DNA of 64,000 nucleotides from Acidobacteriota bacterium (GTDB lineage: Bacteria; Acidobacteriota; Terriglobia; Acidiferrales; UBA7541), in contig JAKAOH010000001.1 in assembly GCA_021812285.1 (NCBI GenBank), positions 21,299 to 85,298 of the forward strand, given 5' to 3'. This document shows positions 1 through 64,000 of this stretch, piece after piece. The notes beneath the pieces are model-generated. The model ran no database searches. It worked only from the letters and a program-made list of their open reading frames with translations, and was not told the origin of the DNA. How positions within the stretch are numbered: position 1 is the first letter of the stretch; each line of letters opens with the position of its first letter. The position numbers were made by a program, and so were the translations under genes.

Positions 1-69
1 GTATTCCAGGGAAAAAGACGAAGAGCCGGTCCACGCGTGTGCGGTGAGCGCTCAAGCGGGAGGGATGAG

Positions 70-918
70 ATGACGACAAACAATCTGCGGGAGAAAGCGG
101 AACGCCTGCGCGCGCTGCACGCCGGGCCGCGCATTCTGGTTTTGTGCAACGCATGGGACGCCGCGAGCGCGCGCGTGGTGGAAGAAGCCGGTTTCCCCGC
201 CGTTGCCACCAGCAGCGCGGGCATCGCCTATTCGCTCGGCTATCCCGATGGGCAGCGCATTCCGCGTCAAGAGATGGCGGCGGCCGTGGCACGGATCACG
301 CGGGCGGTTGCGGTTCCGGTAACGGCGGATATGGAAGCTGGGTACGGGCGCACGCCGGAAGCGGCGGCGGAAACGGCGCGCGCGGCGATCGCCGCGGGTG
401 CGGTGGGAATGAATTTCGAGGATGCGACTGACGAACGCGACTTCATCGAAATCGAACTGCAATGCGGGCGAATCCGCGCGGCGCGGGAGGCTGGCGCGAA
501 GGCGGGCGTTCCGCTGGTTTTGAATGCGCGGACGGACGTGTATTTGGCGAAAAAGGGAGATCCGGAGAAATGGTTCGGCGAGGCGGTGCGGCGGGTGAAC
601 GCGTATCGTGCGGCGGGCGCGGATTGCCTGTTCGTCCCCGGGGTTTACGACGGCGAACTGATCGGGCGGCTGGTGCGCGAGATTGACGGGCCGTTGAATA
701 TTCTGGCGGGGCCAACGACGCCTCCGATCCCGGAACTCGAGCGGCTGGGAGTGCGTCGGGTGAGCTTGGGATCGGGGCCGATGCGGGCGGCGATGACGCT
801 GGTGAGAAAGATCGTCGCCGAGCTGAACGGAACGGGCACCTATACTTCGTTCACGAGGGAAACGATCTCCTACGCCGAAGCGAACCGGCTGTTCGATTCG
901 CCGAAGGCATCGCCCTGA
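70..918 (+). CDS. Isocitrate lyase/phosphoenolpyruvate mutase family protein
   Basis: ORF 37..918 with likely ATG at 70; LVLCNAWDAASARVVEEAGFPAVATSSAGIA...TADMEAGYG and NARTDVYL motifs typical of the ICL/PEPM superfamily. Confidence 0.88.
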   Translation: MTTNNLREKAERLRALHAGPRILVLCNAWDAASARVVEEAGFPAVATSSAGIAYSLGYPDGQRIPRQEMAAAVARITRAVAVPVTADMEAGYGRTPEAAAETARAAIAAGAVGMNFEDATDERDFIEIELQCGRIRAAREAGAKAGVPLVLNARTDVYLAKKGDPEKWFGEAVRRVNAYRAAGADCLFVPGVYDGELIGRLVREIDGPLNILAGPTTPPIPELERLGVRRVSLGSGPMRAAMTLVRKIVAELNGTGTYTSFTRETISYAEANRLFDSPKASP

Positions 919-1633
919 GCGTGGGAAGGGTGCACAGGAGGGCAATTCGGATTGTCACTCCGGCATCCTCCGCAGGCGCCCAAGACGCGCTACCGATCAT
1001 CTTCGACACAGCGGAAAGAGAGCCCCGCGCTGGCCCGCCGCAATTCCCCGCGCCTCCTTACGTATAACCACCCCTCGCGCTCCGAGTCGCATCGCGCGAA
1101 AATGGCCTCGCGTCCGGAAAATCAGCGGCTCTTTATCCGCACGCCGGAGGAAGCGTCACATGCCGAGCCACGCATCGAGCGGAATCCGTTTCACTCGCCC
1201 GAGGAGCAGGGCCACTCTGAATTCAGGTTCCGTAGTCCACGTAGAAGAGGCTCAAAAAGTGACACCCTGGAAAAATTATCTCGTTGAAACAAAACCACCT
1301 ATCGGATTTTTTGCTCGACCACCTGTGACACCCTGCCGCGGCCAATCCGAACCCTCCTTTTGCTTTACTCCTCGCGCCCGTTCCGCCGGGCTTTCCCGCC
1401 CCGATGCAACTGGACATTTTCACTTTGCACTCACGGTGGGCAATTCGGATTTGACGCTGAACCTGGGACCGCTTAGTATTTCGGGCGGCTCGACGGAAAG
1501 GCGTATGCCGGGAGCGAGCCGCAACCAGCTTGAGCGGGAACTGAGCGGAATTTTTACTTTCTTATATTCTGCAGTTCTAGAGGTGGTGCAAAGCCCGCGC
1601 AGGCCGGTTGAGGTGGGACCCTGCCGTGAATTT

Positions 1634-1679
1634 GGCGGGAAAAGGCCGGCCCGCGCGGTTTTTTTTGGTTTTTCCCGCC
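1634..1679. promoter_or_regulatory. Perfect 10-bp inverted repeat (GGCGGGAAAA / TTTTCCCGCC) upstream of the phosphofructokinase gene
   Basis: GGCGGGAAAA at 1634-1643 and TTTTCCCGCC at 1670-1679, loop includes a T8 tract. Confidence 0.5.
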
Positions 1680-1747
1680 GCAGAATCCCTTTTTCCTCGC
1701 GAAATCCGCATCCACTCCTGGGACCATCCGCGAAAGCCGTATACTAA

Positions 1748-2980
1748 TTGTCTGGAGTCGCTTGCGTGAATCCACAGGGAAGAGCGAGGAACAGTTCCGT
1801 GTCTGCTAAGCGAAGAATCGGCATTCTGACCGGCGGGGGCGACGTTCCCGGCCTGAATTCTGTGATCAAGGGGATTGTGGCGGAGGCGGTGCCGCTCGGC
1901 TTTGAGGTGCTGGGCATCCGGCGCGGCTGGATGGGTCTGACGAATACGCAGGCCAGCGAAGGGACGGAAAGCGAGTTTTTGATGCGGCTCGATCCGGCGA
2001 ACACGCACGGAATCGACCGGACGGGCGGCACGGTGCTGCACACTTCGCGGACGAACCCGCGGCGGGTGAAGACGCGCGCGCTGCCGTCACACCTGGATTC
2101 GCAGCGGCTGGCGCAGATGGCGACGACGGAGGGAATGTACGACCTGACGCCGGTGGTTCTGGAAAACATCGAGGCGCTGGGCCTGGATTACCTGGTGGTG
2201 GTGGGCGGAGACGACACGCTCAGCTACGCGCGCGTTCTGGACGAAAAGGGAATTTCGGTGGTGGCGATTCCGAAGACGATGGACAACGACGTGCCGGGCA
2301 CGGAATACGCGATCGGATTTTCGACGGCGATCACGCGGGCGCGCGAGCTGATCAACCGGCAGCGGACCACGCTTGGCTCGCACGAGCGGATCGGCGTTTT
2401 CCGGATTTTCGGGCGGGACGCGGGATTCACCGCGCTCTACGCGGCGTACGTGACGTTCAGCCGGTGCGTTTTGCCGGAAGTGGAATTCGACCTGGACGGG
2501 CTGATCAACACGCTGGTCGAGGATAAGCGGCGGAATCCGAGCCGCTACAGTTTCGTGATCGCTTCCGAGGGCGCGATCTGGAAGGGACACCGGACGTCGG
2601 AATACGGCGAGGCGGATGCTTACGGACACCGGAAGAAAGCGGACATCGGCTTCGCGCTGGCGGAAGAAATCCGGGCGCGATCGGGCGAGGATCCGATTTC
2701 GAGCGATCTGACGTACGACCTGCGAAGCGGGGAAGCGGACATGCTGGACCAGATGGTGTCGCTGACCTACGCGAGCATGGCGATCGACCTGATCCGCCGC
2801 GGGCAACGGGGATGCATGACGGCGGTGCGCGGCGGGCGCTACGCCTGCGTGCCGCTGCCGCAGGGACCTTCGCGCCGCGTGGACGTGGTGAGGCTGTACG
2901 ATTCCGAGCAGTACCGAGCAAACTACCGGAACAAACTGGGACTGCCGCTGCTGCTGGACGAAGTGGCCGATCCCGCGTAA
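1748..2980 (+). CDS. pfkA: 6-phosphofructokinase, PPi-dependent type signature
   Basis: GILTGGGDVPGLN, VVGGDDT, IPKTMDNDVPGT, GRDAGF motifs; TTG at 1748, alternative GTG start at 1799. Confidence 0.9.
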   Translation: MSGVACVNPQGRARNSSVSAKRRIGILTGGGDVPGLNSVIKGIVAEAVPLGFEVLGIRRGWMGLTNTQASEGTESEFLMRLDPANTHGIDRTGGTVLHTSRTNPRRVKTRALPSHLDSQRLAQMATTEGMYDLTPVVLENIEALGLDYLVVVGGDDTLSYARVLDEKGISVVAIPKTMDNDVPGTEYAIGFSTAITRARELINRQRTTLGSHERIGVFRIFGRDAGFTALYAAYVTFSRCVLPEVEFDLDGLINTLVEDKRRNPSRYSFVIASEGAIWKGHRTSEYGEADAYGHRKKADIGFALAEEIRARSGEDPISSDLTYDLRSGEADMLDQMVSLTYASMAIDLIRRGQRGCMTAVRGGRYACVPLPQGPSRRVDVVRLYDSEQYRANYRNKLGLPLLLDEVADPA

Positions 2981-3050
2981 AGCCGTGGGAAGCGCGCCTT
3001 TCTCTGCGGCGCCGGGGCGCATAGAATAGTCGTCTTTCTCTTTTCAAATT

Positions 3051-4634
3051 TTGCTCTCGAGGGAGGGTGCAGTGGCCGTCGAACGGGCTCTTGTCAGCGT
3101 TTACGATAAAACCGGCGTCGCGGAATTCGCGAAGAGGCTTGCGGCGCTCGGGATCGAACTGGTATCGACGGGCGGCACGGCGCGGCTGCTGCGCGAGGCG
3201 GGACTGAAAGTGCGGGACGTTTCCGAACTGACCGGCTGGCCGGAAATGCTGGGCGGGCGCGTGAAAACGCTCCATCCGAAAGTGCACGGGGGAATATTGT
3301 TCCGGCGCGACCTGGCCGAAGACCGCGTGCAGGCGGCCGAGCACGCGATCGCGCCGATCGATCTGGTGGTGGTGAACCTGTATCCCTTCGAAGCGGTCTC
3401 GGCGAAGCCGGGGATCGAGCCCGACGAACTCATCGAAAATATCGACATCGGCGGCCCGACGATGATCCGTTCGGCGGCGAAGAATTTCCGGTTCGTCGGC
3501 GTGGTGACGGATCCCGCCGATTACGGGCGCGTGGCCGAGGAACTGGAACGAAGCCGGGAATTGAGCCTGGAAACGCGGCTGGATCTGGCGCGGAAAGTTT
3601 TCGCGACGACGGCGCGGTACGACGGGATGATCGCGACCGAACTCGAGCGGGTGAGCGCGCCGGATGGCAAGCTGGCGCTGGGTGAACGCGCGGCGCTGCC
3701 GGCGCGGCTGCATCTGGCGCTTGAGCAGCGGCAATCGCTCCGGTACGGCGAGAACCCGCACCAGCAGGCGGCACTCTACGCGCCGGCGGGGCGAACGCCG
3801 AGCGGCCTGGCGGGCGCGCGGCAGCTGCAGGGAAAAGAGCTTTCCTACAACAATCTGGTGGACCTGGAAGCGGCGTGGTCGCTGGCCGAGGAATTCAGCG
3901 ACGCGGCGGCAGTGATCATCAAGCACTCGAATCCGGCGGGCGCGGCCGAGCATAAAAACCAGGCCGAGGCCTATCGGCTGGCGCTCGCGTGCGATCCGGT
4001 TTCGGCGTTCGGGAGCGTGATCGCGTTCAACCGCCCGGTGGAGAAGGAGACGGCGAGCGAAGTGGGAAAGCTTTTCGTCGAATGCATCGTCGCTCCCGGG
4101 TTCAGCGCGGAAGCGCGGGAAATCCTGGCGGGGAAAAAGAACCTGCGGCTGGTGGAACTCGATACGCCCGATCCCGCAACGACCGAGTTGAAGGCGATTT
4201 CCGGCGGCTGGCTGGCGCAGCAGGCGGACCGCGTTCCGGTGGACGAATCGCAATGGAAAGTGGTGACCGAGCGGAAACCGACGGCGGAAGAGATGGCGGC
4301 GCTGCGATTCGCCTGGACGATCGTGAAGCACGTGAAATCAAACGCGATCGTTTTCACACGCGCCGGGCAGACGGTGGGCGTGGGCGCGGGACAGATGAGC
4401 CGGGTGGATTCGGTGAAAATCGCGGCAATGAAAGCGCAATTGCCGCTCCAGGGAACCGTGGTCGGCTCGGACGCGTTTTTCCCGTTTCCCGACGGCGTGG
4501 AGGAAGCGGCGAAAGCCGGCGCGACCGCGGTGATTCAGCCCGGCGGTTCGGTGCGAGACAAGGAAGTGATCGAAACGGCCAACCGGCTGGGCCTGGCAAT
4601 GGTCTTCACCGGACGGCGGCATTTCTGGCATTAA
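3051..4634 (+). CDS. purH: Bifunctional AICAR formyltransferase/IMP cyclohydrolase
   Basis: ALVSVYDKTGVAEFAKRLAALGIELVSTGGTARLL, GRVKTLHPKVHGGIL, RYGENPHQQAALY, KHSNPAGAA; start may be GTG near 3072. Confidence 0.97.
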   Translation: MLSREGAVAVERALVSVYDKTGVAEFAKRLAALGIELVSTGGTARLLREAGLKVRDVSELTGWPEMLGGRVKTLHPKVHGGILFRRDLAEDRVQAAEHAIAPIDLVVVNLYPFEAVSAKPGIEPDELIENIDIGGPTMIRSAAKNFRFVGVVTDPADYGRVAEELERSRELSLETRLDLARKVFATTARYDGMIATELERVSAPDGKLALGERAALPARLHLALEQRQSLRYGENPHQQAALYAPAGRTPSGLAGARQLQGKELSYNNLVDLEAAWSLAEEFSDAAAVIIKHSNPAGAAEHKNQAEAYRLALACDPVSAFGSVIAFNRPVEKETASEVGKLFVECIVAPGFSAEAREILAGKKNLRLVELDTPDPATTELKAISGGWLAQQADRVPVDESQWKVVTERKPTAEEMAALRFAWTIVKHVKSNAIVFTRAGQTVGVGAGQMSRVDSVKIAAMKAQLPLQGTVVGSDAFFPFPDGVEEAAKAGATAVIQPGGSVRDKEVIETANRLGLAMVFTGRRHFWH

Positions 4635-4814
4635 GGAGGCAGTTTTCGGGGCGAACCGACAGCGAATTGACCGGCCCGCGGAACGATGGAAACCGGAAGA
4701 CGCGCGCGCGGGTCCCATAAACAAATGGGTGCCGGAAGGGGGAAGCGTGCTCGGGTGCGTTGTGGAACGCAAAACCCTGGAATCTTTTGACGGCTCCCCG
4801 TTCATCCAACCATA

Positions 4815-6905
4815 ATGAATTCATTGGCACGTTCGGAGCGATTCGTGAAGCCCTTTGCGGTTTGCGCCCTGTTGTTTCTGTTTCCCATGGCTGCCGGGGC
4901 CGGCCAGCAACCCTCGACGCCGGCGACACAAACGACGCCGAGTTCGGTGGAGCGGCAGGCGGAAGCCTATTCGAATTTCATTCTGGGACACATCAGCCAG
5001 CAGACCTACGAGGAGACGGGCGACCAGCAATACGCCGATCAGGCGATCGCCTACTATCAAAAAGCGCTGGCGCTCGATCCCGGCGTGGCGACGATTTCGC
5101 TGAAGATGGCGGAAACTTACGCGGAATCGCAGCGGACGGCGGAAGCGGTCGACACCGTACAGCAGGTTCTGAAGGCGCATCCCGACGATCTGGAAGCGCA
5201 CCGGCTGCTGGCGCGGATCTATGTGAGGGCGCTGGGCCAGGTGGGCATGGGGCAGCAGGGCCAGACCATCCAGCACGCGGCCGAGCAGTACGAAGCGATT
5301 CTGAAACTGGCGCCGGCGGACAAGGAATCGGCGCTGTGGCTGGCGCGGCTTTACCGCTTTGAGAATCAGCCGGAAAAAGCGGCGGGTGTGCTGAAGCAGT
5401 TGCTGTCTCATGATCCGACCTATGAGCCGGCGATCGAGCAATACACACAATTGTTGCTCGACGAAGGCCACGCGCAGGACGCGATCGCGGAGCTTTCGAA
5501 AGTGGCCGAGGGCGCCGGCAGCGGGCGGCTGTACGATCTGCTGGGCGACGCGTACGCGCAGATTCACGAGGAAGTGAAAGCGGAAGCGGCGTACCGGCAG
5601 GCGACGAAACTGGAGCCGGACGTTCCGGCCCACTGGCGGCGACTGGCGCGGACGCTCTTTCACGAAGGCAAGTTCGACGAAGCGGCGAAGGCATACCGGC
5701 AGCTGACCGAACTCGATCCGACCGATCCGGACAGTTACCTGCGGCTGGCGGAGATCGAATATCAGCAACAGAAATTCGATCTGGCGGCGGCCGATATCGA
5801 GCGGGCCAGGCAATTGTCTCCGGACAGCCTTGAAGTGGCGTACAACGAGGCGCTGATCGCCAAGGCGCAAGGCCGCTATCAGGACGCGGTGAACGTGCTT
5901 TCCAGCACGATCGCGGACCTGCAGCACAACTCCTCGAACCGGGCGGCGAACCCGCGCGTGTACTCGATTTTGTACGAGGAACTCGGAGGATTGTACCGGC
6001 GCCAGGGGAATTTTCCGGCGGCGATCGATACGTTCCAGAAGATGGCGGCGCTCGGCCCGGACGAGGCGAACCGCAGCCGGCTGGAACTGATCGAGACCTA
6101 CCGCGAAAACAACCAGATCGATCAGGCGATTTCGGAGGCCCAACAAGGCCTGACGGCCAACCCCAAGGACCGGCGCCTGAAGGTGACCTACGCGCTGCTG
6201 CTCGGGGACAAGGAACGCACCGACGAAGCGGTGAAGACGCTGAAGGCGCTGCTCGACGGATCGGCGTCGGACCGGGACCTGTTTCTGGATCTGGCGCAGG
6301 TGGAATTGCGCGGACGGCGATTCGCGCAGGCCGAGCGCGACGCGCGCGCGGCGGAATCCCTATCCAAAACGTCCGGGGACAAGAGCCAGGCGTGGTTTCT
6401 GCTGGGAGCCATCTACGAACGGCAGAAAAAATGGGCGCCGGCGGAGCAGGAATTCCGGAAGGTGCTGGGCGTGGATCCGAACAACGCGGAAGCGCTGAAT
6501 TATTACGGATACATGCTGGTGGAAGAGGGTGTGCGGCTGGATCAGGCGACGACGCTGGTGAAGCGCGCGCTGGCCGTCGACGCCGCCAACAGCGCCTATT
6601 TGGACAGTCTGGGCTGGGCCTATTTCAAGCAGAACCGGCTGGCCGACGCGCGGCATTATCTGAAGGAAGCTGTCGAGCGCAGCCCGCGCGATCCGACGAT
6701 TCTGGGGCATCTGGGCGACGTGTACGACCGGCTGGGACAGACCGATCTGGCCGTCGAGACGTGGCAGAAAGCGCTCGATCAGTGGACGCACGTGGTACCG
6801 GCGGATTACGAACCGGCGAAAGTGAAAGCGCTGCGGAAGAAACTGTCGCACGCGCGGAAGCAAACGCAGCGGAAAAACACGAACGCCGCGATGACGCCGC
6901 GATAA
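4815..6905 (+). CDS. Tetratricopeptide repeat protein with N-terminal signal sequence
   Basis: 696 aa; hydrophobic N-terminus, many TPR units (e.g. AYYQKALALDPGVATISLKMAETY). Confidence 0.88.
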   Translation: MNSLARSERFVKPFAVCALLFLFPMAAGAGQQPSTPATQTTPSSVERQAEAYSNFILGHISQQTYEETGDQQYADQAIAYYQKALALDPGVATISLKMAETYAESQRTAEAVDTVQQVLKAHPDDLEAHRLLARIYVRALGQVGMGQQGQTIQHAAEQYEAILKLAPADKESALWLARLYRFENQPEKAAGVLKQLLSHDPTYEPAIEQYTQLLLDEGHAQDAIAELSKVAEGAGSGRLYDLLGDAYAQIHEEVKAEAAYRQATKLEPDVPAHWRRLARTLFHEGKFDEAAKAYRQLTELDPTDPDSYLRLAEIEYQQQKFDLAAADIERARQLSPDSLEVAYNEALIAKAQGRYQDAVNVLSSTIADLQHNSSNRAANPRVYSILYEELGGLYRRQGNFPAAIDTFQKMAALGPDEANRSRLELIETYRENNQIDQAISEAQQGLTANPKDRRLKVTYALLLGDKERTDEAVKTLKALLDGSASDRDLFLDLAQVELRGRRFAQAERDARAAESLSKTSGDKSQAWFLLGAIYERQKKWAPAEQEFRKVLGVDPNNAEALNYYGYMLVEEGVRLDQATTLVKRALAVDAANSAYLDSLGWAYFKQNRLADARHYLKEAVERSPRDPTILGHLGDVYDRLGQTDLAVETWQKALDQWTHVVPADYEPAKVKALRKKLSHARKQTQRKNTNAAMTPR

Positions 6906-6926
6906 CGCCCGAGCCGGAAACCTGCC

Positions 6927-7808
6927 TTGCGCCTCGCCGCCTTCGCCAAGATCAACCTGCAACTGGCCGTGACGAGAACGCGTCCGGACGGCTACCACGA
7001 GCTTCGCACCATCTTTCAATCCATTTCGCTTCACGACGACCTGACGATCCGGAGGTCGCGCCGCGCGGGAATCGATCTGACGATTTCCGGAGCGGCGCTC
7101 GACCCAGGACCGGAGAATCTGGTTTGGCGGGCGCTGGATCTGCTGAGCCGGGAATTGCGGCTTTCCGGGGGCTGGCGGGCGAGATTGCACAAGCACATTC
7201 CCATGGGAGCGGGGCTGGGCGGAGGGTCGAGCGACGCGGCGGCAGCGCTGGCGGGGGGCTTGCGCATTTCGGGCAAGCGAATCGCTCCGGAAGTGCTGTT
7301 GGAGATGGGAGCGTCACTGGGCGCAGACGTGCCGTTTTTTCTAGTGGGCGGCAGGGCGCTCGGAGTGGGCCGTGGCGATGAGGTTTATCCGCTGGAGGAC
7401 GGGCGGCGGAGGTGGGTGGTGGTGGCGTTGCCGAAGGAGATTCGCGTGGCGACGCCCGAGGCCTACCGATGGCTGGACGCTAAGTTGACAAAGACCGCCG
7501 CGCCCCCTAAACTCTTTGTTTCCTGCGCCCGTAGCTGGAGCCTCGAGGACGCCGATCTCCTGAACGATTTCGAAGCGGTGGTTTTCGACCGCTATCCGAT
7601 CCTTCGAGAGATGAAAGGGCGGCTGCTCCAAGCGGGAGCTGCGGGAGCCGCGCTGGCGGGCAGCGGTTCGGCGGTGTTTGGCCTGTTCCAGAACCCAGCG
7701 CAAGCGCGCCGAGCCGCTCGGAAGTTCCAAGATACGCAAGTATTTTTGGCCCGCACCGTGACCCGGGGCGAATTCCGGCGTCTGGGAGAAACTCGGCGCA
7801 GGGCTTGA
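6927..7808 (+). CDS. ispE: 4-diphosphocytidyl-2-C-methyl-D-erythritol kinase
   Basis: AFAKINLQLAVTRTRPDGYHELRTIFQSI; HIPMGAGLGGGSSDAAAAL; TTG start. Confidence 0.95.
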   Translation: MRLAAFAKINLQLAVTRTRPDGYHELRTIFQSISLHDDLTIRRSRRAGIDLTISGAALDPGPENLVWRALDLLSRELRLSGGWRARLHKHIPMGAGLGGGSSDAAAALAGGLRISGKRIAPEVLLEMGASLGADVPFFLVGGRALGVGRGDEVYPLEDGRRRWVVVALPKEIRVATPEAYRWLDAKLTKTAAPPKLFVSCARSWSLEDADLLNDFEAVVFDRYPILREMKGRLLQAGAAGAALAGSGSAVFGLFQNPAQARRAARKFQDTQVFLARTVTRGEFRRLGETRRRA

Positions 7809-7818
7809 GGATTCACCC

Positions 7819-8763
7819 TTGGCCGTAGATAAACTGAAAATATTCAGTGGGCGCGCGAATCCGCGGCTCACCGAGGCGATTTGCGGGATTCTCGCCACGC
7901 CGGTGGGCCAGGTGGAACTGAGCACGTTCGCCGACGGCGAGTGCTACATCCAGATTCTGGAAAACGTGCGCGGCACGGACGTCTTCGTGGTTCAGCCGTG
8001 CTCGCAGCCGGTGGATTTCCACCTGATGGAACTGCTGCTGATGATCGACGCGTTCAAGCGGGCGTCGGCGCGGCGGATCACGGCGGTGGTGCCGTATTAC
8101 GGGTACGCGCGGCAGGACCGGAAAGACAAGCCGCGGGTGCCGATTTCCGCGAAACTCGTGGCCGACCTGCTGGAGACGGCGGGAGCGAGCCGGGCGTTGC
8201 TCCTGGACCTGCACGCGCCTCAGATTCAGGGTTATTTCAACGTGCCGGTGGATCACCTGTTCGCCTCGCCGGTGCTGGTGGAGCATTTCCGGCAGAAGGA
8301 CCTGCCGAATCTGACGGTGGTCTCGCCGGACGCGGGCGGCGTGGAACGGGCGCGAGGATTCGCGAAGAAACTGGACGTGCCGCTGGCGATCGTGGACAAG
8401 CGGCGAGTGGCGATGGACCAGACGGAAGTGATGCACCTGATCGGCGAAATCGAAGGACGAGCGGCGCTGATCGTGGACGACATCGTGGACACGGCCGGAA
8501 CGCTGGTGAAGACGGCCGAAGCGCTGCGGGAGCAGGGAGCGGAGCGGGTGTTCGCGGCGTGCACGCACGCGGTGCTTTCGGGCCGGGCGGTGGAACGGAT
8601 CTGCCAATCCTCGATCGAGGAGATGGTGGTGACGGATTCGATTCCGCTTCGGGCGGAAGCGGCGAAAATCGGCAAGATCAAGGTGCTCAGCGTGGCCGAC
8701 CTGCTGGCGCGCGGCATCCGCTCGATTCACGAGGAATCTTCGATCAGCGCGCTCTTCCTCTAG
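7819..8763 (+). CDS. prs: Ribose-phosphate pyrophosphokinase
   Basis: KIFSGRANPRLTEAIC, FADGECYIQILENVRGTDVFVVQ, YYGYARQDRK, ALIVDDIVDTAGTL. Confidence 0.97.
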   Translation: MAVDKLKIFSGRANPRLTEAICGILATPVGQVELSTFADGECYIQILENVRGTDVFVVQPCSQPVDFHLMELLLMIDAFKRASARRITAVVPYYGYARQDRKDKPRVPISAKLVADLLETAGASRALLLDLHAPQIQGYFNVPVDHLFASPVLVEHFRQKDLPNLTVVSPDAGGVERARGFAKKLDVPLAIVDKRRVAMDQTEVMHLIGEIEGRAALIVDDIVDTAGTLVKTAEALREQGAERVFAACTHAVLSGRAVERICQSSIEEMVVTDSIPLRAEAAKIGKIKVLSVADLLARGIRSIHEESSISALFL

Positions 8764-8818
8764 CGCGCGAAGCGGCCGCTGCGCACGGCGGAGCGGCCCA
8801 GGGAAAGGAAACGAGGCC

Positions 8819-9502
8819 ATGTTGATAGAAGCGAAACGCCGCGACGAACGCGGCAAGAACGCCGCCCGGCGGCTGCGCCGCGAGGGCCGGGTACCGGCGG
8901 TGCTCTACGGCGGCGGCGGAAATGCCGAGGCGCTGGCGATCGGCGCCGGCGAGGCGCAGCAGGTGCTGCGCACGGCCGAGCACAACATCATCCATGAAGT
9001 TCGCGTGGAAGGCGGCGAACCGGCGCGCGCGATGTTGAAGGACTGGCTGGTGGATCCCGTGCGAGGCGACCTGCTGCACATGGACCTGCAGCGGGTGGCG
9101 ATGGACGTCATCATTCGCGTGAAGGTGCGCGTGCATACGTTCGGCGAGCCGCAGGGCGTGAAGGTGCAGGGCGGCATTTTCGAGCGCGTGGCGCGCGAAA
9201 TCGAGGTGGAATGCCTGCCCGGAAACATTCCGGACGAAATTCATTTCGACGTGACCGAACTGACGATCGGCAAGCAGTTGCGCGCCGGCGATCTGCCGCT
9301 GGATCCGGCGAAGGTGCGGCTGCTGACCGATCCGCAGCGCGTGATCGCGCACGTGGTGGCTCCGTCGAAGGAAGAGGAAGCCGCCGCCGCGCCGGAAGCC
9401 GCCGCGGCCGTGGAAGCGGCTGCGCCGGCCGAGCCCGAAGTCATCAAGAAGGGCAAGAAGGAAGTGGAGGAAGGCGAAGAGGGCGAAGGCAAGGGCGAAT
9501 GA
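8819..9502 (+). CDS. rplY: 50S ribosomal protein L25/general stress protein Ctc
   Basis: EAKRRDERGKNAARRLRREGRVPAVLYG; CTC-type with Ala/Glu-rich tail. Confidence 0.94.
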   Translation: MLIEAKRRDERGKNAARRLRREGRVPAVLYGGGGNAEALAIGAGEAQQVLRTAEHNIIHEVRVEGGEPARAMLKDWLVDPVRGDLLHMDLQRVAMDVIIRVKVRVHTFGEPQGVKVQGGIFERVAREIEVECLPGNIPDEIHFDVTELTIGKQLRAGDLPLDPAKVRLLTDPQRVIAHVVAPSKEEEAAAAPEAAAAVEAAAPAEPEVIKKGKKEVEEGEEGEGKGE

Positions 9503-9545
9503 GGCCTCGATTCGCCCGGCGCGCTCCGGCGGTTGCGATCTGGCG

Positions 9546-10163
9546 ATGCGACTGATCGTAGGATTGGGCAATCCAGGGCCGGAATACACTTGGTCGCCGC
9601 ATAACCTGGGTTTTCTGGTGATCGACCGGTTATCGGAACGCAGCAGTATTCGCGTGCGGCGGCCGGAAGGAAAGTCGCTGGTGGGACTGGGCCAACTGGC
9701 GGGTACGGACGTTGCGCTGGTGAAACCGCTGACGTTCATGAACGCGAGCGGCATCGCGGTGCGGGACCTGTTGGGCCGGTTGCACGCGGAACCGGCGGAC
9801 ATGATCGTGGTGACCGACGACGCGGCGCTGCCCCCGGGCACGCTGCGGATTCGCGAGCGCGGCTCGGCGGGCGGGCACAACGGACTGAAATCGATCATCG
9901 GCGCGATCCAGTCCGACGAATTCGTTCGCGTGCGGCTGGGAATCGGAGCGGCGCCGGCGGGGATGGACCTGGCCGATTACGTGCTCGAGCCGATGAGCGA
10001 CAATGACCTGGAAGTGGCCGCCGAAGCGATCGACCGGGCCGTCGAAGCGGTCGAAATGATTCTGGAGAAGGGCGTCGCGGCGGCGATGAACCGCTTTAAC
10101 CGGCGAGCCGAGGGGCTCGACGGGGAACCGCGCTCCGGCGGGAGCGAACCCGGAGCCTATTGA
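9546..10163 (+). CDS. pth: Peptidyl-tRNA hydrolase
   Basis: MRLIVGLGNPGPEYTWSPHNLGFLVID; KPLTFMNASG; GSAGGHNGLKSI. Confidence 0.97.
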   Translation: MRLIVGLGNPGPEYTWSPHNLGFLVIDRLSERSSIRVRRPEGKSLVGLGQLAGTDVALVKPLTFMNASGIAVRDLLGRLHAEPADMIVVTDDAALPPGTLRIRERGSAGGHNGLKSIIGAIQSDEFVRVRLGIGAAPAGMDLADYVLEPMSDNDLEVAAEAIDRAVEAVEMILEKGVAAAMNRFNRRAEGLDGEPRSGGSEPGAY

Positions 10164-10170
10164 GGAGACG

Positions 10171-10566
10171 ATGGCAGAAGAACGTTTTTACGAACTGATT
10201 TTCATTTGCCGGCCGGATACTCCCGAGACCGACATCGACAAGGTGCTTTCCACGCTGCAACAGGTGGTGGAAGAGCAGAAGGGCCGCGTGGAAAAAGTGG
10301 AAAAATGGGGTGTGCGGAAGCTGGCCTATCGCATCGGCAAAAGCCGCGAAGGTTTCTTCGTGTTCCTGGCCATCTACGGACGCCAGGGCGAGATGATCAA
10401 GGAACTCGAACGCCGCCTGAAGGTTTCCGAGCCCGTGCTGAAGTACATGACGGTGCGCATCGACGAGGAATTGAAGCGTCAGCGCAAACTGAGCGAGCGC
10501 CGCGAACGCCGTCTGGCTCGCCGTCCGCGCAAGACCGCCGGCGAACCGGCCGCAGCTTCGGGCTAA
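10171..10566 (+). CDS. rpsF: 30S ribosomal protein S6
   Basis: YELIFICRPDTPETDIDKVL, WGVRKLAYRIGK; rpsF-rpsR-rplI synteny. Confidence 0.96.
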   Translation: MAEERFYELIFICRPDTPETDIDKVLSTLQQVVEEQKGRVEKVEKWGVRKLAYRIGKSREGFFVFLAIYGRQGEMIKELERRLKVSEPVLKYMTVRIDEELKRQRKLSERRERRLARRPRKTAGEPAAASG

Positions 10567-10587
10567 GCCCGTTTCAAGGAGATTCCG

Positions 10588-10902
10588 ATGAGTACGACTC
10601 CCGTAACACCGCAACACTCCGGCCGTTCCTCGCACGGTTCGGGACCCCGACCCGGCGGCGACCGCCCGCGTAAGCCGCGGCGGCAGTACGTTCGCAAGAG
10701 GAAGGTTTGCCGTTTCTGCGTGGACAAGGTGGATTACATCGATTACAAGAACGCCGAGTTGCTACAGACGTTCATTCTGGATCGCGGCAAAGTGATCCCC
10801 CGCCGCATCACCGGCACGTGCGCCCGCCATCAGCGCTGGCTGAAGGTGGCGATCAAGCGCGCCCGGAACATCGCCCTGCTGCCATTCGCCGCGGGGGCGT
10901 AG
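10588..10902 (+). CDS. rpsR: 30S ribosomal protein S18
   Basis: [47 protein letters not shown]. Confidence 0.96.
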
Positions 10903-10918
10903 CGCGAAGGAATATCCG

Positions 10919-11428
10919 ATGAAGATCATCCTGCAGGAAAACATCGAAAAGCTGGGCACTCGCGGCCAGATCGTGGACGTGGCCGAGGGTTACGCCCGCA
11001 ACTATCTGCTGCCGCGCAAACTGGCGCTCCAGGCGACGGTCGGAAACCTGAAACAGCTCGAGCGGATTCGCACGAGGCTGGCGAAAATCGAGGTGCAGGA
11101 GCATTCGGCCGCGGAACAAACGGCCGGGCTGCTGGCGGCGGCTTCTGTGACGTTGCAGCGCAAGGCGGGACAGAACGACCAACTGTTCGGTTCGGTGACG
11201 TCGGCCGACATCGCCGAAGCGCTCGAAGCGCAGGGCATCCAGGTGGACAAGAGGAAAGTGGCGCTCGAACAGCCCATCAAGCTGACCGGCGAATACAACG
11301 TTGCGATCAAGCTGCATCACAACGTTTCCGCGACGATCAAGGTGGTGGTGGCTCGGGAAGGCGAACCGCCGGCAGCGGCCGCGCCGGCTCAGCCGGAACC
11401 CGCGCCGGAACCGGCTCCCGCGGAGTAA
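10919..11428 (+). CDS. rplI: 50S ribosomal protein L9
   Basis: MKIILQENIEKLGTRGQIVDVAEGYARNYLLPRKLA; Pro/Ala-rich C-terminal tail. Confidence 0.97.
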   Translation: MKIILQENIEKLGTRGQIVDVAEGYARNYLLPRKLALQATVGNLKQLERIRTRLAKIEVQEHSAAEQTAGLLAAASVTLQRKAGQNDQLFGSVTSADIAEALEAQGIQVDKRKVALEQPIKLTGEYNVAIKLHHNVSATIKVVVAREGEPPAAAAPAQPEPAPEPAPAE

Positions 11429-11457
11429 TGCGGCGAGAGAGTCTGGGAATTTCCTCC

Positions 11458-11486
11458 GCCCCATGCGCCCGCGCGGCGCGTGGGGC
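11458..11486 (+). terminator. GC-rich hairpin immediately after rplI (possible terminator/attenuator)
   Basis: GCCCCATGCGC...GCGCGTGGGGC, 11-bp stem with one G-T pair; only a weak following T-tract (tgtgtttt). Confidence 0.4.
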
Positions 11487-11724
11487 GCTGTGTTTTCGGA
11501 CCAACGTTTTCCACCGGACGCGCGCTTTTCCACAGGCCGCGAAAATTCGCGAGGGCGCATTCCGATTGGGGTTCGGGGCTGTGGATGAATGCCGCCGAAA
11601 TTCACAGGCGCGCACTGGCTTTTTTCAGGGCGGCGTGGAGAATGGCGGTTCGCCCGGCGCAAAGGGCGGCGAAAAAGGCGTTGCGCGGGGATATTTTCAA
11701 GGCGAAAATAAAGCGAATACGAAC

Positions 11725-13092
11725 ATGGCTACGACCGTCGAACTCGAACGACCATTGCCTCACAATCCCAGCGCCGAACGTAGCGTCCTCGGCGCGATCC
11801 TGCTGGACAATCACAGCCTGAACGCGGCGGTGGAAGTGCTGCGGCCGGAGGATTTCTTCCTCGACCAGCACCGGCGGCTCTACCAGCACATGATCGCGCT
11901 GGGCGAGCGGCAGCGGCCGATCGATCTGGTGACGCTGGCCGAAGAGTTGGGACGGTCCGGGGAATTCGAAGCGGCGGGCGGCCCGGCATATCTGGCGCAA
12001 CTGGTGGACGGGGTGCCGCGCGTCACGCACGTGGATCACTACGCGCGAATCGTGAAGGAGAAATCGCTGCTGCGTGGGCTGATCCACACGGCCGAGGCGA
12101 TTCAGCAGCAGGCGCTAGAAGCGGAAGAGGGAGCCGAGGAGATCCTGGACCGGGCGGAAACGCTGATCTTTCAATTGGCCGAGGACCGGATTCGCGCGGG
12201 CCTAGTGGGCGTGAACGAGATCGTACGTGGAAGTTCCGAACGGCTGGATCGGATGCTGAGCGGGGAGCAGCAATTGACGGGCCTTGCCGCCGGCTACACC
12301 CAACTGGATCGGTTGACTTCCGGCTTGCAGCCTTCCGAGCTGATCATTCTGGCGGCGCGACCCTCGATGGGGAAAACGGCGCTGGCGCTGAACATCGCGG
12401 AAAACGTGGCGATGGCGCAGCGGCAGCCGGTGGCGATTTTCAGCCTGGAAATGTCGAAGGAATCGCTGCTGATGCGCCTGGTGGCCTCGTACGCTCGGCT
12501 GGACATGCACCGGTTCCGGACCGGGCACTTGGGGCGCGAGGAAGGCCGGCGAATGATGCAGGCGCTGAACGAACTGCGCGAAGCGCCGGTATGGATCGAC
12601 GATTCCGGGTCGGCCACTGTGCTGGAAATCGGGGCGAAAGCGCGGCGACTGAAGAGGGACAAGGGGCTCTCACTACTGGTGGTGGATTACCTACAGCTGA
12701 TTTCCTCGCGCGGGCGGTTCGGGAACCGGACCGAGGAAGTTTCCTCGATTTCGCGGGCGCTGAAAGGGTTGGCGAAGGAATTGCAGATTCCTGTTCTGGT
12801 GCTCAGCCAGCTGACGCGTGCGCCAGAACGCGAAGAGCGCCGACCGCAACTGGCCGACCTTCGCGAATCGGGCGCGATCGAGCAGGACGCCGACGTGGTG
12901 GTCTTCATCCACCGGCCGAATTTCTACCGGACGGAGCTGCCGGAGGAGGAGCGGCGTGTGGCGGAGATTCTGATCGCCAAGCAGCGGAACGGCCCGACGG
13001 ACCGGCTGAAATTCGTTTTTTTCGAGAAATATACGCGGTTCGAAGAGGCGGCGGCGGAATCGGCGGGAGGCCGTGAGGGCGAGGAATTCTAG
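11725..13092 (+). CDS. dnaB: Replicative DNA helicase DnaB
   Basis: ORF 11428..13092, likely ATG at 11725 (MATTVELERPLPHNPSAERSVLGAILLDN); Walker A ARPSMGKTAL; LVVDYLQLI. Confidence 0.96.
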   Translation: MATTVELERPLPHNPSAERSVLGAILLDNHSLNAAVEVLRPEDFFLDQHRRLYQHMIALGERQRPIDLVTLAEELGRSGEFEAAGGPAYLAQLVDGVPRVTHVDHYARIVKEKSLLRGLIHTAEAIQQQALEAEEGAEEILDRAETLIFQLAEDRIRAGLVGVNEIVRGSSERLDRMLSGEQQLTGLAAGYTQLDRLTSGLQPSELIILAARPSMGKTALALNIAENVAMAQRQPVAIFSLEMSKESLLMRLVASYARLDMHRFRTGHLGREEGRRMMQALNELREAPVWIDDSGSATVLEIGAKARRLKRDKGLSLLVVDYLQLISSRGRFGNRTEEVSSISRALKGLAKELQIPVLVLSQLTRAPEREERRPQLADLRESGAIEQDADVVVFIHRPNFYRTELPEEERRVAEILIAKQRNGPTDRLKFVFFEKYTRFEEAAAESAGGREGEEF

Positions 13093-13233
13093 AGGTTCGG
13101 TCTGGGGAGCAAAAAGGCGGGAGTGGGGCTGGCCGAGGGCCGGCTCATGCTATACTTGGCTGGAATCGTCCGACGTCCAAAGCTCGAAGTGGAAATCTTA
13201 TAAGGAATTAGGCTTTTTACTGGCCTCATACCA

Positions 13234-14466
13234 TTGGCGGATACGCGCAAAAGTCTCATCCCCCCCGCCCAGAACCGTGCGAAAGGCAAAGGCGGCGAAA
13301 CGCGAGATGGGGGTGTGTCCCGAGCCGCGCGGCGGGAGGCGGGAGAACCCGAAGGATTCGCCAGCCTGTGGGACCTGTTGCTGCTGCGCAGCCTTTTCAT
13401 CCTGATTTGCGTGCTGATCGGCTGGCATTTCCACCCTTTCGGATTCACGAAAATTACCGGGTCGCTGTTTGGGCTGGTTTTCGCAGTTCTGGTGATCCTG
13501 GGAGAAAAGCGGCTGCGAAAGATCAGCCTGCGGCGGCTGATCGGGGCCGCGGTCGGGTCGATCCTGGGCATACTGGCGGCGCTGCTGATCCACTTGGTGG
13601 TCGACAAGACGGCGCTGCCGGCGGAATCAAAATCATTCCTGGGAATCGCGCTGGTGGCGGTGATGGCCTACGTGGGGATGCTGGTGGGTGCGAACAAGGG
13701 AGACATGCTGAACCTGCAGGCGTTCGGGGGCGTGTTCGGGACCGAACGGTCAGGGCGGCACTTTTCGAAGATTCTGGACACAAGCGTGATCATCGACGGG
13801 CGCGTGGCGGACGTGTGCGAGGCGTCGTTTATGGACGGGACGGTGATCGTGCCGCGGTTCGTGCTGCACGAACTCCAAACCGTGGCGGATTCGGCCGACC
13901 CGCTGAAGCGGCAGCGCGGGCGCCGTGGGCTGGAAGTGTTGGAGCGGATCCGGCAGTTGCCTTCGCTCGACGTGGAGATTGCCGAAGAGGATTTTCCCGA
14001 AGTGCCGGAAGTGGATCTGAAGCTGATCGAGCTGGCGCGGCGATACGACGCGAAGATTGTGACGAACGATTTCAATCTGAATAAAGTGGCGACGCTGCAG
14101 GGCATCGACGTGCTGAACGTGAATCAACTGGCGAACGCGCTGAAACCGGTGGTGCTGCCGGGCGAGGCGATGCGCGTCTTCATCCTGCGCGAAGGCAAGG
14201 AAGCCAACCAGGGTGTGGCGTACCTGGATGATGGCACGATGGTGGTTGTGGATGGGGCGCGGCGGATGATCAACAAGACGATCGATATCGCCGTAACGTC
14301 CGTTCACCAGACGAGCGCTGGGAAAATGATTTTTGGGCGCTACGACGAGCGCGCCGAAGCCGCCGCCCGGGCCAATGCCCACGAACCGCCGCAGCGGTCG
14401 GAAAACCACGCGAACGAGCGCGAACTGCCACCGCGCCCGATTCACCCCGAATCCACACACCGCTAA
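13234..14466 (+). CDS. PIN/TRAM domain membrane protein (YacL-like)
   Basis: TM segments, PIN motif ILDTSVIIDGRVADVCEASFMDGTVIVPRFVLHELQ, C-terminal TRAM-like GVAYLDDGTMVVVDGA. Confidence 0.88.
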   Translation: MADTRKSLIPPAQNRAKGKGGETRDGGVSRAARREAGEPEGFASLWDLLLLRSLFILICVLIGWHFHPFGFTKITGSLFGLVFAVLVILGEKRLRKISLRRLIGAAVGSILGILAALLIHLVVDKTALPAESKSFLGIALVAVMAYVGMLVGANKGDMLNLQAFGGVFGTERSGRHFSKILDTSVIIDGRVADVCEASFMDGTVIVPRFVLHELQTVADSADPLKRQRGRRGLEVLERIRQLPSLDVEIAEEDFPEVPEVDLKLIELARRYDAKIVTNDFNLNKVATLQGIDVLNVNQLANALKPVVLPGEAMRVFILREGKEANQGVAYLDDGTMVVVDGARRMINKTIDIAVTSVHQTSAGKMIFGRYDERAEAAARANAHEPPQRSENHANERELPPRPIHPESTHR

Positions 14467-14561
14467 GAGCGCGCCACCAGTACGCGGGACGCACCGGCAA
14501 GCCGCACGGCGCGGCCACGCGATGCCGCCTGGAAATTTTAGGAAGACCTTCAGCGCGACCG

Positions 14562-14762
14562 CTAGGAGTGTCCTTTGCGCACTTCCTGGACGCGGGCGGA
14601 GCGGACGACAGGAGATTTTTTCTGGCGTGCGGCAAACCGCCGCGCACGCGCCCGATCCACATAAACCCTGGTGAACTTTTCGCCGTCCATGTAGTAGATG
14701 GTGGCTCTCCAGTGCCGGTGCCTGTGCCGCGGACTATCGGACATGAGGGCTTCTTTTAGCAT
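14562..14762 (-). CDS. Small basic hypothetical protein
   Basis: 66-aa ORF MLKEALMSDSPRHRHRHWRATIYYMDGEKFTRVYVDRARARRFAARQKKSPVV...; no competing ORF of better quality. Confidence 0.45.
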   Translation of the reverse strand: MLKEALMSDSPRHRHRHWRATIYYMDGEKFTRVYVDRARARRFAARQKKSPVVRSARVQEVRKGHS

Positions 14763-14789
14763 CGGCGTTCTCTCGGCGAAAAAAGCTCT

Positions 14790-15338
14790 TCAGCCGTGCC
14801 GCCCGCCGTTGGGAGCGGCGACGGCCGGCTGGAATTTCTCCTTTGACCCGCGTCTGCCGGTTTCGAGCGAGACCGTGAAAACGGCTCCTGAATTCATGCC
14901 CGAAAGCGTTTGCAGAGCTTCGCGAAAGGCATGGAGAACGCGGAATGCGTAGGTCGCGACATCCTCGGAGAGAGGATCCTGGCACGAAGGCGGACGAGTC
15001 CATGACGTGCCGCAGTTCGGACAGGATTCGGGAGAACCGGTCCAGCGGATGCGAGGAAAACGGATTACCGTCCGGCAATGATCGCAGCGAAGAGCCACGC
15101 TCCGGATCTGCTTGAGAGAGAAGCTGAGGCGAGCGCCTTTCCCCGGCTGAGGGATCTCGGCGAGCTTTTGGTCACTTTCCGATTCACGGCGATCCGCGGC
15201 ACGGGAAGTGGTTTTGGCGCGGCTGGGCGAAACGAGCGGCCCAGGGAGCGGCGAGAGGGTCGCACGGCTGGAATCCGATCTTTTTGCAACGGGAAGGCCG
15301 GTTTCGGAGCGCGTCTGCATAAAGGAGCCTCCTTGCAA
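14790..15338 (-). CDS. Hypothetical zinc-ribbon-like protein
   Basis: 182 aa; LRCDHCRT...ESCPNCGTSW (CxxC...CxxC). Confidence 0.5.
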   Translation of the reverse strand: MQGGSFMQTRSETGLPVAKRSDSSRATLSPLPGPLVSPSRAKTTSRAADRRESESDQKLAEIPQPGKGARLSFSLKQIRSVALRCDHCRTVIRFPRIRWTGSPESCPNCGTSWTRPPSCQDPLSEDVATYAFRVLHAFREALQTLSGMNSGAVFTVSLETGRRGSKEKFQPAVAAPNGGRHG

Positions 15339-15529
15339 TTGCCAGTCCTAGAACGATCGGAAAACCGCCATAAAACCGACCAACGTAACTCATAGAACCC
15401 AAGAGGATTAATTCACGATCGCGATTCCCTCCCTGGGGGGCTCGAAGACGGGGTGGTGCAACCTCTTTCACTTTTTTAGGGCGAAACACCGAAAGCCTCG
15501 ACCACCCCTAGAAAGCAAAAAGAGCGCGA

Positions 15530-16534
15530 TCAGCGAAAAGGACTCGCAACAGCCAAAGGAGGCGAGGAGCCTGATAAAATCGGATTATTTTTCTCTGCCA
15601 TGGCTTGATCTAGGCATTCCCGCAGAGGCGCGAAATGACTCGTGGCGAGAACTTTTGCGATCCTGCCCTCCATCCGAGAAATATGGAAATAATGACGGAA
15701 CATGGACCGTGCCCTGCCCCGGAGACGCGGCTGATGCGGATCGACTTCCCAAGGATGAAAATAGAGGACGAGGCCGCGGCCTTCGCGGCGCGCCTTCCGA
15801 AACGCCCATCGTGTGTACCACTCGGGAAGAATTCGGAGATAACCGCCGCCGGCGGCAGGAAGATTCCAAGGGCCCAGCCGAACGGTGGTCGGAGGAAACT
15901 CGAAGAGGTGGCACCCCTCGCCGCAGGCCCACTCGAAAGGAGCTTGCGGCGCGTGCGGCATTCCGTAGACATCGTGATGGATGGGGAAGACGCTGGAATC
16001 GTAAAGAAAACCCTCTTGCGAGAGAATCTCCAGCGCCCAAAGCGACTGTTCGACGACCGAGAAACTGGGCGCTCGATAGCCTACGACGGCTTGGCCGCCG
16101 GCGTCCTCGATGGCTGCGCGGGCGCGACGTGTATCGGCGCGAAACTCGTCGGGCGAGAGATGCCAGATGCAGCGGTGCCAGTAGCTATGGCAGGCGACCT
16201 CGTGCCCGGCGGCGACAATCTCGCGCACGATTTGCGGGAAGCGTTCGGCAACCCATCCGAGCACGAAAAATGTGGCCTTGGTTCCGTGCCGGCCGAGCAG
16301 GTCGAGAACGCGGCGGGTGTTGTCCACAACGCGCGAGGGATGGGAAGGCCAGCTTTCCGAAGAAATACGGTCGTGAAAGGCTTCCACGTGGAAGTAGTCC
16401 TCGACGTCCACACTGAGAGCGTCAGGAAGGGGCCGAGGAAACCGGCTAGGGACGAGGCGGGCACGCGTAATGGGAGAAGAAAAGGCCGAACCGGACATGG
16501 GAGCTGATCTCGATTCCTCGCTCTCCCTCAACAA
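15530..16534 (-). CDS. XrtA/PEP-CTERM system-associated polysaccharide deacetylase (DUF3473-like C-terminus)
   Basis: SVDVEDYFHVEAF, TKATFFVLGWVAERFPQIVREIVAAGHEVACHSYWH, YRAPSFSV, LYFHPWEVDP. Confidence 0.92.
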   Translation of the reverse strand: MLRESEESRSAPMSGSAFSSPITRARLVPSRFPRPLPDALSVDVEDYFHVEAFHDRISSESWPSHPSRVVDNTRRVLDLLGRHGTKATFFVLGWVAERFPQIVREIVAAGHEVACHSYWHRCIWHLSPDEFRADTRRARAAIEDAGGQAVVGYRAPSFSVVEQSLWALEILSQEGFLYDSSVFPIHHDVYGMPHAPQAPFEWACGEGCHLFEFPPTTVRLGPWNLPAAGGGYLRILPEWYTRWAFRKARREGRGLVLYFHPWEVDPHQPRLRGRARSMFRHYFHISRMEGRIAKVLATSHFAPLRECLDQAMAEKNNPILSGSSPPLAVASPFR

Positions 16535-16774
16535 AGCGTTGCGGGCCGTGCGACTGAGCGAACGCCGATTCGCTTGCCCGTGGCGCCCCTGGCGCTGAAC
16601 TACTGCTTGTTACCTGCTGCGACAGATCGCCGCCTGGCTAAGAAAGCGATCATCGGCAACCCGGTGCCGAACAGCAGCAAGAGCCAAAACGATACTAGCG
16701 ACACTCAAAGCTACCCTTTTCATCCGGCCCCCATCCGGCACCTGACCGCGCTCCGAGCTTGCCAGCTTCTCTTG

Positions 16775-17533
16775 CTAGGAGATCGTCTTGCGCATGCGGC
16801 GACGGAACATCAACGCGATACCCAGCAGACCACTGCCAAACAGGCCAAGCGTTGCGGGCTCGGGAACCGTTTCCAGACCATCGGTCAAAGGCGTGAACCA
16901 ATCCACGTGGCCATTAGCGTCCGTTCCATAGGCGAGGAAGACCGTCCCGTAGGGGAAACCTGTGGAACCGCCGCTAAAGCTGAAACTGACGGTCAGGTAG
17001 TTGGTGCCGCTCGATCCGGCGCTGACTCCGGGCAGATTGACCGTGTAGACGGCATAACCCATCGTGCCGGGCACGGTTTGAACCGCGTTAATGTTATTGA
17101 ATTTGTAGTTGTCCACGCTGGATGAGCTAGCGGTGAGCCCCAGGTAGCCGGAAATCAGAGGTCCGGAACTCTGAGTGAACGGGGTTGTGTTCGCGAGATT
17201 CGCAGTCAACGACGTCCCGCCAGGACCCCCGTTGCTCTGGGTGAAATTCACCGAGAAGCTGAGTGGAGAGCTAATGGGATTGGTGCTGGAGAGCGGCACC
17301 AAAATCACCAGCGTGGTGCCGCTAGTCGAGCCGTTGTTGTTGATGGCGATGTTGAACGTGGGATTCGTGCTTCCAATCGTTCCAATATCGAGCGAGAATG
17401 TGGCCGGCGTGCACGCTGTGGGGCTTGGCATCCAGCCCGGTCCACAAATGCCCATCACCTGGGCATGCGCACTTGGGGAACCCACGAAAGCAGCAAAGGC
17501 GCAAAGCAAACCGATCCTTAGAATCTTAGACAC
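16775..17533 (-). CDS. PEP-CTERM sorting domain-containing protein
   Basis: N-terminal signal peptide, C-terminus VPEPATLGLFGSGLLGIALMFRRRMRKTIS; GTG start. Confidence 0.93.
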   Translation of the reverse strand: MSKILRIGLLCAFAAFVGSPSAHAQVMGICGPGWMPSPTACTPATFSLDIGTIGSTNPTFNIAINNNGSTSGTTLVILVPLSSTNPISSPLSFSVNFTQSNGGPGGTSLTANLANTTPFTQSSGPLISGYLGLTASSSSVDNYKFNNINAVQTVPGTMGYAVYTVNLPGVSAGSSGTNYLTVSFSFSGGSTGFPYGTVFLAYGTDANGHVDWFTPLTDGLETVPEPATLGLFGSGLLGIALMFRRRMRKTIS

Positions 17534-17723
17534 GGCGCCCTCCCGGGCAAATCGTAACGTCCATCAGAACGCAGGCACGCCGCGGGCCAAACCGGCGGGG
17601 AACCAGGCTGACCGAATGGATTGAAACGGAATGTGTTAGCAGAGGCCTTGGGGGCCCAAGGTTCTGGCCAGTGCAGGCGATTGCAGAGTTTGCGCCGCCA
17701 AGTTGCAGAGTGGTAACACGTTG

Positions 17724-20063
17724 TTATTTTGTTTTGGCCCGTTTTTCCAGCTCCGTGAGCGTTTCTTCGGCTTGTCGAGTGTTTGCCTGATCGAGTCCCA
17801 GGCGACGGGCTTCGAGGAGGGTTGCGCGCGCTTCGCGCTTTTGACCGGCGGCCGAATAGGCCAATCCGAGATGAAAGCGAAAGACGGCATCGCGCGGCAT
17901 TCTGGCGACTGCTTGCTGAAGCGGAGGGATGGCGAGGGAGGCCATGCCCTTCTTCATGTAAACCCAACCGAGCGTATCGGCGATGGACGGATCGGAAGGT
18001 TCCGAAGCGCGGGCCTGCTGCGCGAAGCCGAGCGCCACGTTCGAATCCTCGCCTTGCTCGATCATGGCGCGCGCAAGCCCGGCTTGGGCCGAAGCAATAC
18101 CGGGAGAACGCTGGAGAGCGCGCTGGTAATAATCCTGTGCGTCGGCCCAGCGATTGAGCTGAAGGGAGAGATTGCCAGCGAGCAATTCAGACTGGGAGTC
18201 CTTGGCGTCGAGGTTTCCCGCGCGAGCGTAATTTTCAATCGCAAGCTGTCCGTCGCCGCGCAACTGGGCGATGCGGCCGAGGTAGAAATAGGCCGAGGCG
18301 CTTTTCGGATTCAATTGAAGAGCGTGCTGGCAGTCGGTGGTTGCCGTGGCGAGATTGTTCTGAAGAACGTGCAACTGGGCAAGCAGAACAAAAAGCTCGG
18401 CGTTGGCGCCGGGGCCAGCAGCATAGGCATTGACTGTTTGAATGGCTTTTCCCGTCTGCTCTTGTGCCACATAGAGCTGGGCGAGGCCTGCAAGCATGGG
18501 GGTAGGATCCTTCACGCGCGACAACACCGCTTCATATTCCTTTTCGGCCTTGGCGTAATCCCTGCGCATGCCGTCGACGACAGCCTGACGCACCTGGATG
18601 GCGAGGGATCCGGGCGAGAGTTGGCTGGCGACGAACAGCGCTTTTTGCGCGCGAGAAGTATCGCCGCTCAGGATGGCGGCGTCTGCCGCAAGCAGGTACC
18701 CTGCGACCATAGAGGGATCGAGCAGCAGGACTTGGCGAGCATAATGAGCAGCGCCGACGGCATCCTTGGCGCGCAAACTGAGCTGGCCCAACTGGAGGAA
18801 TGCGAAGGAGAAGGAGGGGTCCATCTTGAGGCACTGGTAAAACTCCGATTGCGCCGAATCGTCTTTACCAAGCGCCATCAGCGAGACGCCCAGATAGTAG
18901 TGGCCGAAGACGGAGGCGGAACCGCCTTCGAGGGCCTTGCGGAGTTGCTCGACGGCGTCAGCGTCGCGTCCCTGGAGGTGAGTGATCGCTCCGGCGAACA
19001 TCAACGCTTGGCGGTCCTTGGGATTCTGGCTGAGGATTTGTTGATTCCAGCGAATCGCATCGGGAACGTCATTCATGGTGATATAGACGTTCACGAATTT
19101 TTTCTTGAGCAGGAGCGAGGGAGAGAGGGAATAGGCGATGCGATATTCGGCGAGGGCGCTCGGGAGTTGATTGTGGGCGACCCAGAAATCGCCGACGCCG
19201 GAGTGCAGATCGGCGGTGGATTTCTGCTTTGCCTCGAAGTTGGCGATGGTGGCCTGGGCGTCGGCAACGCGCCCCCAGCGGCAGTAGAGATCGGCCATCG
19301 CCAGGTAGAGCGCGGGCGCGCCGGAGGTGGCCTTGAGTCCCTGCCGCAACGTCTGTTCGGCCGGTTGGAACTGACCGAGTTTTTGATGCAGGTTGGCGAG
19401 GTCGCGATAGCCATCGACGGAGGTGGGATCGAGGGCGAGCGCATGTTCGAAAGAGGTGGCGGCAGAGGCCGTATCACCATTCCCGAGTTGCGCAATGCCG
19501 ATGGCCAGCTGAAGGGGAGCTTCGCGGGGACGGAGCGCCGTCGCTTTTTCCAACTCGATGAGAGCCTGCGGATAGTTTTTCTGGGCGAGGTAGCTCTGCG
19601 CGACGAGTAATTGCGCGGAGAAATTTTTCGGCTCGCGCGACAGAACCTCGGAAGCGTATTGGCGAGCGCGGTCGGGATGATTACCGATCAGGTAGAGATT
19701 GCCGAGTTCGAGTTCGGCGGGAGCCTGCTGGGGATTGATGTCAAGCGAATGAGTGAACGCCTGCAAGGAAGCCTGTAAATCCCCGCGCTGTTTTTGTGTG
19801 AGGCCGAGGTAGTAATAACCCTCCGTGAAGCGGGGATCGGCCTTGACAGCGTTTTTGAACTCGATCGCCGCATCGTCGTATTTTTTCTCCTGGTAATACT
19901 TCTTGCCGTTTTCGAAATAGGAGTTGCGCCGCTGAATCGGGTCCTGGTTGCACCCGGCCAGAACGCCGGCGAACAGCACCAGCAGAATAGGCCCGAACAG
20001 CAAACAAGAATCCTTGTGTTGCGCTCGCATCCATGATTGCGCCATAGAACCCCTCGTTTCCAT
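17724..20063 (-). CDS. XrtA/PEP-CTERM system TPR-repeat lipoprotein (PrsT-like)
   Basis: 779 aa; lipobox LFAGVLAGC, about 20 TPR-like repeats, position in exosortase cluster. Confidence 0.87.
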   Translation of the reverse strand: METRGSMAQSWMRAQHKDSCLLFGPILLVLFAGVLAGCNQDPIQRRNSYFENGKKYYQEKKYDDAAIEFKNAVKADPRFTEGYYYLGLTQKQRGDLQASLQAFTHSLDINPQQAPAELELGNLYLIGNHPDRARQYASEVLSREPKNFSAQLLVAQSYLAQKNYPQALIELEKATALRPREAPLQLAIGIAQLGNGDTASAATSFEHALALDPTSVDGYRDLANLHQKLGQFQPAEQTLRQGLKATSGAPALYLAMADLYCRWGRVADAQATIANFEAKQKSTADLHSGVGDFWVAHNQLPSALAEYRIAYSLSPSLLLKKKFVNVYITMNDVPDAIRWNQQILSQNPKDRQALMFAGAITHLQGRDADAVEQLRKALEGGSASVFGHYYLGVSLMALGKDDSAQSEFYQCLKMDPSFSFAFLQLGQLSLRAKDAVGAAHYARQVLLLDPSMVAGYLLAADAAILSGDTSRAQKALFVASQLSPGSLAIQVRQAVVDGMRRDYAKAEKEYEAVLSRVKDPTPMLAGLAQLYVAQEQTGKAIQTVNAYAAGPGANAELFVLLAQLHVLQNNLATATTDCQHALQLNPKSASAYFYLGRIAQLRGDGQLAIENYARAGNLDAKDSQSELLAGNLSLQLNRWADAQDYYQRALQRSPGIASAQAGLARAMIEQGEDSNVALGFAQQARASEPSDPSIADTLGWVYMKKGMASLAIPPLQQAVARMPRDAVFRFHLGLAYSAAGQKREARATLLEARRLGLDQANTRQAEETLTELEKRAKTK

Positions 20064-20143
20064 ACCTCCAGCGGCTGGCCAGCCCCGGTATGCCTAACGC
20101 GGCCAAGCGAATATTTCCTCGCCGGCCGTTTAGCCAAACGGAG

Positions 20144-20159
20144 AGCAATTGGCGTTCCA
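20144..20159 (-). promoter_or_regulatory. Sigma54 (RpoN) -24/-12 promoter upstream of the TPR lipoprotein gene
   Basis: Minus strand TGGAACGCCAATTGCT versus consensus TGGCACGN4TTGCW: one mismatch, GG-N10-GC spacing exact; about 80 nt upstream of the ATG at 20063. Confidence 0.65.
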
Positions 20160-20360
20160 CGATCGGCGGAGGATCCCTACTTGTAGAAGAACGCTTTGGC
20201 TGAGGGGCAGGTGCGCGGCGCACCGCAGGTTCCTGCAACGGGCTGGGTAGAAAACGGAAATACTTTTCCACTTTGTGGCTTGCGTTCACCCTGGGCGAGG
20301 ATGATCGCGAAAACGAGCGAGGGATGCAATATTCGCCGAAATACATTTCGTGAGCGCCGA

Positions 20361-21029
20361 TCACGGAAGGTACGAATGCAGCAGAGGCAGCACCTGATAG
20401 GCGAAACCGACAATTCGTTGCTGTGCGATCGCCGGCGTTTCCATTTCGCCGATGGGAGTGGCGAAGCGTATCAGCGCACCGTCGGTGCGGTCATCGCGAA
20501 ACGCGCCGGCGACCAGAAAGAACTTGGCCCAGTACTCGCTGGCGACGGGACGGCCCTGCTCCTGAAACCAGTAGAAAACGAGCATGCGATCGAGACCCTT
20601 GGCGATCAGGTAGCGATTCACCGGGAACGATTTTCCGCCGGGAACGGCCAGCGACACCTGGCTCGAAGTGATCGGCGTCCAGCCGCCTCCGGGAAGGCAA
20701 TTTTTAGGAGAGTGCATCGTGTCGCCAGCTCGCTGGCTGGGGAAATAGGCGAGGAAGAGATCAACCGGCTGCGACGAGCCGAGGCGGGAATAGAGGCGCT
20801 CGATAAATTCGCCCGGTCCGAGAACGGCGCGAATATCCCCAGGAATCGGAATCGTCTGGCCGGCCCAGCCTTGAATTTCTCCAGGGAACTTCGCGAGCGG
20901 GCGGCGTTCCGGTACTCGCACGCCGGAACCCCGCAACTGCAAGAAGAGGCCGGTGGCAGCCAGCAAGGCGACCGCCAGCGAGAAACGCAGACGGAAGCCA
21001 AGGCTCGATTTGACGTGGGCATCAGGCAT
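20361..21029 (-). CDS. epsI: Exosortase-associated protein EpsI
   Basis: YFPSQRAGDTMHSPKNCLPGGGWTPI and LVFYWFQEQGRPVASEYWAKF motifs; directly follows the exosortase gene with 8-bp overlap. Confidence 0.9.
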   Translation of the reverse strand: MPDAHVKSSLGFRLRFSLAVALLAATGLFLQLRGSGVRVPERRPLAKFPGEIQGWAGQTIPIPGDIRAVLGPGEFIERLYSRLGSSQPVDLFLAYFPSQRAGDTMHSPKNCLPGGGWTPITSSQVSLAVPGGKSFPVNRYLIAKGLDRMLVFYWFQEQGRPVASEYWAKFFLVAGAFRDDRTDGALIRFATPIGEMETPAIAQQRIVGFAYQVLPLLHSYLP

Positions 21030-21921
21030 AGGAACGGCGAGACGTGACGGCGCGCAAGGCGGCGTGGAACGCGAAGAGCATCAACATCGCCAGCACGAAA
21101 ATCAACCAGCCGGAAAACGCGTGAAAGAAACCGGTGCCTGCGTCGGGACTCCAGAATTGAACCAGGAGTCCAGTTCCCATAATGCGGAGGGCGTTGGCGG
21201 CGATGGCGATCGGCACGGCGGCGGCGACAAGAACGAGCCGGCGCCAGAGGGAGGGTTCGAGAAAGTAGCCGTAAATCACGGCCAGAGAGATGAGGGAAAT
21301 CAACGATCGGATTCCGCTGCAGGCTTCGGCGACCTCGAGCGTGATGGCGGGAAGCTGAATGATATTTCCCTCGCGCAGCACTGGAACGCCCAAAAGCGCG
21401 AGAAACCAACTGGCCATGCGCGAGGCGTGAATCTGCAAGGGAAGCGTGATTTGCGCGTAGAGAATGGCCGGGATGGGAATCATCAGAAAAAGGAAGGCGA
21501 TCGGAAAGAGAAGTTCGCGAAGCCAACGCCAGCCGCAAAAATAGAGCGTGAGACTGGCGAGCAAGAACACGAACGAACTGCGCATAAGGAAGAATTCCGC
21601 GCCCACCTTTCCGACGACGAGAACGCCGAGGGACGCCGCGATTGCCGGCAATCCCCACCAGGTGGGCAGGAGCGGCAAGCGCGAGAGAGCAGCCCTTTTC
21701 CGCCAGACGAGAAAACCCGAAAACAAGGGCACCAGAAATCCGTGGGAATAATTCGGATCGTTCATCCAGTCGCCGACAAGCGAAACGAGGATTCCACCGT
21801 AAAGGATGCCCACGAGCAGGGCCAGAATCCCGAGAGCCAAAGCGATGTTTGCGGAGACGGAGACAGTCCTCGCTCGAGCCGGGTGTGTTTCGCTCGACGG
21901 TGAGGCGACACAATCTCCCAT
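21022..21921 (-). CDS. xrtA: Exosortase (EpsH/XrtA type)
   Basis: Multi-TM protein with EACSGIRSLI (Cys), ANALRI (Arg) and FFHAFSGW (His) catalytic motifs. Confidence 0.93.
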   Translation of the reverse strand: MGDCVASPSSETHPARARTVSVSANIALALGILALLVGILYGGILVSLVGDWMNDPNYSHGFLVPLFSGFLVWRKRAALSRLPLLPTWWGLPAIAASLGVLVVGKVGAEFFLMRSSFVFLLASLTLYFCGWRWLRELLFPIAFLFLMIPIPAILYAQITLPLQIHASRMASWFLALLGVPVLREGNIIQLPAITLEVAEACSGIRSLISLISLAVIYGYFLEPSLWRRLVLVAAAVPIAIAANALRIMGTGLLVQFWSPDAGTGFFHAFSGWLIFVLAMLMLFAFHAALRAVTSRRSYA

Positions 21922-22240
21922 CCGAACACCTCCCGTTGGAGTCTGTGGTGCAAATTGTCTGCCAGCTTTCCATGGCAGCCGCGAAGCAGAGCGGCGAAGT
22001 GAGGCTAACCTTCGACTCGACAGCGTATTCCAGAGGAAATCGTGAGAAGCGAGCGGGGCTTTCGGCGACCGGTGCGAGCGCGACGGGAAGGAAGCGATGC
22101 GGCAAAGTTAGGAAAACGATTGCCACTTTGCTGAATCGGGCGTGGATTCCGAGAGGCGGCAATTGGAGGCGGGCGCTTCGCGATGAGACGGACCCAACTG
22201 GTTGAGAAAGAAGCTGTAAGACGGCGAAGCGGGCAAGGCT

Positions 22241-23260
22241 TTGGCAATGGCCGTTTTCGTGCACGGCTGCAGGAAAGAATCAACGGCAACGCCGATGAAC
22301 GAAAACGAAACGTTTTTTTCACGCCCAGAACCGAGGCCGACACGCGAACCTGCAAGGCCGGCGTTTCTCGCTTCGCTCAGCCCGGCGATGCGCGAACTTG
22401 ATCGCGCCATCAGCGATGTGGCGCGCGGCGACCTGCCAGTGCTGCTGTTGGGAGAACGAGGGACGGGGAAGGAAATCGTCGCGCGCGAGATCCATCGGCG
22501 GCACGCCGAGGTGAATGCGACGTTTCTGAAGGCGCGCTGCGCGGAGTTGACGCCGCGGCTGATAGACGGGCTTTTGGATGAACCCGGGCGATTTGCGGAC
22601 GCGCCGGCGACGATTTTTCTGGACGAAATCGGCGAGTTGAGTCCAGCGTGCCAGGCCGCGCTGGCGGAAGCGATAGCGAACGCCGACGGGAACGGACACG
22701 TGCGGAACGGACGGGCGCGATTGATCTCCGCGACGAGCCGGAACATCGAGGAAGAGATCCGAAAACAGCATTTTCGCGAAGAGCTTCTCTATCGGCTGAA
22801 CGGCGTGTGCCTGCGCGTTCCTCCCCTGCGGCACCGCAAGGAAGACATCCCGGCATTTCTCGATTTCTTTCTGAAGCGCGACGCCGGAGAGTTGGGCATC
22901 GCGCCTGCCGAGGTGCAGGGGAAGACGATCGCGGCACTGCTGCGGCATTCTTGGCCAGGAAACGTTCGCGAGTTGGAAGAGGTGGCGCGGAAGATTCTGC
23001 TTTCCGACGAGCGCAGCGCGGTGGCGGGACTCGACTGCTTGCGGGCGAGCGTGGCGGACGGAGGCGACGGGGGTGCGGCGCTGCCGCTGAAGGAAGCGGC
23101 GCGGAACGCTTCGCGGCAAGTGGAGCGGGAACTGATCCTGAAGACGCTTTCGCGAACGCGCTGGAACCGGAAACGGGCGGCGCGCGAACTCGGCATCAGC
23201 TACAAGGCGCTTCTGTACAAGCTGAAGCAGATTGCTTTTGACGACCACGGGGAACTTTAG
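22241..23260 (+). CDS. AAA+ bEBP-like regulator with Fis-type HTH, no receiver domain, GAFTGA loop absent
   Basis: GERGTGKE Walker A, TIFLDEIGEL Walker B, SATSRNIEEE, WPGNVRELEEVARK, C-terminal RWNRKRAARELGISYKALLYKLKQ; start may be ATG near 22295. Confidence 0.9.
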   Translation: MAMAVFVHGCRKESTATPMNENETFFSRPEPRPTREPARPAFLASLSPAMRELDRAISDVARGDLPVLLLGERGTGKEIVAREIHRRHAEVNATFLKARCAELTPRLIDGLLDEPGRFADAPATIFLDEIGELSPACQAALAEAIANADGNGHVRNGRARLISATSRNIEEEIRKQHFREELLYRLNGVCLRVPPLRHRKEDIPAFLDFFLKRDAGELGIAPAEVQGKTIAALLRHSWPGNVRELEEVARKILLSDERSAVAGLDCLRASVADGGDGGAALPLKEAARNASRQVERELILKTLSRTRWNRKRAARELGISYKALLYKLKQIAFDDHGEL

Positions 23261-23275
23261 GACGAGGGAGGGCCT

Positions 23276-23911
23276 ATGAATATCCGATTTGGAAAGCGAG
23301 CATCTCTTTGTTGCGTTCTCCTTCTGTTTTTCACGCTTCCCGTGGTGAGCCAAAAAAAGGCGGCCAACTCACACGACGAAACCGCCAAGTCGTCCGTCCA
23401 AAACCATCCCGCTCCGGCGACCACCGATCCGAAATACGTCATCGGGCCGCAGGACGTACTCGATATCAACGTCTGGAACCAATCGAACATTTCGCGGACG
23501 GTGCCGGTGCGCCCAGACGGGAAGATTTCGTTGCCGCTGCTGGACGACGTAATGGCGGCGGGACTGACGCCGGAGCAACTGGGCGAGAAGATCACCCGGG
23601 ATCTGCGGAAGTATCTGGAGAATCCGCAAGTGACGGTGATCGTGACGGCGATCAATAGCCAACGCATTTTCATTGTGGGTGAAGTGGGTCGAGCCGGCAT
23701 TTTGCCCATGCTTCCGAACATGACCGTCTTGCAAGCACTTTCCGAAGCGGGGGGGTTTTCGCCATTCGCGAAACTATCGGGCATTTACGTTCTGCGGAAT
23801 GAGAACGGGCACCAGGTGAAGTTCCCCTTCGATTACAAGAAGGTTATCAAGGGAGAACAGGCGCAAGAGAACCTGGTGTTGCAGCCGGGCGACACAATCG
23901 TCGTTCCATGA
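23276..23911 (+). CDS. Polysaccharide export protein (Wza/KpsD-like, SLBB)
   Basis: YVIGPQDVLDINVWNQSNISRTVPVRPDGKISLPLLDDVMAAGLTPEQL; IFIVGEVGRAG; LQPGDTIVVP. Confidence 0.93.
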   Translation: MNIRFGKRASLCCVLLLFFTLPVVSQKKAANSHDETAKSSVQNHPAPATTDPKYVIGPQDVLDINVWNQSNISRTVPVRPDGKISLPLLDDVMAAGLTPEQLGEKITRDLRKYLENPQVTVIVTAINSQRIFIVGEVGRAGILPMLPNMTVLQALSEAGGFSPFAKLSGIYVLRNENGHQVKFPFDYKKVIKGEQAQENLVLQPGDTIVVP

Positions 23912-23921
23912 GGCATCAGCC

Positions 23922-25430
23922 ATGAAGAGACCAGTGTTTATCGCCGTCTTGCTTGCTGGGGCGCTCCTGCTGTGCGCGTCGGCGGGGTGGGCGCAACAGC
24001 AGCAGGGACAAACGCAGACGTCCGGCCAGCAAAACCAGCAAGGAGCGACGGGACAAAGCGGAACGGCGCCGCCGACGACCGTGACGCCGACGCCCCCCGG
24101 ACAAAATTCGACTCAGCAAGGGGAAACCGTCCAGAGCCAGACATCGAATTCGGCCTCGGGCACTGCCGCAACTACCCCTCCGCTTACCGGGGCGGAGCAA
24201 TACACCCTTAGCCGGATGGGTGCGGGACACAGCTATGTGATTCCATCGTTACAATTCGCGCAGAGCGTGAGCACGTATGGAACGGGAGCCTTCGGGACGT
24301 CCACGGTTGACTCCGTCAGCACGCTCAGCGGCAGCCTTGACCTGAATTACCTGTGGGGCAAATACGCATTCAGCGCGCGATACGACGGAACCGGTTTTGT
24401 GTACAACCAACAGTCGCAGTACAACAATTCGGCGCACCTGTTGACGTTGTCGCAACGGGTGATGGGGAGGCGATCTTTGTTTCTGTTTAGCGATGCGGTG
24501 TCGTACCTGCCGGAAGCGTCCTTCGGCTACTCCCGTTTCAACGGCACAGGTTCCAATATCTACAGCTATGGGGGTTTGTTCGGTTCTGGCATCTCCAATA
24601 TCGATACAAGTTTTCTTCCCAGTCAATCCATTTTAACCGGGTCTTCCTCTCGGGTCAGCAATTCGGTTGTCGGTCAGTATGATTACCTCCTGAGTCCGCT
24701 ATCCACGCTGACGCTGACAGGAGCATATTCTCTGCTTCGATTCCCTTCTTCCGATTACTTCGATAGTGACGATATTATTGCTCAGCTGGGTTACAACCGT
24801 AGTCTAACGGCAAAAAATAGTATGGCAGTGTCTTACCAGGCCAGTTTTTTTCGTTATAGCCAGGGTCTGGGCAACTTTACCGACCACGTTGTAGAAATAA
24901 CTTTTCGTCGCGCCCTTTCGAATCGCATGGGTGTGCAAATCGGCGCAGGACCGCAGGCCAATATATTCAGCAACGGCGCCAGCGGGCAGGATGCCAAATT
25001 CGGGTGGGCGATGAATTCCGAGTTGACGTATTCCTTCCGTCGTTATCAGTTCGCGGCATCGTATCACCATTATACGAACGGCGGTTCGGGCGTCTATCAG
25101 GGAGCCACGACAGACTACGTGGACGCTGATGTCGGGACCCCGCTATCCCATATGTGGACGCTAAACGTTGATCTCGGATACGCCCGTAACTCAAACTTGC
25201 AACAGAACTCCTCCAACAACACACGCGTGTACAACGCATGGTACGGCACCGTCAATCTGCAGCGTCTCCTGAATCGGTGGATGACCATGTTTCTCAGCTA
25301 CAACCTGCAGCAACAGCTTGCGCCGGCGTTCACCTGCGTAGGCTCAACATGCGGAACCTTTTACACACAGCAGTACTTTTCGTTCGGTCTTAACTGGCAC
25401 CCGAGTCGAATGAGCGAAGAAGCCTACTAA
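23922..25430 (+). CDS. Outer-membrane beta-barrel protein of the exosortase/EPS locus
   Basis: Signal peptide, low-complexity Q/T/S-rich linker, alternating aromatic beta-strand pattern, C-terminal FGLNWHPSRMSEEAY. Confidence 0.75.
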   Translation: MKRPVFIAVLLAGALLLCASAGWAQQQQGQTQTSGQQNQQGATGQSGTAPPTTVTPTPPGQNSTQQGETVQSQTSNSASGTAATTPPLTGAEQYTLSRMGAGHSYVIPSLQFAQSVSTYGTGAFGTSTVDSVSTLSGSLDLNYLWGKYAFSARYDGTGFVYNQQSQYNNSAHLLTLSQRVMGRRSLFLFSDAVSYLPEASFGYSRFNGTGSNIYSYGGLFGSGISNIDTSFLPSQSILTGSSSRVSNSVVGQYDYLLSPLSTLTLTGAYSLLRFPSSDYFDSDDIIAQLGYNRSLTAKNSMAVSYQASFFRYSQGLGNFTDHVVEITFRRALSNRMGVQIGAGPQANIFSNGASGQDAKFGWAMNSELTYSFRRYQFAASYHHYTNGGSGVYQGATTDYVDADVGTPLSHMWTLNVDLGYARNSNLQQNSSNNTRVYNAWYGTVNLQRLLNRWMTMFLSYNLQQQLAPAFTCVGSTCGTFYTQQYFSFGLNWHPSRMSEEAY

Positions 25431-25448
25431 AACGCGTGAGAGGATAGG

Positions 25449-26987
25449 ATGTTGGGACATCGCGAACTGACAGTTGACGACTATTTGGATATTCTCCGCC
25501 GGCGCTATTGGATTTTGTTGATCACGGTGATTATAGGCGCGGCTGGCCTGTATCTCCTCTCGCGAATACTGCCAAATCAGTACGAATCACGGACAATCGT
25601 GTTGGTGCAACAACCCAAGGTGGGCAAGCAATTCGTTGCCCCAGTCGTGAACGAGCAGATCAACCAGCGCTTGGAAAGCATGCGTGAACAGGTTCTCAGC
25701 ACCGGCCAACTCGTGCCCATTGTTGAAGAAAATCACCTCTTCTCCAAGGAGATGCCGGCCGCTACAGTTGCCGCTCGTGCGCTCCGGTTGCGCAAGGCCA
25801 TAACCGTGACGCCCGTTCAGCCGATGGTGGACTCGCCCTGGGCGGGAATCCCCGGGTTCATGATCGCGGTCACCTTGAACAATCCAGCTGTGGCGCAACA
25901 GGTATGTGCGGAAATCGCCTCACAATTCATCGGCGAGAACGCGCGTTGGCGCTCTCAGGTTGCCCAGGACACCACGGAGTTTCTATCGAAGCAAATTGAC
26001 GAAGCCAAAAGCGCGCTTGACGAGCAGGATGCGAAGCTGACGGCTTTCAAGATGCGTTACCTAGGCAGGCTTCCTGACGAAGTGGAAACCAATATGCACT
26101 TGCTGGCCTCCTACAACTCCCAACTCGCCGCCGCGACGGATTCTCTCAATCGAATACAGCAGGACAAGGTCTACCTCGAATCGCAGTTGAACCAGCAATT
26201 GGCCGCGTGGAAAGCCACCCGTTCGGGAAGCAACCTATTGATTCTAGAGCAGCAGCTCGCTGACTTGCGAAACAAGCTGGTATTGATGCGAGCGCAATAC
26301 ACAGACGATTACCCGGATGTCATAAAACTCAAGCAGAACATTGCCCATTTGGAGAGAAAGGTAAGCGAGGCGAAAGCCGAGACGTCGTGGAGCACGGCGG
26401 CAGGCAAGGCAGAAGGGCCTGCCTACGCCGAGCCTCCTCAGATTCAGCAGCTACGCGGACAATTGCGTCAGTACAACGAGACCATTCGGGAGAAAACGAA
26501 AGAACAAGCCACTCTTCAAAGGGAGATTCAAGACTACCAGTCTCGGGTGCAATTGAGCCCACTGATTGAAGAACAATTCACCGAATTGACGCGGAACTAT
26601 CAAACAGCGCTCGAATTCTATCGGAACCTCTTGACCAAAAAGGCCCAAGCGGACATGGGAGCTGACCTGGAGCGGCGTCAACAGGGCGAAGATTTTCGCG
26701 TCATCGATCCTGCCACCTTTCCTGCCGCACCGTCTTTTCCAAATCCCCTGCTCTTTGCAGGCGGAGGGGCATTCGGAGGGCTGTGTCTGGGGATCGCGAT
26801 AGCTCTTTGGCTGGAGTTGCGTGACAAGCTCATTCGGACCGAGCGCGACGTGGAATTCTATCTCGATGTGCCAACGCTGGCGCTGGTGCCGATGTTGGGC
26901 AAGACGCGGCACGGGGAAGGCTGGCGGCGAATTCCGCGATTGCCGTCAAGAGAGACGGCAGCAAACGCAAGAGCACTTGACGTATAG
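25449..26987 (+). CDS. Wzz/Wzc-type polysaccharide chain-length determinant protein
   Basis: LTVDDYLDILRRRYWILLITVIIGAAGLYLL N-terminus, coiled coil, C-terminal TM FAGGGAFGGLCLGIAIALWLEL. Confidence 0.9.
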   Translation: MLGHRELTVDDYLDILRRRYWILLITVIIGAAGLYLLSRILPNQYESRTIVLVQQPKVGKQFVAPVVNEQINQRLESMREQVLSTGQLVPIVEENHLFSKEMPAATVAARALRLRKAITVTPVQPMVDSPWAGIPGFMIAVTLNNPAVAQQVCAEIASQFIGENARWRSQVAQDTTEFLSKQIDEAKSALDEQDAKLTAFKMRYLGRLPDEVETNMHLLASYNSQLAAATDSLNRIQQDKVYLESQLNQQLAAWKATRSGSNLLILEQQLADLRNKLVLMRAQYTDDYPDVIKLKQNIAHLERKVSEAKAETSWSTAAGKAEGPAYAEPPQIQQLRGQLRQYNETIREKTKEQATLQREIQDYQSRVQLSPLIEEQFTELTRNYQTALEFYRNLLTKKAQADMGADLERRQQGEDFRVIDPATFPAAPSFPNPLLFAGGGAFGGLCLGIAIALWLELRDKLIRTERDVEFYLDVPTLALVPMLGKTRHGEGWRRIPRLPSRETAANARALDV

Positions 26988-26999
26988 GGAAACCAGCCC

Positions 27000-27953
27000 A
27001 TGTTCCAGAATTTTTTTCAACTGCAGGCGAATCCCTTCGGCACAAATCCTGACCCGCGCTACCTGTTTTTGACGCGGGACGCGCAGGAGGCGTTGGCATG
27101 CCTCACCTACGGGATCCAGGCGCGGAAGGGATTCATCGTGCTGACCGGAGAGGTCGGCACGGGGAAGACGACGCTGCTCAACAAGCTGCTCGAGTGGCTG
27201 CACGGGTACCGGATGGCGACAGCGTTCCTCTTCAATTCCTCGCTGACGGTGCCGGAGTTCCTGGATTTCATGATGGCGGATTTCGGCATCGCCTGCGAAT
27301 CGCCATTGAAAAGCCAGATTCTGTTGCGGCTGAACCGGTGGCTGCTGGAGCGCTATCGCGCGGGCGAGGCGGCGGTATTGATCGTGGACGAAGCCCAGAA
27401 CCTTTCCCGGGAAGTGCTCGAGGAAATCCGGCAACTGACGAACCTGGAGACGTCCACGGAGAAGCTGCTGCAGATCGTGCTGTCGGGCCAGCCGGAACTC
27501 GAGGCGATGCTGAAGCAGCCGCAACTACGGCAACTGCGGCAACGGGTGAATCTGCGCGCGACGCTCCACCCGCTGACGATCGAGGAAGCGCGGGGATACG
27601 TGACCGAACGGCTGCGCGTGGCCGGCGCGAATGGGCAGGAGATTTTCGCGCCCGAGGCGATCGAGAAAATGCACGCGTGCTCGTGCGGGATTCCGCGGCT
27701 GATGAACCTGGTAGGCGAGCACGCGCTGATCAGCGCGTTCGCCGACCAGGACAAGCGGATCGAAGCGAGCCGGATCGAACAGGTGGCCTGCGACCTGGGA
27801 CTGAATGAAGCCTGGGCGGGAAGCAGAACGAACCGCATCTCCCTTGCCGAGGAACCCGCGACAGAGGACGTACTGCGCCAACTGGCGGCGGCGGTCGAAC
27901 GGATCCGCGGGACACAGCCGGGCCGGCGCGACCCCCGGGAAAGGACGTCATGA
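27000..27953 (+). CDS. ExeA-like AAA ATPase (XrtA-associated)
   Basis: MFQNFFQLQANPFGTNPDPRYLFLTRDAQEALACLTYGIQARKGFIVLTGEVGTGKTTLLNKLL. Confidence 0.93.
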   Translation: MFQNFFQLQANPFGTNPDPRYLFLTRDAQEALACLTYGIQARKGFIVLTGEVGTGKTTLLNKLLEWLHGYRMATAFLFNSSLTVPEFLDFMMADFGIACESPLKSQILLRLNRWLLERYRAGEAAVLIVDEAQNLSREVLEEIRQLTNLETSTEKLLQIVLSGQPELEAMLKQPQLRQLRQRVNLRATLHPLTIEEARGYVTERLRVAGANGQEIFAPEAIEKMHACSCGIPRLMNLVGEHALISAFADQDKRIEASRIEQVACDLGLNEAWAGSRTNRISLAEEPATEDVLRQLAAAVERIRGTQPGRRDPRERTS

Positions 27954-28870
27954 GCCGAATCCATGAGGCTTTGAAACGAGCCGAGGAAGAGAAAATCGCG
28001 CAGGTACGCGTCGAAACCGCCGAGCCCCGACCGGCAAGCGTACCGGAGATCGAACAGCCGGCGGCGCGAGTGCACGCGACGGAAACCGCAGTTGCCCTGG
28101 CGGGCAACGGATTCGCGCTCGAGACGTTGACGTTCGAAGGACTGGCCGGGCGCTGCCAGCAACCCGCATGGAATCCCGACACGAAAACGATGCTGTTCTT
28201 CCGGAAGGACAACCACCAATACGACGCGGAGATTTTCCGGACGCTGCGTTCGCGGCTTTATCGGGCGCGCGACAACGGCTCGCTGCGGAAGCTCCTGGTG
28301 ACGAGCACGCTGCCGGGCGAGGGGAAATCGTTCATCGCGGCGAACCTGGCGCAGGTGATTGCGCAGCAGCACGGGCGGCGGGCGCTGCTGGTGGATGCGG
28401 ACCTGCGGGCGCCACGCCTGCACGCGGTTCTGGGCGCGCCGCAGACGCCGGGCCTGGCCGAATTCCTTCGTGGTGAAGCGGACGAGGCGACGGCGATACA
28501 GAAGGGGCCGCACAACGACCTGTTCTGCCTTCCGAGCGGAAACCTGCCGGCGAATCCGGTCGAATTGATCAGCAATGGGCGGCTGACTCGGCTGCTGGAC
28601 CGGATGGCTTCGATTTTCGACTGGGTGATCGTGGATTCGCCGCCGATGGTTCCGGTTTCCGACGCGAGCCTGCTGGCGAATTTGTGCGACGGAGTGCTGC
28701 TGGTGGTGAAGGCGGCGGCGACTCCGTTTGACTTGGCGCAGAAAGCGCGCGCTGAATTCGGAGACACACCGGTGGTGGGCGTGGTGCTGAACGGAGTGCG
28801 GCGCGGCTCGGGCTACGGAGCGGAATACTACAGCTACTACGGATACCCATCCGAAGAACACAAGGGATAG
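27950..28870 (+). CDS. CpsD/CapB-type tyrosine-protein kinase
   Basis: LLVTSTLPGEGKSFIAANLAQVIAQ, ALLVDADLRAPRLH, DWVIVDSPP, C-terminal Tyr cluster GYGAEYYSYYGYP. Confidence 0.93.
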   Translation: MSRIHEALKRAEEEKIAQVRVETAEPRPASVPEIEQPAARVHATETAVALAGNGFALETLTFEGLAGRCQQPAWNPDTKTMLFFRKDNHQYDAEIFRTLRSRLYRARDNGSLRKLLVTSTLPGEGKSFIAANLAQVIAQQHGRRALLVDADLRAPRLHAVLGAPQTPGLAEFLRGEADEATAIQKGPHNDLFCLPSGNLPANPVELISNGRLTRLLDRMASIFDWVIVDSPPMVPVSDASLLANLCDGVLLVVKAAATPFDLAQKARAEFGDTPVVGVVLNGVRRGSGYGAEYYSYYGYPSEEHKG

Positions 28871-28881
28871 TTGGTCGAATC

Positions 28882-30261
28882 GTGGTCAGACTTTTCCATG
28901 TGTACTATCCGACGCGCACGTTGATTCTGCTGGGCGGAGAGGCGATTCTCGCTCTCGGCGCCTTTCTGCTGGCCACGCTTCTCTGCTTCGGTTCGACGCA
29001 CTTCTATTCGGCGCTGGCGATGAACAGCGGGTTTTACAAGATTCTGTCGATCACCGGGCTGGCCATCCTGTGCCTTTACTATTTCGACCTGTACGATTTG
29101 CACCGGCTGCTGATCCCCGGGGAATCCTTTTTCCGGCTGTTCGCGGGGCTGGGAACGCTTTCCATTCTGCTGGCGTTTTTCGGCTACCTGTTTCCGCAAT
29201 TCATGCTGGGGCGGCAGGTGTACGTTGCCGGGCTGCTGATCCTGACGCTTTATCTGCTCGCGTGGCGAACTCTCTATTCATGGCTGCTGCACAAGCCGTA
29301 CCTGAGCGAGCGAGTGTATGTTCTTGGCAGCGGACCGAGCGCGAGCCGGTTGGTGGACACGCTGCGGCGGCACAACAGCCTAGGAATGGAAGTGGTGGGC
29401 TGGGCGGGAGCGACGGCGACCGGAGCGCTCGATCGGGAGAGTTTGGGCGCCGCGCTCGATGAACTGAGGCAGAAAGGTGCGGTGGACCGCGTGATCGTGG
29501 CGATGCCCGACCGGCGGAACGTGATGCCGGTGAGGGAACTGCTCGATCTGCGGTTGAGCGGCGTCACGGTGGAAGACTCGACGGCGCTGGAGGAGAAGCT
29601 GACCGGAAGGATCGAGATTCGGAGCCTCACCCCCAGTTGGCTGATTTTTTCCGACGGATTCCGTTTGAAGGCGGGCGTGCTCGCTGCGAGAAGAGCGATT
29701 TCCCTAGCCGTATCGCTCACCGCACTGATCCTTACGCTGCCACTCGTTCCCGTCATCGCGGCCGCCGTCAAGCTGTCTTCCGCGGGCCCGGTGTTTTACC
29801 GTCAGAAACGCGTGGGGCGCAACGGAGTGGTGTTTGACTGCTACAAATTCCGCACGATGCGCGCCGACGCCGAGGCGGATACTGGGCCGACTTGGGCTTG
29901 CGATGACGATCCACGCATTACGCGAGTGGGACATTACCTTCGTAAGATGCGGTTGGATGAAATCCCGCAACTGTGGAACGTCCTACGCGGCGACATGAGC
30001 TTTGTTGGTCCGCGCCCGGAACGACCGGAATTTGTCGAATGGTTGAGCAGAGAAATTCCCTACTACACCATGCGGCACGTCGTTCTACCCGGCATTACGG
30101 GCTGGGCTCAGGTGAACTATCCCTACGGCGCATCGCTTGAGGAATCGAAGGAAAAGCTGTGCTACGACCTGTACTACGTGAAGAATATGTCGATTGCTTT
30201 CGACCTGTTAATCATGTTCCAGACGCTGAAGATAGCTTTCCTGGGAAGGGGAAGCCGGTGA
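28882..30261 (+). CDS. Undecaprenyl-phosphate sugar phosphotransferase (EpsB/WbaP-like)
   Basis: GPVFYRQKRVGRNGVVFDCYKFRTMRADAEADTGPTWACDDDPRITRVGHYLRKMRLDEIPQLWNVLRGDMSFVGPRPERPEF. Confidence 0.95.
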   Translation: MVRLFHVYYPTRTLILLGGEAILALGAFLLATLLCFGSTHFYSALAMNSGFYKILSITGLAILCLYYFDLYDLHRLLIPGESFFRLFAGLGTLSILLAFFGYLFPQFMLGRQVYVAGLLILTLYLLAWRTLYSWLLHKPYLSERVYVLGSGPSASRLVDTLRRHNSLGMEVVGWAGATATGALDRESLGAALDELRQKGAVDRVIVAMPDRRNVMPVRELLDLRLSGVTVEDSTALEEKLTGRIEIRSLTPSWLIFSDGFRLKAGVLAARRAISLAVSLTALILTLPLVPVIAAAVKLSSAGPVFYRQKRVGRNGVVFDCYKFRTMRADAEADTGPTWACDDDPRITRVGHYLRKMRLDEIPQLWNVLRGDMSFVGPRPERPEFVEWLSREIPYYTMRHVVLPGITGWAQVNYPYGASLEESKEKLCYDLYYVKNMSIAFDLLIMFQTLKIAFLGRGSR

Positions 30262-31649
30262 GAAACGAAATGGCGATGCCGGGAACCGTAGTGCGGCCTT
30301 CTGCACTCTGCCTTCCTTCTCTTTCGGAGCCGCGATGGAGCCTGGGATTCCTTGGGCTTCTTCTCTATCTCTTTGTGGAATACACCAGTCTTCCCGACAT
30401 GTACCCCGTCCTCAGCCCTTTGCACACGGGCAAAATCGTGGTCGGGATAGCGCTTCTGGGCTATTTGCTTGCGCCTCGTTCGCGGGCCGCGCTTGCCAAG
30501 GACGCTGGATTTATCGATACGGCGATGCTGCTGCTGGTGTTCTCCGTTTCTGTTTCCACCCTATTCAACGCTGGCCGACAAGGCATCTGGAGCGGACTCT
30601 CCGACGTACTGAAATGGATCGTGATCTATTTCCTCGTCTCTCGCATTCTCGCCAGCCGCTGGCGCCTGCGCGGATTCCTGTTCCTCCTCTTTCTCCTGAA
30701 CCTAAAACTGGCGCAATTCGCCGTTCGCTCTTATATCAGCGGACGGGAAGCGGGCTTTTCCGGCATGGAGATCATCAAGCTGGGAGGCGCGTCGGGCGGT
30801 TCCACCGCATTCTTCGGGAATGCGGCTGATTTCGGGCTGGCGATGTGCGTTGTCTGGGGCCTCGCTTGGGCCTTGTTCTTCCGCAAAGGCAACAGACTCT
30901 TCTGGCAGTTGTTCCTCGCTGTCTGTTTCTTTGGATTCTTGCTGGCCATCCTTGTTTCCGGATCGCGGGGAGCAGTTGTGGGAGCAGCCGCAATCGTGCT
31001 CGCCGCTATAATCCGCACTCCTAAGAAGACTGGAGCAATTCTGCTCTTGATGTTGTTCGTGGCTTCCCTCTTGTTTGTGTTGCCGGGAGCCAACAAGACG
31101 CGATTCCAGCACGCCTTGCATTGGCGGCAAGACAAGGATGCTTACAGCCGGATCATGCTGTGGAAAGCCGGCCTGCACATGTGGGCGGATCACCCAATGT
31201 TTGGTGTCGGGCCATATGAGTTCGGACACGTGTTCGTTGCCAGTCCACTCTACGTGTCCTGGAGCCCGTATGGCACCGCCGCGCACGCGGCCCACAGCCT
31301 CTACATCGAGGCGATCGCGGAACTGGGTTCGGCAGGCACGCTCCTGCTTCTGACATCTGTCCTCATATTTTTCCGCCTGAACGCAAAAACCCGCGCCTGG
31401 GCGCTCGCTCACGACCGGGACGGTCGACGAAGTTGGGATTATTGCCTGGCGGCGGGACTGGATTTGGCGATGGTGGGGTATCTGGTCAGTGGAGCGTTTC
31501 TCGCTGTTCTCTACTATCCGCATTTGTGGATCTTGTTAGGGTTGGGTGTCGCCTCCCATCGCGTTTGCTGCGTCGCCCAGCCATCGGAGCAGCCGGTCCT
31601 TCCGCGGCGGGGCCTGCAGGCAAAACGGCCCGTTACTGCGGCCCTATAG
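30258..31649 (+). CDS. O-antigen ligase/polymerase family membrane protein
   Basis: Multi-TM, VSGSRGAVVGAAAIVLA, MLWKAGLHMWADHPMFGVGPYEF, AAHSLYIEAIAELG; GTG start at 30258. Confidence 0.88.
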   Translation: MRNEMAMPGTVVRPSALCLPSLSEPRWSLGFLGLLLYLFVEYTSLPDMYPVLSPLHTGKIVVGIALLGYLLAPRSRAALAKDAGFIDTAMLLLVFSVSVSTLFNAGRQGIWSGLSDVLKWIVIYFLVSRILASRWRLRGFLFLLFLLNLKLAQFAVRSYISGREAGFSGMEIIKLGGASGGSTAFFGNAADFGLAMCVVWGLAWALFFRKGNRLFWQLFLAVCFFGFLLAILVSGSRGAVVGAAAIVLAAIIRTPKKTGAILLLMLFVASLLFVLPGANKTRFQHALHWRQDKDAYSRIMLWKAGLHMWADHPMFGVGPYEFGHVFVASPLYVSWSPYGTAAHAAHSLYIEAIAELGSAGTLLLLTSVLIFFRLNAKTRAWALAHDRDGRRSWDYCLAAGLDLAMVGYLVSGAFLAVLYYPHLWILLGLGVASHRVCCVAQPSEQPVLPRRGLQAKRPVTAAL

Positions 31650-31655
31650 GAGAAG

Positions 31656-32921
31656 TTGGTCATGCTGCGGTTCGTCCCACCTGCCGGCACGCCGCTTGAG
31701 GTCATGGATATCCTGCACGCTTGGAAAGCAAGCGTCTCCGCCAAAGGAAAAGAGAAAGATTCGCTCGAAGCCCTCGGTGCGCGTCTGAGAGTTCGCCACA
31801 TTCTCGGGGCTTCCTCTGGGCGTGCCGCACTCTGGCTCGTGCTGAAAGCCCTTCACCGCCTGCGGCCCGAAAGGAACGTGGTCGCTCTTCCTGCGTACAC
31901 CTGTTTTTCAGTGGCGGCATCCGTCGTGCGAGCGGGACTGAAGTTGCATCCGCTGGAGATGGATCCCGCGACCCTTGATGCTGACACTTCCGGCCTCGAT
32001 ACTCTGCCGAGGGACAAACTACTCTGTATTCTGACGTCAAACCTCTTCGGCTTTGTGAACGACGTTTCACTTTACAAGAGAATTGCCGGAGAAACCGGCG
32101 CCTTTCTCGTCGACAACGCGGCCCAGGCGCTCGGCGCCGCGCGTGCGGGGAATCTTGCCGGAACTGCCGGGGACGTCGGTATCTACAGTTTCGGTCGCGG
32201 CAAGGCTCTTGCAGCGATGGAGGGCGGGGCGATCGTCACGAATAAGGATGAACTCGCACGGGCGCTGAGGGAAGAGCAGAGTCAGCTTCGAAATTCATCC
32301 TTGCTTCACAGAGCGTGGCTTCTCGTGGAACTCTTTGCCTATTCCGCGTTACTTCCCCCTCGCCTCTACTGGATTGCCGAGGGCATGCCATTTCTGAAGC
32401 TGGGAACCACCGAATTCGATACCGGATTCCCCGTGCATTCCCTCGATTCCCTGTCTGGCAAACTGATCGTCCATCTTCTCGATCGCCTGGGGGAAATCAA
32501 CCAAATACGGTGTGCGAATGCGGCGCGCATCACTGAGGCATTGGACGGATACGGCGCGTTGAGGTTCCCGCAGCCGGCGCCCGAGTGCCAGCCCACGATG
32601 GTTCGCCTGCCCGTAATTGCACGCGACGAAAGCACGCGAACGCGGGCCGTCATTCGCCTTCGTCAAGCGGGAATTGGCGCCACCGCATTCTATCCAAGTG
32701 CAATCTGCGACATTCCGGGGATTGAGCGTTACCTGGCGATTGGCAATTGTCACCGAAAAAAGGCGGAGCGCCTGTCACGAACGTTGTTCACGCTTCCGGT
32801 GCATCCTTTCGTCGAGCAGCGGGACATCGAGCGGATCATCGACATTCTCGGAGCATTGCAGGTTGACCGCGCGCCGGAAGATGTCGGCTGCCAGGAAAAT
32901 CTTTCCGCCAAGAGGGCCTAG
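31656..32921 (+). CDS. DegT/DnrJ/EryC1/StrS family aminotransferase
   Basis: SSGRAALWLVLKAL, ALPAYTCFSVAASVVRAG, FLVDNAAQALGA, IYSFGRGKALAAMEGGAIV. Confidence 0.87.
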   Translation: MVMLRFVPPAGTPLEVMDILHAWKASVSAKGKEKDSLEALGARLRVRHILGASSGRAALWLVLKALHRLRPERNVVALPAYTCFSVAASVVRAGLKLHPLEMDPATLDADTSGLDTLPRDKLLCILTSNLFGFVNDVSLYKRIAGETGAFLVDNAAQALGAARAGNLAGTAGDVGIYSFGRGKALAAMEGGAIVTNKDELARALREEQSQLRNSSLLHRAWLLVELFAYSALLPPRLYWIAEGMPFLKLGTTEFDTGFPVHSLDSLSGKLIVHLLDRLGEINQIRCANAARITEALDGYGALRFPQPAPECQPTMVRLPVIARDESTRTRAVIRLRQAGIGATAFYPSAICDIPGIERYLAIGNCHRKKAERLSRTLFTLPVHPFVEQRDIERIIDILGALQVDRAPEDVGCQENLSAKRA

Positions 32922-32951
32922 CTTGATGGTCGGTATTGAGATGGGGAACGT

Positions 32952-34283
32952 ATGAAGGCTTCTGCAAAGAGGGTGCTGATCGTCGCGCACGATTTTCCGC
33001 CGTACCGCACGAGCGGAGTCTATCGGATGACCGGCCTGACGAAATATCTGTTCCCTCTGGGCTGGACTCCGAGCGTGTTAGCTGCTGACAGACGGGGAGG
33101 TACGAAGGACCCGAGCCTGCTCCGCAGAGTGCCGTCACAAATGGAGGTTGTCCGTGCGGCGGCGCCGCGTCTTGCCTTCTGGGAGGGGCCCACCGCGCGA
33201 GCGCTGAAAAGTATGGGCGCGCTGGCTCCGCGAAATAATGGCCACCGGGAGCGAAAAGGTGATGCGTGGTTGAGGAAAGCAGGCGACTTCCTCCGGTCCT
33301 GCGTCTATTTTCCCGACGAAGCGGTGTCGTGGGTTCCCTTCGCCCTCGCGAAGGCCATCGGTATGCACCACCGGCGGCGCTTCGAAGTGATCTATAGCAG
33401 CGGGCCGCCGCGTTCAAGCGCGGTAATCGGCTTCCTGCTGCGGTTCACCCTCCGCATTCCTTGGGTCATGGAATTCAGGGATCCCTGGTATCCCTCACTG
33501 CGGCCGTTGCGGCAACGATTCGAAGCGAAGTTACAGAACCTGCTGTTGAAGCATGCCGATGCCGTGGTTGTGTTGACCGACGGACATGCGCGGGAACTTC
33601 AAACCGCATGGGGAGTTCCAGCCGAAAAGCTCACCGTGATTCGCAACGGCTTTGACGAGAACGATTTCAGCGACGAGCCGGAACCTGAATCTGAAGTGCT
33701 GCCCGGGGAATATTTTCACCTGTCGCATTTCGGCACGATCTACGAGGGCAACAGCGGGAACTTCTTCCCCGCGTTGAAGGAACTCGCGGCCGAACGCCCC
33801 GACCTGACGCGCCATCTGCGTGTGAATATCATCGGATTTCCGGACGAGGAAGTCTCCCGCCATTTGAACGATCCCCAACTGCAACCCCATGTCCGGAGGC
33901 GGGGATTCGTCCCACACCAGGAAGCTCTTCAAATCATGCGGGCAACCGATTGTCTATTGCTCTTCTGGGCCGACCCAAATTTTTCCCGCATGGCCGTGGC
34001 AGGCAAGACCTACGAATACTTGCGAATCGGGCGGCCGATTCTAGCGGTAACGAGCAATGGCGAGATGCAACAACTGATCGAGGCGAGCAAGGCGGGCTGG
34101 GTAGCGCGCCCAGGCGACACGGCGGGAATCAAGCGGATACTGCAGTCTTTGCTCTGCGGATTCGAGGCCGAAGGCCGGCGCGCACGGACGACGCGGCCTG
34201 AATTCGCTTCGCAATTTCGCTACGACAACCTGGCAAACAAGCTGGCGTGTGTTTTCGACAAGGTGACGAAGCATGCTGCGTGA
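32952..34283 (+). CDS. Glycosyltransferase family 4 protein
   Basis: MKASAKRVLIVAHDFPPYRTSGVYRMTGLTKYL; WVMEFRDPW; LTVIRNGFDENDF; GKTYEYLRIGRPILAV. Confidence 0.9.
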   Translation: MKASAKRVLIVAHDFPPYRTSGVYRMTGLTKYLFPLGWTPSVLAADRRGGTKDPSLLRRVPSQMEVVRAAAPRLAFWEGPTARALKSMGALAPRNNGHRERKGDAWLRKAGDFLRSCVYFPDEAVSWVPFALAKAIGMHHRRRFEVIYSSGPPRSSAVIGFLLRFTLRIPWVMEFRDPWYPSLRPLRQRFEAKLQNLLLKHADAVVVLTDGHARELQTAWGVPAEKLTVIRNGFDENDFSDEPEPESEVLPGEYFHLSHFGTIYEGNSGNFFPALKELAAERPDLTRHLRVNIIGFPDEEVSRHLNDPQLQPHVRRRGFVPHQEALQIMRATDCLLLFWADPNFSRMAVAGKTYEYLRIGRPILAVTSNGEMQQLIEASKAGWVARPGDTAGIKRILQSLLCGFEAEGRRARTTRPEFASQFRYDNLANKLACVFDKVTKHAA

Positions 34284-35301
34284 CGTGCGCAGGGCTCTCC
34301 ATGTCCTCGTGGCCGCAACGCTCTACTATTCGGGCGTTCTTGCCCTGATGCGGTTCTTCCGCCGCCGATGGCTTCACGAGAACGGAACCTACGTGCTCGG
34401 GTTCCATCGAGTTCTCCCCGAAAGCGAAAAGCGGAGCTCGAATTCGCTGCCCGGCATGATTCTCGGCGAAGCCGTATTCGTGGAACTTATCGATTATTTG
34501 CAGAAGCGAATGCAATTCATCGCCCTCGAGACACTCATGAAAGACAGCCTCGGCTCGGGCAATCCTGAAAAACCACCCTGCCTGATCACGTTCGACGACG
34601 CCTGGATCGACACCGGCGCCAGAGCGGTGCCCTTACTGAGGCAAAGACAGGCGCCAGCAGCCTTGTTTGTCCCGACAGGCCTAGTTGGCAAGCAGGAAGG
34701 TTTCTGGGTCGAGCAATTGGTTGGCGCATGGAAGGATCCCACTTCGCGAGCGCGGCTCGCCCCACTCATCGAGCGCGTGCCTCTCACAAAAGGTCGGGAC
34801 GGTGAAATCAATGAGATCGTTCAATGGCTACTGCACATGCCGGCCCAAAACCGTCAATCCGTCCTTGAAGGGGTGCTGCCTCCGGGCAGTCAAAACGGCC
34901 ACGGCAACGTCGACGCAATCATGAGTTGGGAGCAACTGGCGAGGATCAAGGATCAGGGCATCGAGATCGGCGGCCACACAGTCACTCACCCCTTACTCAC
35001 GTATGAGGACGACGAGACGGTGAACGGTGAATTGCGAATCGGCAAGCAGGCGCTGGAACAGAAGCTCGGCACACACGTCCTGGCCTTCGCGTATCCCAAT
35101 GGGGATGTGAACCGGCACGTGCGCGAGCGCGTGATACAGACGGGTTACGCGTGCGCGTTCACAACCGAGCCGCGTTGCCACGGAGAAAATGGCGACAAGT
35201 ACCTAATCCCGCGATTCATGCTCCACGACGGAAATGTCACCGGACTGCGCGGAAAATTTTCCCCGGCGATGTTGAATCTGACGCTTGCGGGCTGGGCCTG
35301 A
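34273..35301 (+). CDS. Polysaccharide deacetylase family protein
   Basis: YVLGFHRVLPE, LITFDDAWIDTGARAVPLLRQRQAPAALFVPTG, EIGGHTVTHPLLTY, LAFAYPNGD. Confidence 0.92.
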   Translation: MLRDVRRALHVLVAATLYYSGVLALMRFFRRRWLHENGTYVLGFHRVLPESEKRSSNSLPGMILGEAVFVELIDYLQKRMQFIALETLMKDSLGSGNPEKPPCLITFDDAWIDTGARAVPLLRQRQAPAALFVPTGLVGKQEGFWVEQLVGAWKDPTSRARLAPLIERVPLTKGRDGEINEIVQWLLHMPAQNRQSVLEGVLPPGSQNGHGNVDAIMSWEQLARIKDQGIEIGGHTVTHPLLTYEDDETVNGELRIGKQALEQKLGTHVLAFAYPNGDVNRHVRERVIQTGYACAFTTEPRCHGENGDKYLIPRFMLHDGNVTGLRGKFSPAMLNLTLAGWA

Positions 35302-35305
35302 GCCA

Positions 35306-36550
35306 ATGACGAGCAGCGCAAACCAGAATGTCCTGATCACCGACGGCGACCAACGCGCCAGCCTCGCGGTTGTGCGTTCGCTCGGCCGGGCTGGCATTCC
35401 GGCCACGGTCGGCAGCAGTCTGCCGGAAAGCCTTGCCGGAAGTTCGAAGTATTGCGCGGGAAGATTGCAATATCCCTCACCAGCCGAGCGGACGGAAGAC
35501 TTCCTGGCCTCTATCGAACGGGAAGTATCGAGCGGCCGTTATGCCGTCCTGCTCCCGATGAGCGATATCACCGTTCGCCTGGTCGCCCGGATGCGAGACT
35601 CCTTGTCCCGGTTCGCATGCGTGCCGTTTCCTTCCGAGGAGCGCGTGATCGCCGCGCAGGACAAGAGATCCCTGCTCCTGCTTGCGAAAAAACTCTCCAT
35701 TTCTATTCCCGAAACCCTCTTCGCAATCGGGGATGAAATCGCGAAAGAGGCTTCGCGAGATCTGACGTACCCGGTCGTAATCAAGCCGCGGTTTTCCCGT
35801 TATCAGCGGAACGGTAAATGGGTTTCCGGCGATGTGCAATACGCCTGGGACCCGGCGGACCTGCTCCGGAAATATGAAGCCGCGCATGCGCGCGTGCCGT
35901 GTCCGCTGGTGCAGGAAAAGATCGAAGGGGAGGGTCGCGGAGTCTTTTTGCTGGTGTGGAATGGCGAACTCAAAGCGGCCTTCTGTCACCGCCGCCTGCG
36001 CGAGAAGCCCCCCTGGGGAGGGCCGAGCGTCTATCGGGAGAGCATCGCGTTCGACGAAGAAATGGTGAAGAAATCGCTGCGCCTGCTCCAGGCGATCGGC
36101 TGGCAGGGACCGGCGATGGTCGAGTTCAAAGTCGACAACCGCGATGGTCAGTCGAAGCTGATGGAAGTCAACGGGCGGTTCTGGGGTTCCCTGCAACTCG
36201 CGATCGACGCGGGCATGAATTTCCCGTTGTTGCTTTTCCGGCTGGCGACCGGAGAGGACGTGCCGACGCAGTTCGATTACAAAGTGGGAGTAAAGAGCCG
36301 CTGGTTGCTGGGGGACCTCGACCACTTGCTGATCCGGCTCACGCATCGCACCGGAGGCAATGGTTTGGTGGACGACGGCGTCTCCCGCCTCCGCGCTTGC
36401 CGCAATTTTCTGAAGTTTTACGAACGGAACACACGCTACGAGGTATTCCGGTGGGAGGACCGGGGCCCCGGATGGCGGGAATGCAAAACCTACATCCGCG
36501 ATCTGCTCCGGTCGGGGGGAAATCGGAAGGAGACCATCCGTGCGCATTAG
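35306..36550 (+). CDS. ATP-grasp domain protein (carboxylate-amine ligase-like)
   Basis: NVLITDGDQRASLAVVRSLGRAGIPATVGSS; YPVVIKPRFSRYQRNGKW; PCPLVQEKIEGEGRGVFLL; LMEVNGRFWGSLQLAIDAG. Confidence 0.92.
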   Translation: MTSSANQNVLITDGDQRASLAVVRSLGRAGIPATVGSSLPESLAGSSKYCAGRLQYPSPAERTEDFLASIEREVSSGRYAVLLPMSDITVRLVARMRDSLSRFACVPFPSEERVIAAQDKRSLLLLAKKLSISIPETLFAIGDEIAKEASRDLTYPVVIKPRFSRYQRNGKWVSGDVQYAWDPADLLRKYEAAHARVPCPLVQEKIEGEGRGVFLLVWNGELKAAFCHRRLREKPPWGGPSVYRESIAFDEEMVKKSLRLLQAIGWQGPAMVEFKVDNRDGQSKLMEVNGRFWGSLQLAIDAGMNFPLLLFRLATGEDVPTQFDYKVGVKSRWLLGDLDHLLIRLTHRTGGNGLVDDGVSRLRACRNFLKFYERNTRYEVFRWEDRGPGWRECKTYIRDLLRSGGNRKETIRAH

Positions 36551-37283
36551 GGGTGCCATCCACATGCATTCCACCTTTTCCCACGATGGCACACTGTCCG
36601 TGGCGGAACTGGCGGCGTTGTATCGGCGAAACAACTACCAGTTCATCGCGATCACCGAACATGCCGAAGATCTTGACCACCGAAGGGCGGAATGCCTGCT
36701 CGATCAATGTCGCGAGCATTCCCGCGACCGCCTGTGCGTGATTCCGGGGGCTGAGTTCAGTTGCGGAGAATTCCATATTTTGGGAATCGGAGTTGTAACG
36801 GCGGAGCGGCAGGCAGATGCGATCACGGCGGCGGAGACGATTCACAGCCATGGTGGAATGGCCGTTCTGGCACACCCAAAGCGTTTCGGGTGGAAATGTC
36901 CGACCGAAATCCTGCGCGCGGTGGATGCCGTGGAGATCTGGAACGTGGAATACGACGGCAGATTTCTGCCCTCCACGCAGGCAGCCGAGGCCTATGCCGC
37001 GATGAAGCGGGCGCAGCCGCCGCTGTTGGCCGTTGCGGGCCATGACTTGCATCGCATGGCCTCGTTCTACGACGTCGCTTTGGTGATGGACGTGGGCGAG
37101 CCGTCGGCAGCGGCCATCCTGAGCAATCTGCGCCAGGGCCGCTACGCGATCGAGAGCCGTTTCTTCCGCTCTGGTCCGGACGGCCGGATTTCAAAGCCCC
37201 GCTCCGCATTTTTGCGAATTCTGAGCGGGCAACTGCGCAAAATGCGCCAGGCCCGATCGCTAATCGAAGAGTTGCTGTCATGA
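36540..37283 (+). CDS. PHP domain metal-dependent phosphoesterase-like protein
   Basis: RGAIHMHSTFSHDGTLSVAEL, FIAITEHAED, VIPGAEFSC, VLAHPKRFG, AVAGHDLHR. Confidence 0.93.
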   Translation: MRIRGAIHMHSTFSHDGTLSVAELAALYRRNNYQFIAITEHAEDLDHRRAECLLDQCREHSRDRLCVIPGAEFSCGEFHILGIGVVTAERQADAITAAETIHSHGGMAVLAHPKRFGWKCPTEILRAVDAVEIWNVEYDGRFLPSTQAAEAYAAMKRAQPPLLAVAGHDLHRMASFYDVALVMDVGEPSAAAILSNLRQGRYAIESRFFRSGPDGRISKPRSAFLRILSGQLRKMRQARSLIEELLS

Positions 37284-38398
37284 ACCGGTTCACGATTTTG
37301 CACACGATCGAAACTGCCGGCCCTGGCGGCGCGGAAACCGTACTCTACCAACTGGCGGCGAAGCTCGATCGGAATCGGTTCCGTTCCGTCGTGCTGCTGC
37401 CGCGGGGAGGCTGGTTGTCGGAGCGCCTGGAGGAAGCCGGAATTTCGGTCTATTTTGTCGATTCGAATCACTGGTACGATTTTCGCGTGCCTCGCGCGAT
37501 GCATGAGCTGATTCGGCGCGAGCGCATCGACCTGATCCACTCCCACTTGCCCACGCAGAATTTTTACAGTTGTCTCGCCGGCTCGCTCGCGGGCCGGAAG
37601 ACGGTGGTCACCTACCACGGCGCCATCGAGCTGGATCATTCGGGCGGATGGAAGGAAACGATTCGCCTCGCCGGCGTGCGTCATCTTGCGGATGCGGTCG
37701 TTGTCGTTTGCAATTACGTAGGCCGCTTGCTCCTTGAAGCGCGCTTCTCACCGGAAAAAATAATCCGGATCTACAACGGCATCAACATAGATCGGTTCCG
37801 CGTGACGGCCCCAGGACGCCTGCGCAGGGAACTGAACCTTCCCGCCGACACTAGGCTCGTGGGCTGCGTCGCGAATCTGCGGGAGAGCAAGGGGCACGCG
37901 TTCCTGATCCAATCAGCGCGGATGGTGATCGATCGCTACCCCGATACCCATTTCGTGGCCGTGGGAGATATCGATCCGGACATCGGCCGGCCGCTCTTTG
38001 CTCTCGTCAACGAGCTTCAGCTATGGGACCGTTTCCATTTCCTCGGATTCCGCCGCGACGTTCCCGAAATCCTAGGCGAACTCGACGTGTTCGTTCTCCC
38101 CTCGATGAGTGAAGGTTTCCCGCTCGTTGCGCTCGAAGCCATGGCGGCGGGCAGGCCCGTGGTGGCCACACAATGCGGCGGACCGGCAGAGGTGGTCGAG
38201 GATGGTATCACGGGCAGGATAATTCCGCCCGGTGACGCCGACGCGATTGCGGGTGCGGTGATGGAACTGCTCGCGAACCGCGAGTTGGCCGCGGTGCTGG
38301 CGCGACGAGGCCAGGCGAAAGTGGAATCCGCCTTCACGCTCGAAAAGATGGTGGGTGAGTACGAGACGCTTTACCAACGCCTGTTGGAAGCGGTGTAG
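37280..38398 (+). CDS. Glycosyltransferase family 4 protein
   Basis: MNRFTILHTIETAGPGGAETVLYQLA; IIRIYNGINIDRFR; VLPSMSEGFPLVALEAMAAGRPVVATQCGGPAEVV. Confidence 0.94.
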   Translation: MNRFTILHTIETAGPGGAETVLYQLAAKLDRNRFRSVVLLPRGGWLSERLEEAGISVYFVDSNHWYDFRVPRAMHELIRRERIDLIHSHLPTQNFYSCLAGSLAGRKTVVTYHGAIELDHSGGWKETIRLAGVRHLADAVVVVCNYVGRLLLEARFSPEKIIRIYNGINIDRFRVTAPGRLRRELNLPADTRLVGCVANLRESKGHAFLIQSARMVIDRYPDTHFVAVGDIDPDIGRPLFALVNELQLWDRFHFLGFRRDVPEILGELDVFVLPSMSEGFPLVALEAMAAGRPVVATQCGGPAEVVEDGITGRIIPPGDADAIAGAVMELLANRELAAVLARRGQAKVESAFTLEKMVGEYETLYQRLLEAV

Positions 38399-38402
38399 CA
38401 CC

Positions 38403-39536
38403 ATGATCTGGCTTTTCTGGCTGTCGGCGGCGTTGCTGGTTTACACGTTCGCGGGCTATCCCGCGCTCTTGTGGCTGCTCGCCCAGGGACGGAACCGGTT
38501 GCATCGCCGTGCACCGGTCCAGCCGGCCGTCTCGATCATCATCACCGCGCATAACGAGGAATCGCTCATCGGCCGCAAGATCCTCGACACCCTGGCCCTC
38601 GATTATCCCCGCGAAAAGCGGGAGATCATCATTGTCTCGGACGGCTCCGTGGACCGAACCGCCTCCATCGCCGGAAATTTCGCCGCGCAAGGCGTGCGGC
38701 TGATCGATCTGCCCGAGCGCCGCGGAAAACAATACGCGCAATTGCAGGCCCGGGATGCTGCGTCAGGCGAGATTCTCGTTTTCACCGACGCCGGCGCCGA
38801 ACTGCCGCCCAACGCGCTCGGAGAGATCGTCTCGAATTTCGCCGACCCGACCGTGGGATGCGTCAGCAGCGAAGACCATCTCGTGCAGGAAAAGAGCGGC
38901 TGGATCGGCGAACGCGCCTACGTGCAGCTCGAAATGTGGCTCCGGCGCCTGGAATCGCGCGTGGGAACGGTGGTGAGCGCCAGCGGCTCGTTCTTCGCCG
39001 CGCGGCGCTCCGTGTGCGAAAAATGGCACGCCGATCAGACCAGCGACTTTTTCGTGCCTCTGCATGCGATTGCCATGGGCATGCGCGCGGTGGTGGATCC
39101 GGCGAGCGTCGGCTTCTACGCGGCCTCGCACTCGTCCCGTGCAGAGCTGCAGCGCAAGGTGCGAACCATCGTGAATGGACTGCACGTCTTTTTCTGGCAT
39201 TGGCAATTGCTGAATCCGTTCCGCCACGGATTGGCATCGTGGCAGCTTGTCAGCCACAAGCTGTGCCGCTGGCTTGTCCCGTTCGCGATGCTGGCATTGC
39301 TCATCGCAAGCCTCGCGCTCTGGCCCGACGGCGTCTTCTACCGCCTGTGCGCTCTGTTTCTGGTCGCCGGACTGGCAATCGGCGTCCTTGGCCTCGCCGC
39401 CGGTCGCCTGACGCAATGGAAGCCGCTCCGCCTCGCCGGCTACCTCCTGCTCGGCAACGCGGCAACGGTAATAGCGTGGTCCTACTTCATCTCTGGAGAG
39501 AGATTTGTCACCTGGCAGCCAACGCGTCGCGCCTGA
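38403..39536 (+). CDS. Glycosyltransferase family 2, membrane-associated
   Basis: ORF 38355..39536 with ATG at 38403; VSIIITAHNEESLIGRKI, IIIVSDGSVDRT, VFTDAGAEL, C-terminal TM segments. Confidence 0.93.
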   Translation: MIWLFWLSAALLVYTFAGYPALLWLLAQGRNRLHRRAPVQPAVSIIITAHNEESLIGRKILDTLALDYPREKREIIIVSDGSVDRTASIAGNFAAQGVRLIDLPERRGKQYAQLQARDAASGEILVFTDAGAELPPNALGEIVSNFADPTVGCVSSEDHLVQEKSGWIGERAYVQLEMWLRRLESRVGTVVSASGSFFAARRSVCEKWHADQTSDFFVPLHAIAMGMRAVVDPASVGFYAASHSSRAELQRKVRTIVNGLHVFFWHWQLLNPFRHGLASWQLVSHKLCRWLVPFAMLALLIASLALWPDGVFYRLCALFLVAGLAIGVLGLAAGRLTQWKPLRLAGYLLLGNAATVIAWSYFISGERFVTWQPTRRA

Positions 39537-40707
39537 GCGTGAGGAAGTGGCGAAGCAAATGCTCGCCATTTGTCCCGACCCCATCCGCGTGTGCCATATT
39601 GCTTCGGGCGACCGCTGGGCGGGTGCCGAAGCGCAGATAGCCGCGCTGCTCCCCGCGCTCTCGAAACGAGGCGACGTCCGAGTCTCGGCAATCTTCCTGA
39701 ACGAGGGCCGCCTGGCGGATGAAACGCGCCGTTGCGGCGTCGAAGTGTGCGTTCTTCGGGAAAGGGAATACGGTTTTTTGAGGATTCTGGACGGAGCGGC
39801 TCGATTCCTTCGCGGCAAGGACGTGCGCATCCTTCATTCCCACCGATACAAGGAGAATATGCTGGCCACGATGTTGGCCTGCCGGTGCAACGTGCCCGCG
39901 CTCGTGCGCACACAGCACGGCGCTCCCGAACCATTTGGCGGCTGGCGCCGCGTCAGGCGGAGCGTCCTCGGATTCGTCGACCGGCTCACCGCCCGCCATT
40001 TTACGGATTGCGTCGTCAGCGTCAGCGAGGAATTATGCGCCGGGATCAGTAGGTACGTTCGGCCGGGCCGTCTCGCCGTCATACACAATGCGATCGACCT
40101 CGAGGCCGTCATTTCGCCACTGAGTGTCGGCGAGGCCAAGGTTCGCGCCGGCATTCCCGCGAGTTGCCCGGTTGTCGGCGCCGTCGGCCGACTAGAACCG
40201 ATCAAGCGTCTCGATCTCTTCCTGCGGGCGGCCCGGGAGATTGCGGACAGAGTGCCGAACACCAGATTTCTGGTTGCGGGCGAGGGAAGTGAAGAGGACC
40301 GGTTGCGCCGGCTCGCCGAAAACCTTGGCTTGAGCCGCACCGTGGCTTTTCTGGGCCAGCGAAACAACGTCTACGACGTTCTGCGCGCCATGGATGTTCT
40401 CGTTTTGTGTTCGGACCATGAGGGCCTTCCGACTTCCTTACTCGAGGCCCTCTACCTTCACGTGCCCGTCGTGGCGCGACCTGTCGGTGGAATCCCCGAG
40501 GTGATAGAGCAAGAAGTCGGCGGCGTATTGGTGAACTCATCAGAGCCGTCTGCCTTGGCCGATGCATCCATCGCGCTCCTCGCCGACGGGCGACGTAGGG
40601 AGCAACTGGCCGCGGCGGGCTCTGGTCTGGTGGCACGGCGGTTCTCGGTGGAACGCGCTGCTTCCGAGATGGTCCGCCTTTACCGGAAATTGGGTGAGCG
40701 CCGATGA
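39505..40707 (+). CDS. Glycosyltransferase family 4 protein
   Basis: VCHIASGDRWAGAEAQIAALLPALS; VIHNAIDLEAV; VLCSDHEGLPTSLLEALYLHVPVVARPVGGIPEV; ATG at 39559 also possible. Confidence 0.93.
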   Translation: MSPGSQRVAPEREEVAKQMLAICPDPIRVCHIASGDRWAGAEAQIAALLPALSKRGDVRVSAIFLNEGRLADETRRCGVEVCVLREREYGFLRILDGAARFLRGKDVRILHSHRYKENMLATMLACRCNVPALVRTQHGAPEPFGGWRRVRRSVLGFVDRLTARHFTDCVVSVSEELCAGISRYVRPGRLAVIHNAIDLEAVISPLSVGEAKVRAGIPASCPVVGAVGRLEPIKRLDLFLRAAREIADRVPNTRFLVAGEGSEEDRLRRLAENLGLSRTVAFLGQRNNVYDVLRAMDVLVLCSDHEGLPTSLLEALYLHVPVVARPVGGIPEVIEQEVGGVLVNSSEPSALADASIALLADGRRREQLAAAGSGLVARRFSVERAASEMVRLYRKLGERR

Positions 40708-42008
40708 GAGTGCTCTGGCTGTCCCATTTCATCCCCTATCCGCCACGCGGCGGAAACGTGCAGCGGAGTTTCAACCTAATCCGCCAGGCCGCGAAATCTT
40801 TTGAAGTGTCATTGGTGGCGCTGAACGTTCAGGGGGCCTCTTCGGGTCAGGTGGCGGAATACAAGGAAGCGCTCGGAAGTTATTGCGACGAAGTCGAAAT
40901 TTGGGACCCGCCTTATCCGTGGAAGGGGCCGCGTTGGCACGCGGAACTCGTACGCAGCGCCGCCTCGCGCGTCCCTTTTACCTGCCGTCCCCTGTATTCA
41001 AAGAGGCTTCGCCATCGCTGGGAAGAAATCCTCGCCCGACATTCAGGCTCCCTTGTGCACGTCGATGCGATTGACCTGGCCCTCTACGCCCAATCGGCGA
41101 ATGGTTTCCGGAAAGTGCTCAATCACCACAACTGCGAATCGCAGCTCCTGCAGCGCCGGGCCGAGCGGGAAACGAATCCGCTCAAAAGGAAATATCTGTT
41201 GCTCGAGGCACAAAAGCTCGCCCGTTGGGAGCGCGATCTCAGCGCTCGTTTCGACGTGAATATCGTCGTTTGCGAGGAAGACCGGCAGCGGCTCCTGGCC
41301 CTCAACCCCAACGCACACATTCACGTGGTCGAAAACGGCGTCGATACCGATTATTTCCGCCCCATGGACGTGCCCGAGGAGCCTCACAGCGTCATCTTCA
41401 CCGGCTCGCTCGATTGGCAGCCCAACATCTCGGCCATCCGCTTTTTCGTCCGTGACGTATGGCCGCTCGTGAAGCGCGACTGCCCAGACGCCAAACTCTT
41501 CATCGCCGGCAAGTCCCCCGCGGGAAGCGTTCTGCGCCTCTCAGAGAACGATTCCAGCATCACCGTGTTTCCCAATCCGGAAGACATGCGTCCCTTGCTC
41601 GCTCGTGCCTCCGTCTACATCTGCCCCCTTCTCGAAGGAGGCGGCACGAGGCTCAAAATCCTGGACGCCATGGCAATGGGCAAGCCCATCGTGAGTACAT
41701 CCGTCGGTTGCGAGGGGCTTCGCGTCAGCTCGGGGGAGCACCTCTTCGTGGCTGATACGCCGAGTTCTTTCTCGGTCAGGGTCTCCCGTCTGCTAATGGA
41801 GCGCTCTTGCGGCGAGCGCTTCGGACGGGCGGCCCGGAACTTGGTCGAGGGGCAATACGAGTGGGCACAGATCGGCGGCCGAATCTACAGTGCGTACCGA
41901 TGCGCGGAACAACTAGGCACGAGTTCTGGGGGTAGTGAATGGGCAACTGCTCCCGGACCCCTCGCGCCCCGCTCCAGCCGAATTCACTGTGGGGAGGTGC
42001 ACAGCTAG
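40704..42008 (+). CDS. Glycosyltransferase family 4 protein (XrtA-associated type possible)
   Basis: MRVLWLSHFIPYPPRGGNVQRSFNLIRQAAK; VVENGVDTDYFRPMD; VYICPLLEGGGTRLKILDAMAMGKPIVSTSVGCEGL. Confidence 0.92.
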   Translation: MRVLWLSHFIPYPPRGGNVQRSFNLIRQAAKSFEVSLVALNVQGASSGQVAEYKEALGSYCDEVEIWDPPYPWKGPRWHAELVRSAASRVPFTCRPLYSKRLRHRWEEILARHSGSLVHVDAIDLALYAQSANGFRKVLNHHNCESQLLQRRAERETNPLKRKYLLLEAQKLARWERDLSARFDVNIVVCEEDRQRLLALNPNAHIHVVENGVDTDYFRPMDVPEEPHSVIFTGSLDWQPNISAIRFFVRDVWPLVKRDCPDAKLFIAGKSPAGSVLRLSENDSSITVFPNPEDMRPLLARASVYICPLLEGGGTRLKILDAMAMGKPIVSTSVGCEGLRVSSGEHLFVADTPSSFSVRVSRLLMERSCGERFGRAARNLVEGQYEWAQIGGRIYSAYRCAEQLGTSSGGSEWATAPGPLAPRSSRIHCGEVHS

Positions 42009-42042
42009 GGCTACCCGGAGCTCCTTTTCGGAAGGGGGAGAA

Positions 42043-42909
42043 ATGACACTAAGGGGGACTTACTCCGCGGACGCAATACATGATGTCTGGGAATCAATCT
42101 ATCGTGGAAATGCCGCCCAGGACGCTCTGAACGAAGCGATTGCAAGCCGTATCTTTCGATATCTGAATCTGCCCACCGGCTGCTTGGTCCTGGATGCGGG
42201 GTGCGGGACCGGCGATCATTCGAGGCGCATCGCGGAGAGGGGACACTACTGCGTTTGCACAGACATCTCTGAAAGTATTCTCTTGCGAGCCAGGAAGAAC
42301 CTCGCCGCTCACGGCCTCGAATCCAGAGCTTCATTCGTATGCCAGGCCCTGGAGGACCTATCGTTTCCCGATGCCACCTTTGACGCGGTTCACTGTAGGG
42401 GCGTGCTGATGCACATCCCGCAATGGAAGAGAGCACTTGCGAACCTCTGCAGGGTTCTTCGGCCCGGAGGGGGCATCGTTGTGATGGAAAATAATCATAG
42501 ATCTGTAGAGGCGGCGACAATCCTGCTTGTCCGTAAGTTCCAGGCGAGAAAGTCCAAACTGGCCAAAACGGAGGACGGGTACGAGTTTTGGTCGGAGGAA
42601 TCAGGGCAACCCTTTGTGGTCCGCATCGCGAGGGTTCGCGCGCTTGAGAAGGAATTCGAGGCTAACGGAATCAGCCCGCTGAAGAGGTTCGCGACCGGCT
42701 TTTGGGACGTGGGCCGGTTTCCGGCGGGCGTGCCGAGGCGTGCGGCGATGCATTGTAACCGCCTGTACTTCGCTTTGGGCCTTCCGCCAACCTTCAGCGC
42801 CGGTAACGCGATCATCGGCCGAAAGGTGCGAGGGGACGACGCGTCACAGCCAGGACGGGCCGGCTGCCTTGGCGGAAGCCGGCGCAACTCTGGCCCTCTT
42901 ACTTCTTGA
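42043..42909 (+). CDS. Class I SAM-dependent methyltransferase
   Basis: CLVLDAGCGTGDHSRRIAERGHYCVCTDISE; FDAVHCRGVLMHIPQWKRALANLCRVLRPGGGIVVME; ATG at 42043. Confidence 0.9.
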   Translation: MTLRGTYSADAIHDVWESIYRGNAAQDALNEAIASRIFRYLNLPTGCLVLDAGCGTGDHSRRIAERGHYCVCTDISESILLRARKNLAAHGLESRASFVCQALEDLSFPDATFDAVHCRGVLMHIPQWKRALANLCRVLRPGGGIVVMENNHRSVEAATILLVRKFQARKSKLAKTEDGYEFWSEESGQPFVVRIARVRALEKEFEANGISPLKRFATGFWDVGRFPAGVPRRAAMHCNRLYFALGLPPTFSAGNAIIGRKVRGDDASQPGRAGCLGGSRRNSGPLTS

Positions 42910-44890
42910 GGACGATAATGTCGTCAAAATACCTCTGGAAGATCGGCACATATCCGTTCGCCGGGCACTGGTTCGCGCAGGGGCAAGGCTTGCTGAAGTC
43001 AGTGACGCGCGGACCGTTGTCAAGCCCATCACCCAGGAAGGAACCGCAACTGCTGCCGCTCATCCACGTCAGTTTCGTATAGACACCGCCAATTTCGATG
43101 CCTTGGCCTGTCATGTCGACCGATCCGTTGAAGTTCATGCCGGTCTGCTGCATGAACAAATTGCCGTTCTCGTACACCTCGAGTTCCCCGTTCGTCTGTC
43201 CCGGATCGTTCGCCTTGAAATGGACCTCCCACTGCGTCCAAGTCCCCCACGGGATATTACCGACGGTTCCGTAGTAGACGGTGGTGAGACCGGTGGTGTT
43301 GCTTTGAGGCTCCATCACCATCTGGCCGCCCAAGGCATTGAATCCGGTGTTCGAAGTGCTGCGGTTGGGGCCGGGAAACCAATCGATAATGTCTTCCTGG
43401 AGGAGCGCCCCGCTCGAATCGAGGATGAAAGGCCGCATCAAGAACATTTCGTCGTTCATCCGCCCCTGGCTCTGGTCGAACTCCCACCAGGACACATAGA
43501 CCTCCCGGCTGTTGACCTGCCCCGGATTCAGCATCCAATAAACATCATTTCCATCGCCGGCGTATGTTCCATCCTCCGCATAGGAGCCAGTGTGGGCAAA
43601 GCCCGACGCAATAGAGGCTCCATTGACCGTCTGGCTGGAAGGCACTGAGCCGCTCTCGAATCCCTGTGCTGCGGCTAGGGTCCATCCGCTGGGTATGGGG
43701 CACGAGGGATTGTTATTTGCATCGACAGTGCATCCGGACAGCAAGCTCTGAGGGGTAGTCACGGTGAAGCCGGAAGCCAATGTCGTGGACGCACCTCCTG
43801 GGTCGTTCACAGTTACATCAACGGCGCCCGTGGGAATCGACGGAACGGTTGCGGCCAACTGGTTAGTATTCACGAATTGAACAGACGATGCCGCCGTACC
43901 ACCAAAGCTTATGGTCGCTCCCGAAGCGAAATTCGAGCCATCGATGAGCGTCTGTGAGCCATCGGGCCCTGAGTTGGGCGACAAGCTCGAAATCGTCGGT
44001 GCTCCTGGGGCGGCCGTACTATAGGTGAACCCTCCGCTCAGCGTCCCTGTCTGTCCGTCGGGATTTTTCACGATCACGTCAATGGTGCCGCTGCCGGCCG
44101 GGCTGACGGCCTGAATCTGCGTCGGACTCGTGACCGCGACCGAAGATGCCTGGGCGGTCCCGAACAGGACCACCGCTCCAAGAATGAAATTGGCGCCAGT
44201 GATGTTCACTGCAGTCCCTCCCGTCGTCGGCCCGCTATTCGGGCTGATGGCCGAAACAGAAGGTGGAGCATTTCCGTAACCAAAAGCGGCCGCCAAAGTC
44301 GCCGATTCGCCGCTTGGGTTCGTCACCGTAACGTCAACGCTACCGGCAGCATGAGCGGGTGTAACGGCGGTCATCTGCGATGAACTCGCGACATCCACTG
44401 ATGTGCCCGCAACGCCACCGAACGTAACCGTAGCTCCAGATTGCAAATTCTTGCCGCTGATTGTCACAGCCGTTCCACCGGAGGTGCTGCCTGATGTGGG
44501 GGTGATTCCCGAGAGGCTCGGAGGCGGTCCTGTGACCTGCATGCTGAAATTCGTTGAGGTCGATTGGTTCGCAGCATCGGTGACCTGGGCCTGGAACGAA
44601 TAGGAACCCATCTGCGTCGGTGTGCCGCTGATTTCTCCCGTCGTCGTCATTGTCAATCCGGTTGGTAAGGACCCTCCCGTTACGCTCCATGTGTAGGGAG
44701 TCGTTCCTCCACTCGCTTGTAATGTGCCGCTGTAGCCTAAGCTGACTGTGGCCTCCGGAAGTGCGGCTGTTGTGATCGCCAGCCCCGCCGATCCTGAATT
44801 GCTCGAAGACGACCCTGCCAAGCCGCAACCGCCAAGCAACGACACACTGGAAAGAAGAGCAACAACGGGAACCCACCGCGGAAACTTCAT
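42899..44890 (-). CDS. Lipoprotein with putative Ig (He_PIG-like) domain, three IPT/TIG repeats and lectin/polysaccharide-lyase-like C-terminal domain
   Basis: Lipobox SLLGGC; LPTGLTMTTTGEISGTPTQMGSYSFQAQVTD; repeated ITPTSGSTSGGTAVTISGKNL / ISPNSGPTTGGTAVNITGANF / LSPNSGPDGSQTLIDGSNF; C-terminal WGTWTQWEVHFKANDPGQTNGELEVYENGNLF. Confidence 0.85.
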   Translation of the reverse strand: MKFPRWVPVVALLSSVSLLGGCGLAGSSSSNSGSAGLAITTAALPEATVSLGYSGTLQASGGTTPYTWSVTGGSLPTGLTMTTTGEISGTPTQMGSYSFQAQVTDAANQSTSTNFSMQVTGPPPSLSGITPTSGSTSGGTAVTISGKNLQSGATVTFGGVAGTSVDVASSSQMTAVTPAHAAGSVDVTVTNPSGESATLAAAFGYGNAPPSVSAISPNSGPTTGGTAVNITGANFILGAVVLFGTAQASSVAVTSPTQIQAVSPAGSGTIDVIVKNPDGQTGTLSGGFTYSTAAPGAPTISSLSPNSGPDGSQTLIDGSNFASGATISFGGTAASSVQFVNTNQLAATVPSIPTGAVDVTVNDPGGASTTLASGFTVTTPQSLLSGCTVDANNNPSCPIPSGWTLAAAQGFESGSVPSSQTVNGASIASGFAHTGSYAEDGTYAGDGNDVYWMLNPGQVNSREVYVSWWEFDQSQGRMNDEMFLMRPFILDSSGALLQEDIIDWFPGPNRSTSNTGFNALGGQMVMEPQSNTTGLTTVYYGTVGNIPWGTWTQWEVHFKANDPGQTNGELEVYENGNLFMQQTGMNFNGSVDMTGQGIEIGGVYTKLTWMSGSSCGSFLGDGLDNGPRVTDFSKPCPCANQCPANGYVPIFQRYFDDIIVLKK

Positions 44891-45390
44891 CCCGAACCTC
44901 CAGCTAGTCAGTACCCCAGGAAACCGGGATACCAGATTGTTTACCTTAGATATACAGATACCTTATGATAAGTTAACTGTATAGTAAACAACAGGCCCCT
45001 GTGATTATTGGAGACGGACGACCTGTTAACGTTCGTGGACTAGACAATAGCCACAGCCGCGACGGTGCCCGGGTCGCAACACTAGCGCTAAGTTATAGTT
45101 GATACAGCGTTTATATACGATACTGCCAAAACTACTGATATCAAGCGGTATGACTGAATAGCAGCCCTTGGACCCACCGACTTTCGGGACCTCTTGTACC
45201 ACAGAACGAAGGAAATGTCCTAGTACTTTTATGAAATAGTTTTATACGGTACATAAGACAGCAATAGATGTCTGCCACCCGGAACAGGGTTGTATGGGAG
45301 GAAAAATTTAATTTTTTCATGGAGGATGGCGGGTCAGGAAGTGAGCCTGCAGCATTCGAGACACGCCGCAAGGCGAAGTTTGGCGCTGAG

Positions 45391-46110
45391 TCAGATCGGG
45401 AACCGCACGTGAAAAAAATGAAGCGTGTTGAGGATCCAAACTGCTTCTTGAAAACTCACCGCGACCTCGAAAATCCACAAGAAGACGCACGTCTCTAGCA
45501 AAACGCGCGGCCAGCCGGGCCGCGAGCCAAATGAGGCGATCCTGGCCGAAAGCGTGCGGTCGAAAGCGATGAGGGAAATCCAATAGGAGACGAAGCCAAT
45601 GAGCACTCCGGCCAGCACGTCACTAGGATAATGCCCGCCCACGTACATCCGAGGCAGGCTGACGATCAGCGGGACGGCAGCCAGCAGTACAGTTCCCATC
45701 ATGCGGTTTAGAGAAAAGATGCCGATTGCGATGGAAGTGCACAGGGCGGTGGAATCGCTGGGAAAGGAATTCGTGTTGGGATCGGTCAATATATTGGAAG
45801 GGTAGAGGTGAGCCAAGCCCGGCTGGTGCTGCGGCGGCAGCCAAGAGATAATTTTTGCCGCAAGAAGAGACATCGCGATGGCAATGAGTGAGCCGAGTAC
45901 TACCGTGATTAGCCGGCGGAGCACATCGTCCCGATGCTCGCGTTCGCCCTGTGCCCAGAAATAGAAGAAGCCGGCGGCAAACGGAATGCCGCCTAGCACA
46001 TGGTGGTGCAAGGCGCTTTGAACGCAGTGATCGAACAACGGAAACCTGCCCAGAAACTTGGCAAGCGCGGCTGCGGTGTGGAAATCGAATTGCGTAGGGT
46101 CTGCCAGCAT
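45391..46110 (-). CDS. PAP2-superfamily phosphatase
   Basis: Multi-TM; NSFPSDSTALC and SLPRMYVGGHYPSDVLAG motifs. Confidence 0.87.
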   Translation of the reverse strand: MLADPTQFDFHTAAALAKFLGRFPLFDHCVQSALHHHVLGGIPFAAGFFYFWAQGEREHRDDVLRRLITVVLGSLIAIAMSLLAAKIISWLPPQHQPGLAHLYPSNILTDPNTNSFPSDSTALCTSIAIGIFSLNRMMGTVLLAAVPLIVSLPRMYVGGHYPSDVLAGVLIGFVSYWISLIAFDRTLSARIASFGSRPGWPRVLLETCVFLWIFEVAVSFQEAVWILNTLHFFHVRFPI

Positions 46111-46199
46111 GGACAGTGATAAATAATCGACGCGTCAAATCTAGAGGTGCAGATTCCCTGGATGACCTCCGGCGGAAACTAAAGTAACATGGCAAGCTA

Positions 46200-47282
46200 A
46201 TGGCCGTAAACGACGTTGCGAACGCAACAGCAGGTACTGCACCTTCATTTGTGAAAGTTCGCCAAGCGAAAGAGCCGGGCGATGCTTTGCGCTGGGAGGC
46301 TTACCTCGCCGGTCGGCCAGAAGCGACCCATTGCCATCGCTGGGGATGGAAAGAGGTTGTTGAGAAGTGCTTCGGCTGGCAGACGTTTTACCTGTTGGCG
46401 GAGGAAGAGGGTGAGATTCGCGGTTTGCTTCCGATCGTCTGGCAAAAGAGCGCCCTTTTCGGCAGTTTTCTCACCTCAGTTCCTTATTTAAACGCCGGCG
46501 GCGTCCTGGCCGAAAGCGAAGTGGCTAAACAGGCGCTCGTCGCCCAGGCAATAGTGCTCGCACGGAAAACGAAGGCACGGTACCTTGAGCTGCGTCATCG
46601 CAACGATCCGGCCTTGCCTCTTCCAACCAAGACCCACAAGGTCGCTATGATTCTTGCTCTCACGGGTGACAAGGAAGCTCTCTGGAAGGCACTTCCGCAT
46701 AAAGTCCGCACCGATATTCGCAAGGGCATGAAATCAAATCTCCAGCCCGATTTCGGCGGTCTCGAATTTCTGGATGATTTTTATGAAGTTTTCGCGAGGA
46801 ACATGCGCGATCTGGGCACCCCTGTCTACACGCGGCGTTTCTTTGCCGAGATTCTGCGCGTATTTCCCGAGGACACCTTCATCTGCCGCGTGCGCCATGG
46901 CGATACAACCGTGGCGGCGTCTTTCCTGATCGGCTATCAATCGACGTTTGAAGCCGTTTGGAGCTCCTCGCATTACGACTTTTTGAACATGCGCCCCAAC
47001 ATGTTCCTCTATTGGAGCATTTTGTGTTTTGCCTCTGAGCGCGGCTTTCGGTTCTTCGATTTCGGCCGCTCCACCATCGGCTCCGGCACCCACCGCTTCA
47101 AGAAACAGTGGGGCACGCAGGACGTTCCTCTCTTTTGGGTTTATTGGCTGCCTGAGGGCAATTCGCTACCCGAAATGAATCCTGAAAATCCGCGCTACCG
47201 GCTGGCGATCCGCCTTTGGCAACGCATACCAGTACCAATCACAAAGATGGTTGGCCCACCCATAGCCAAACGCCTGCCGTAG
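46200..47282 (+). CDS. FemAB-related GNAT-like protein, XrtA/PEP-CTERM-associated
   Basis: ATHCHRWGWKEVVEKCFGWQTFYLLAEEEGEIRGLLPIV; LPHKVRTDIRKGMKSNL; RFFDFGRSTIGSGTHRFKKQWG. Confidence 0.92.
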   Translation: MAVNDVANATAGTAPSFVKVRQAKEPGDALRWEAYLAGRPEATHCHRWGWKEVVEKCFGWQTFYLLAEEEGEIRGLLPIVWQKSALFGSFLTSVPYLNAGGVLAESEVAKQALVAQAIVLARKTKARYLELRHRNDPALPLPTKTHKVAMILALTGDKEALWKALPHKVRTDIRKGMKSNLQPDFGGLEFLDDFYEVFARNMRDLGTPVYTRRFFAEILRVFPEDTFICRVRHGDTTVAASFLIGYQSTFEAVWSSSHYDFLNMRPNMFLYWSILCFASERGFRFFDFGRSTIGSGTHRFKKQWGTQDVPLFWVYWLPEGNSLPEMNPENPRYRLAIRLWQRIPVPITKMVGPPIAKRLP

Positions 47283-47610
47283 AAGCGGCTCCTCCCCGCT
47301 GGACCGGTTCCGCACGAAGCCCGATCACGTTTTCCGTGTCAGTACACGACCGCAGATTGCAAGCGGCAATCACTGCTCCACAGACCTGCCCAGGACAGGG
47401 ATGCCACAGAAAGGAAAACCAATGGGGAATTCTGTGAAAAGCCTTTCCCACCCGCTCCACCGTGCTCTCCTCGCCTGAGGCATAAAGCATGGCCTGTCAA
47501 TCAATTGCGAGGATGTCCCACGAGACCGATGGCTGTCCGATTGCATTGTTCGCGTTCAAGTATAAGAAGCAGGACGCAGCTACAGGCACTCGAATGGGAA
47601 TCGAGCGGCT

Positions 47611-48387
47611 ATGAAAGTGGCGATTCTTGCCGGTGGTGTCGGCACGCGGCTGGTGGAAGAAACAGAAGTCAAGCCGAAGCCCATGGTGGCGATCGGGGGA
47701 AGGCCTATTCTCTGGCACATCATGATGTACTACGCCCACTATGGCCATCAGGATTTCTATGTGGCGCTTGGCTATAAGGGCGAAGTCATCAAGCGCTACA
47801 TGACCGACTATTCGACCCTCCATGGTGACCTGACCGTCAACTTTTGCACCGGAGAAATTACGCACCACAATAATGGTGTCGCACAGTTTCCGTGGAAGGT
47901 CAGCCTGGTGGAAACAGGCGAGGCCACTTTGACCGGCGGCCGCATCAAGCGCCTCGCTCCTTATCTTGGCAATGAAACCTTCATGCTCACCTGGGGCGAC
48001 GGCGTTTCCGACGTCAACCTCGACGATCTGCTCGCTTTCCACCGGACCCACGGCAAGCTCGCCACGCTCACAGCCGTTCGCCCTCCGGCCCGCTTCGGCC
48101 ACTTAGATCTTCATGGCGACAGAGTAGCGACTTTCACCGAAAAGCCGCAGACGAGCGAGGGTTGGATCAACGGCGCGTTCTTTGTTCTCGAGCCCGGCGT
48201 CTTCGATTACATCGACGGCGATATGACGCAGTGGGAACGGGAGCCGCTCGAGCGACTGGCGCGGGATGGGCAGCTGATGGCGTACAAACACAATTCCTTT
48301 TGGCAATGCATGGACACGTTGCGTGACAAAAAGCTTCTCGAAACCCTCTGGGAGAACGGAAAAGCGCCATGGAAAATCTGGGAGTGA
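47611..48387 (+). CDS. rfbF: Glucose-1-phosphate cytidylyltransferase
   Basis: [63 protein letters not shown]. Confidence 0.96.
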
Positions 48388-48391
48388 ATCC

Positions 48392-49447
48392 TTGAAAATC
48401 ATCGTCAGCGGTCACCACGGATATATCGGGTCCATCCTCGTTCCCATGCTGCAAGAGAGAGGACATCAGGTGACGGGGATCGACAGTTTTCTCTTCGAAG
48501 GATGCACGTTCGGTGAGGATGCGCCGCCCGCGCCGTCGCTCCGCAAGGACCTGCGGGACATCACCGTCGCGGATTTGCTCGGTTACGATGCCGTCGCCCA
48601 TCTCGCCGCGATTTCCAACGATCCGCTCGGCGACCTGAACCCCGAATGCACCTACGAAATCAACTACCGTGCTTCCGTGCGCTTGGCCAAACTGGCCAAG
48701 GAGGCGGGCATCGGAAGATTCGTTTTCTCTTCCTCGTGCAGTAACTACGGCGCCGCGCCCGAGGGCTTTGTGGATGAAAATTCGCCGCTGCGGCCTGTAA
48801 CCGCCTACGGCATCTCCAAAGTGCGCGCCGAAGAGGGGATCTCCGCGCTCGCCGATTCTTCCTTCACTCCCGTCTTCCCGCGCAGCGCCACAGCTTACGG
48901 CGTCTCGCCGCGGCTGCGCGCCGACCTGGTCCTCAATAATTTGATCGGCTGGGCTTTCAGCAGCGGTCGTGTTTTCCTCAAAAGCGACGGAACGCCCTGG
49001 CGCCCGATCGTCCACGTGGAAGACATCGCACGGGCGTTCGTCGCGTTGCTCGAGGCGCCGCGCGAGGTCGTGCACAACCAGGCCTTTAACGTGGGTCAAA
49101 CATCGGAGAACTTCCAGATCCGCGAACTGGCCGCCATCGTCGAACAGGTGGTCCCGAGGAGTCATATCGACTTTGCCGCCGATGCCGGACCCGATAAACG
49201 CAATTACCGGGTGAATTGCGATCGGATCAGGAAAATGGTGCCGGGCTTCAAACCGCAGTGGACAGCCCGCCGCGGTACCGAACAGCTTTACGAAGCCTAT
49301 CGCTCCGTGCGCCTAACGCTCGAGGATCTCGAAGGCGCGCGCTATATGCGCATCCGGCGCGTACGCAAGCTGCAGCAAGAGGGGAGGCTGGATTCCATGT
49401 TGCGATGGGTGAACGTCGGCCAGCCCGCTCTCGCGAAGACCGCGTAA
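48392..49447 (+). CDS. NAD-dependent epimerase/dehydratase family protein
   Basis: [46 protein letters not shown] start at 48392. Confidence 0.93.
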
Positions 49448-49454
49448 ACCGGCC

Positions 49455-50684
49455 ATGTACGATCGTGTTCATTCCTGCCGGTCGTGCAGCGGAAACCAGT
49501 TGGAGCAGGTGCTCTCGCTCGGTTCGACGCCGCTTGCCGATGCCTTGTTGACTAGGGAGCAACTCACCGAGCCGGAACCGACCTTTCCGCTCGATGTGGT
49601 CTTCTGTCCTGAATGCGGGCTGACGCAACTGGCCGAAGTCGTACCGCCGGAAGTCCTCTTTTGCCGGACCTACCCCTATTACTCGTCCTTCTCGCCGGCC
49701 TTGCTCAGCCATTCGCGGGGGAATGCTCTGCGACTCATCGAGCAGTGCGCCTTGAACTCCTCCAGCCTGGTCGTGGAGCTGGCGAGCAACGACGGCTACC
49801 TTCTGCGCAATTTTGTCGAGCATGGCATTCCTGTGCTCGGCATCGACCCCGCCGAAGGCCCTGCCAAGGCAGCGATCGAAGCCGGTATTCCCACGCTGCG
49901 CCGATTTTTCGACGTGCAACTGGCGCAGCAGTTGGCCACGGAAGGCCGCCGCGCCGACGTCGTGATAGCGAACAACGTCCTGGCGCACGTCCCCGATCTG
50001 AACGGCTTCGTCGCGGGAATTCGGATTCTGCTGAAAGATGACGGCATCACTTCGATTGAAGTGCCCTACGTCAAGGATCTGATCGACCATTGCGAGTTCG
50101 ACACGATCTACCACGAGCACCTCTGCTATTTCTCCGTCACCGCGCTCGACCGCCTCTTCCGCCGCCACGAACTCTATTTGAATCGCGTCGATCATCTCCC
50201 GATCCACGGTGGCTCGCTTCGTCTGCACGCCGAGCGGCGCGAGCGGCCCGGAAGCACGGTTCTCGAATTGTTGAGGGAAGAAAAAGAGTGTGGACTGGAT
50301 CGAGTGGACTATTACCGCGATTTTTCACGCCGCGTCCGCGCGAATCGGCAATCTCTCCGCTCGCTGCTCGAAAACCTGAAGCGCCAGAAAAAGCGGGTGG
50401 CCGCCTACGGCGCTGCCGCCAAGGGAGCCACGTTGCTCAACTACGCCGATATCGGCCGCGAATCCCTCGATTTCGTCGTCGACCGCAACCCTCACAAGCA
50501 GGGCCTTTTCATGCCCGGCAAGCAGCTCCCCATTTTCGCGCCCGGTAAACTCCTCGAAGAGAAGCCCGATTACGTTCTGCTGCTCAGTTGGAATTTTGCC
50601 GACGAAATCATGGCGCAGCAGCAGGATTACCGGCGTGAAGGAGGCAAGTTCATCATTCCCGTGCCCCAGCCGGTGATCGTATGA
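49455..50684 (+). CDS. Sugar C-methyltransferase-like SAM methyltransferase with N-terminal zinc-binding motif
   Basis: [27 protein letters not shown]...[38 protein letters not shown]-terminal [16 protein letters not shown]. Confidence 0.92.
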
Positions 50685-51901
50685 AAGTGGCGAGCTCGGC
50701 GCTTCAGGCTTGGACGGAGAAGCTCAGCACGGTTGGCAAGTGTCCCAATTGCGGCTCTTCGAATTTCTCTGTCTTTCATCAAGTGCGGAGCGTCCCGGTG
50801 CACAGCTGCCTGCTGCTCGATAATCAGGGCGAAGCCCGCGCCTTTCCGCGCGGCGAAATTCGCCTGGCCCTGTGCGAATCCTGCGACTTCATCTTCAACG
50901 CCGCTTACGATCCCGCCATGCGGAACTACTCGAGCGGCTACGAGGAACAGCAGTCCTTTTCTCCGCGTTTTAGTGCGTTCGCCAGGGAACTGGCCGCCGA
51001 CCTGATCGATCGGTATCAATTGAAGCGCAAAAAGATTCTGGAAATCGGATGCGGCAAGGGCGATTTTCTCGCTTTGCTCTGCGAACTCGGCGGCAATGAG
51101 GGAATTGGTATCGATCCTGCATGCGATCCCGGCCGCATCGGCTGGTCGGCGAAGGGCTCGCTCAAATTCATCCAGGATTACTATTCCGAGGAATACGCCT
51201 CGCTCGAAGCCGATCTGGTCTGCTGCCGCCACACGCTTGAACACATCCCCGGCACGCGCGAATTTCTAAGCATGGTTCGGCGCGCGGTCGGGAACCGTCG
51301 GAATACTACCGTCTTCTTCGAAGTGCCTGATGTCGGCCGCGTTCTGCGGGAAATCGCCTTTTGGGACATCTATTACGAGCACACTTCCTACTTCACACTC
51401 GCTTCGCTGGCCCGGCTTTTCGAATCCTGCGGTTTTTCCGTTTTGCGGGCAGCGAGGGGGTTTGACAATCAATACCTGCTGCTCGATGCGCAACCCGGGA
51501 GCAACCCGAGCTCGGCACAAGCGCCGGAGCTGGATCCCGAGTACACCCGACAGGACGTCGCACACTTCGTGAAAGACTACGCGAACAAGATGAATTGGTG
51601 GAGGCATTTCCTTCAAGAAGGTGAAGACGGAAGGAAGCGCATGGCCATTTGGGGCTCCAGCTCGAAGTGCGTGTCGTTCCTCACAACACTCGAGATTGGC
51701 GATGAAATTGAAGTTGTGGTCGATATCAATCCGTACCGTCATGGCAAATTCCTGGCCGGTTGTGGTCACCAGATTCGTCCCCCGGAGTTCCTGCGCGATT
51801 ACCGCCCCGACATCGTAATCCTCATGAATCCCATCTACCGCGAAGAGATCGGCCGTCATTTGGAGCAATTGGGACTCGCTCCCCGCATCGTTTCGGTCTG
51901 A
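50681..51901 (+). CDS. Class I SAM-dependent methyltransferase, C-methyltransferase-like (paralog)
   Basis: [48 protein letters not shown]-terminal [16 protein letters not shown]...[15 protein letters not shown]. Confidence 0.9.
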
Positions 51902-52106
51902 TTCGCCCGGGGTTTGGGGATCAGTCGTAAGCCTTGGGCAAAGAGCGGGAAGGTTTTATCCAAAGTGTGAAATTGCTTTCGTTCACCGAGTGGGGAAAGT
52001 CTGCCAACACAATGATAAGAGATGGGTTATGTTTTGGCTCTGGGTGGGTCACTGGAAGCCCAATTGCTAATCAGAAACGTTCGAAAGCGAAGTTCGGCGG
52101 TCATCC

Positions 52107-53363
52107 GTGTCTAGTATCCAAGTGACTCTCTGCGAGGCGAGGCAATTGAGCAAGACGCCAAGCTCGGTGAAAGGCAAGATCGGCTCTCGCTGTCCTGCCT
52201 GCGGCAGTTCCGGAACCGAGATCTTTTTTGAGATCCCCGAGTTTCCGACTCTTTCGAACGTCTTACTGAAGACTGCGGAAGCCGCTCGGCAGTGGCCCAA
52301 GGCGCCGATCCGGTTGGGCTTTTGCCACGGATGCGGATGGATTGGGAACACGGCGTTCGACTCCCGCCTGGTGAATTATGGCGAGCACTACGAGAATTCG
52401 CTGCACTATTCGGCCGTTTTCCGGAAGTACGCCGAGCGCCTGGCCCGATATCTGCTTCATCGTTTCCACTTGAAAGGGAAAGATCTCATCGAGATCGGGT
52501 GTGGCCAAGGGGATTTCCTGCACAGTCTTTGCGAGTTGGGATGGAATCGTGGCGTGGGTTTCGACCCGAGCTTCTCGCCTGAACGCGCCCATTCAAACGG
52601 TCGCCAAGACATTCGATTTGTGCGCGACTATTACTCCCCTCAGTACGCCAACTACCGCTGCGACTTCCTTTGCTGCCGGCATGTGCTCGAGCACATCGAA
52701 GATCCGAAATCTTTTCTGCAGAATGTCCGGCAGGCACTCGACGGCCGCAAGCGGGCCAAGCTGTATTTCGAAGTGCCCAACGCGCTCTTCACACTGCGTG
52801 GGATGGGCATCTGGGATCCCATCTATGAGCACCGCTCCTACTTTTCCCGCTACTCCCTGAGATTCCTGTTTGCCTCCAGCGGCTTCCGCGTTTTGAGCAT
52901 GCGCGAACGATTCGGCGGGCAGTTCCTCTGCCTCGATGCCGAAATGGCTTCACACGGGAAGGGGGAAGGCGCGAATTGTACGGGAGGGCGCAAACAACTC
53001 CGGCGCATGGCCGGTGATGTGCGCAACTTCGCCGGCGCTTACCGGAGAAAAGTCGAAAAGCACCGAGCTTTTCTCCGCGAATCTAAACGCCGGGGAAAGA
53101 AAATCGCCCTGTGGGGCGCGGGCTCCAAGGCCGTCAATTTCCTGAATGTATTCCGTCGGGAAAAAGCAGTTGAATTCGTTGTCGATTTGAACCCTTTTAA
53201 GCAAGGCATGTTTATTCCGGGAACGGGCCAGAATATCGTAGCCCCAGAGTTCCTCCTGAACTACCACGCTGATTCCGTAGTTGTGATGAATCCAATCTAC
53301 CAAAGGGAGATATCGGCCCACCTGAAGAGCCTGGGACTCCACCCCGAGATGATCCCAGCATGA
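52107..53363 (+). CDS. Class I SAM-dependent methyltransferase, C-methyltransferase-like (paralog)
   Basis: CPACGSSGTEIFFEI; DLIEIGCGQGDFLHSLCELGWNRGVGFDP; CCRHVLEHIED; IALWGAGSKAVNFLN...VVDLNPFKQGMFIPG. Confidence 0.9.
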   Translation: MSSIQVTLCEARQLSKTPSSVKGKIGSRCPACGSSGTEIFFEIPEFPTLSNVLLKTAEAARQWPKAPIRLGFCHGCGWIGNTAFDSRLVNYGEHYENSLHYSAVFRKYAERLARYLLHRFHLKGKDLIEIGCGQGDFLHSLCELGWNRGVGFDPSFSPERAHSNGRQDIRFVRDYYSPQYANYRCDFLCCRHVLEHIEDPKSFLQNVRQALDGRKRAKLYFEVPNALFTLRGMGIWDPIYEHRSYFSRYSLRFLFASSGFRVLSMRERFGGQFLCLDAEMASHGKGEGANCTGGRKQLRRMAGDVRNFAGAYRRKVEKHRAFLRESKRRGKKIALWGAGSKAVNFLNVFRREKAVEFVVDLNPFKQGMFIPGTGQNIVAPEFLLNYHADSVVVMNPIYQREISAHLKSLGLHPEMIPA

Positions 53364-53591
53364 GCAGAAGAGCAATCCCCGCCTTAGGCGTCAATCACCT
53401 CGACGCAGTTCCCTTGTGCTGCAAGGCTGCCCGAGCCACGATCAACAAAGCCTTCATGAGCTTAGACCCAGGACTCGCAAAGATTGACATATCGATTGAG
53501 GGTTACGTAGATATCCTCGCTCCGCTCGAATCGTATTTTGTTCACGATCCGAAAACAGATGAATTCTTAAGACTAATGAAATCTGTATGGC

Positions 53592-54395
53592 GTGCTTGAA
53601 ATGGATACGTACATGCGCGTCTTCATGCAGAGTGAGCTGCGGCGCCTGGTCACCGGCAGTAAAATACATAGGTTTTTGTCGTTAATGATTCTCGACTCAT
53701 GGAAGTATGTTCCGCTCAGGAAGTATCTCAACTTCCGTAAGCTGTCGCTGTTCTGGAAGGTGTGTCTACACGCTCAACAAAACTGGGCTAGCTTGTCGAG
53801 TGTGTACGATCTAACGACATTTGTCGAGAACAGCAGGCTGCCAGGAGCACTTGTCGAGTGTGGCGTGTGGCGAGGTGGATGCGCTGCAGTTATGGCTACC
53901 GTGGCTGCCAAAGCCAGGAGCAATAGGAAGCTTTGGCTGTTCGATTCGTTCGAAGGGATGCCCGAGGCGACGCAGGAAGATCTTGGGGAAGATGCCAAGT
54001 GGTTGTCAAACAACCGTATGAGCGGCAGGCTTGCGCCGGTTGGAAGAAATGTCGCTTCAATCAACGAAGTAAGAAGCCTGTTGTTCAACGAGCTGCATCT
54101 TGAAACGAGTAGTGTAATGATTGTTAAGGGCTGGTTTCAAAATACCCTTCCCGAGTATCAGCGTCATATTGGTCCCGTTGCGATCCTGAGAATCGACGGT
54201 GATTGGTATGAGTCAACGAGAGTATGTCTCGAAAACTTGTACGACAATGTGGTTGCCGGAGGCTTCATAATAATTGATGACTATGGATTCTTTCCCGGTT
54301 GTAGGAAGGCGGTTGACGAGTTTGTCGAGCGTAGGGCCCTGAAGGCGCGCTTAACCGCGATAGATTACTCGCGCGTCTATTTTAGGAAATGTTGA
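53592..54395 (+). CDS. TylF/MycF-like O-methyltransferase
   Basis: GALVECGVWRGGCAAVMATVA, LWLFDSFEGMPEAT, VAILRIDGDWYESTRVCLENLYDNVVAGGFIIIDDYGFFPGCRKAVDEF. Confidence 0.92.
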   Translation: MLEMDTYMRVFMQSELRRLVTGSKIHRFLSLMILDSWKYVPLRKYLNFRKLSLFWKVCLHAQQNWASLSSVYDLTTFVENSRLPGALVECGVWRGGCAAVMATVAAKARSNRKLWLFDSFEGMPEATQEDLGEDAKWLSNNRMSGRLAPVGRNVASINEVRSLLFNELHLETSSVMIVKGWFQNTLPEYQRHIGPVAILRIDGDWYESTRVCLENLYDNVVAGGFIIIDDYGFFPGCRKAVDEFVERRALKARLTAIDYSRVYFRKC

Positions 54396-54481
54396 AGCTA
54401 GGTGAAACGCACACTGTTAAGAAAGGAAAGCTGATCCTCCGGCCCCAGACGCAAACGGGGTCGTAAGAAAGCGCCCATAAG

Positions 54482-55267
54482 ATGCTCCTGCGATGGTGCA
54501 AAAACGCTTGGCCTTACCGCGAACTATTCTTTTTCCTGGCATGGCGTGACGTGAAAATCCGGTACCGACAGACGGTTCTCGGCGCCAGTTGGGCGGTCTT
54601 GCAGCCTCTGGTCACGATGCTCGTGTTTACCGTGCTCTTCGGTCGCATGGCCAAGGTGCCGAGCGACGGGATCCCGTATCCGCTCTTCTCCTATAGTGCC
54701 TTGCTTCTCTGGACGTACTTTTCCGTTGCTCTCAGCGGTGGCTCGGGCGCCCTCGTTGGCAATGCGGAACTGATTCGCAAGGTCTATTTCCCTCGCGAGG
54801 CGCTGCCTGCCGCGCCGATCCTCGCGGCCCTGGTCGACCTCAGCGTCGGCATGATCCTGTTGTTCGGGATGATGGTGTACTATCACGTGCCGTTTACATG
54901 GCATCTCCTGTTCCTGCCTTTGCTCGTCGTGGAACTGGTAGTTTTTGCCATCGCGGTCAGCCTGGTGCTGGCGTCGATAAACGTGAAATACCGCGACGTG
55001 AAGCATGCGCTGCCATTCGTCATCCAGCTGTGGATGTTCCTGAGCCCGGTGATTTACCCTACTACAATGGTTCCCGAGCGCTACCGCTTTCTGCTCGCCC
55101 TCAATCCTCTCACCGGCATTATCGAAACCTGGCGTGCCTGCATCTTCTCCGGCCGAATCATGAACTGGTCCTTGCTCGAGATCTCGATAGGAGTCACGGC
55201 GCTCTTCCTCTTCCTGGGCGCCAGCTATTTCAAGAGCACGGAGCGGAAGTTTGCCGACATCATCTAG
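54482..55267 (+). CDS. ABC-2 type polysaccharide export permease (Wzm-like)
   Basis: LFFFLAWRDVKIRYRQTVLGASWAVLQPLVTMLVFTVLFGRMAKVPSDGIPYPLFSYSALLLWTYF. Confidence 0.95.
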   Translation: MLLRWCKNAWPYRELFFFLAWRDVKIRYRQTVLGASWAVLQPLVTMLVFTVLFGRMAKVPSDGIPYPLFSYSALLLWTYFSVALSGGSGALVGNAELIRKVYFPREALPAAPILAALVDLSVGMILLFGMMVYYHVPFTWHLLFLPLLVVELVVFAIAVSLVLASINVKYRDVKHALPFVIQLWMFLSPVIYPTTMVPERYRFLLALNPLTGIIETWRACIFSGRIMNWSLLEISIGVTALFLFLGASYFKSTERKFADII

Positions 55268-55280
55268 GGGACCAAAAGAG

Positions 55281-56603
55281 ATGCCAAAGGCGCTTGTCGT
55301 CGACCATGTCACCAAGGAGTACAAGCTCGGTGCCCTCGCGCACGAAACTATGCTTCGTGAAGCTCTCGTGAATCTGGTCCGCTACCCCTTTCGCCGCCGG
55401 CCAAGAAGGGAAGAAGAGACCATCAATGCGCTCAAGGATGTCTCGTTCACCGTTGAGACCGGTGGCGTTGTCGGAATCATTGGAAGGAACGGCGCCGGTA
55501 AGAGCACCCTGCTGAAAATCCTGTCACGGATTACCTATCCCACGTCGGGAACGATCCAGCTAGAGGGCCGTGTGGCTTCTCTCCTCGAGGTGGGTACCGG
55601 TTTTCATGAGGAATTGACAGGGCGAGAAAACGTGTATTTGAACGGTTCCGTCCTAGGCATGAAGAAACGAGAGATCGATGTTTTACTCGACGAGATCATC
55701 GATTTCGCGGGAATTCATCGATTCATCGACACCCCCATCAAACGCTATTCCTCCGGCATGCGCCTGCGGCTCGGATTCGCCGTCGCCGCGCACCTCCAGA
55801 CCGATATCCTGCTCGTTGATGAAGTGCTGGCGGTGGGCGATTTCGAGTTCCAGAAGAAGTGCCTTTCTAAAATTGAAAACCTCCACCGGGGTGGCCGGAC
55901 GGTGCTCTTCGTCTCGCACAACACAGCTGCGGTCGAACATCTGTGCCCCCGAACCCTCTGGATCGACCAAGGCCAGGTGCGTCAGGACGGCGCGACAGCT
56001 GATGTGATTCGTGATTACTTGGCTCACTTCTCGGCTAGTCTGCGTACCGACCCCAATCTGGTCGACCTACAGGAACGCGAAGGAACGGGCGAGGTCCGAT
56101 TCACGGGAATAGAGTTCCTGGATGTCGCAGGCCAGCCCATGCACATCATTCGAAGCGGCGATGAGCTGACCATTCGACTCCACTACAACGCAACGAGAAA
56201 TTTAGAAAACGCGCGGTTCGGAATCGACCTCCATACTGACTGGGGAACACACGTGGCGAGCATTTGCACGCCTGTATCCGGGTGGCAAATCCCTTATTTA
56301 TCGGCAGGAGAAGGGTACGTTGAAGTGGCGCTCGAGGGGTTAAATCTCACGCCCGGCCGATACTGGATTTCCCTCTGGACCACGGGACCGAACCACTTCA
56401 GCAGCGCGAAAAACGGCTGGGACGTCCTGCCCCGCTGCAAAGCCCTAGACATTGAACCCTCGGATTTCTTCAATTCAGGCAAAGGCGTGGACCGCGGTTA
56501 CGGATTTGTTCTTTTGCCTTGCAAGTGGAACCTGCATGACGCATGCGAGCCTGCGGATGCCGTGCCGGATGCGCAGGGCACGGGTAAAAGAGCGAGGCAG
56601 TGA
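55281..56603 (+). CDS. ABC transporter ATP-binding protein with C-terminal Wzt-like carbohydrate-binding domain
   Basis: GIIGRNGAGKSTLLKILSRI, YSSGMRLRLGFAVAAHLQTDILLVDEVLAVGD, extended C-terminal beta domain; ORF begins 55251, ATG at 55281. Confidence 0.94.
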   Translation: MPKALVVDHVTKEYKLGALAHETMLREALVNLVRYPFRRRPRREEETINALKDVSFTVETGGVVGIIGRNGAGKSTLLKILSRITYPTSGTIQLEGRVASLLEVGTGFHEELTGRENVYLNGSVLGMKKREIDVLLDEIIDFAGIHRFIDTPIKRYSSGMRLRLGFAVAAHLQTDILLVDEVLAVGDFEFQKKCLSKIENLHRGGRTVLFVSHNTAAVEHLCPRTLWIDQGQVRQDGATADVIRDYLAHFSASLRTDPNLVDLQEREGTGEVRFTGIEFLDVAGQPMHIIRSGDELTIRLHYNATRNLENARFGIDLHTDWGTHVASICTPVSGWQIPYLSAGEGYVEVALEGLNLTPGRYWISLWTTGPNHFSSAKNGWDVLPRCKALDIEPSDFFNSGKGVDRGYGFVLLPCKWNLHDACEPADAVPDAQGTGKRARQ

Positions 56604-56781
56604 TGACCGTGCAGGCTAAGCCCCAGGTCGACCGCATCGCGATATGCAGCGACCTCATATCCAGGCAGATCCACGAGGCCTCTCCCCATCGGGACCGCCT
56701 GCGAAATACCGATTTGTCTTGCACTTCTTCCACCGCGTGTTCAACGGCCCAGCCCAACTCTTCTGTAACAATCGGAGAACT

Positions 56782-58116
56782 ATGAAGATAGGCATGGTTC
56801 ACCAGCCTTTCGAACGTATTTCGATCCCTGCGAGAGAGGGTTCACTCGAGATCTGGGTGTACGAAGTCGCCCGTCGACTGGCAAAATCGTGCGAGGTCGT
56901 TGTTTTTACCAAACGATGGGAAGATCTGAGGCGAGCCGAACAACACGAGAGTGTTCTTTACTGTCCGGTGCTTGCTGGCTTTGATGATCTCATTGCCAGA
57001 ACCATGACAGAACATCCACGGATCAAACGGCTTCCGGGATTGCGCAATCCAAGACGCCCGTTGTTCGCCTCCGGACTGGGCAACGCCGAGTACGCTCTGC
57101 GCGTCGCGATGGGGTTGCGAAAGCAGCACTGTGACGTGATTCACATCATGAATTACTCGGACCTTGTGCCTGCGATACGCGCACTCAACCCGCGCGCAAA
57201 GATCATTCTGCACATGCAATGCGAGTGGCTCAGTCAGCTTGATCGGAAAATGACTGAAAAACGGCTGAAGAAAGTGGATCTGATCGTTGGATGTAGCGAC
57301 TACATAAGGGACAAAATTCGCCAAGCTTTTCCACAGTTCAGTAACCGCTGCTGCACTGTGTACAACGCTGCGAATGTCGAGGTTTTTATTCCCTCCGACC
57401 GTTCCAGCTCGACGGAAGCGGGGAGCAAGCGGATTGTATTTGTAGGTAGAATCGCACCAGAAAAAGGGCCGCATGTGCTGCTTCAAGCCTTCAAAACAAT
57501 CCTCGAACGGCACCCTGACGCGCTATTGGAAATCGTGGGTCCTAAGGCCATGCCTCCTCCGGAGTTTATCCTGCAACTGGACACTGATGCTCAGGTGTCG
57601 AACTGGGGACCCTTCTACCAACGGAACTATTTGTCACGGCTGAAAGAAATGCTCCCGCCTGAGATCGCATCCCGAGTCCAATTTGTGGGGAAACTGGGGC
57701 GCAAGGCATTGGCTGAACGCCTGCGTACGGCTACGGTCATGGTCTGTCCGTCGATTTGGAACGAGCCATTTGGCATGGTGATCGTTGAAGCCATGTCCGC
57801 ATGCCTTCCCGTCGTCGCCACCAGAGGCGGCGGCATTCCGGAGATAGTGGACGACGGAATGACTGGCTTTCTGGTAGAGCGTGGCGATCCCTCGGGATTG
57901 GCGGACGCGATCACTCGCCTGCTCGACAACGATAATCTCAAGTGCTCCATGGGTGCGGCTGGACGCCAACGCGTAATCGACCTGTTCGGCTGGGACAAGG
58001 TGACCCAAGTCATGCTCCACCAGTACGAGCAACTCGTAATGGCGGCCACCGGCGATTGCGCCAGGCATTCGCCAGCGTCGAAGGGGACGACTCCGGTATT
58101 GCCTATGGCGAAATGA
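56782..58116 (+). CDS. Glycosyltransferase family 4 protein
   Basis: MKIGMVHQPFERISIPAREGSLEIWVYEVARRLAKSCEVVVFTKRW; RIVFVGRIAPEKGPHVLLQAF; PFGMVIVEAMSACLPVVATRGGGIPEIVDDG. Confidence 0.93.
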   Translation: MKIGMVHQPFERISIPAREGSLEIWVYEVARRLAKSCEVVVFTKRWEDLRRAEQHESVLYCPVLAGFDDLIARTMTEHPRIKRLPGLRNPRRPLFASGLGNAEYALRVAMGLRKQHCDVIHIMNYSDLVPAIRALNPRAKIILHMQCEWLSQLDRKMTEKRLKKVDLIVGCSDYIRDKIRQAFPQFSNRCCTVYNAANVEVFIPSDRSSSTEAGSKRIVFVGRIAPEKGPHVLLQAFKTILERHPDALLEIVGPKAMPPPEFILQLDTDAQVSNWGPFYQRNYLSRLKEMLPPEIASRVQFVGKLGRKALAERLRTATVMVCPSIWNEPFGMVIVEAMSACLPVVATRGGGIPEIVDDGMTGFLVERGDPSGLADAITRLLDNDNLKCSMGAAGRQRVIDLFGWDKVTQVMLHQYEQLVMAATGDCARHSPASKGTTPVLPMAK

Positions 58117-58127
58117 GGAGCGCAGAC

Positions 58128-59105
58128 ATGCGGGACCAACCACCACGAGTCAGCGTCGGCATGCCAGTCTTCAATGGTGGGCAGTTCCTTGATCAGGCGA
58201 TCAAGTCCATTCTTGCCCAAACGTTCGAGGACTTTGAATTGATCATTTCCGATAATGCTTCCACGGACGCGACACAAGTCATCTGCCGCCGTTATGCCGC
58301 ACAGGACAAGCGTATCCGCTACCTTCGTCAGGAGACGAACCGTGGAGCGGCCTGGAACCACAATACGGTTTTCCATTTGTCATCGGGGGAATATTTCAAG
58401 TGGCATTGCCACGACGATCTATGCGATCCAATTTTCGTAGAAAAGTGTGTCGGCGTGTTGGATCGCGAGCCATCCGTGGTCTTGTGCTACTCTCAATTCG
58501 CACGCATCGACTATCAGAGCAAGCTTATTGAAGGCACCACATTCGGCTGGAGCCCGATCGCCTCTTCTCCGGTGAGCGGAATCGTGTCTGTGCACGAACG
58601 TTTCCGGACCGTGATTCATCGCAGAAACGCCTGCGAGGAAATCTATGGTCTGATGCGCCGCCGGGTCGCCGAGGAGACCCAACTGATCGGCGGCTACACC
58701 CAATCCGACGATAATTTCCTGGCGGAATTGGCCCTTAGGGGAATGTTCTACCAGATTCCCGAACCGCTGTTTCGCTACAGGTTGCATACGGAGAAATCAA
58801 CTGAGGCCTACCGCAGTCGATGGCAGCGCATGGCTTGGTTTGATCCAGCAGCTGCTGGACAACGGAGCATCCCTTTCGTCCGGCAGTTCCGAGAGTATCT
58901 ATTATTGATCTACCGAGCTCATCTACCGCTGATAGAGCGCGTGCACTGCTACATCTCTACCTTGGACTGGGCGTGGACATTCCGCCGTTGGCTCCAAGAA
59001 GATCTTCATGAGGTCATCTTCCTCGGAACTCTCGTTCCTTTATTGAAGAAATACGCTCCTTGGACGCGACCCATGTGGCACGCAGTAAAGAAGATCAGGG
59101 TGTGA
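58128..59105 (+). CDS. Glycosyltransferase family 2 protein
   Basis: VSVGMPVFNGGQFLDQAIKSILAQTFEDFELIISDNASTDAT; ATG at 58128. Confidence 0.94.
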   Translation: MRDQPPRVSVGMPVFNGGQFLDQAIKSILAQTFEDFELIISDNASTDATQVICRRYAAQDKRIRYLRQETNRGAAWNHNTVFHLSSGEYFKWHCHDDLCDPIFVEKCVGVLDREPSVVLCYSQFARIDYQSKLIEGTTFGWSPIASSPVSGIVSVHERFRTVIHRRNACEEIYGLMRRRVAEETQLIGGYTQSDDNFLAELALRGMFYQIPEPLFRYRLHTEKSTEAYRSRWQRMAWFDPAAAGQRSIPFVRQFREYLLLIYRAHLPLIERVHCYISTLDWAWTFRRWLQEDLHEVIFLGTLVPLLKKYAPWTRPMWHAVKKIRV

Positions 59106-59123
59106 GTTCAAAGGCAGGGAGAC

Positions 59124-60434
59124 GTGAAGAGCGGAAACGAAGTGTCGTTTCGGAGCCAAGACATGACCATCCCCACCGAAAGTTCCCGGATAGGAATTTT
59201 GGACCATACGGGTCCGTCTCTTGGTGGCGGAACACTGGTTGCCGCCCATCTGGCCTCTCTGCTTGCGAGAGACTATGCAGTCGACCTCATTCGCGATTGG
59301 AGCGGGTTCAGCCCCGAGCAGCTCTCGAACGCGTTCTCAGTGAATCTGGACGGAGTCAATATACAGGAGTGCGAAGCTATCTGGGAAAGCTTTGACGTCC
59401 CTGGACGATGCTCCTTGCTTCAGCAACTCCGAAGGTCGTGGACGCTCACCGCGAGATACGACCTGTTCGTCTATGCTGGACACTGGCTCCCGCCCTTCTG
59501 CCAAGCGCGGCATGGCTTGATTTACTGTCATTTCCCAATCGGGCTTCCCGGTGCGAATGAACTTGAGAAGAATGAACGGTGGGCGCACCGAAGCCATCTT
59601 GATCGTTGGTTGAGAATGAAAGCATATCGGCGTGTGTGGCAGGCCCGGCTGAACGGGTACAACGCCATCCTGGCCAATTCCCGCTTCACTGCCGGATGGG
59701 TTGAACGTCGTTGGGGCGTCCAAGCGCAGGTAGTATATCCGCCGGTCGATCTGCACGTCCCTGCGGTCGAGAAGGGAAATCGGATCGTTTCTATTGGAAG
59801 ATTTTTTGGAATTGAACCCAGATGCAAAGGGCATCTCGCTCAGGTCATCGCGTTTCGAGAGTTTGTCTCCAGGGTGCCAGGCTGGGAGCTTTGGATGATT
59901 GGATCCTGCCATTCCGAAAAGGATCGTGCCTACCTTTCAACCGTCCGGGAAGCTGCGCAGAAACTGCCGATACGATTCTTCATTAACGTTGAGCGTGATA
60001 CCGTCACACAAGCCTTGGCGAGCGCGAAAGTGTTTTGGCACACGGCAGGCTTGTTCGAGAACCAGGCTGAAAATCCGGCCTTTGCAGAACATTTCGGAAT
60101 GGCCACGGTGGAGGCCATGCGGGCTGGATGTGTTCCCGTGGTAGTGAACTCCGGCGGACAAAGGGAAATCGTTGAGAGCGGAGTCAGCGGCTTCCTTTGT
60201 GAGGGGATTCCCGAACTGATCAGATATACAGTTGCTCTCGCTGAAGATACCTCATTAATGTGCTTTATAGCGGGTGAGGCAAGGCGTCGCAGCGTAGATT
60301 TCGACGGACAGGCATTTGACCGGCGGATCAGCGAAATCGTCAAGGAAACATTCTTGAGAGGGCTGAAGCGATGGAATACGAACGGGATCTTGAGCTGTCT
60401 TCCTCTGCGGTCAAAGGCCTCTTCGCACGGGTAA
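59124..60434 (+). CDS. Glycosyltransferase family 4 protein
   Basis: YNAILANSRFTAGWVERRWGVQAQVVYPPVDL; IVSIGRFF; AEHFGMATVEAMRAGCVPVVVNSGGQREIVESG; ATG at 59163 possible. Confidence 0.9.
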   Translation: MKSGNEVSFRSQDMTIPTESSRIGILDHTGPSLGGGTLVAAHLASLLARDYAVDLIRDWSGFSPEQLSNAFSVNLDGVNIQECEAIWESFDVPGRCSLLQQLRRSWTLTARYDLFVYAGHWLPPFCQARHGLIYCHFPIGLPGANELEKNERWAHRSHLDRWLRMKAYRRVWQARLNGYNAILANSRFTAGWVERRWGVQAQVVYPPVDLHVPAVEKGNRIVSIGRFFGIEPRCKGHLAQVIAFREFVSRVPGWELWMIGSCHSEKDRAYLSTVREAAQKLPIRFFINVERDTVTQALASAKVFWHTAGLFENQAENPAFAEHFGMATVEAMRAGCVPVVVNSGGQREIVESGVSGFLCEGIPELIRYTVALAEDTSLMCFIAGEARRRSVDFDGQAFDRRISEIVKETFLRGLKRWNTNGILSCLPLRSKASSHG

Positions 60435-60597
60435 TACCGAGGTGATTCATAATGCCCACGCCTTATACAGGTTTTCAAAATGGGTTCTCTCATTCACCCT
60501 GGTATACAAGCTCAGTCGGTTCACACTTCATCGAGCGCCGTAATCCTACCAAGAAGCCGCGCATCGAGACGTGGAAGGGTCCTGAAGTGCAGGCTCT

Positions 60598-61503
60598 ATG
60601 GAGTGTCACCTTATGACGGAACCGCGAGCGGAGGTCAGTTCACCGAGACACCGAATCTCTGTAGTTATAAATACACTGAATGAAGAGAACAATCTCCCTT
60701 ACGCGCTTCGATCGGTCCAGCAATGGGCAGATGAAATGGTTGTCGTCGATATGCATAGCGAAGACCGAACTGTTGAGATCGCACGCGAGTTTGGCGCAAA
60801 GGTGTACTTTCACCCAAGAGTCGTTCCTGTCGAATCTGCCAGGTCCTTCGCGATCGCTCGGGCTACCGGCGACTGGATCCTTGTACTGGATGCGGACGAA
60901 ATCATACCGCGCCCGTTGAGCATTAAGCTAATCGAGATTGCCAGTGACAACAGGACTGATATTATTGGGATTCCCCGGTTGAACTACATGCTCGGTGCTC
61001 CGATGATGCATACTCGAGTGGACCCACGGAGCGATATTCAAGTGCGATTCTTCAGGCCTGGCTCTCTGCACCTGACCGAAACTATTCACAACGGTGCGCA
61101 TCCGTCAACCGGTTCACAAGTGTATCGCCTGCCCTATGAACCAGGCCACGCAATCGTCCACTTCGCGAATATAGATTGTTATGATATCTTCGATAAGATA
61201 AACCGCTATACCACGGTTGAAGCGGGGCAAAGTCCAAGCCAAGGAGAGCGGCCGGCCGCCCTGCGCGCAGCCGCACAGGCACTCAAGACGTTCTTTCACC
61301 ACTATGTGAAGGGCCAAGGCTACCGTGATGGGTGGCGGGGATTCTATGTGTCGGCTGCGAGTACACTTTATGTTCTGTTGACTCACAGCAAGCGTGTTGA
61401 ATTACACGCAAATGGGCCGCGCGAAACGGTTAGGCGTCTGTACCGGAGTGAGGCTGAAAAGATCATTATGGAATATAACGTAACATCTCATATCTCAAAA
61501 TAG
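60598..61503 (+). CDS. Glycosyltransferase family 2 protein (WaaE/KdtX-like)
   Basis: ISVVINTLNEENNLPYALRSVQQWADEMVVVDMHSEDRTVEIAREFGAKVY; WILVLDADEII. Confidence 0.92.
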   Translation: MECHLMTEPRAEVSSPRHRISVVINTLNEENNLPYALRSVQQWADEMVVVDMHSEDRTVEIAREFGAKVYFHPRVVPVESARSFAIARATGDWILVLDADEIIPRPLSIKLIEIASDNRTDIIGIPRLNYMLGAPMMHTRVDPRSDIQVRFFRPGSLHLTETIHNGAHPSTGSQVYRLPYEPGHAIVHFANIDCYDIFDKINRYTTVEAGQSPSQGERPAALRAAAQALKTFFHHYVKGQGYRDGWRGFYVSAASTLYVLLTHSKRVELHANGPRETVRRLYRSEAEKIIMEYNVTSHISK

Positions 61504-61681
61504 AGAATACCACAGCCGGATATAGCGGAGGGGCACCTATGCTGCAAGAGCCTTTTTAGGCGCGGCATACTCTTCGAAAGTTAGTCCGGCGAGATTTACC
61601 CTGGGAATATGCATTGGACCTGCGATAAGCGTCCGAAAGTGTCCCGGGCGCCCCTTCGGCCATAGGAAATGAGGTTGTCAT

Positions 61682-62707
61682 ATGAAAGTGACCATACTCA
61701 TTGCTACACGCAGTCGTAGCGAAAGGCTGCGCCGCACACTGGAGTCTCTTTTCACCGAGCCGAACCTACGCCTAGACAGCTGGGAAGTTGTCGTCGTGTT
61801 CGACGACGTGGCCGAGGACGGCAGCCGCGAAGTCTGCCAGATTTTCCGGAGCAAATATCCAGAGCGGCTCCGCTACTTCGCTCAACGCAAGGAAGGGAAG
61901 AGCAACGCCCTGAACCTTGGGATCGCCGCCGCTCGTGGCGAGGTTCTCGCACTGACTGATGACGACGTGATCTGCGACCCCGGTTACATCGCCGGCGTTC
62001 AGACCGTCTTTGAGCGCTACTCAGTGGATGGGGCGCAGGGACGGATATTTCTCGATTTCGAGGGCGGCGAGCCCGAGTGGATGTCCAAGGAGCTCCGCGG
62101 TTTCATGAGCTCATGCGATTTCGGAGACCAGATTCAATCTCCCTTTAAGCGCAACCTTTACGGCACGAACATGGCGGTTCGGACCGAAGCCGCTCGAGCG
62201 GTCGGCGGGTTCGCTCCTGAACTCGGCGCGGGCGCCCCGGTTGGCTTCGCGGAAGATACCGAATTTTCGATGAGGCTGCACTGGAGAGGTTACAGAATCA
62301 TTTATGCGCCCTACATCGTTGTGTACCACCAATTGCCAGGCAAACGTATGACCAGATCGTTTTTCCGGACGCGTTACTTCCGCATGGGTCGTTCTCGTGC
62401 CTACTACCAGCCGTTCCCTACGCCGCTCTGGCGCTTCGGCGTCTACGCCGTAAAGAACTGGATTGTGAGCGATGTGATGTCGTTCTGGCTGCGGTGGAAC
62501 GACCGTCCTGCGGACGCGTTGGATTGCCAGTGTAAGGCTCGCAAAGTTGCTGGTTTCTTCTGGCAGCACTACCTCTTTTCGCGCGGAGTTCCTCGCCAGC
62601 TTTCGCGAGTGACGTCTTGGGAAAGTCTCGCCGCCGAAGTGCACGAGGAAATAGGGCGCACGAAAAGCGACGACACGCAAATTCCCTTGCGTGCCACCCG
62701 GGGGTGA
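61682..62707 (+). CDS. Glycosyltransferase family 2 protein
   Basis: MKVTILIATRSRSERLRRTLESLF; EGKSNALNLGIAAARGEVLALTDDDVICDPGYI. Confidence 0.93.
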   Translation: MKVTILIATRSRSERLRRTLESLFTEPNLRLDSWEVVVVFDDVAEDGSREVCQIFRSKYPERLRYFAQRKEGKSNALNLGIAAARGEVLALTDDDVICDPGYIAGVQTVFERYSVDGAQGRIFLDFEGGEPEWMSKELRGFMSSCDFGDQIQSPFKRNLYGTNMAVRTEAARAVGGFAPELGAGAPVGFAEDTEFSMRLHWRGYRIIYAPYIVVYHQLPGKRMTRSFFRTRYFRMGRSRAYYQPFPTPLWRFGVYAVKNWIVSDVMSFWLRWNDRPADALDCQCKARKVAGFFWQHYLFSRGVPRQLSRVTSWESLAAEVHEEIGRTKSDDTQIPLRATRG

Positions 62708-62710
62708 GCC

Positions 62711-63697
62711 GTGCCGAAAGCTTCCATCGTCATGCCAACATTCAACTCGGAAGCTTTCGTAGAGGAGTCGATTCGTTCCGTCCTTAAGCAAAGCGAGCCT
62801 GACCTCGAGCTTATCTTGGCGGATGACGGTTCAACGGACGGAACGCTGGAAGTGGTAAATCGACTCGCCGCCGAAGATCATCGAATTGTCGTTTGTCCTC
62901 CGGTTCGGACCGGGAGCTCTGGCGCGGCGCGGAACCGCGGCCTCGCCTTTGCTAGGGGACGCCACATCGGCTTCCTGGACGATGACGACCTTTACCACCC
63001 GCAGAAGGTCAAACAGGCCGAATCGTTTCTCGAATCATTTCCGGACGTCGACATTGTCTTTCACGACTATGTTTCGTTTTCCGAAGATGTGAACGGCACA
63101 GAGGGTGACCTAAAGCAGGCGCAATTTTCCGCCCGCGCAGCGGGGTACCTGAAAGAAGCTGGTGAGAACGCCTATCTCTGTGACGAACACTTTTACGTAT
63201 TCATGTCTGTTCAGCTTATAGCCTTTCACACATCTGCCCTGATGTTTCGGAGAACTCTGCTCGACTCCGGCGCCTTGCATTTTCGAGAGGATCTGCGTGT
63301 GGGGCACGACATACAACTCTGGCTTTGGCTTGCCAGACGTTACCGCATTGCATTTCTGGACCAGGTCCTCAGCTATTACAGACAAAGGCAGGGAAGCTTG
63401 ACTTCGGATGCCGTTCAACGGATACGTGATTCCATTCAGGTGCATACGGAAAATCTTGAAGGGGGCAAGGAACTTTTCACGGACGATCAAGTAAAGCTAT
63501 GCCAGTCGAAACTGGCCGGCAAATACTTCGATCTCGGCTACGAATATTTTTGCCGAAGTGAGCGGCGAGAAGCTCGGAATGCCTATCGAAAATCGATGAG
63601 TACCGATTTCCGCATGCGGACGTTGGTTGCCTACCTGAAAACGCTTGCCCCGGAGTTCCTGGTTGCGTGTCGACGTGGTGACAAGACGGCTTCGTAG
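62711..63697 (+). CDS. Glycosyltransferase family 2 protein; 3' end runs into an IS remnant
   Basis: ASIVMPTFNSEAFVEESIRSVLKQSEPDLELILADDGSTDGTLEVV; GRHIGFLDDDDLYHPQKV. Confidence 0.92.
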   Translation: MPKASIVMPTFNSEAFVEESIRSVLKQSEPDLELILADDGSTDGTLEVVNRLAAEDHRIVVCPPVRTGSSGAARNRGLAFARGRHIGFLDDDDLYHPQKVKQAESFLESFPDVDIVFHDYVSFSEDVNGTEGDLKQAQFSARAAGYLKEAGENAYLCDEHFYVFMSVQLIAFHTSALMFRRTLLDSGALHFREDLRVGHDIQLWLWLARRYRIAFLDQVLSYYRQRQGSLTSDAVQRIRDSIQVHTENLEGGKELFTDDQVKLCQSKLAGKYFDLGYEYFCRSERREARNAYRKSMSTDFRMRTLVAYLKTLAPEFLVACRRGDKTAS

Positions 63698-63885
63698 GCC
63701 GGGATGGGCACTTCGCCCCCGTCCCCCGGGCCTTTCCGCCGCAGTCGCAGCTTCGCCACGCGCAGCTTCCGCTCCTGCAACGCGACCGTGCCGCGCTCCC
63801 GCCCGTGCCAACCCACCGCGCCGCCTTTCTTCCCCGGATGCGGCGGCCCGGCGATCTGCTCGACCGAAAGCCTCGATAACGTACG
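63685..63885 (-). pseudogene. IS256-type (mutator-like) transposase remnant
   Basis: Minus-strand frame RTLSRLSVEQIAGPPHPGKKGGAVGWHGRERGTVALQERKLRVAKLRLRRKGPGDGGEVPIPAYEA, resembling the N-terminal part of IS256-family transposases; in-frame stop upstream and loss of homology after AYEA. Confidence 0.65.
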
Positions 63886-63916
63886 CTATTTTTCGCACAT
63901 TTGAGGAGGAGAGGGT

Positions 63917-63981
63917 CTGGTTGGTAAAACAAGGGGCCTGAAGAAGGCCCGAGAGGAGGGGCGATGGAGCCCACCAACCAG
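63917..63981. repeat. Nested inverted repeats (CTGGTTGGT / ACCAACCAG enclosing GGGCCT-gaaga-AGGCCC), possible structured RNA
   Basis: Perfect 9-nt outer arms 63917-63925/63973-63981; perfect 6-nt inner arms 63934-63939/63945-63950; further hairpin GGGAA-gct-TTCCC at 63983-63995. Confidence 0.5.
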
Positions 63982-64000
63982 GGGGAAGCTTTCCCGGAAG

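Follow-up and report, generated by a model that had tools for sequence, protein, structure and literature searches.

At slightly better than even confidence, we read REG-x, the product of the first gene of an exopolysaccharide (EPS) operon at an exosortase locus, as a former σ54 activator that is without the σ54-contacting L1 loop and modulates GAFTGA-bearing paralogues at the enhancers of σ54-dependent promoters. The gene lies in the window, by which we mean the whole 64-kb stretch of DNA that was analyzed, taken from a draft genome of 282 contigs.

The loop-less regulator and its locus

The regulator stands between divergent exosortase and EPS genes, with the following features.

17724-20063, minus strand: PrsT-like TPR protein (TIGR02917, 302 bits, just below the cut-off of 312)
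20361-21029, minus strand: EpsI, exosortase-associated (PF11984, TIGR02914)
21022-21921, minus strand: exosortase of the XrtA type (PF09721; TIGR03109, 222 bits, above the cut-off of 208)
22295-23260, plus strand: REG-x, GAFTGA-less AAA+/Fis regulator of 321 aa, gene 1 of the EPS operon, with orthologues in the same place at 36 loci
22451-22471, plus strand: Walker A of REG-x, GERGTGK, residues 53-59
22541-22621, plus strand: shortened segment Cys82-Asp110 of REG-x, where helix 3/L1 with GAFTGA is expected
22613-22630, plus strand: Walker B of REG-x, IFLDEI, residues 107-112, intact here and broken in many relatives
23114-23230, plus strand: Fis-type HTH of REG-x, residues 274-312, near-invariant WNRKRAAxELxISYKALLYKLKQ
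23276-23911, plus strand: polysaccharide export protein (PF02563)
23922-25430, plus strand: PEP-CTERM-system outer-membrane-like protein (weak TIGR03016 match; syntenic)
25449-26987, plus strand: chain-length determinant (TIGR03007, 227 bits, below the cut-off of 279)
27000-27953, plus strand: XrtA-associated ATPase (TIGR03015, 281 bits, below the cut-off of 324.5)
27950-28870, plus strand: tyrosine autokinase (TIGR01007, above cut-off)
28882-30261, plus strand: EpsB-type sugar transferase (TIGR03013, above cut-off)

Near the exosortase, positions 16775-17533 encode a likely PEP-CTERM substrate protein with the C-terminus VPEPATLGLFGSGLLGIALMFRRRMRK.

A preliminary description of this DNA had given the regulator the span 22241-23260. 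The protein sequence quoted there was found where it had been placed, but the start is ATG 22295, a protein start conserved across orthologues; TTG 22241 is merely the upper limit of the open reading frame, and a predicted -24/-12 element (22247-22263, see below) falls inside the supposed extension. Pfam assigned to REG-x a Sigma54_activat domain (residues 28-172), preceded by about 27 residues, followed by AAA_lid_14 and HTH_8, and, in agreement with the preliminary description, no receiver or sensor domain. In the AlphaFold model (mean pLDDT 77.7) the AAA+ fold is kept and matches ZraR, NtrX, and NtrC1, so by both analyses the protein has the AAA+ and Fis-type HTH domains of a classical σ54 enhancer-binding protein. 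Walker A, Walker B, and the Arg fingers are all present, and the retention of Walker A, the Arg-finger region, and the Fis HTH was correctly described before; the replacement of the Sensor-I Asn by Ser had been overlooked. Since GAFTGA, the hallmark of the L1 loop in classical σ54 enhancer-binding proteins, is absent, REG-x should not be annotated as a σ54 activator.

The missing GAFTGA segment, the central claim of the preliminary description, was borne out by the length of the stretch from Cys82 to the Walker-B Asp110, which is 28 residues in REG-x and exactly 42 in 33/33 GAFTGA-bearing relatives, and the loss is common to orthologues. Among motif-less relatives the same stretch varies from 21 to 37 residues, and it therefore looks like a region freed from constraint rather than one clean deletion. 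We searched 89 genomes of the same family for orthologues (identities 40-82%) and aligned 30 of them, namely, REG-x of the window, a same-genus orthologue (82% identical) that also lacks the motif, and 28 more; GAFTGA was absent from all 30. An assembly or sequencing error, which a draft genome might have invited and which had been named beforehand as a possible refutation, was ruled out as the cause because independent genomes show the same loss, and we give it a negligible probability. A single scan of genome contigs for REG-x yielded for the most part canonical GAFTGA proteins; no close orthologue was among them.

We then read 40 loci of ∼19 kb. The arrangement of prsT-epsI-xrtA on the left and regulator-export-omp-wzz-ATPase-kinase-epsB on the right recurred, apart from local gaps and rearrangements, in families f1, f6, and f11. 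The motif was absent from 36 of 38 syntenic regulators, both exceptions (n = 2) belonging to family f9 and reading ESELFGYEKGSFTGA; the survey of related XrtA loci proposed in the preliminary description thus found the loss in all 36 syntenic loci outside f9. When the L1 columns were left out of the tree, the loop-less proteins grouped into a single clade (SH-aLRT 98), to which the syntenic GSFTGA proteins of f9 were sister (94). This topology therefore fits a single loss event, spread across several families of one class and so neither local nor recent, and in a phylum-wide sample of 396 genomes the loop-less form was confined to this class. Gene content and weak named relatives suggest that the class is Terriglobia of the Acidobacteriota. 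The two f9 regulators that keep GSFTGA (L203, 9208-10131; L204, 916-1863) stand 531-692 bp from the export gene, not in operonic overlap.

Promoter and enhancer-like elements

Our prior expectation was that a -24/-12 signal would be absent from these loci; it was found instead. With a σ54 weight matrix drafted after the published consensus, the top -24/-12 scores in the 150 nt preceding the regulator averaged 9.7 bits, compared to 2.1 ± 0.55 bits in shuffled sequence. In a spacing test that needs no matrix, TGG-N9-TGCW occurred upstream of the regulator with a spacing of 9 in 30/39 regions; no other spacing was found in more than 3, with ∼1 expected. Scores upstream of xrtA were also in excess (7.0 versus 1.9); omp, wzz, and the export gene served as controls and showed no upstream excess.

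De novo analysis of the regions upstream of the regulators recovered a palindrome, AAGGGAAAAnnnTTTTCCACTTTGT. In leave-one-out scoring, this putative enhancer-like site (UAS) exceeded the null 95% line in 38 of the 39 regions and the 99% line in 34. A GG-N10-GC (-24/-12) element lay 100-175 bp from the palindrome in 36/39 regions, and the distances from the UAS center to the -12 G clustered at 146-153 bp; helical phasing of 10-11 bp was not significant (p 0.07-0.13). The window carries the following elements.

20144-20160, minus strand: -24/-12-like element GTGGAACGCCAATTGCT of prsT (11.6 bits; 117.5 bp from UAS2)
20253-20276, plus strand: UAS2, putative, AACGGAAATACTTTTCCACTTTGT, ∼190 nt upstream of prsT (25.0 bits; core 20256-20275 an exact match)
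21949-21965, minus strand: predicted -24/-12 σ54-type element CTGGCAGACAATTTGCA of xrtA, 28 nt before the ATG (15.7 bits; conserved in L167)
22108-22131, plus strand: UAS1, putative palindromic enhancer-like site TTAGGAAAACGATTGCCACTTTGC (core 22111-22130 an exact match)
22247-22263, plus strand: predicted -24/-12 σ54-type element ATGGCCGTTTTCGTGCA for REG-x and the EPS operon (142.5 bp away from UAS1; orthologous element in L167)

UAS1 and UAS2, the latter outside the motif training set, are the only two exact (zero-mismatch) copies in the 3.73-Mb genome, and these two perfect palindromes of a single locus flank the -24/-12 elements of REG-x, xrtA, and prsT. The xrtA element, 167.5 bp from UAS1, is the top-scoring -24/-12 site of the whole window. 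The REG-x element, at 8.2 bits, is credible from its position and orthology, the score alone being insufficient. Judged by sequence, then, the locus has the arrangement of a σ54 enhancer-binding protein's targets, with UAS upstream of -24/-12 promoters.

A simple scan found no σ70-like promoter in 20040-23300. This genome has RpoN, as do 37 of the 38 related genomes tested; no RpoN match was obtained in one REG-x genome (G044, 97% complete). These results bear on the inference made in the preliminary description, part of which stands: REG-x appears to be a derived protein that regulates the EPS/exosortase locus and that is, alone, no classical RpoN activator. The implied departure from the RpoN world is not supported, the promoters being of the -24/-12 type, and neither is the suggested TyrR-like service to other holoenzymes, given these elements beside the presumed operators and their conserved spacing, the result of the σ70 scan, and the presence of RpoN.

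Selection, ATPase motifs, and intact paralogues

Six pairs of REG-x sequences gave dN/dS values of 0.08-0.22, the AAA+ domain being as constrained as the HTH, which indicates purifying selection; a pseudogene was rejected on these values. The Walker-A Lys was retained in 36/36 REG-x relatives and the Arg fingers in 34/36 and 33/36. In contrast, the Sensor-I Asn was found in 2/36 relatives, versus 30/33 intact proteins, and the Walker-B Asp and Glu in 26/36 and 27/36, respectively. Elements serving a subunit's own ATP thus erode while those reaching the neighboring subunit stay, a pattern expected of a non-catalytic ring member, although no proof of one. REG-x of L188, L189, L190, L191, and L196 has an altered Walker A (AEAGSGK, AERGAGK, or similar) and a broken Walker B, and these proteins are apparent pseudo-ATPases; in the L188/L189 pair, with Walker A and B both broken, the AAA+ domain still has a dN/dS of 0.084, suggesting strong constraint. 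The erosion of Walker A, Walker B, and Sensor I in several lineages could also be taken to mean that REG-x is a decaying remnant without function. We consider this very improbable given the dN/dS values, the intact open frames, and an HTH that is near-invariant across the class.

Two intact paralogues, REG2 (AAA+-HTH) and PASb (PAS-like N terminus-AAA+-HTH, the PAS being judged by eye), both with GAFTGA, are encoded on another contig (C188; L186), where neither has a UAS of its own in this genome. Their recognition helices read ISYRALLYK and ISYKALLYK, compared to ISYKALLYK in REG-x, and most other enhancer-binding proteins of the genome differ. Of the family's 51 REG-x genomes, 47 have PASb; the remaining four are metagenome-assembled genomes that are 55-85% complete. 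Beside REG2 lies a long ORF (L186, 1441-3483) with, by eye, a PilZ-like stretch and a TonB-like C terminus.

UAS-like sites were also found, out of sample, ∼270-285 nt before REG2 at L212 (26.1 bits) and L215 (18.2 bits), both from genomes that have no REG-x, and one of 19.7 bits precedes REG2 in L219, whose genome has REG-x elsewhere. At L212 (10761-12758), L215, L217, and L226, a REG2 with GAFTGA immediately precedes the export gene of a parallel EPS cluster. The Walker-B Glu of REG2 is replaced by Gly in 15/44 REG-x genomes versus 0/28 REG2 from genomes without REG-x (p = 0.03 in a test that counts all non-Glu residues and ignores relatedness), which is only suggestive of a partnership with REG-x. 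REG2 proteins with GAFTGA and a Walker-B DG include those of L231, L232, L234, L241, L243, L250, and others.

Candidate mechanisms and known systems

Open-complex formation by σ54 polymerase requires a GAFTGA-bearing AAA+ protein (PMC7175178), and REG-x should therefore not activate these promoters alone. In the modulator reading that we favor, REG-x would be made as the product of the first gene in the EPS operon, would use its Fis HTH to bind the palindromic UAS, and would assemble there through its AAA+ domain; PASb and/or REG2, with nearly the same recognition helix, would do the activating, and REG-x would modulate it. The likeliest form may be a mixed ring formed by hetero-oligomerization, with DNA anchoring and Arg fingers coming from REG-x and GAFTGA from the paralogue. 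Nearly as likely, it seems, is a negative-feedback brake in the form of a competing homo-oligomer, so that we infer for REG-x an effect that may be that of a co-activator or of a brake. The position of the gene at the head of the operon fits feedback, whether positive or negative, and PASb or REG2, rather than REG-x, could be the main binder of the UAS.

As the main variant of the favored explanation, the brake supposes that REG-x homo-oligomers fill the UAS and block the GAFTGA-bearing paralogues, the operon thereby limiting its own expression. It would make sense of a regulator that heads a σ54-type operon yet cannot contact σ54, and of an operator type and a recognition helix common to REG-x and the intact activators, but a pure blocker would need neither a UAS to -12 distance held at ∼146-153 bp nor a constrained AAA+ domain. 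Taken alone, this variant seems to us rather doubtful, and the conserved spacing and the constrained AAA+ domain make us lean toward the mixed ring. It is unlikely, in our view, that REG-x instead works as a σ70-type regulator like VpsR, Rhodobacter capsulatus NtrC, or TyrR, recruiting or repressing σ70 polymerase from the UAS while the -24/-12 elements serve other activators. The GAFTGA-less relatives characterized in the literature consulted (R. capsulatus and Caulobacter NtrC, VpsR, TyrR, DhaR, and HupR) are described as acting at σ70 promoters (PMC10274813, PMC3162934); by the length of its L1 segment REG-x shares their loss, and VpsR likewise controls a biofilm polysaccharide. The σ70 alternative, however, would require a type of promoter that the scan of 20040-23300 did not find, and both operator sites adjoin -24/-12 elements at a conserved enhancer spacing. 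A bolder extension of the modulator reading, which we consider less likely than not, is that the class-wide loop-less, partly ATPase-dead clade has turned into an obligate, specialized subunit of mixed AAA+ rings at the σ54 promoters of exosortase/exopolysaccharide genes; it would provide operator binding and Arg fingers, and a paralogue would provide GAFTGA and hydrolysis.

Several known systems resemble REG-x in part. VpsR of Vibrio cholerae also regulates an exopolysaccharide locus as an NtrC-family protein without GAFTGA, but it has a receiver-like domain and σ70 promoters, whereas σ54-type promoters neighbor REG-x. NtrC of R. capsulatus and Caulobacter has undergone a comparable lineage-wide loss of L1/GAFTGA; these proteins, unlike REG-x, have receivers and are reported at σ70 promoters, and the Caulobacter deletion is of 8 residues, compared to a segment that is 14 residues shorter in REG-x and variable among its relatives. 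Mixed complexes of enhancer-binding proteins have been described for HrpR/HrpS, FleQ/FleT, and VnfA1/VnfA3 (PMC9542535, PMC11999139). In Cereibacter (Rhodobacter) sphaeroides, the truncated paralogue FleT, made under σ54 control, joins the intact FleQ; FleT is without a DNA-binding domain, whereas REG-x keeps that domain, is without the σ54-contact loop, and would form a mixed complex by inference. VnfA1/VnfA3 and HrpR/HrpS are paralogues that hetero-oligomerize at common target promoters. We know of no member of these two pairs that has lost the GAFTGA segment.

The closest precedent for the locus is the PrsK/PrsR PEP-CTERM system of Proteobacteria, in which motif 1 has TTTACA at its end, ∼63 nt ahead of motif 2 (Haft 2006; PMC1569441). 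Both have an exosortase/EPS locus with PrsT, an NtrC-family regulator, and a UAS-like motif (motif 1) with a -24/-12 element. PrsR, however, has a receiver and a σ54-contacting domain, REG-x is without GAFTGA, and the UAS found here differs from motif 1. REG-x scored 146 bits with the PrsR model TIGR02915, below the cut-off of 502.6, and has no receiver; no protein of this genome exceeded that cut-off.

We found no description in the literature consulted of a loop-less DNA-binding paralogue together with retained σ54 promoters, nothing joining GAFTGA with Acidobacteria, and nothing joining exosortase, Acidobacteria, PEP-CTERM, and exopolysaccharide. GAFTGA-less enhancer-binding proteins are treated there as gone from the σ54 system, GAFTGA serving as a discard filter. 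At REG-x loci, promoters and enhancer spacing appear to have stayed σ54-like after the loop was lost, and the sister lineage f9 keeps the ancestral state; a role as a non-contacting subunit at σ54 promoters is therefore testable. Motif 1 was reported in Proteobacteria only (PMC1569441), and the present elements point to a σ54/UAS regulon for exosortase/EPS genes outside that phylum.
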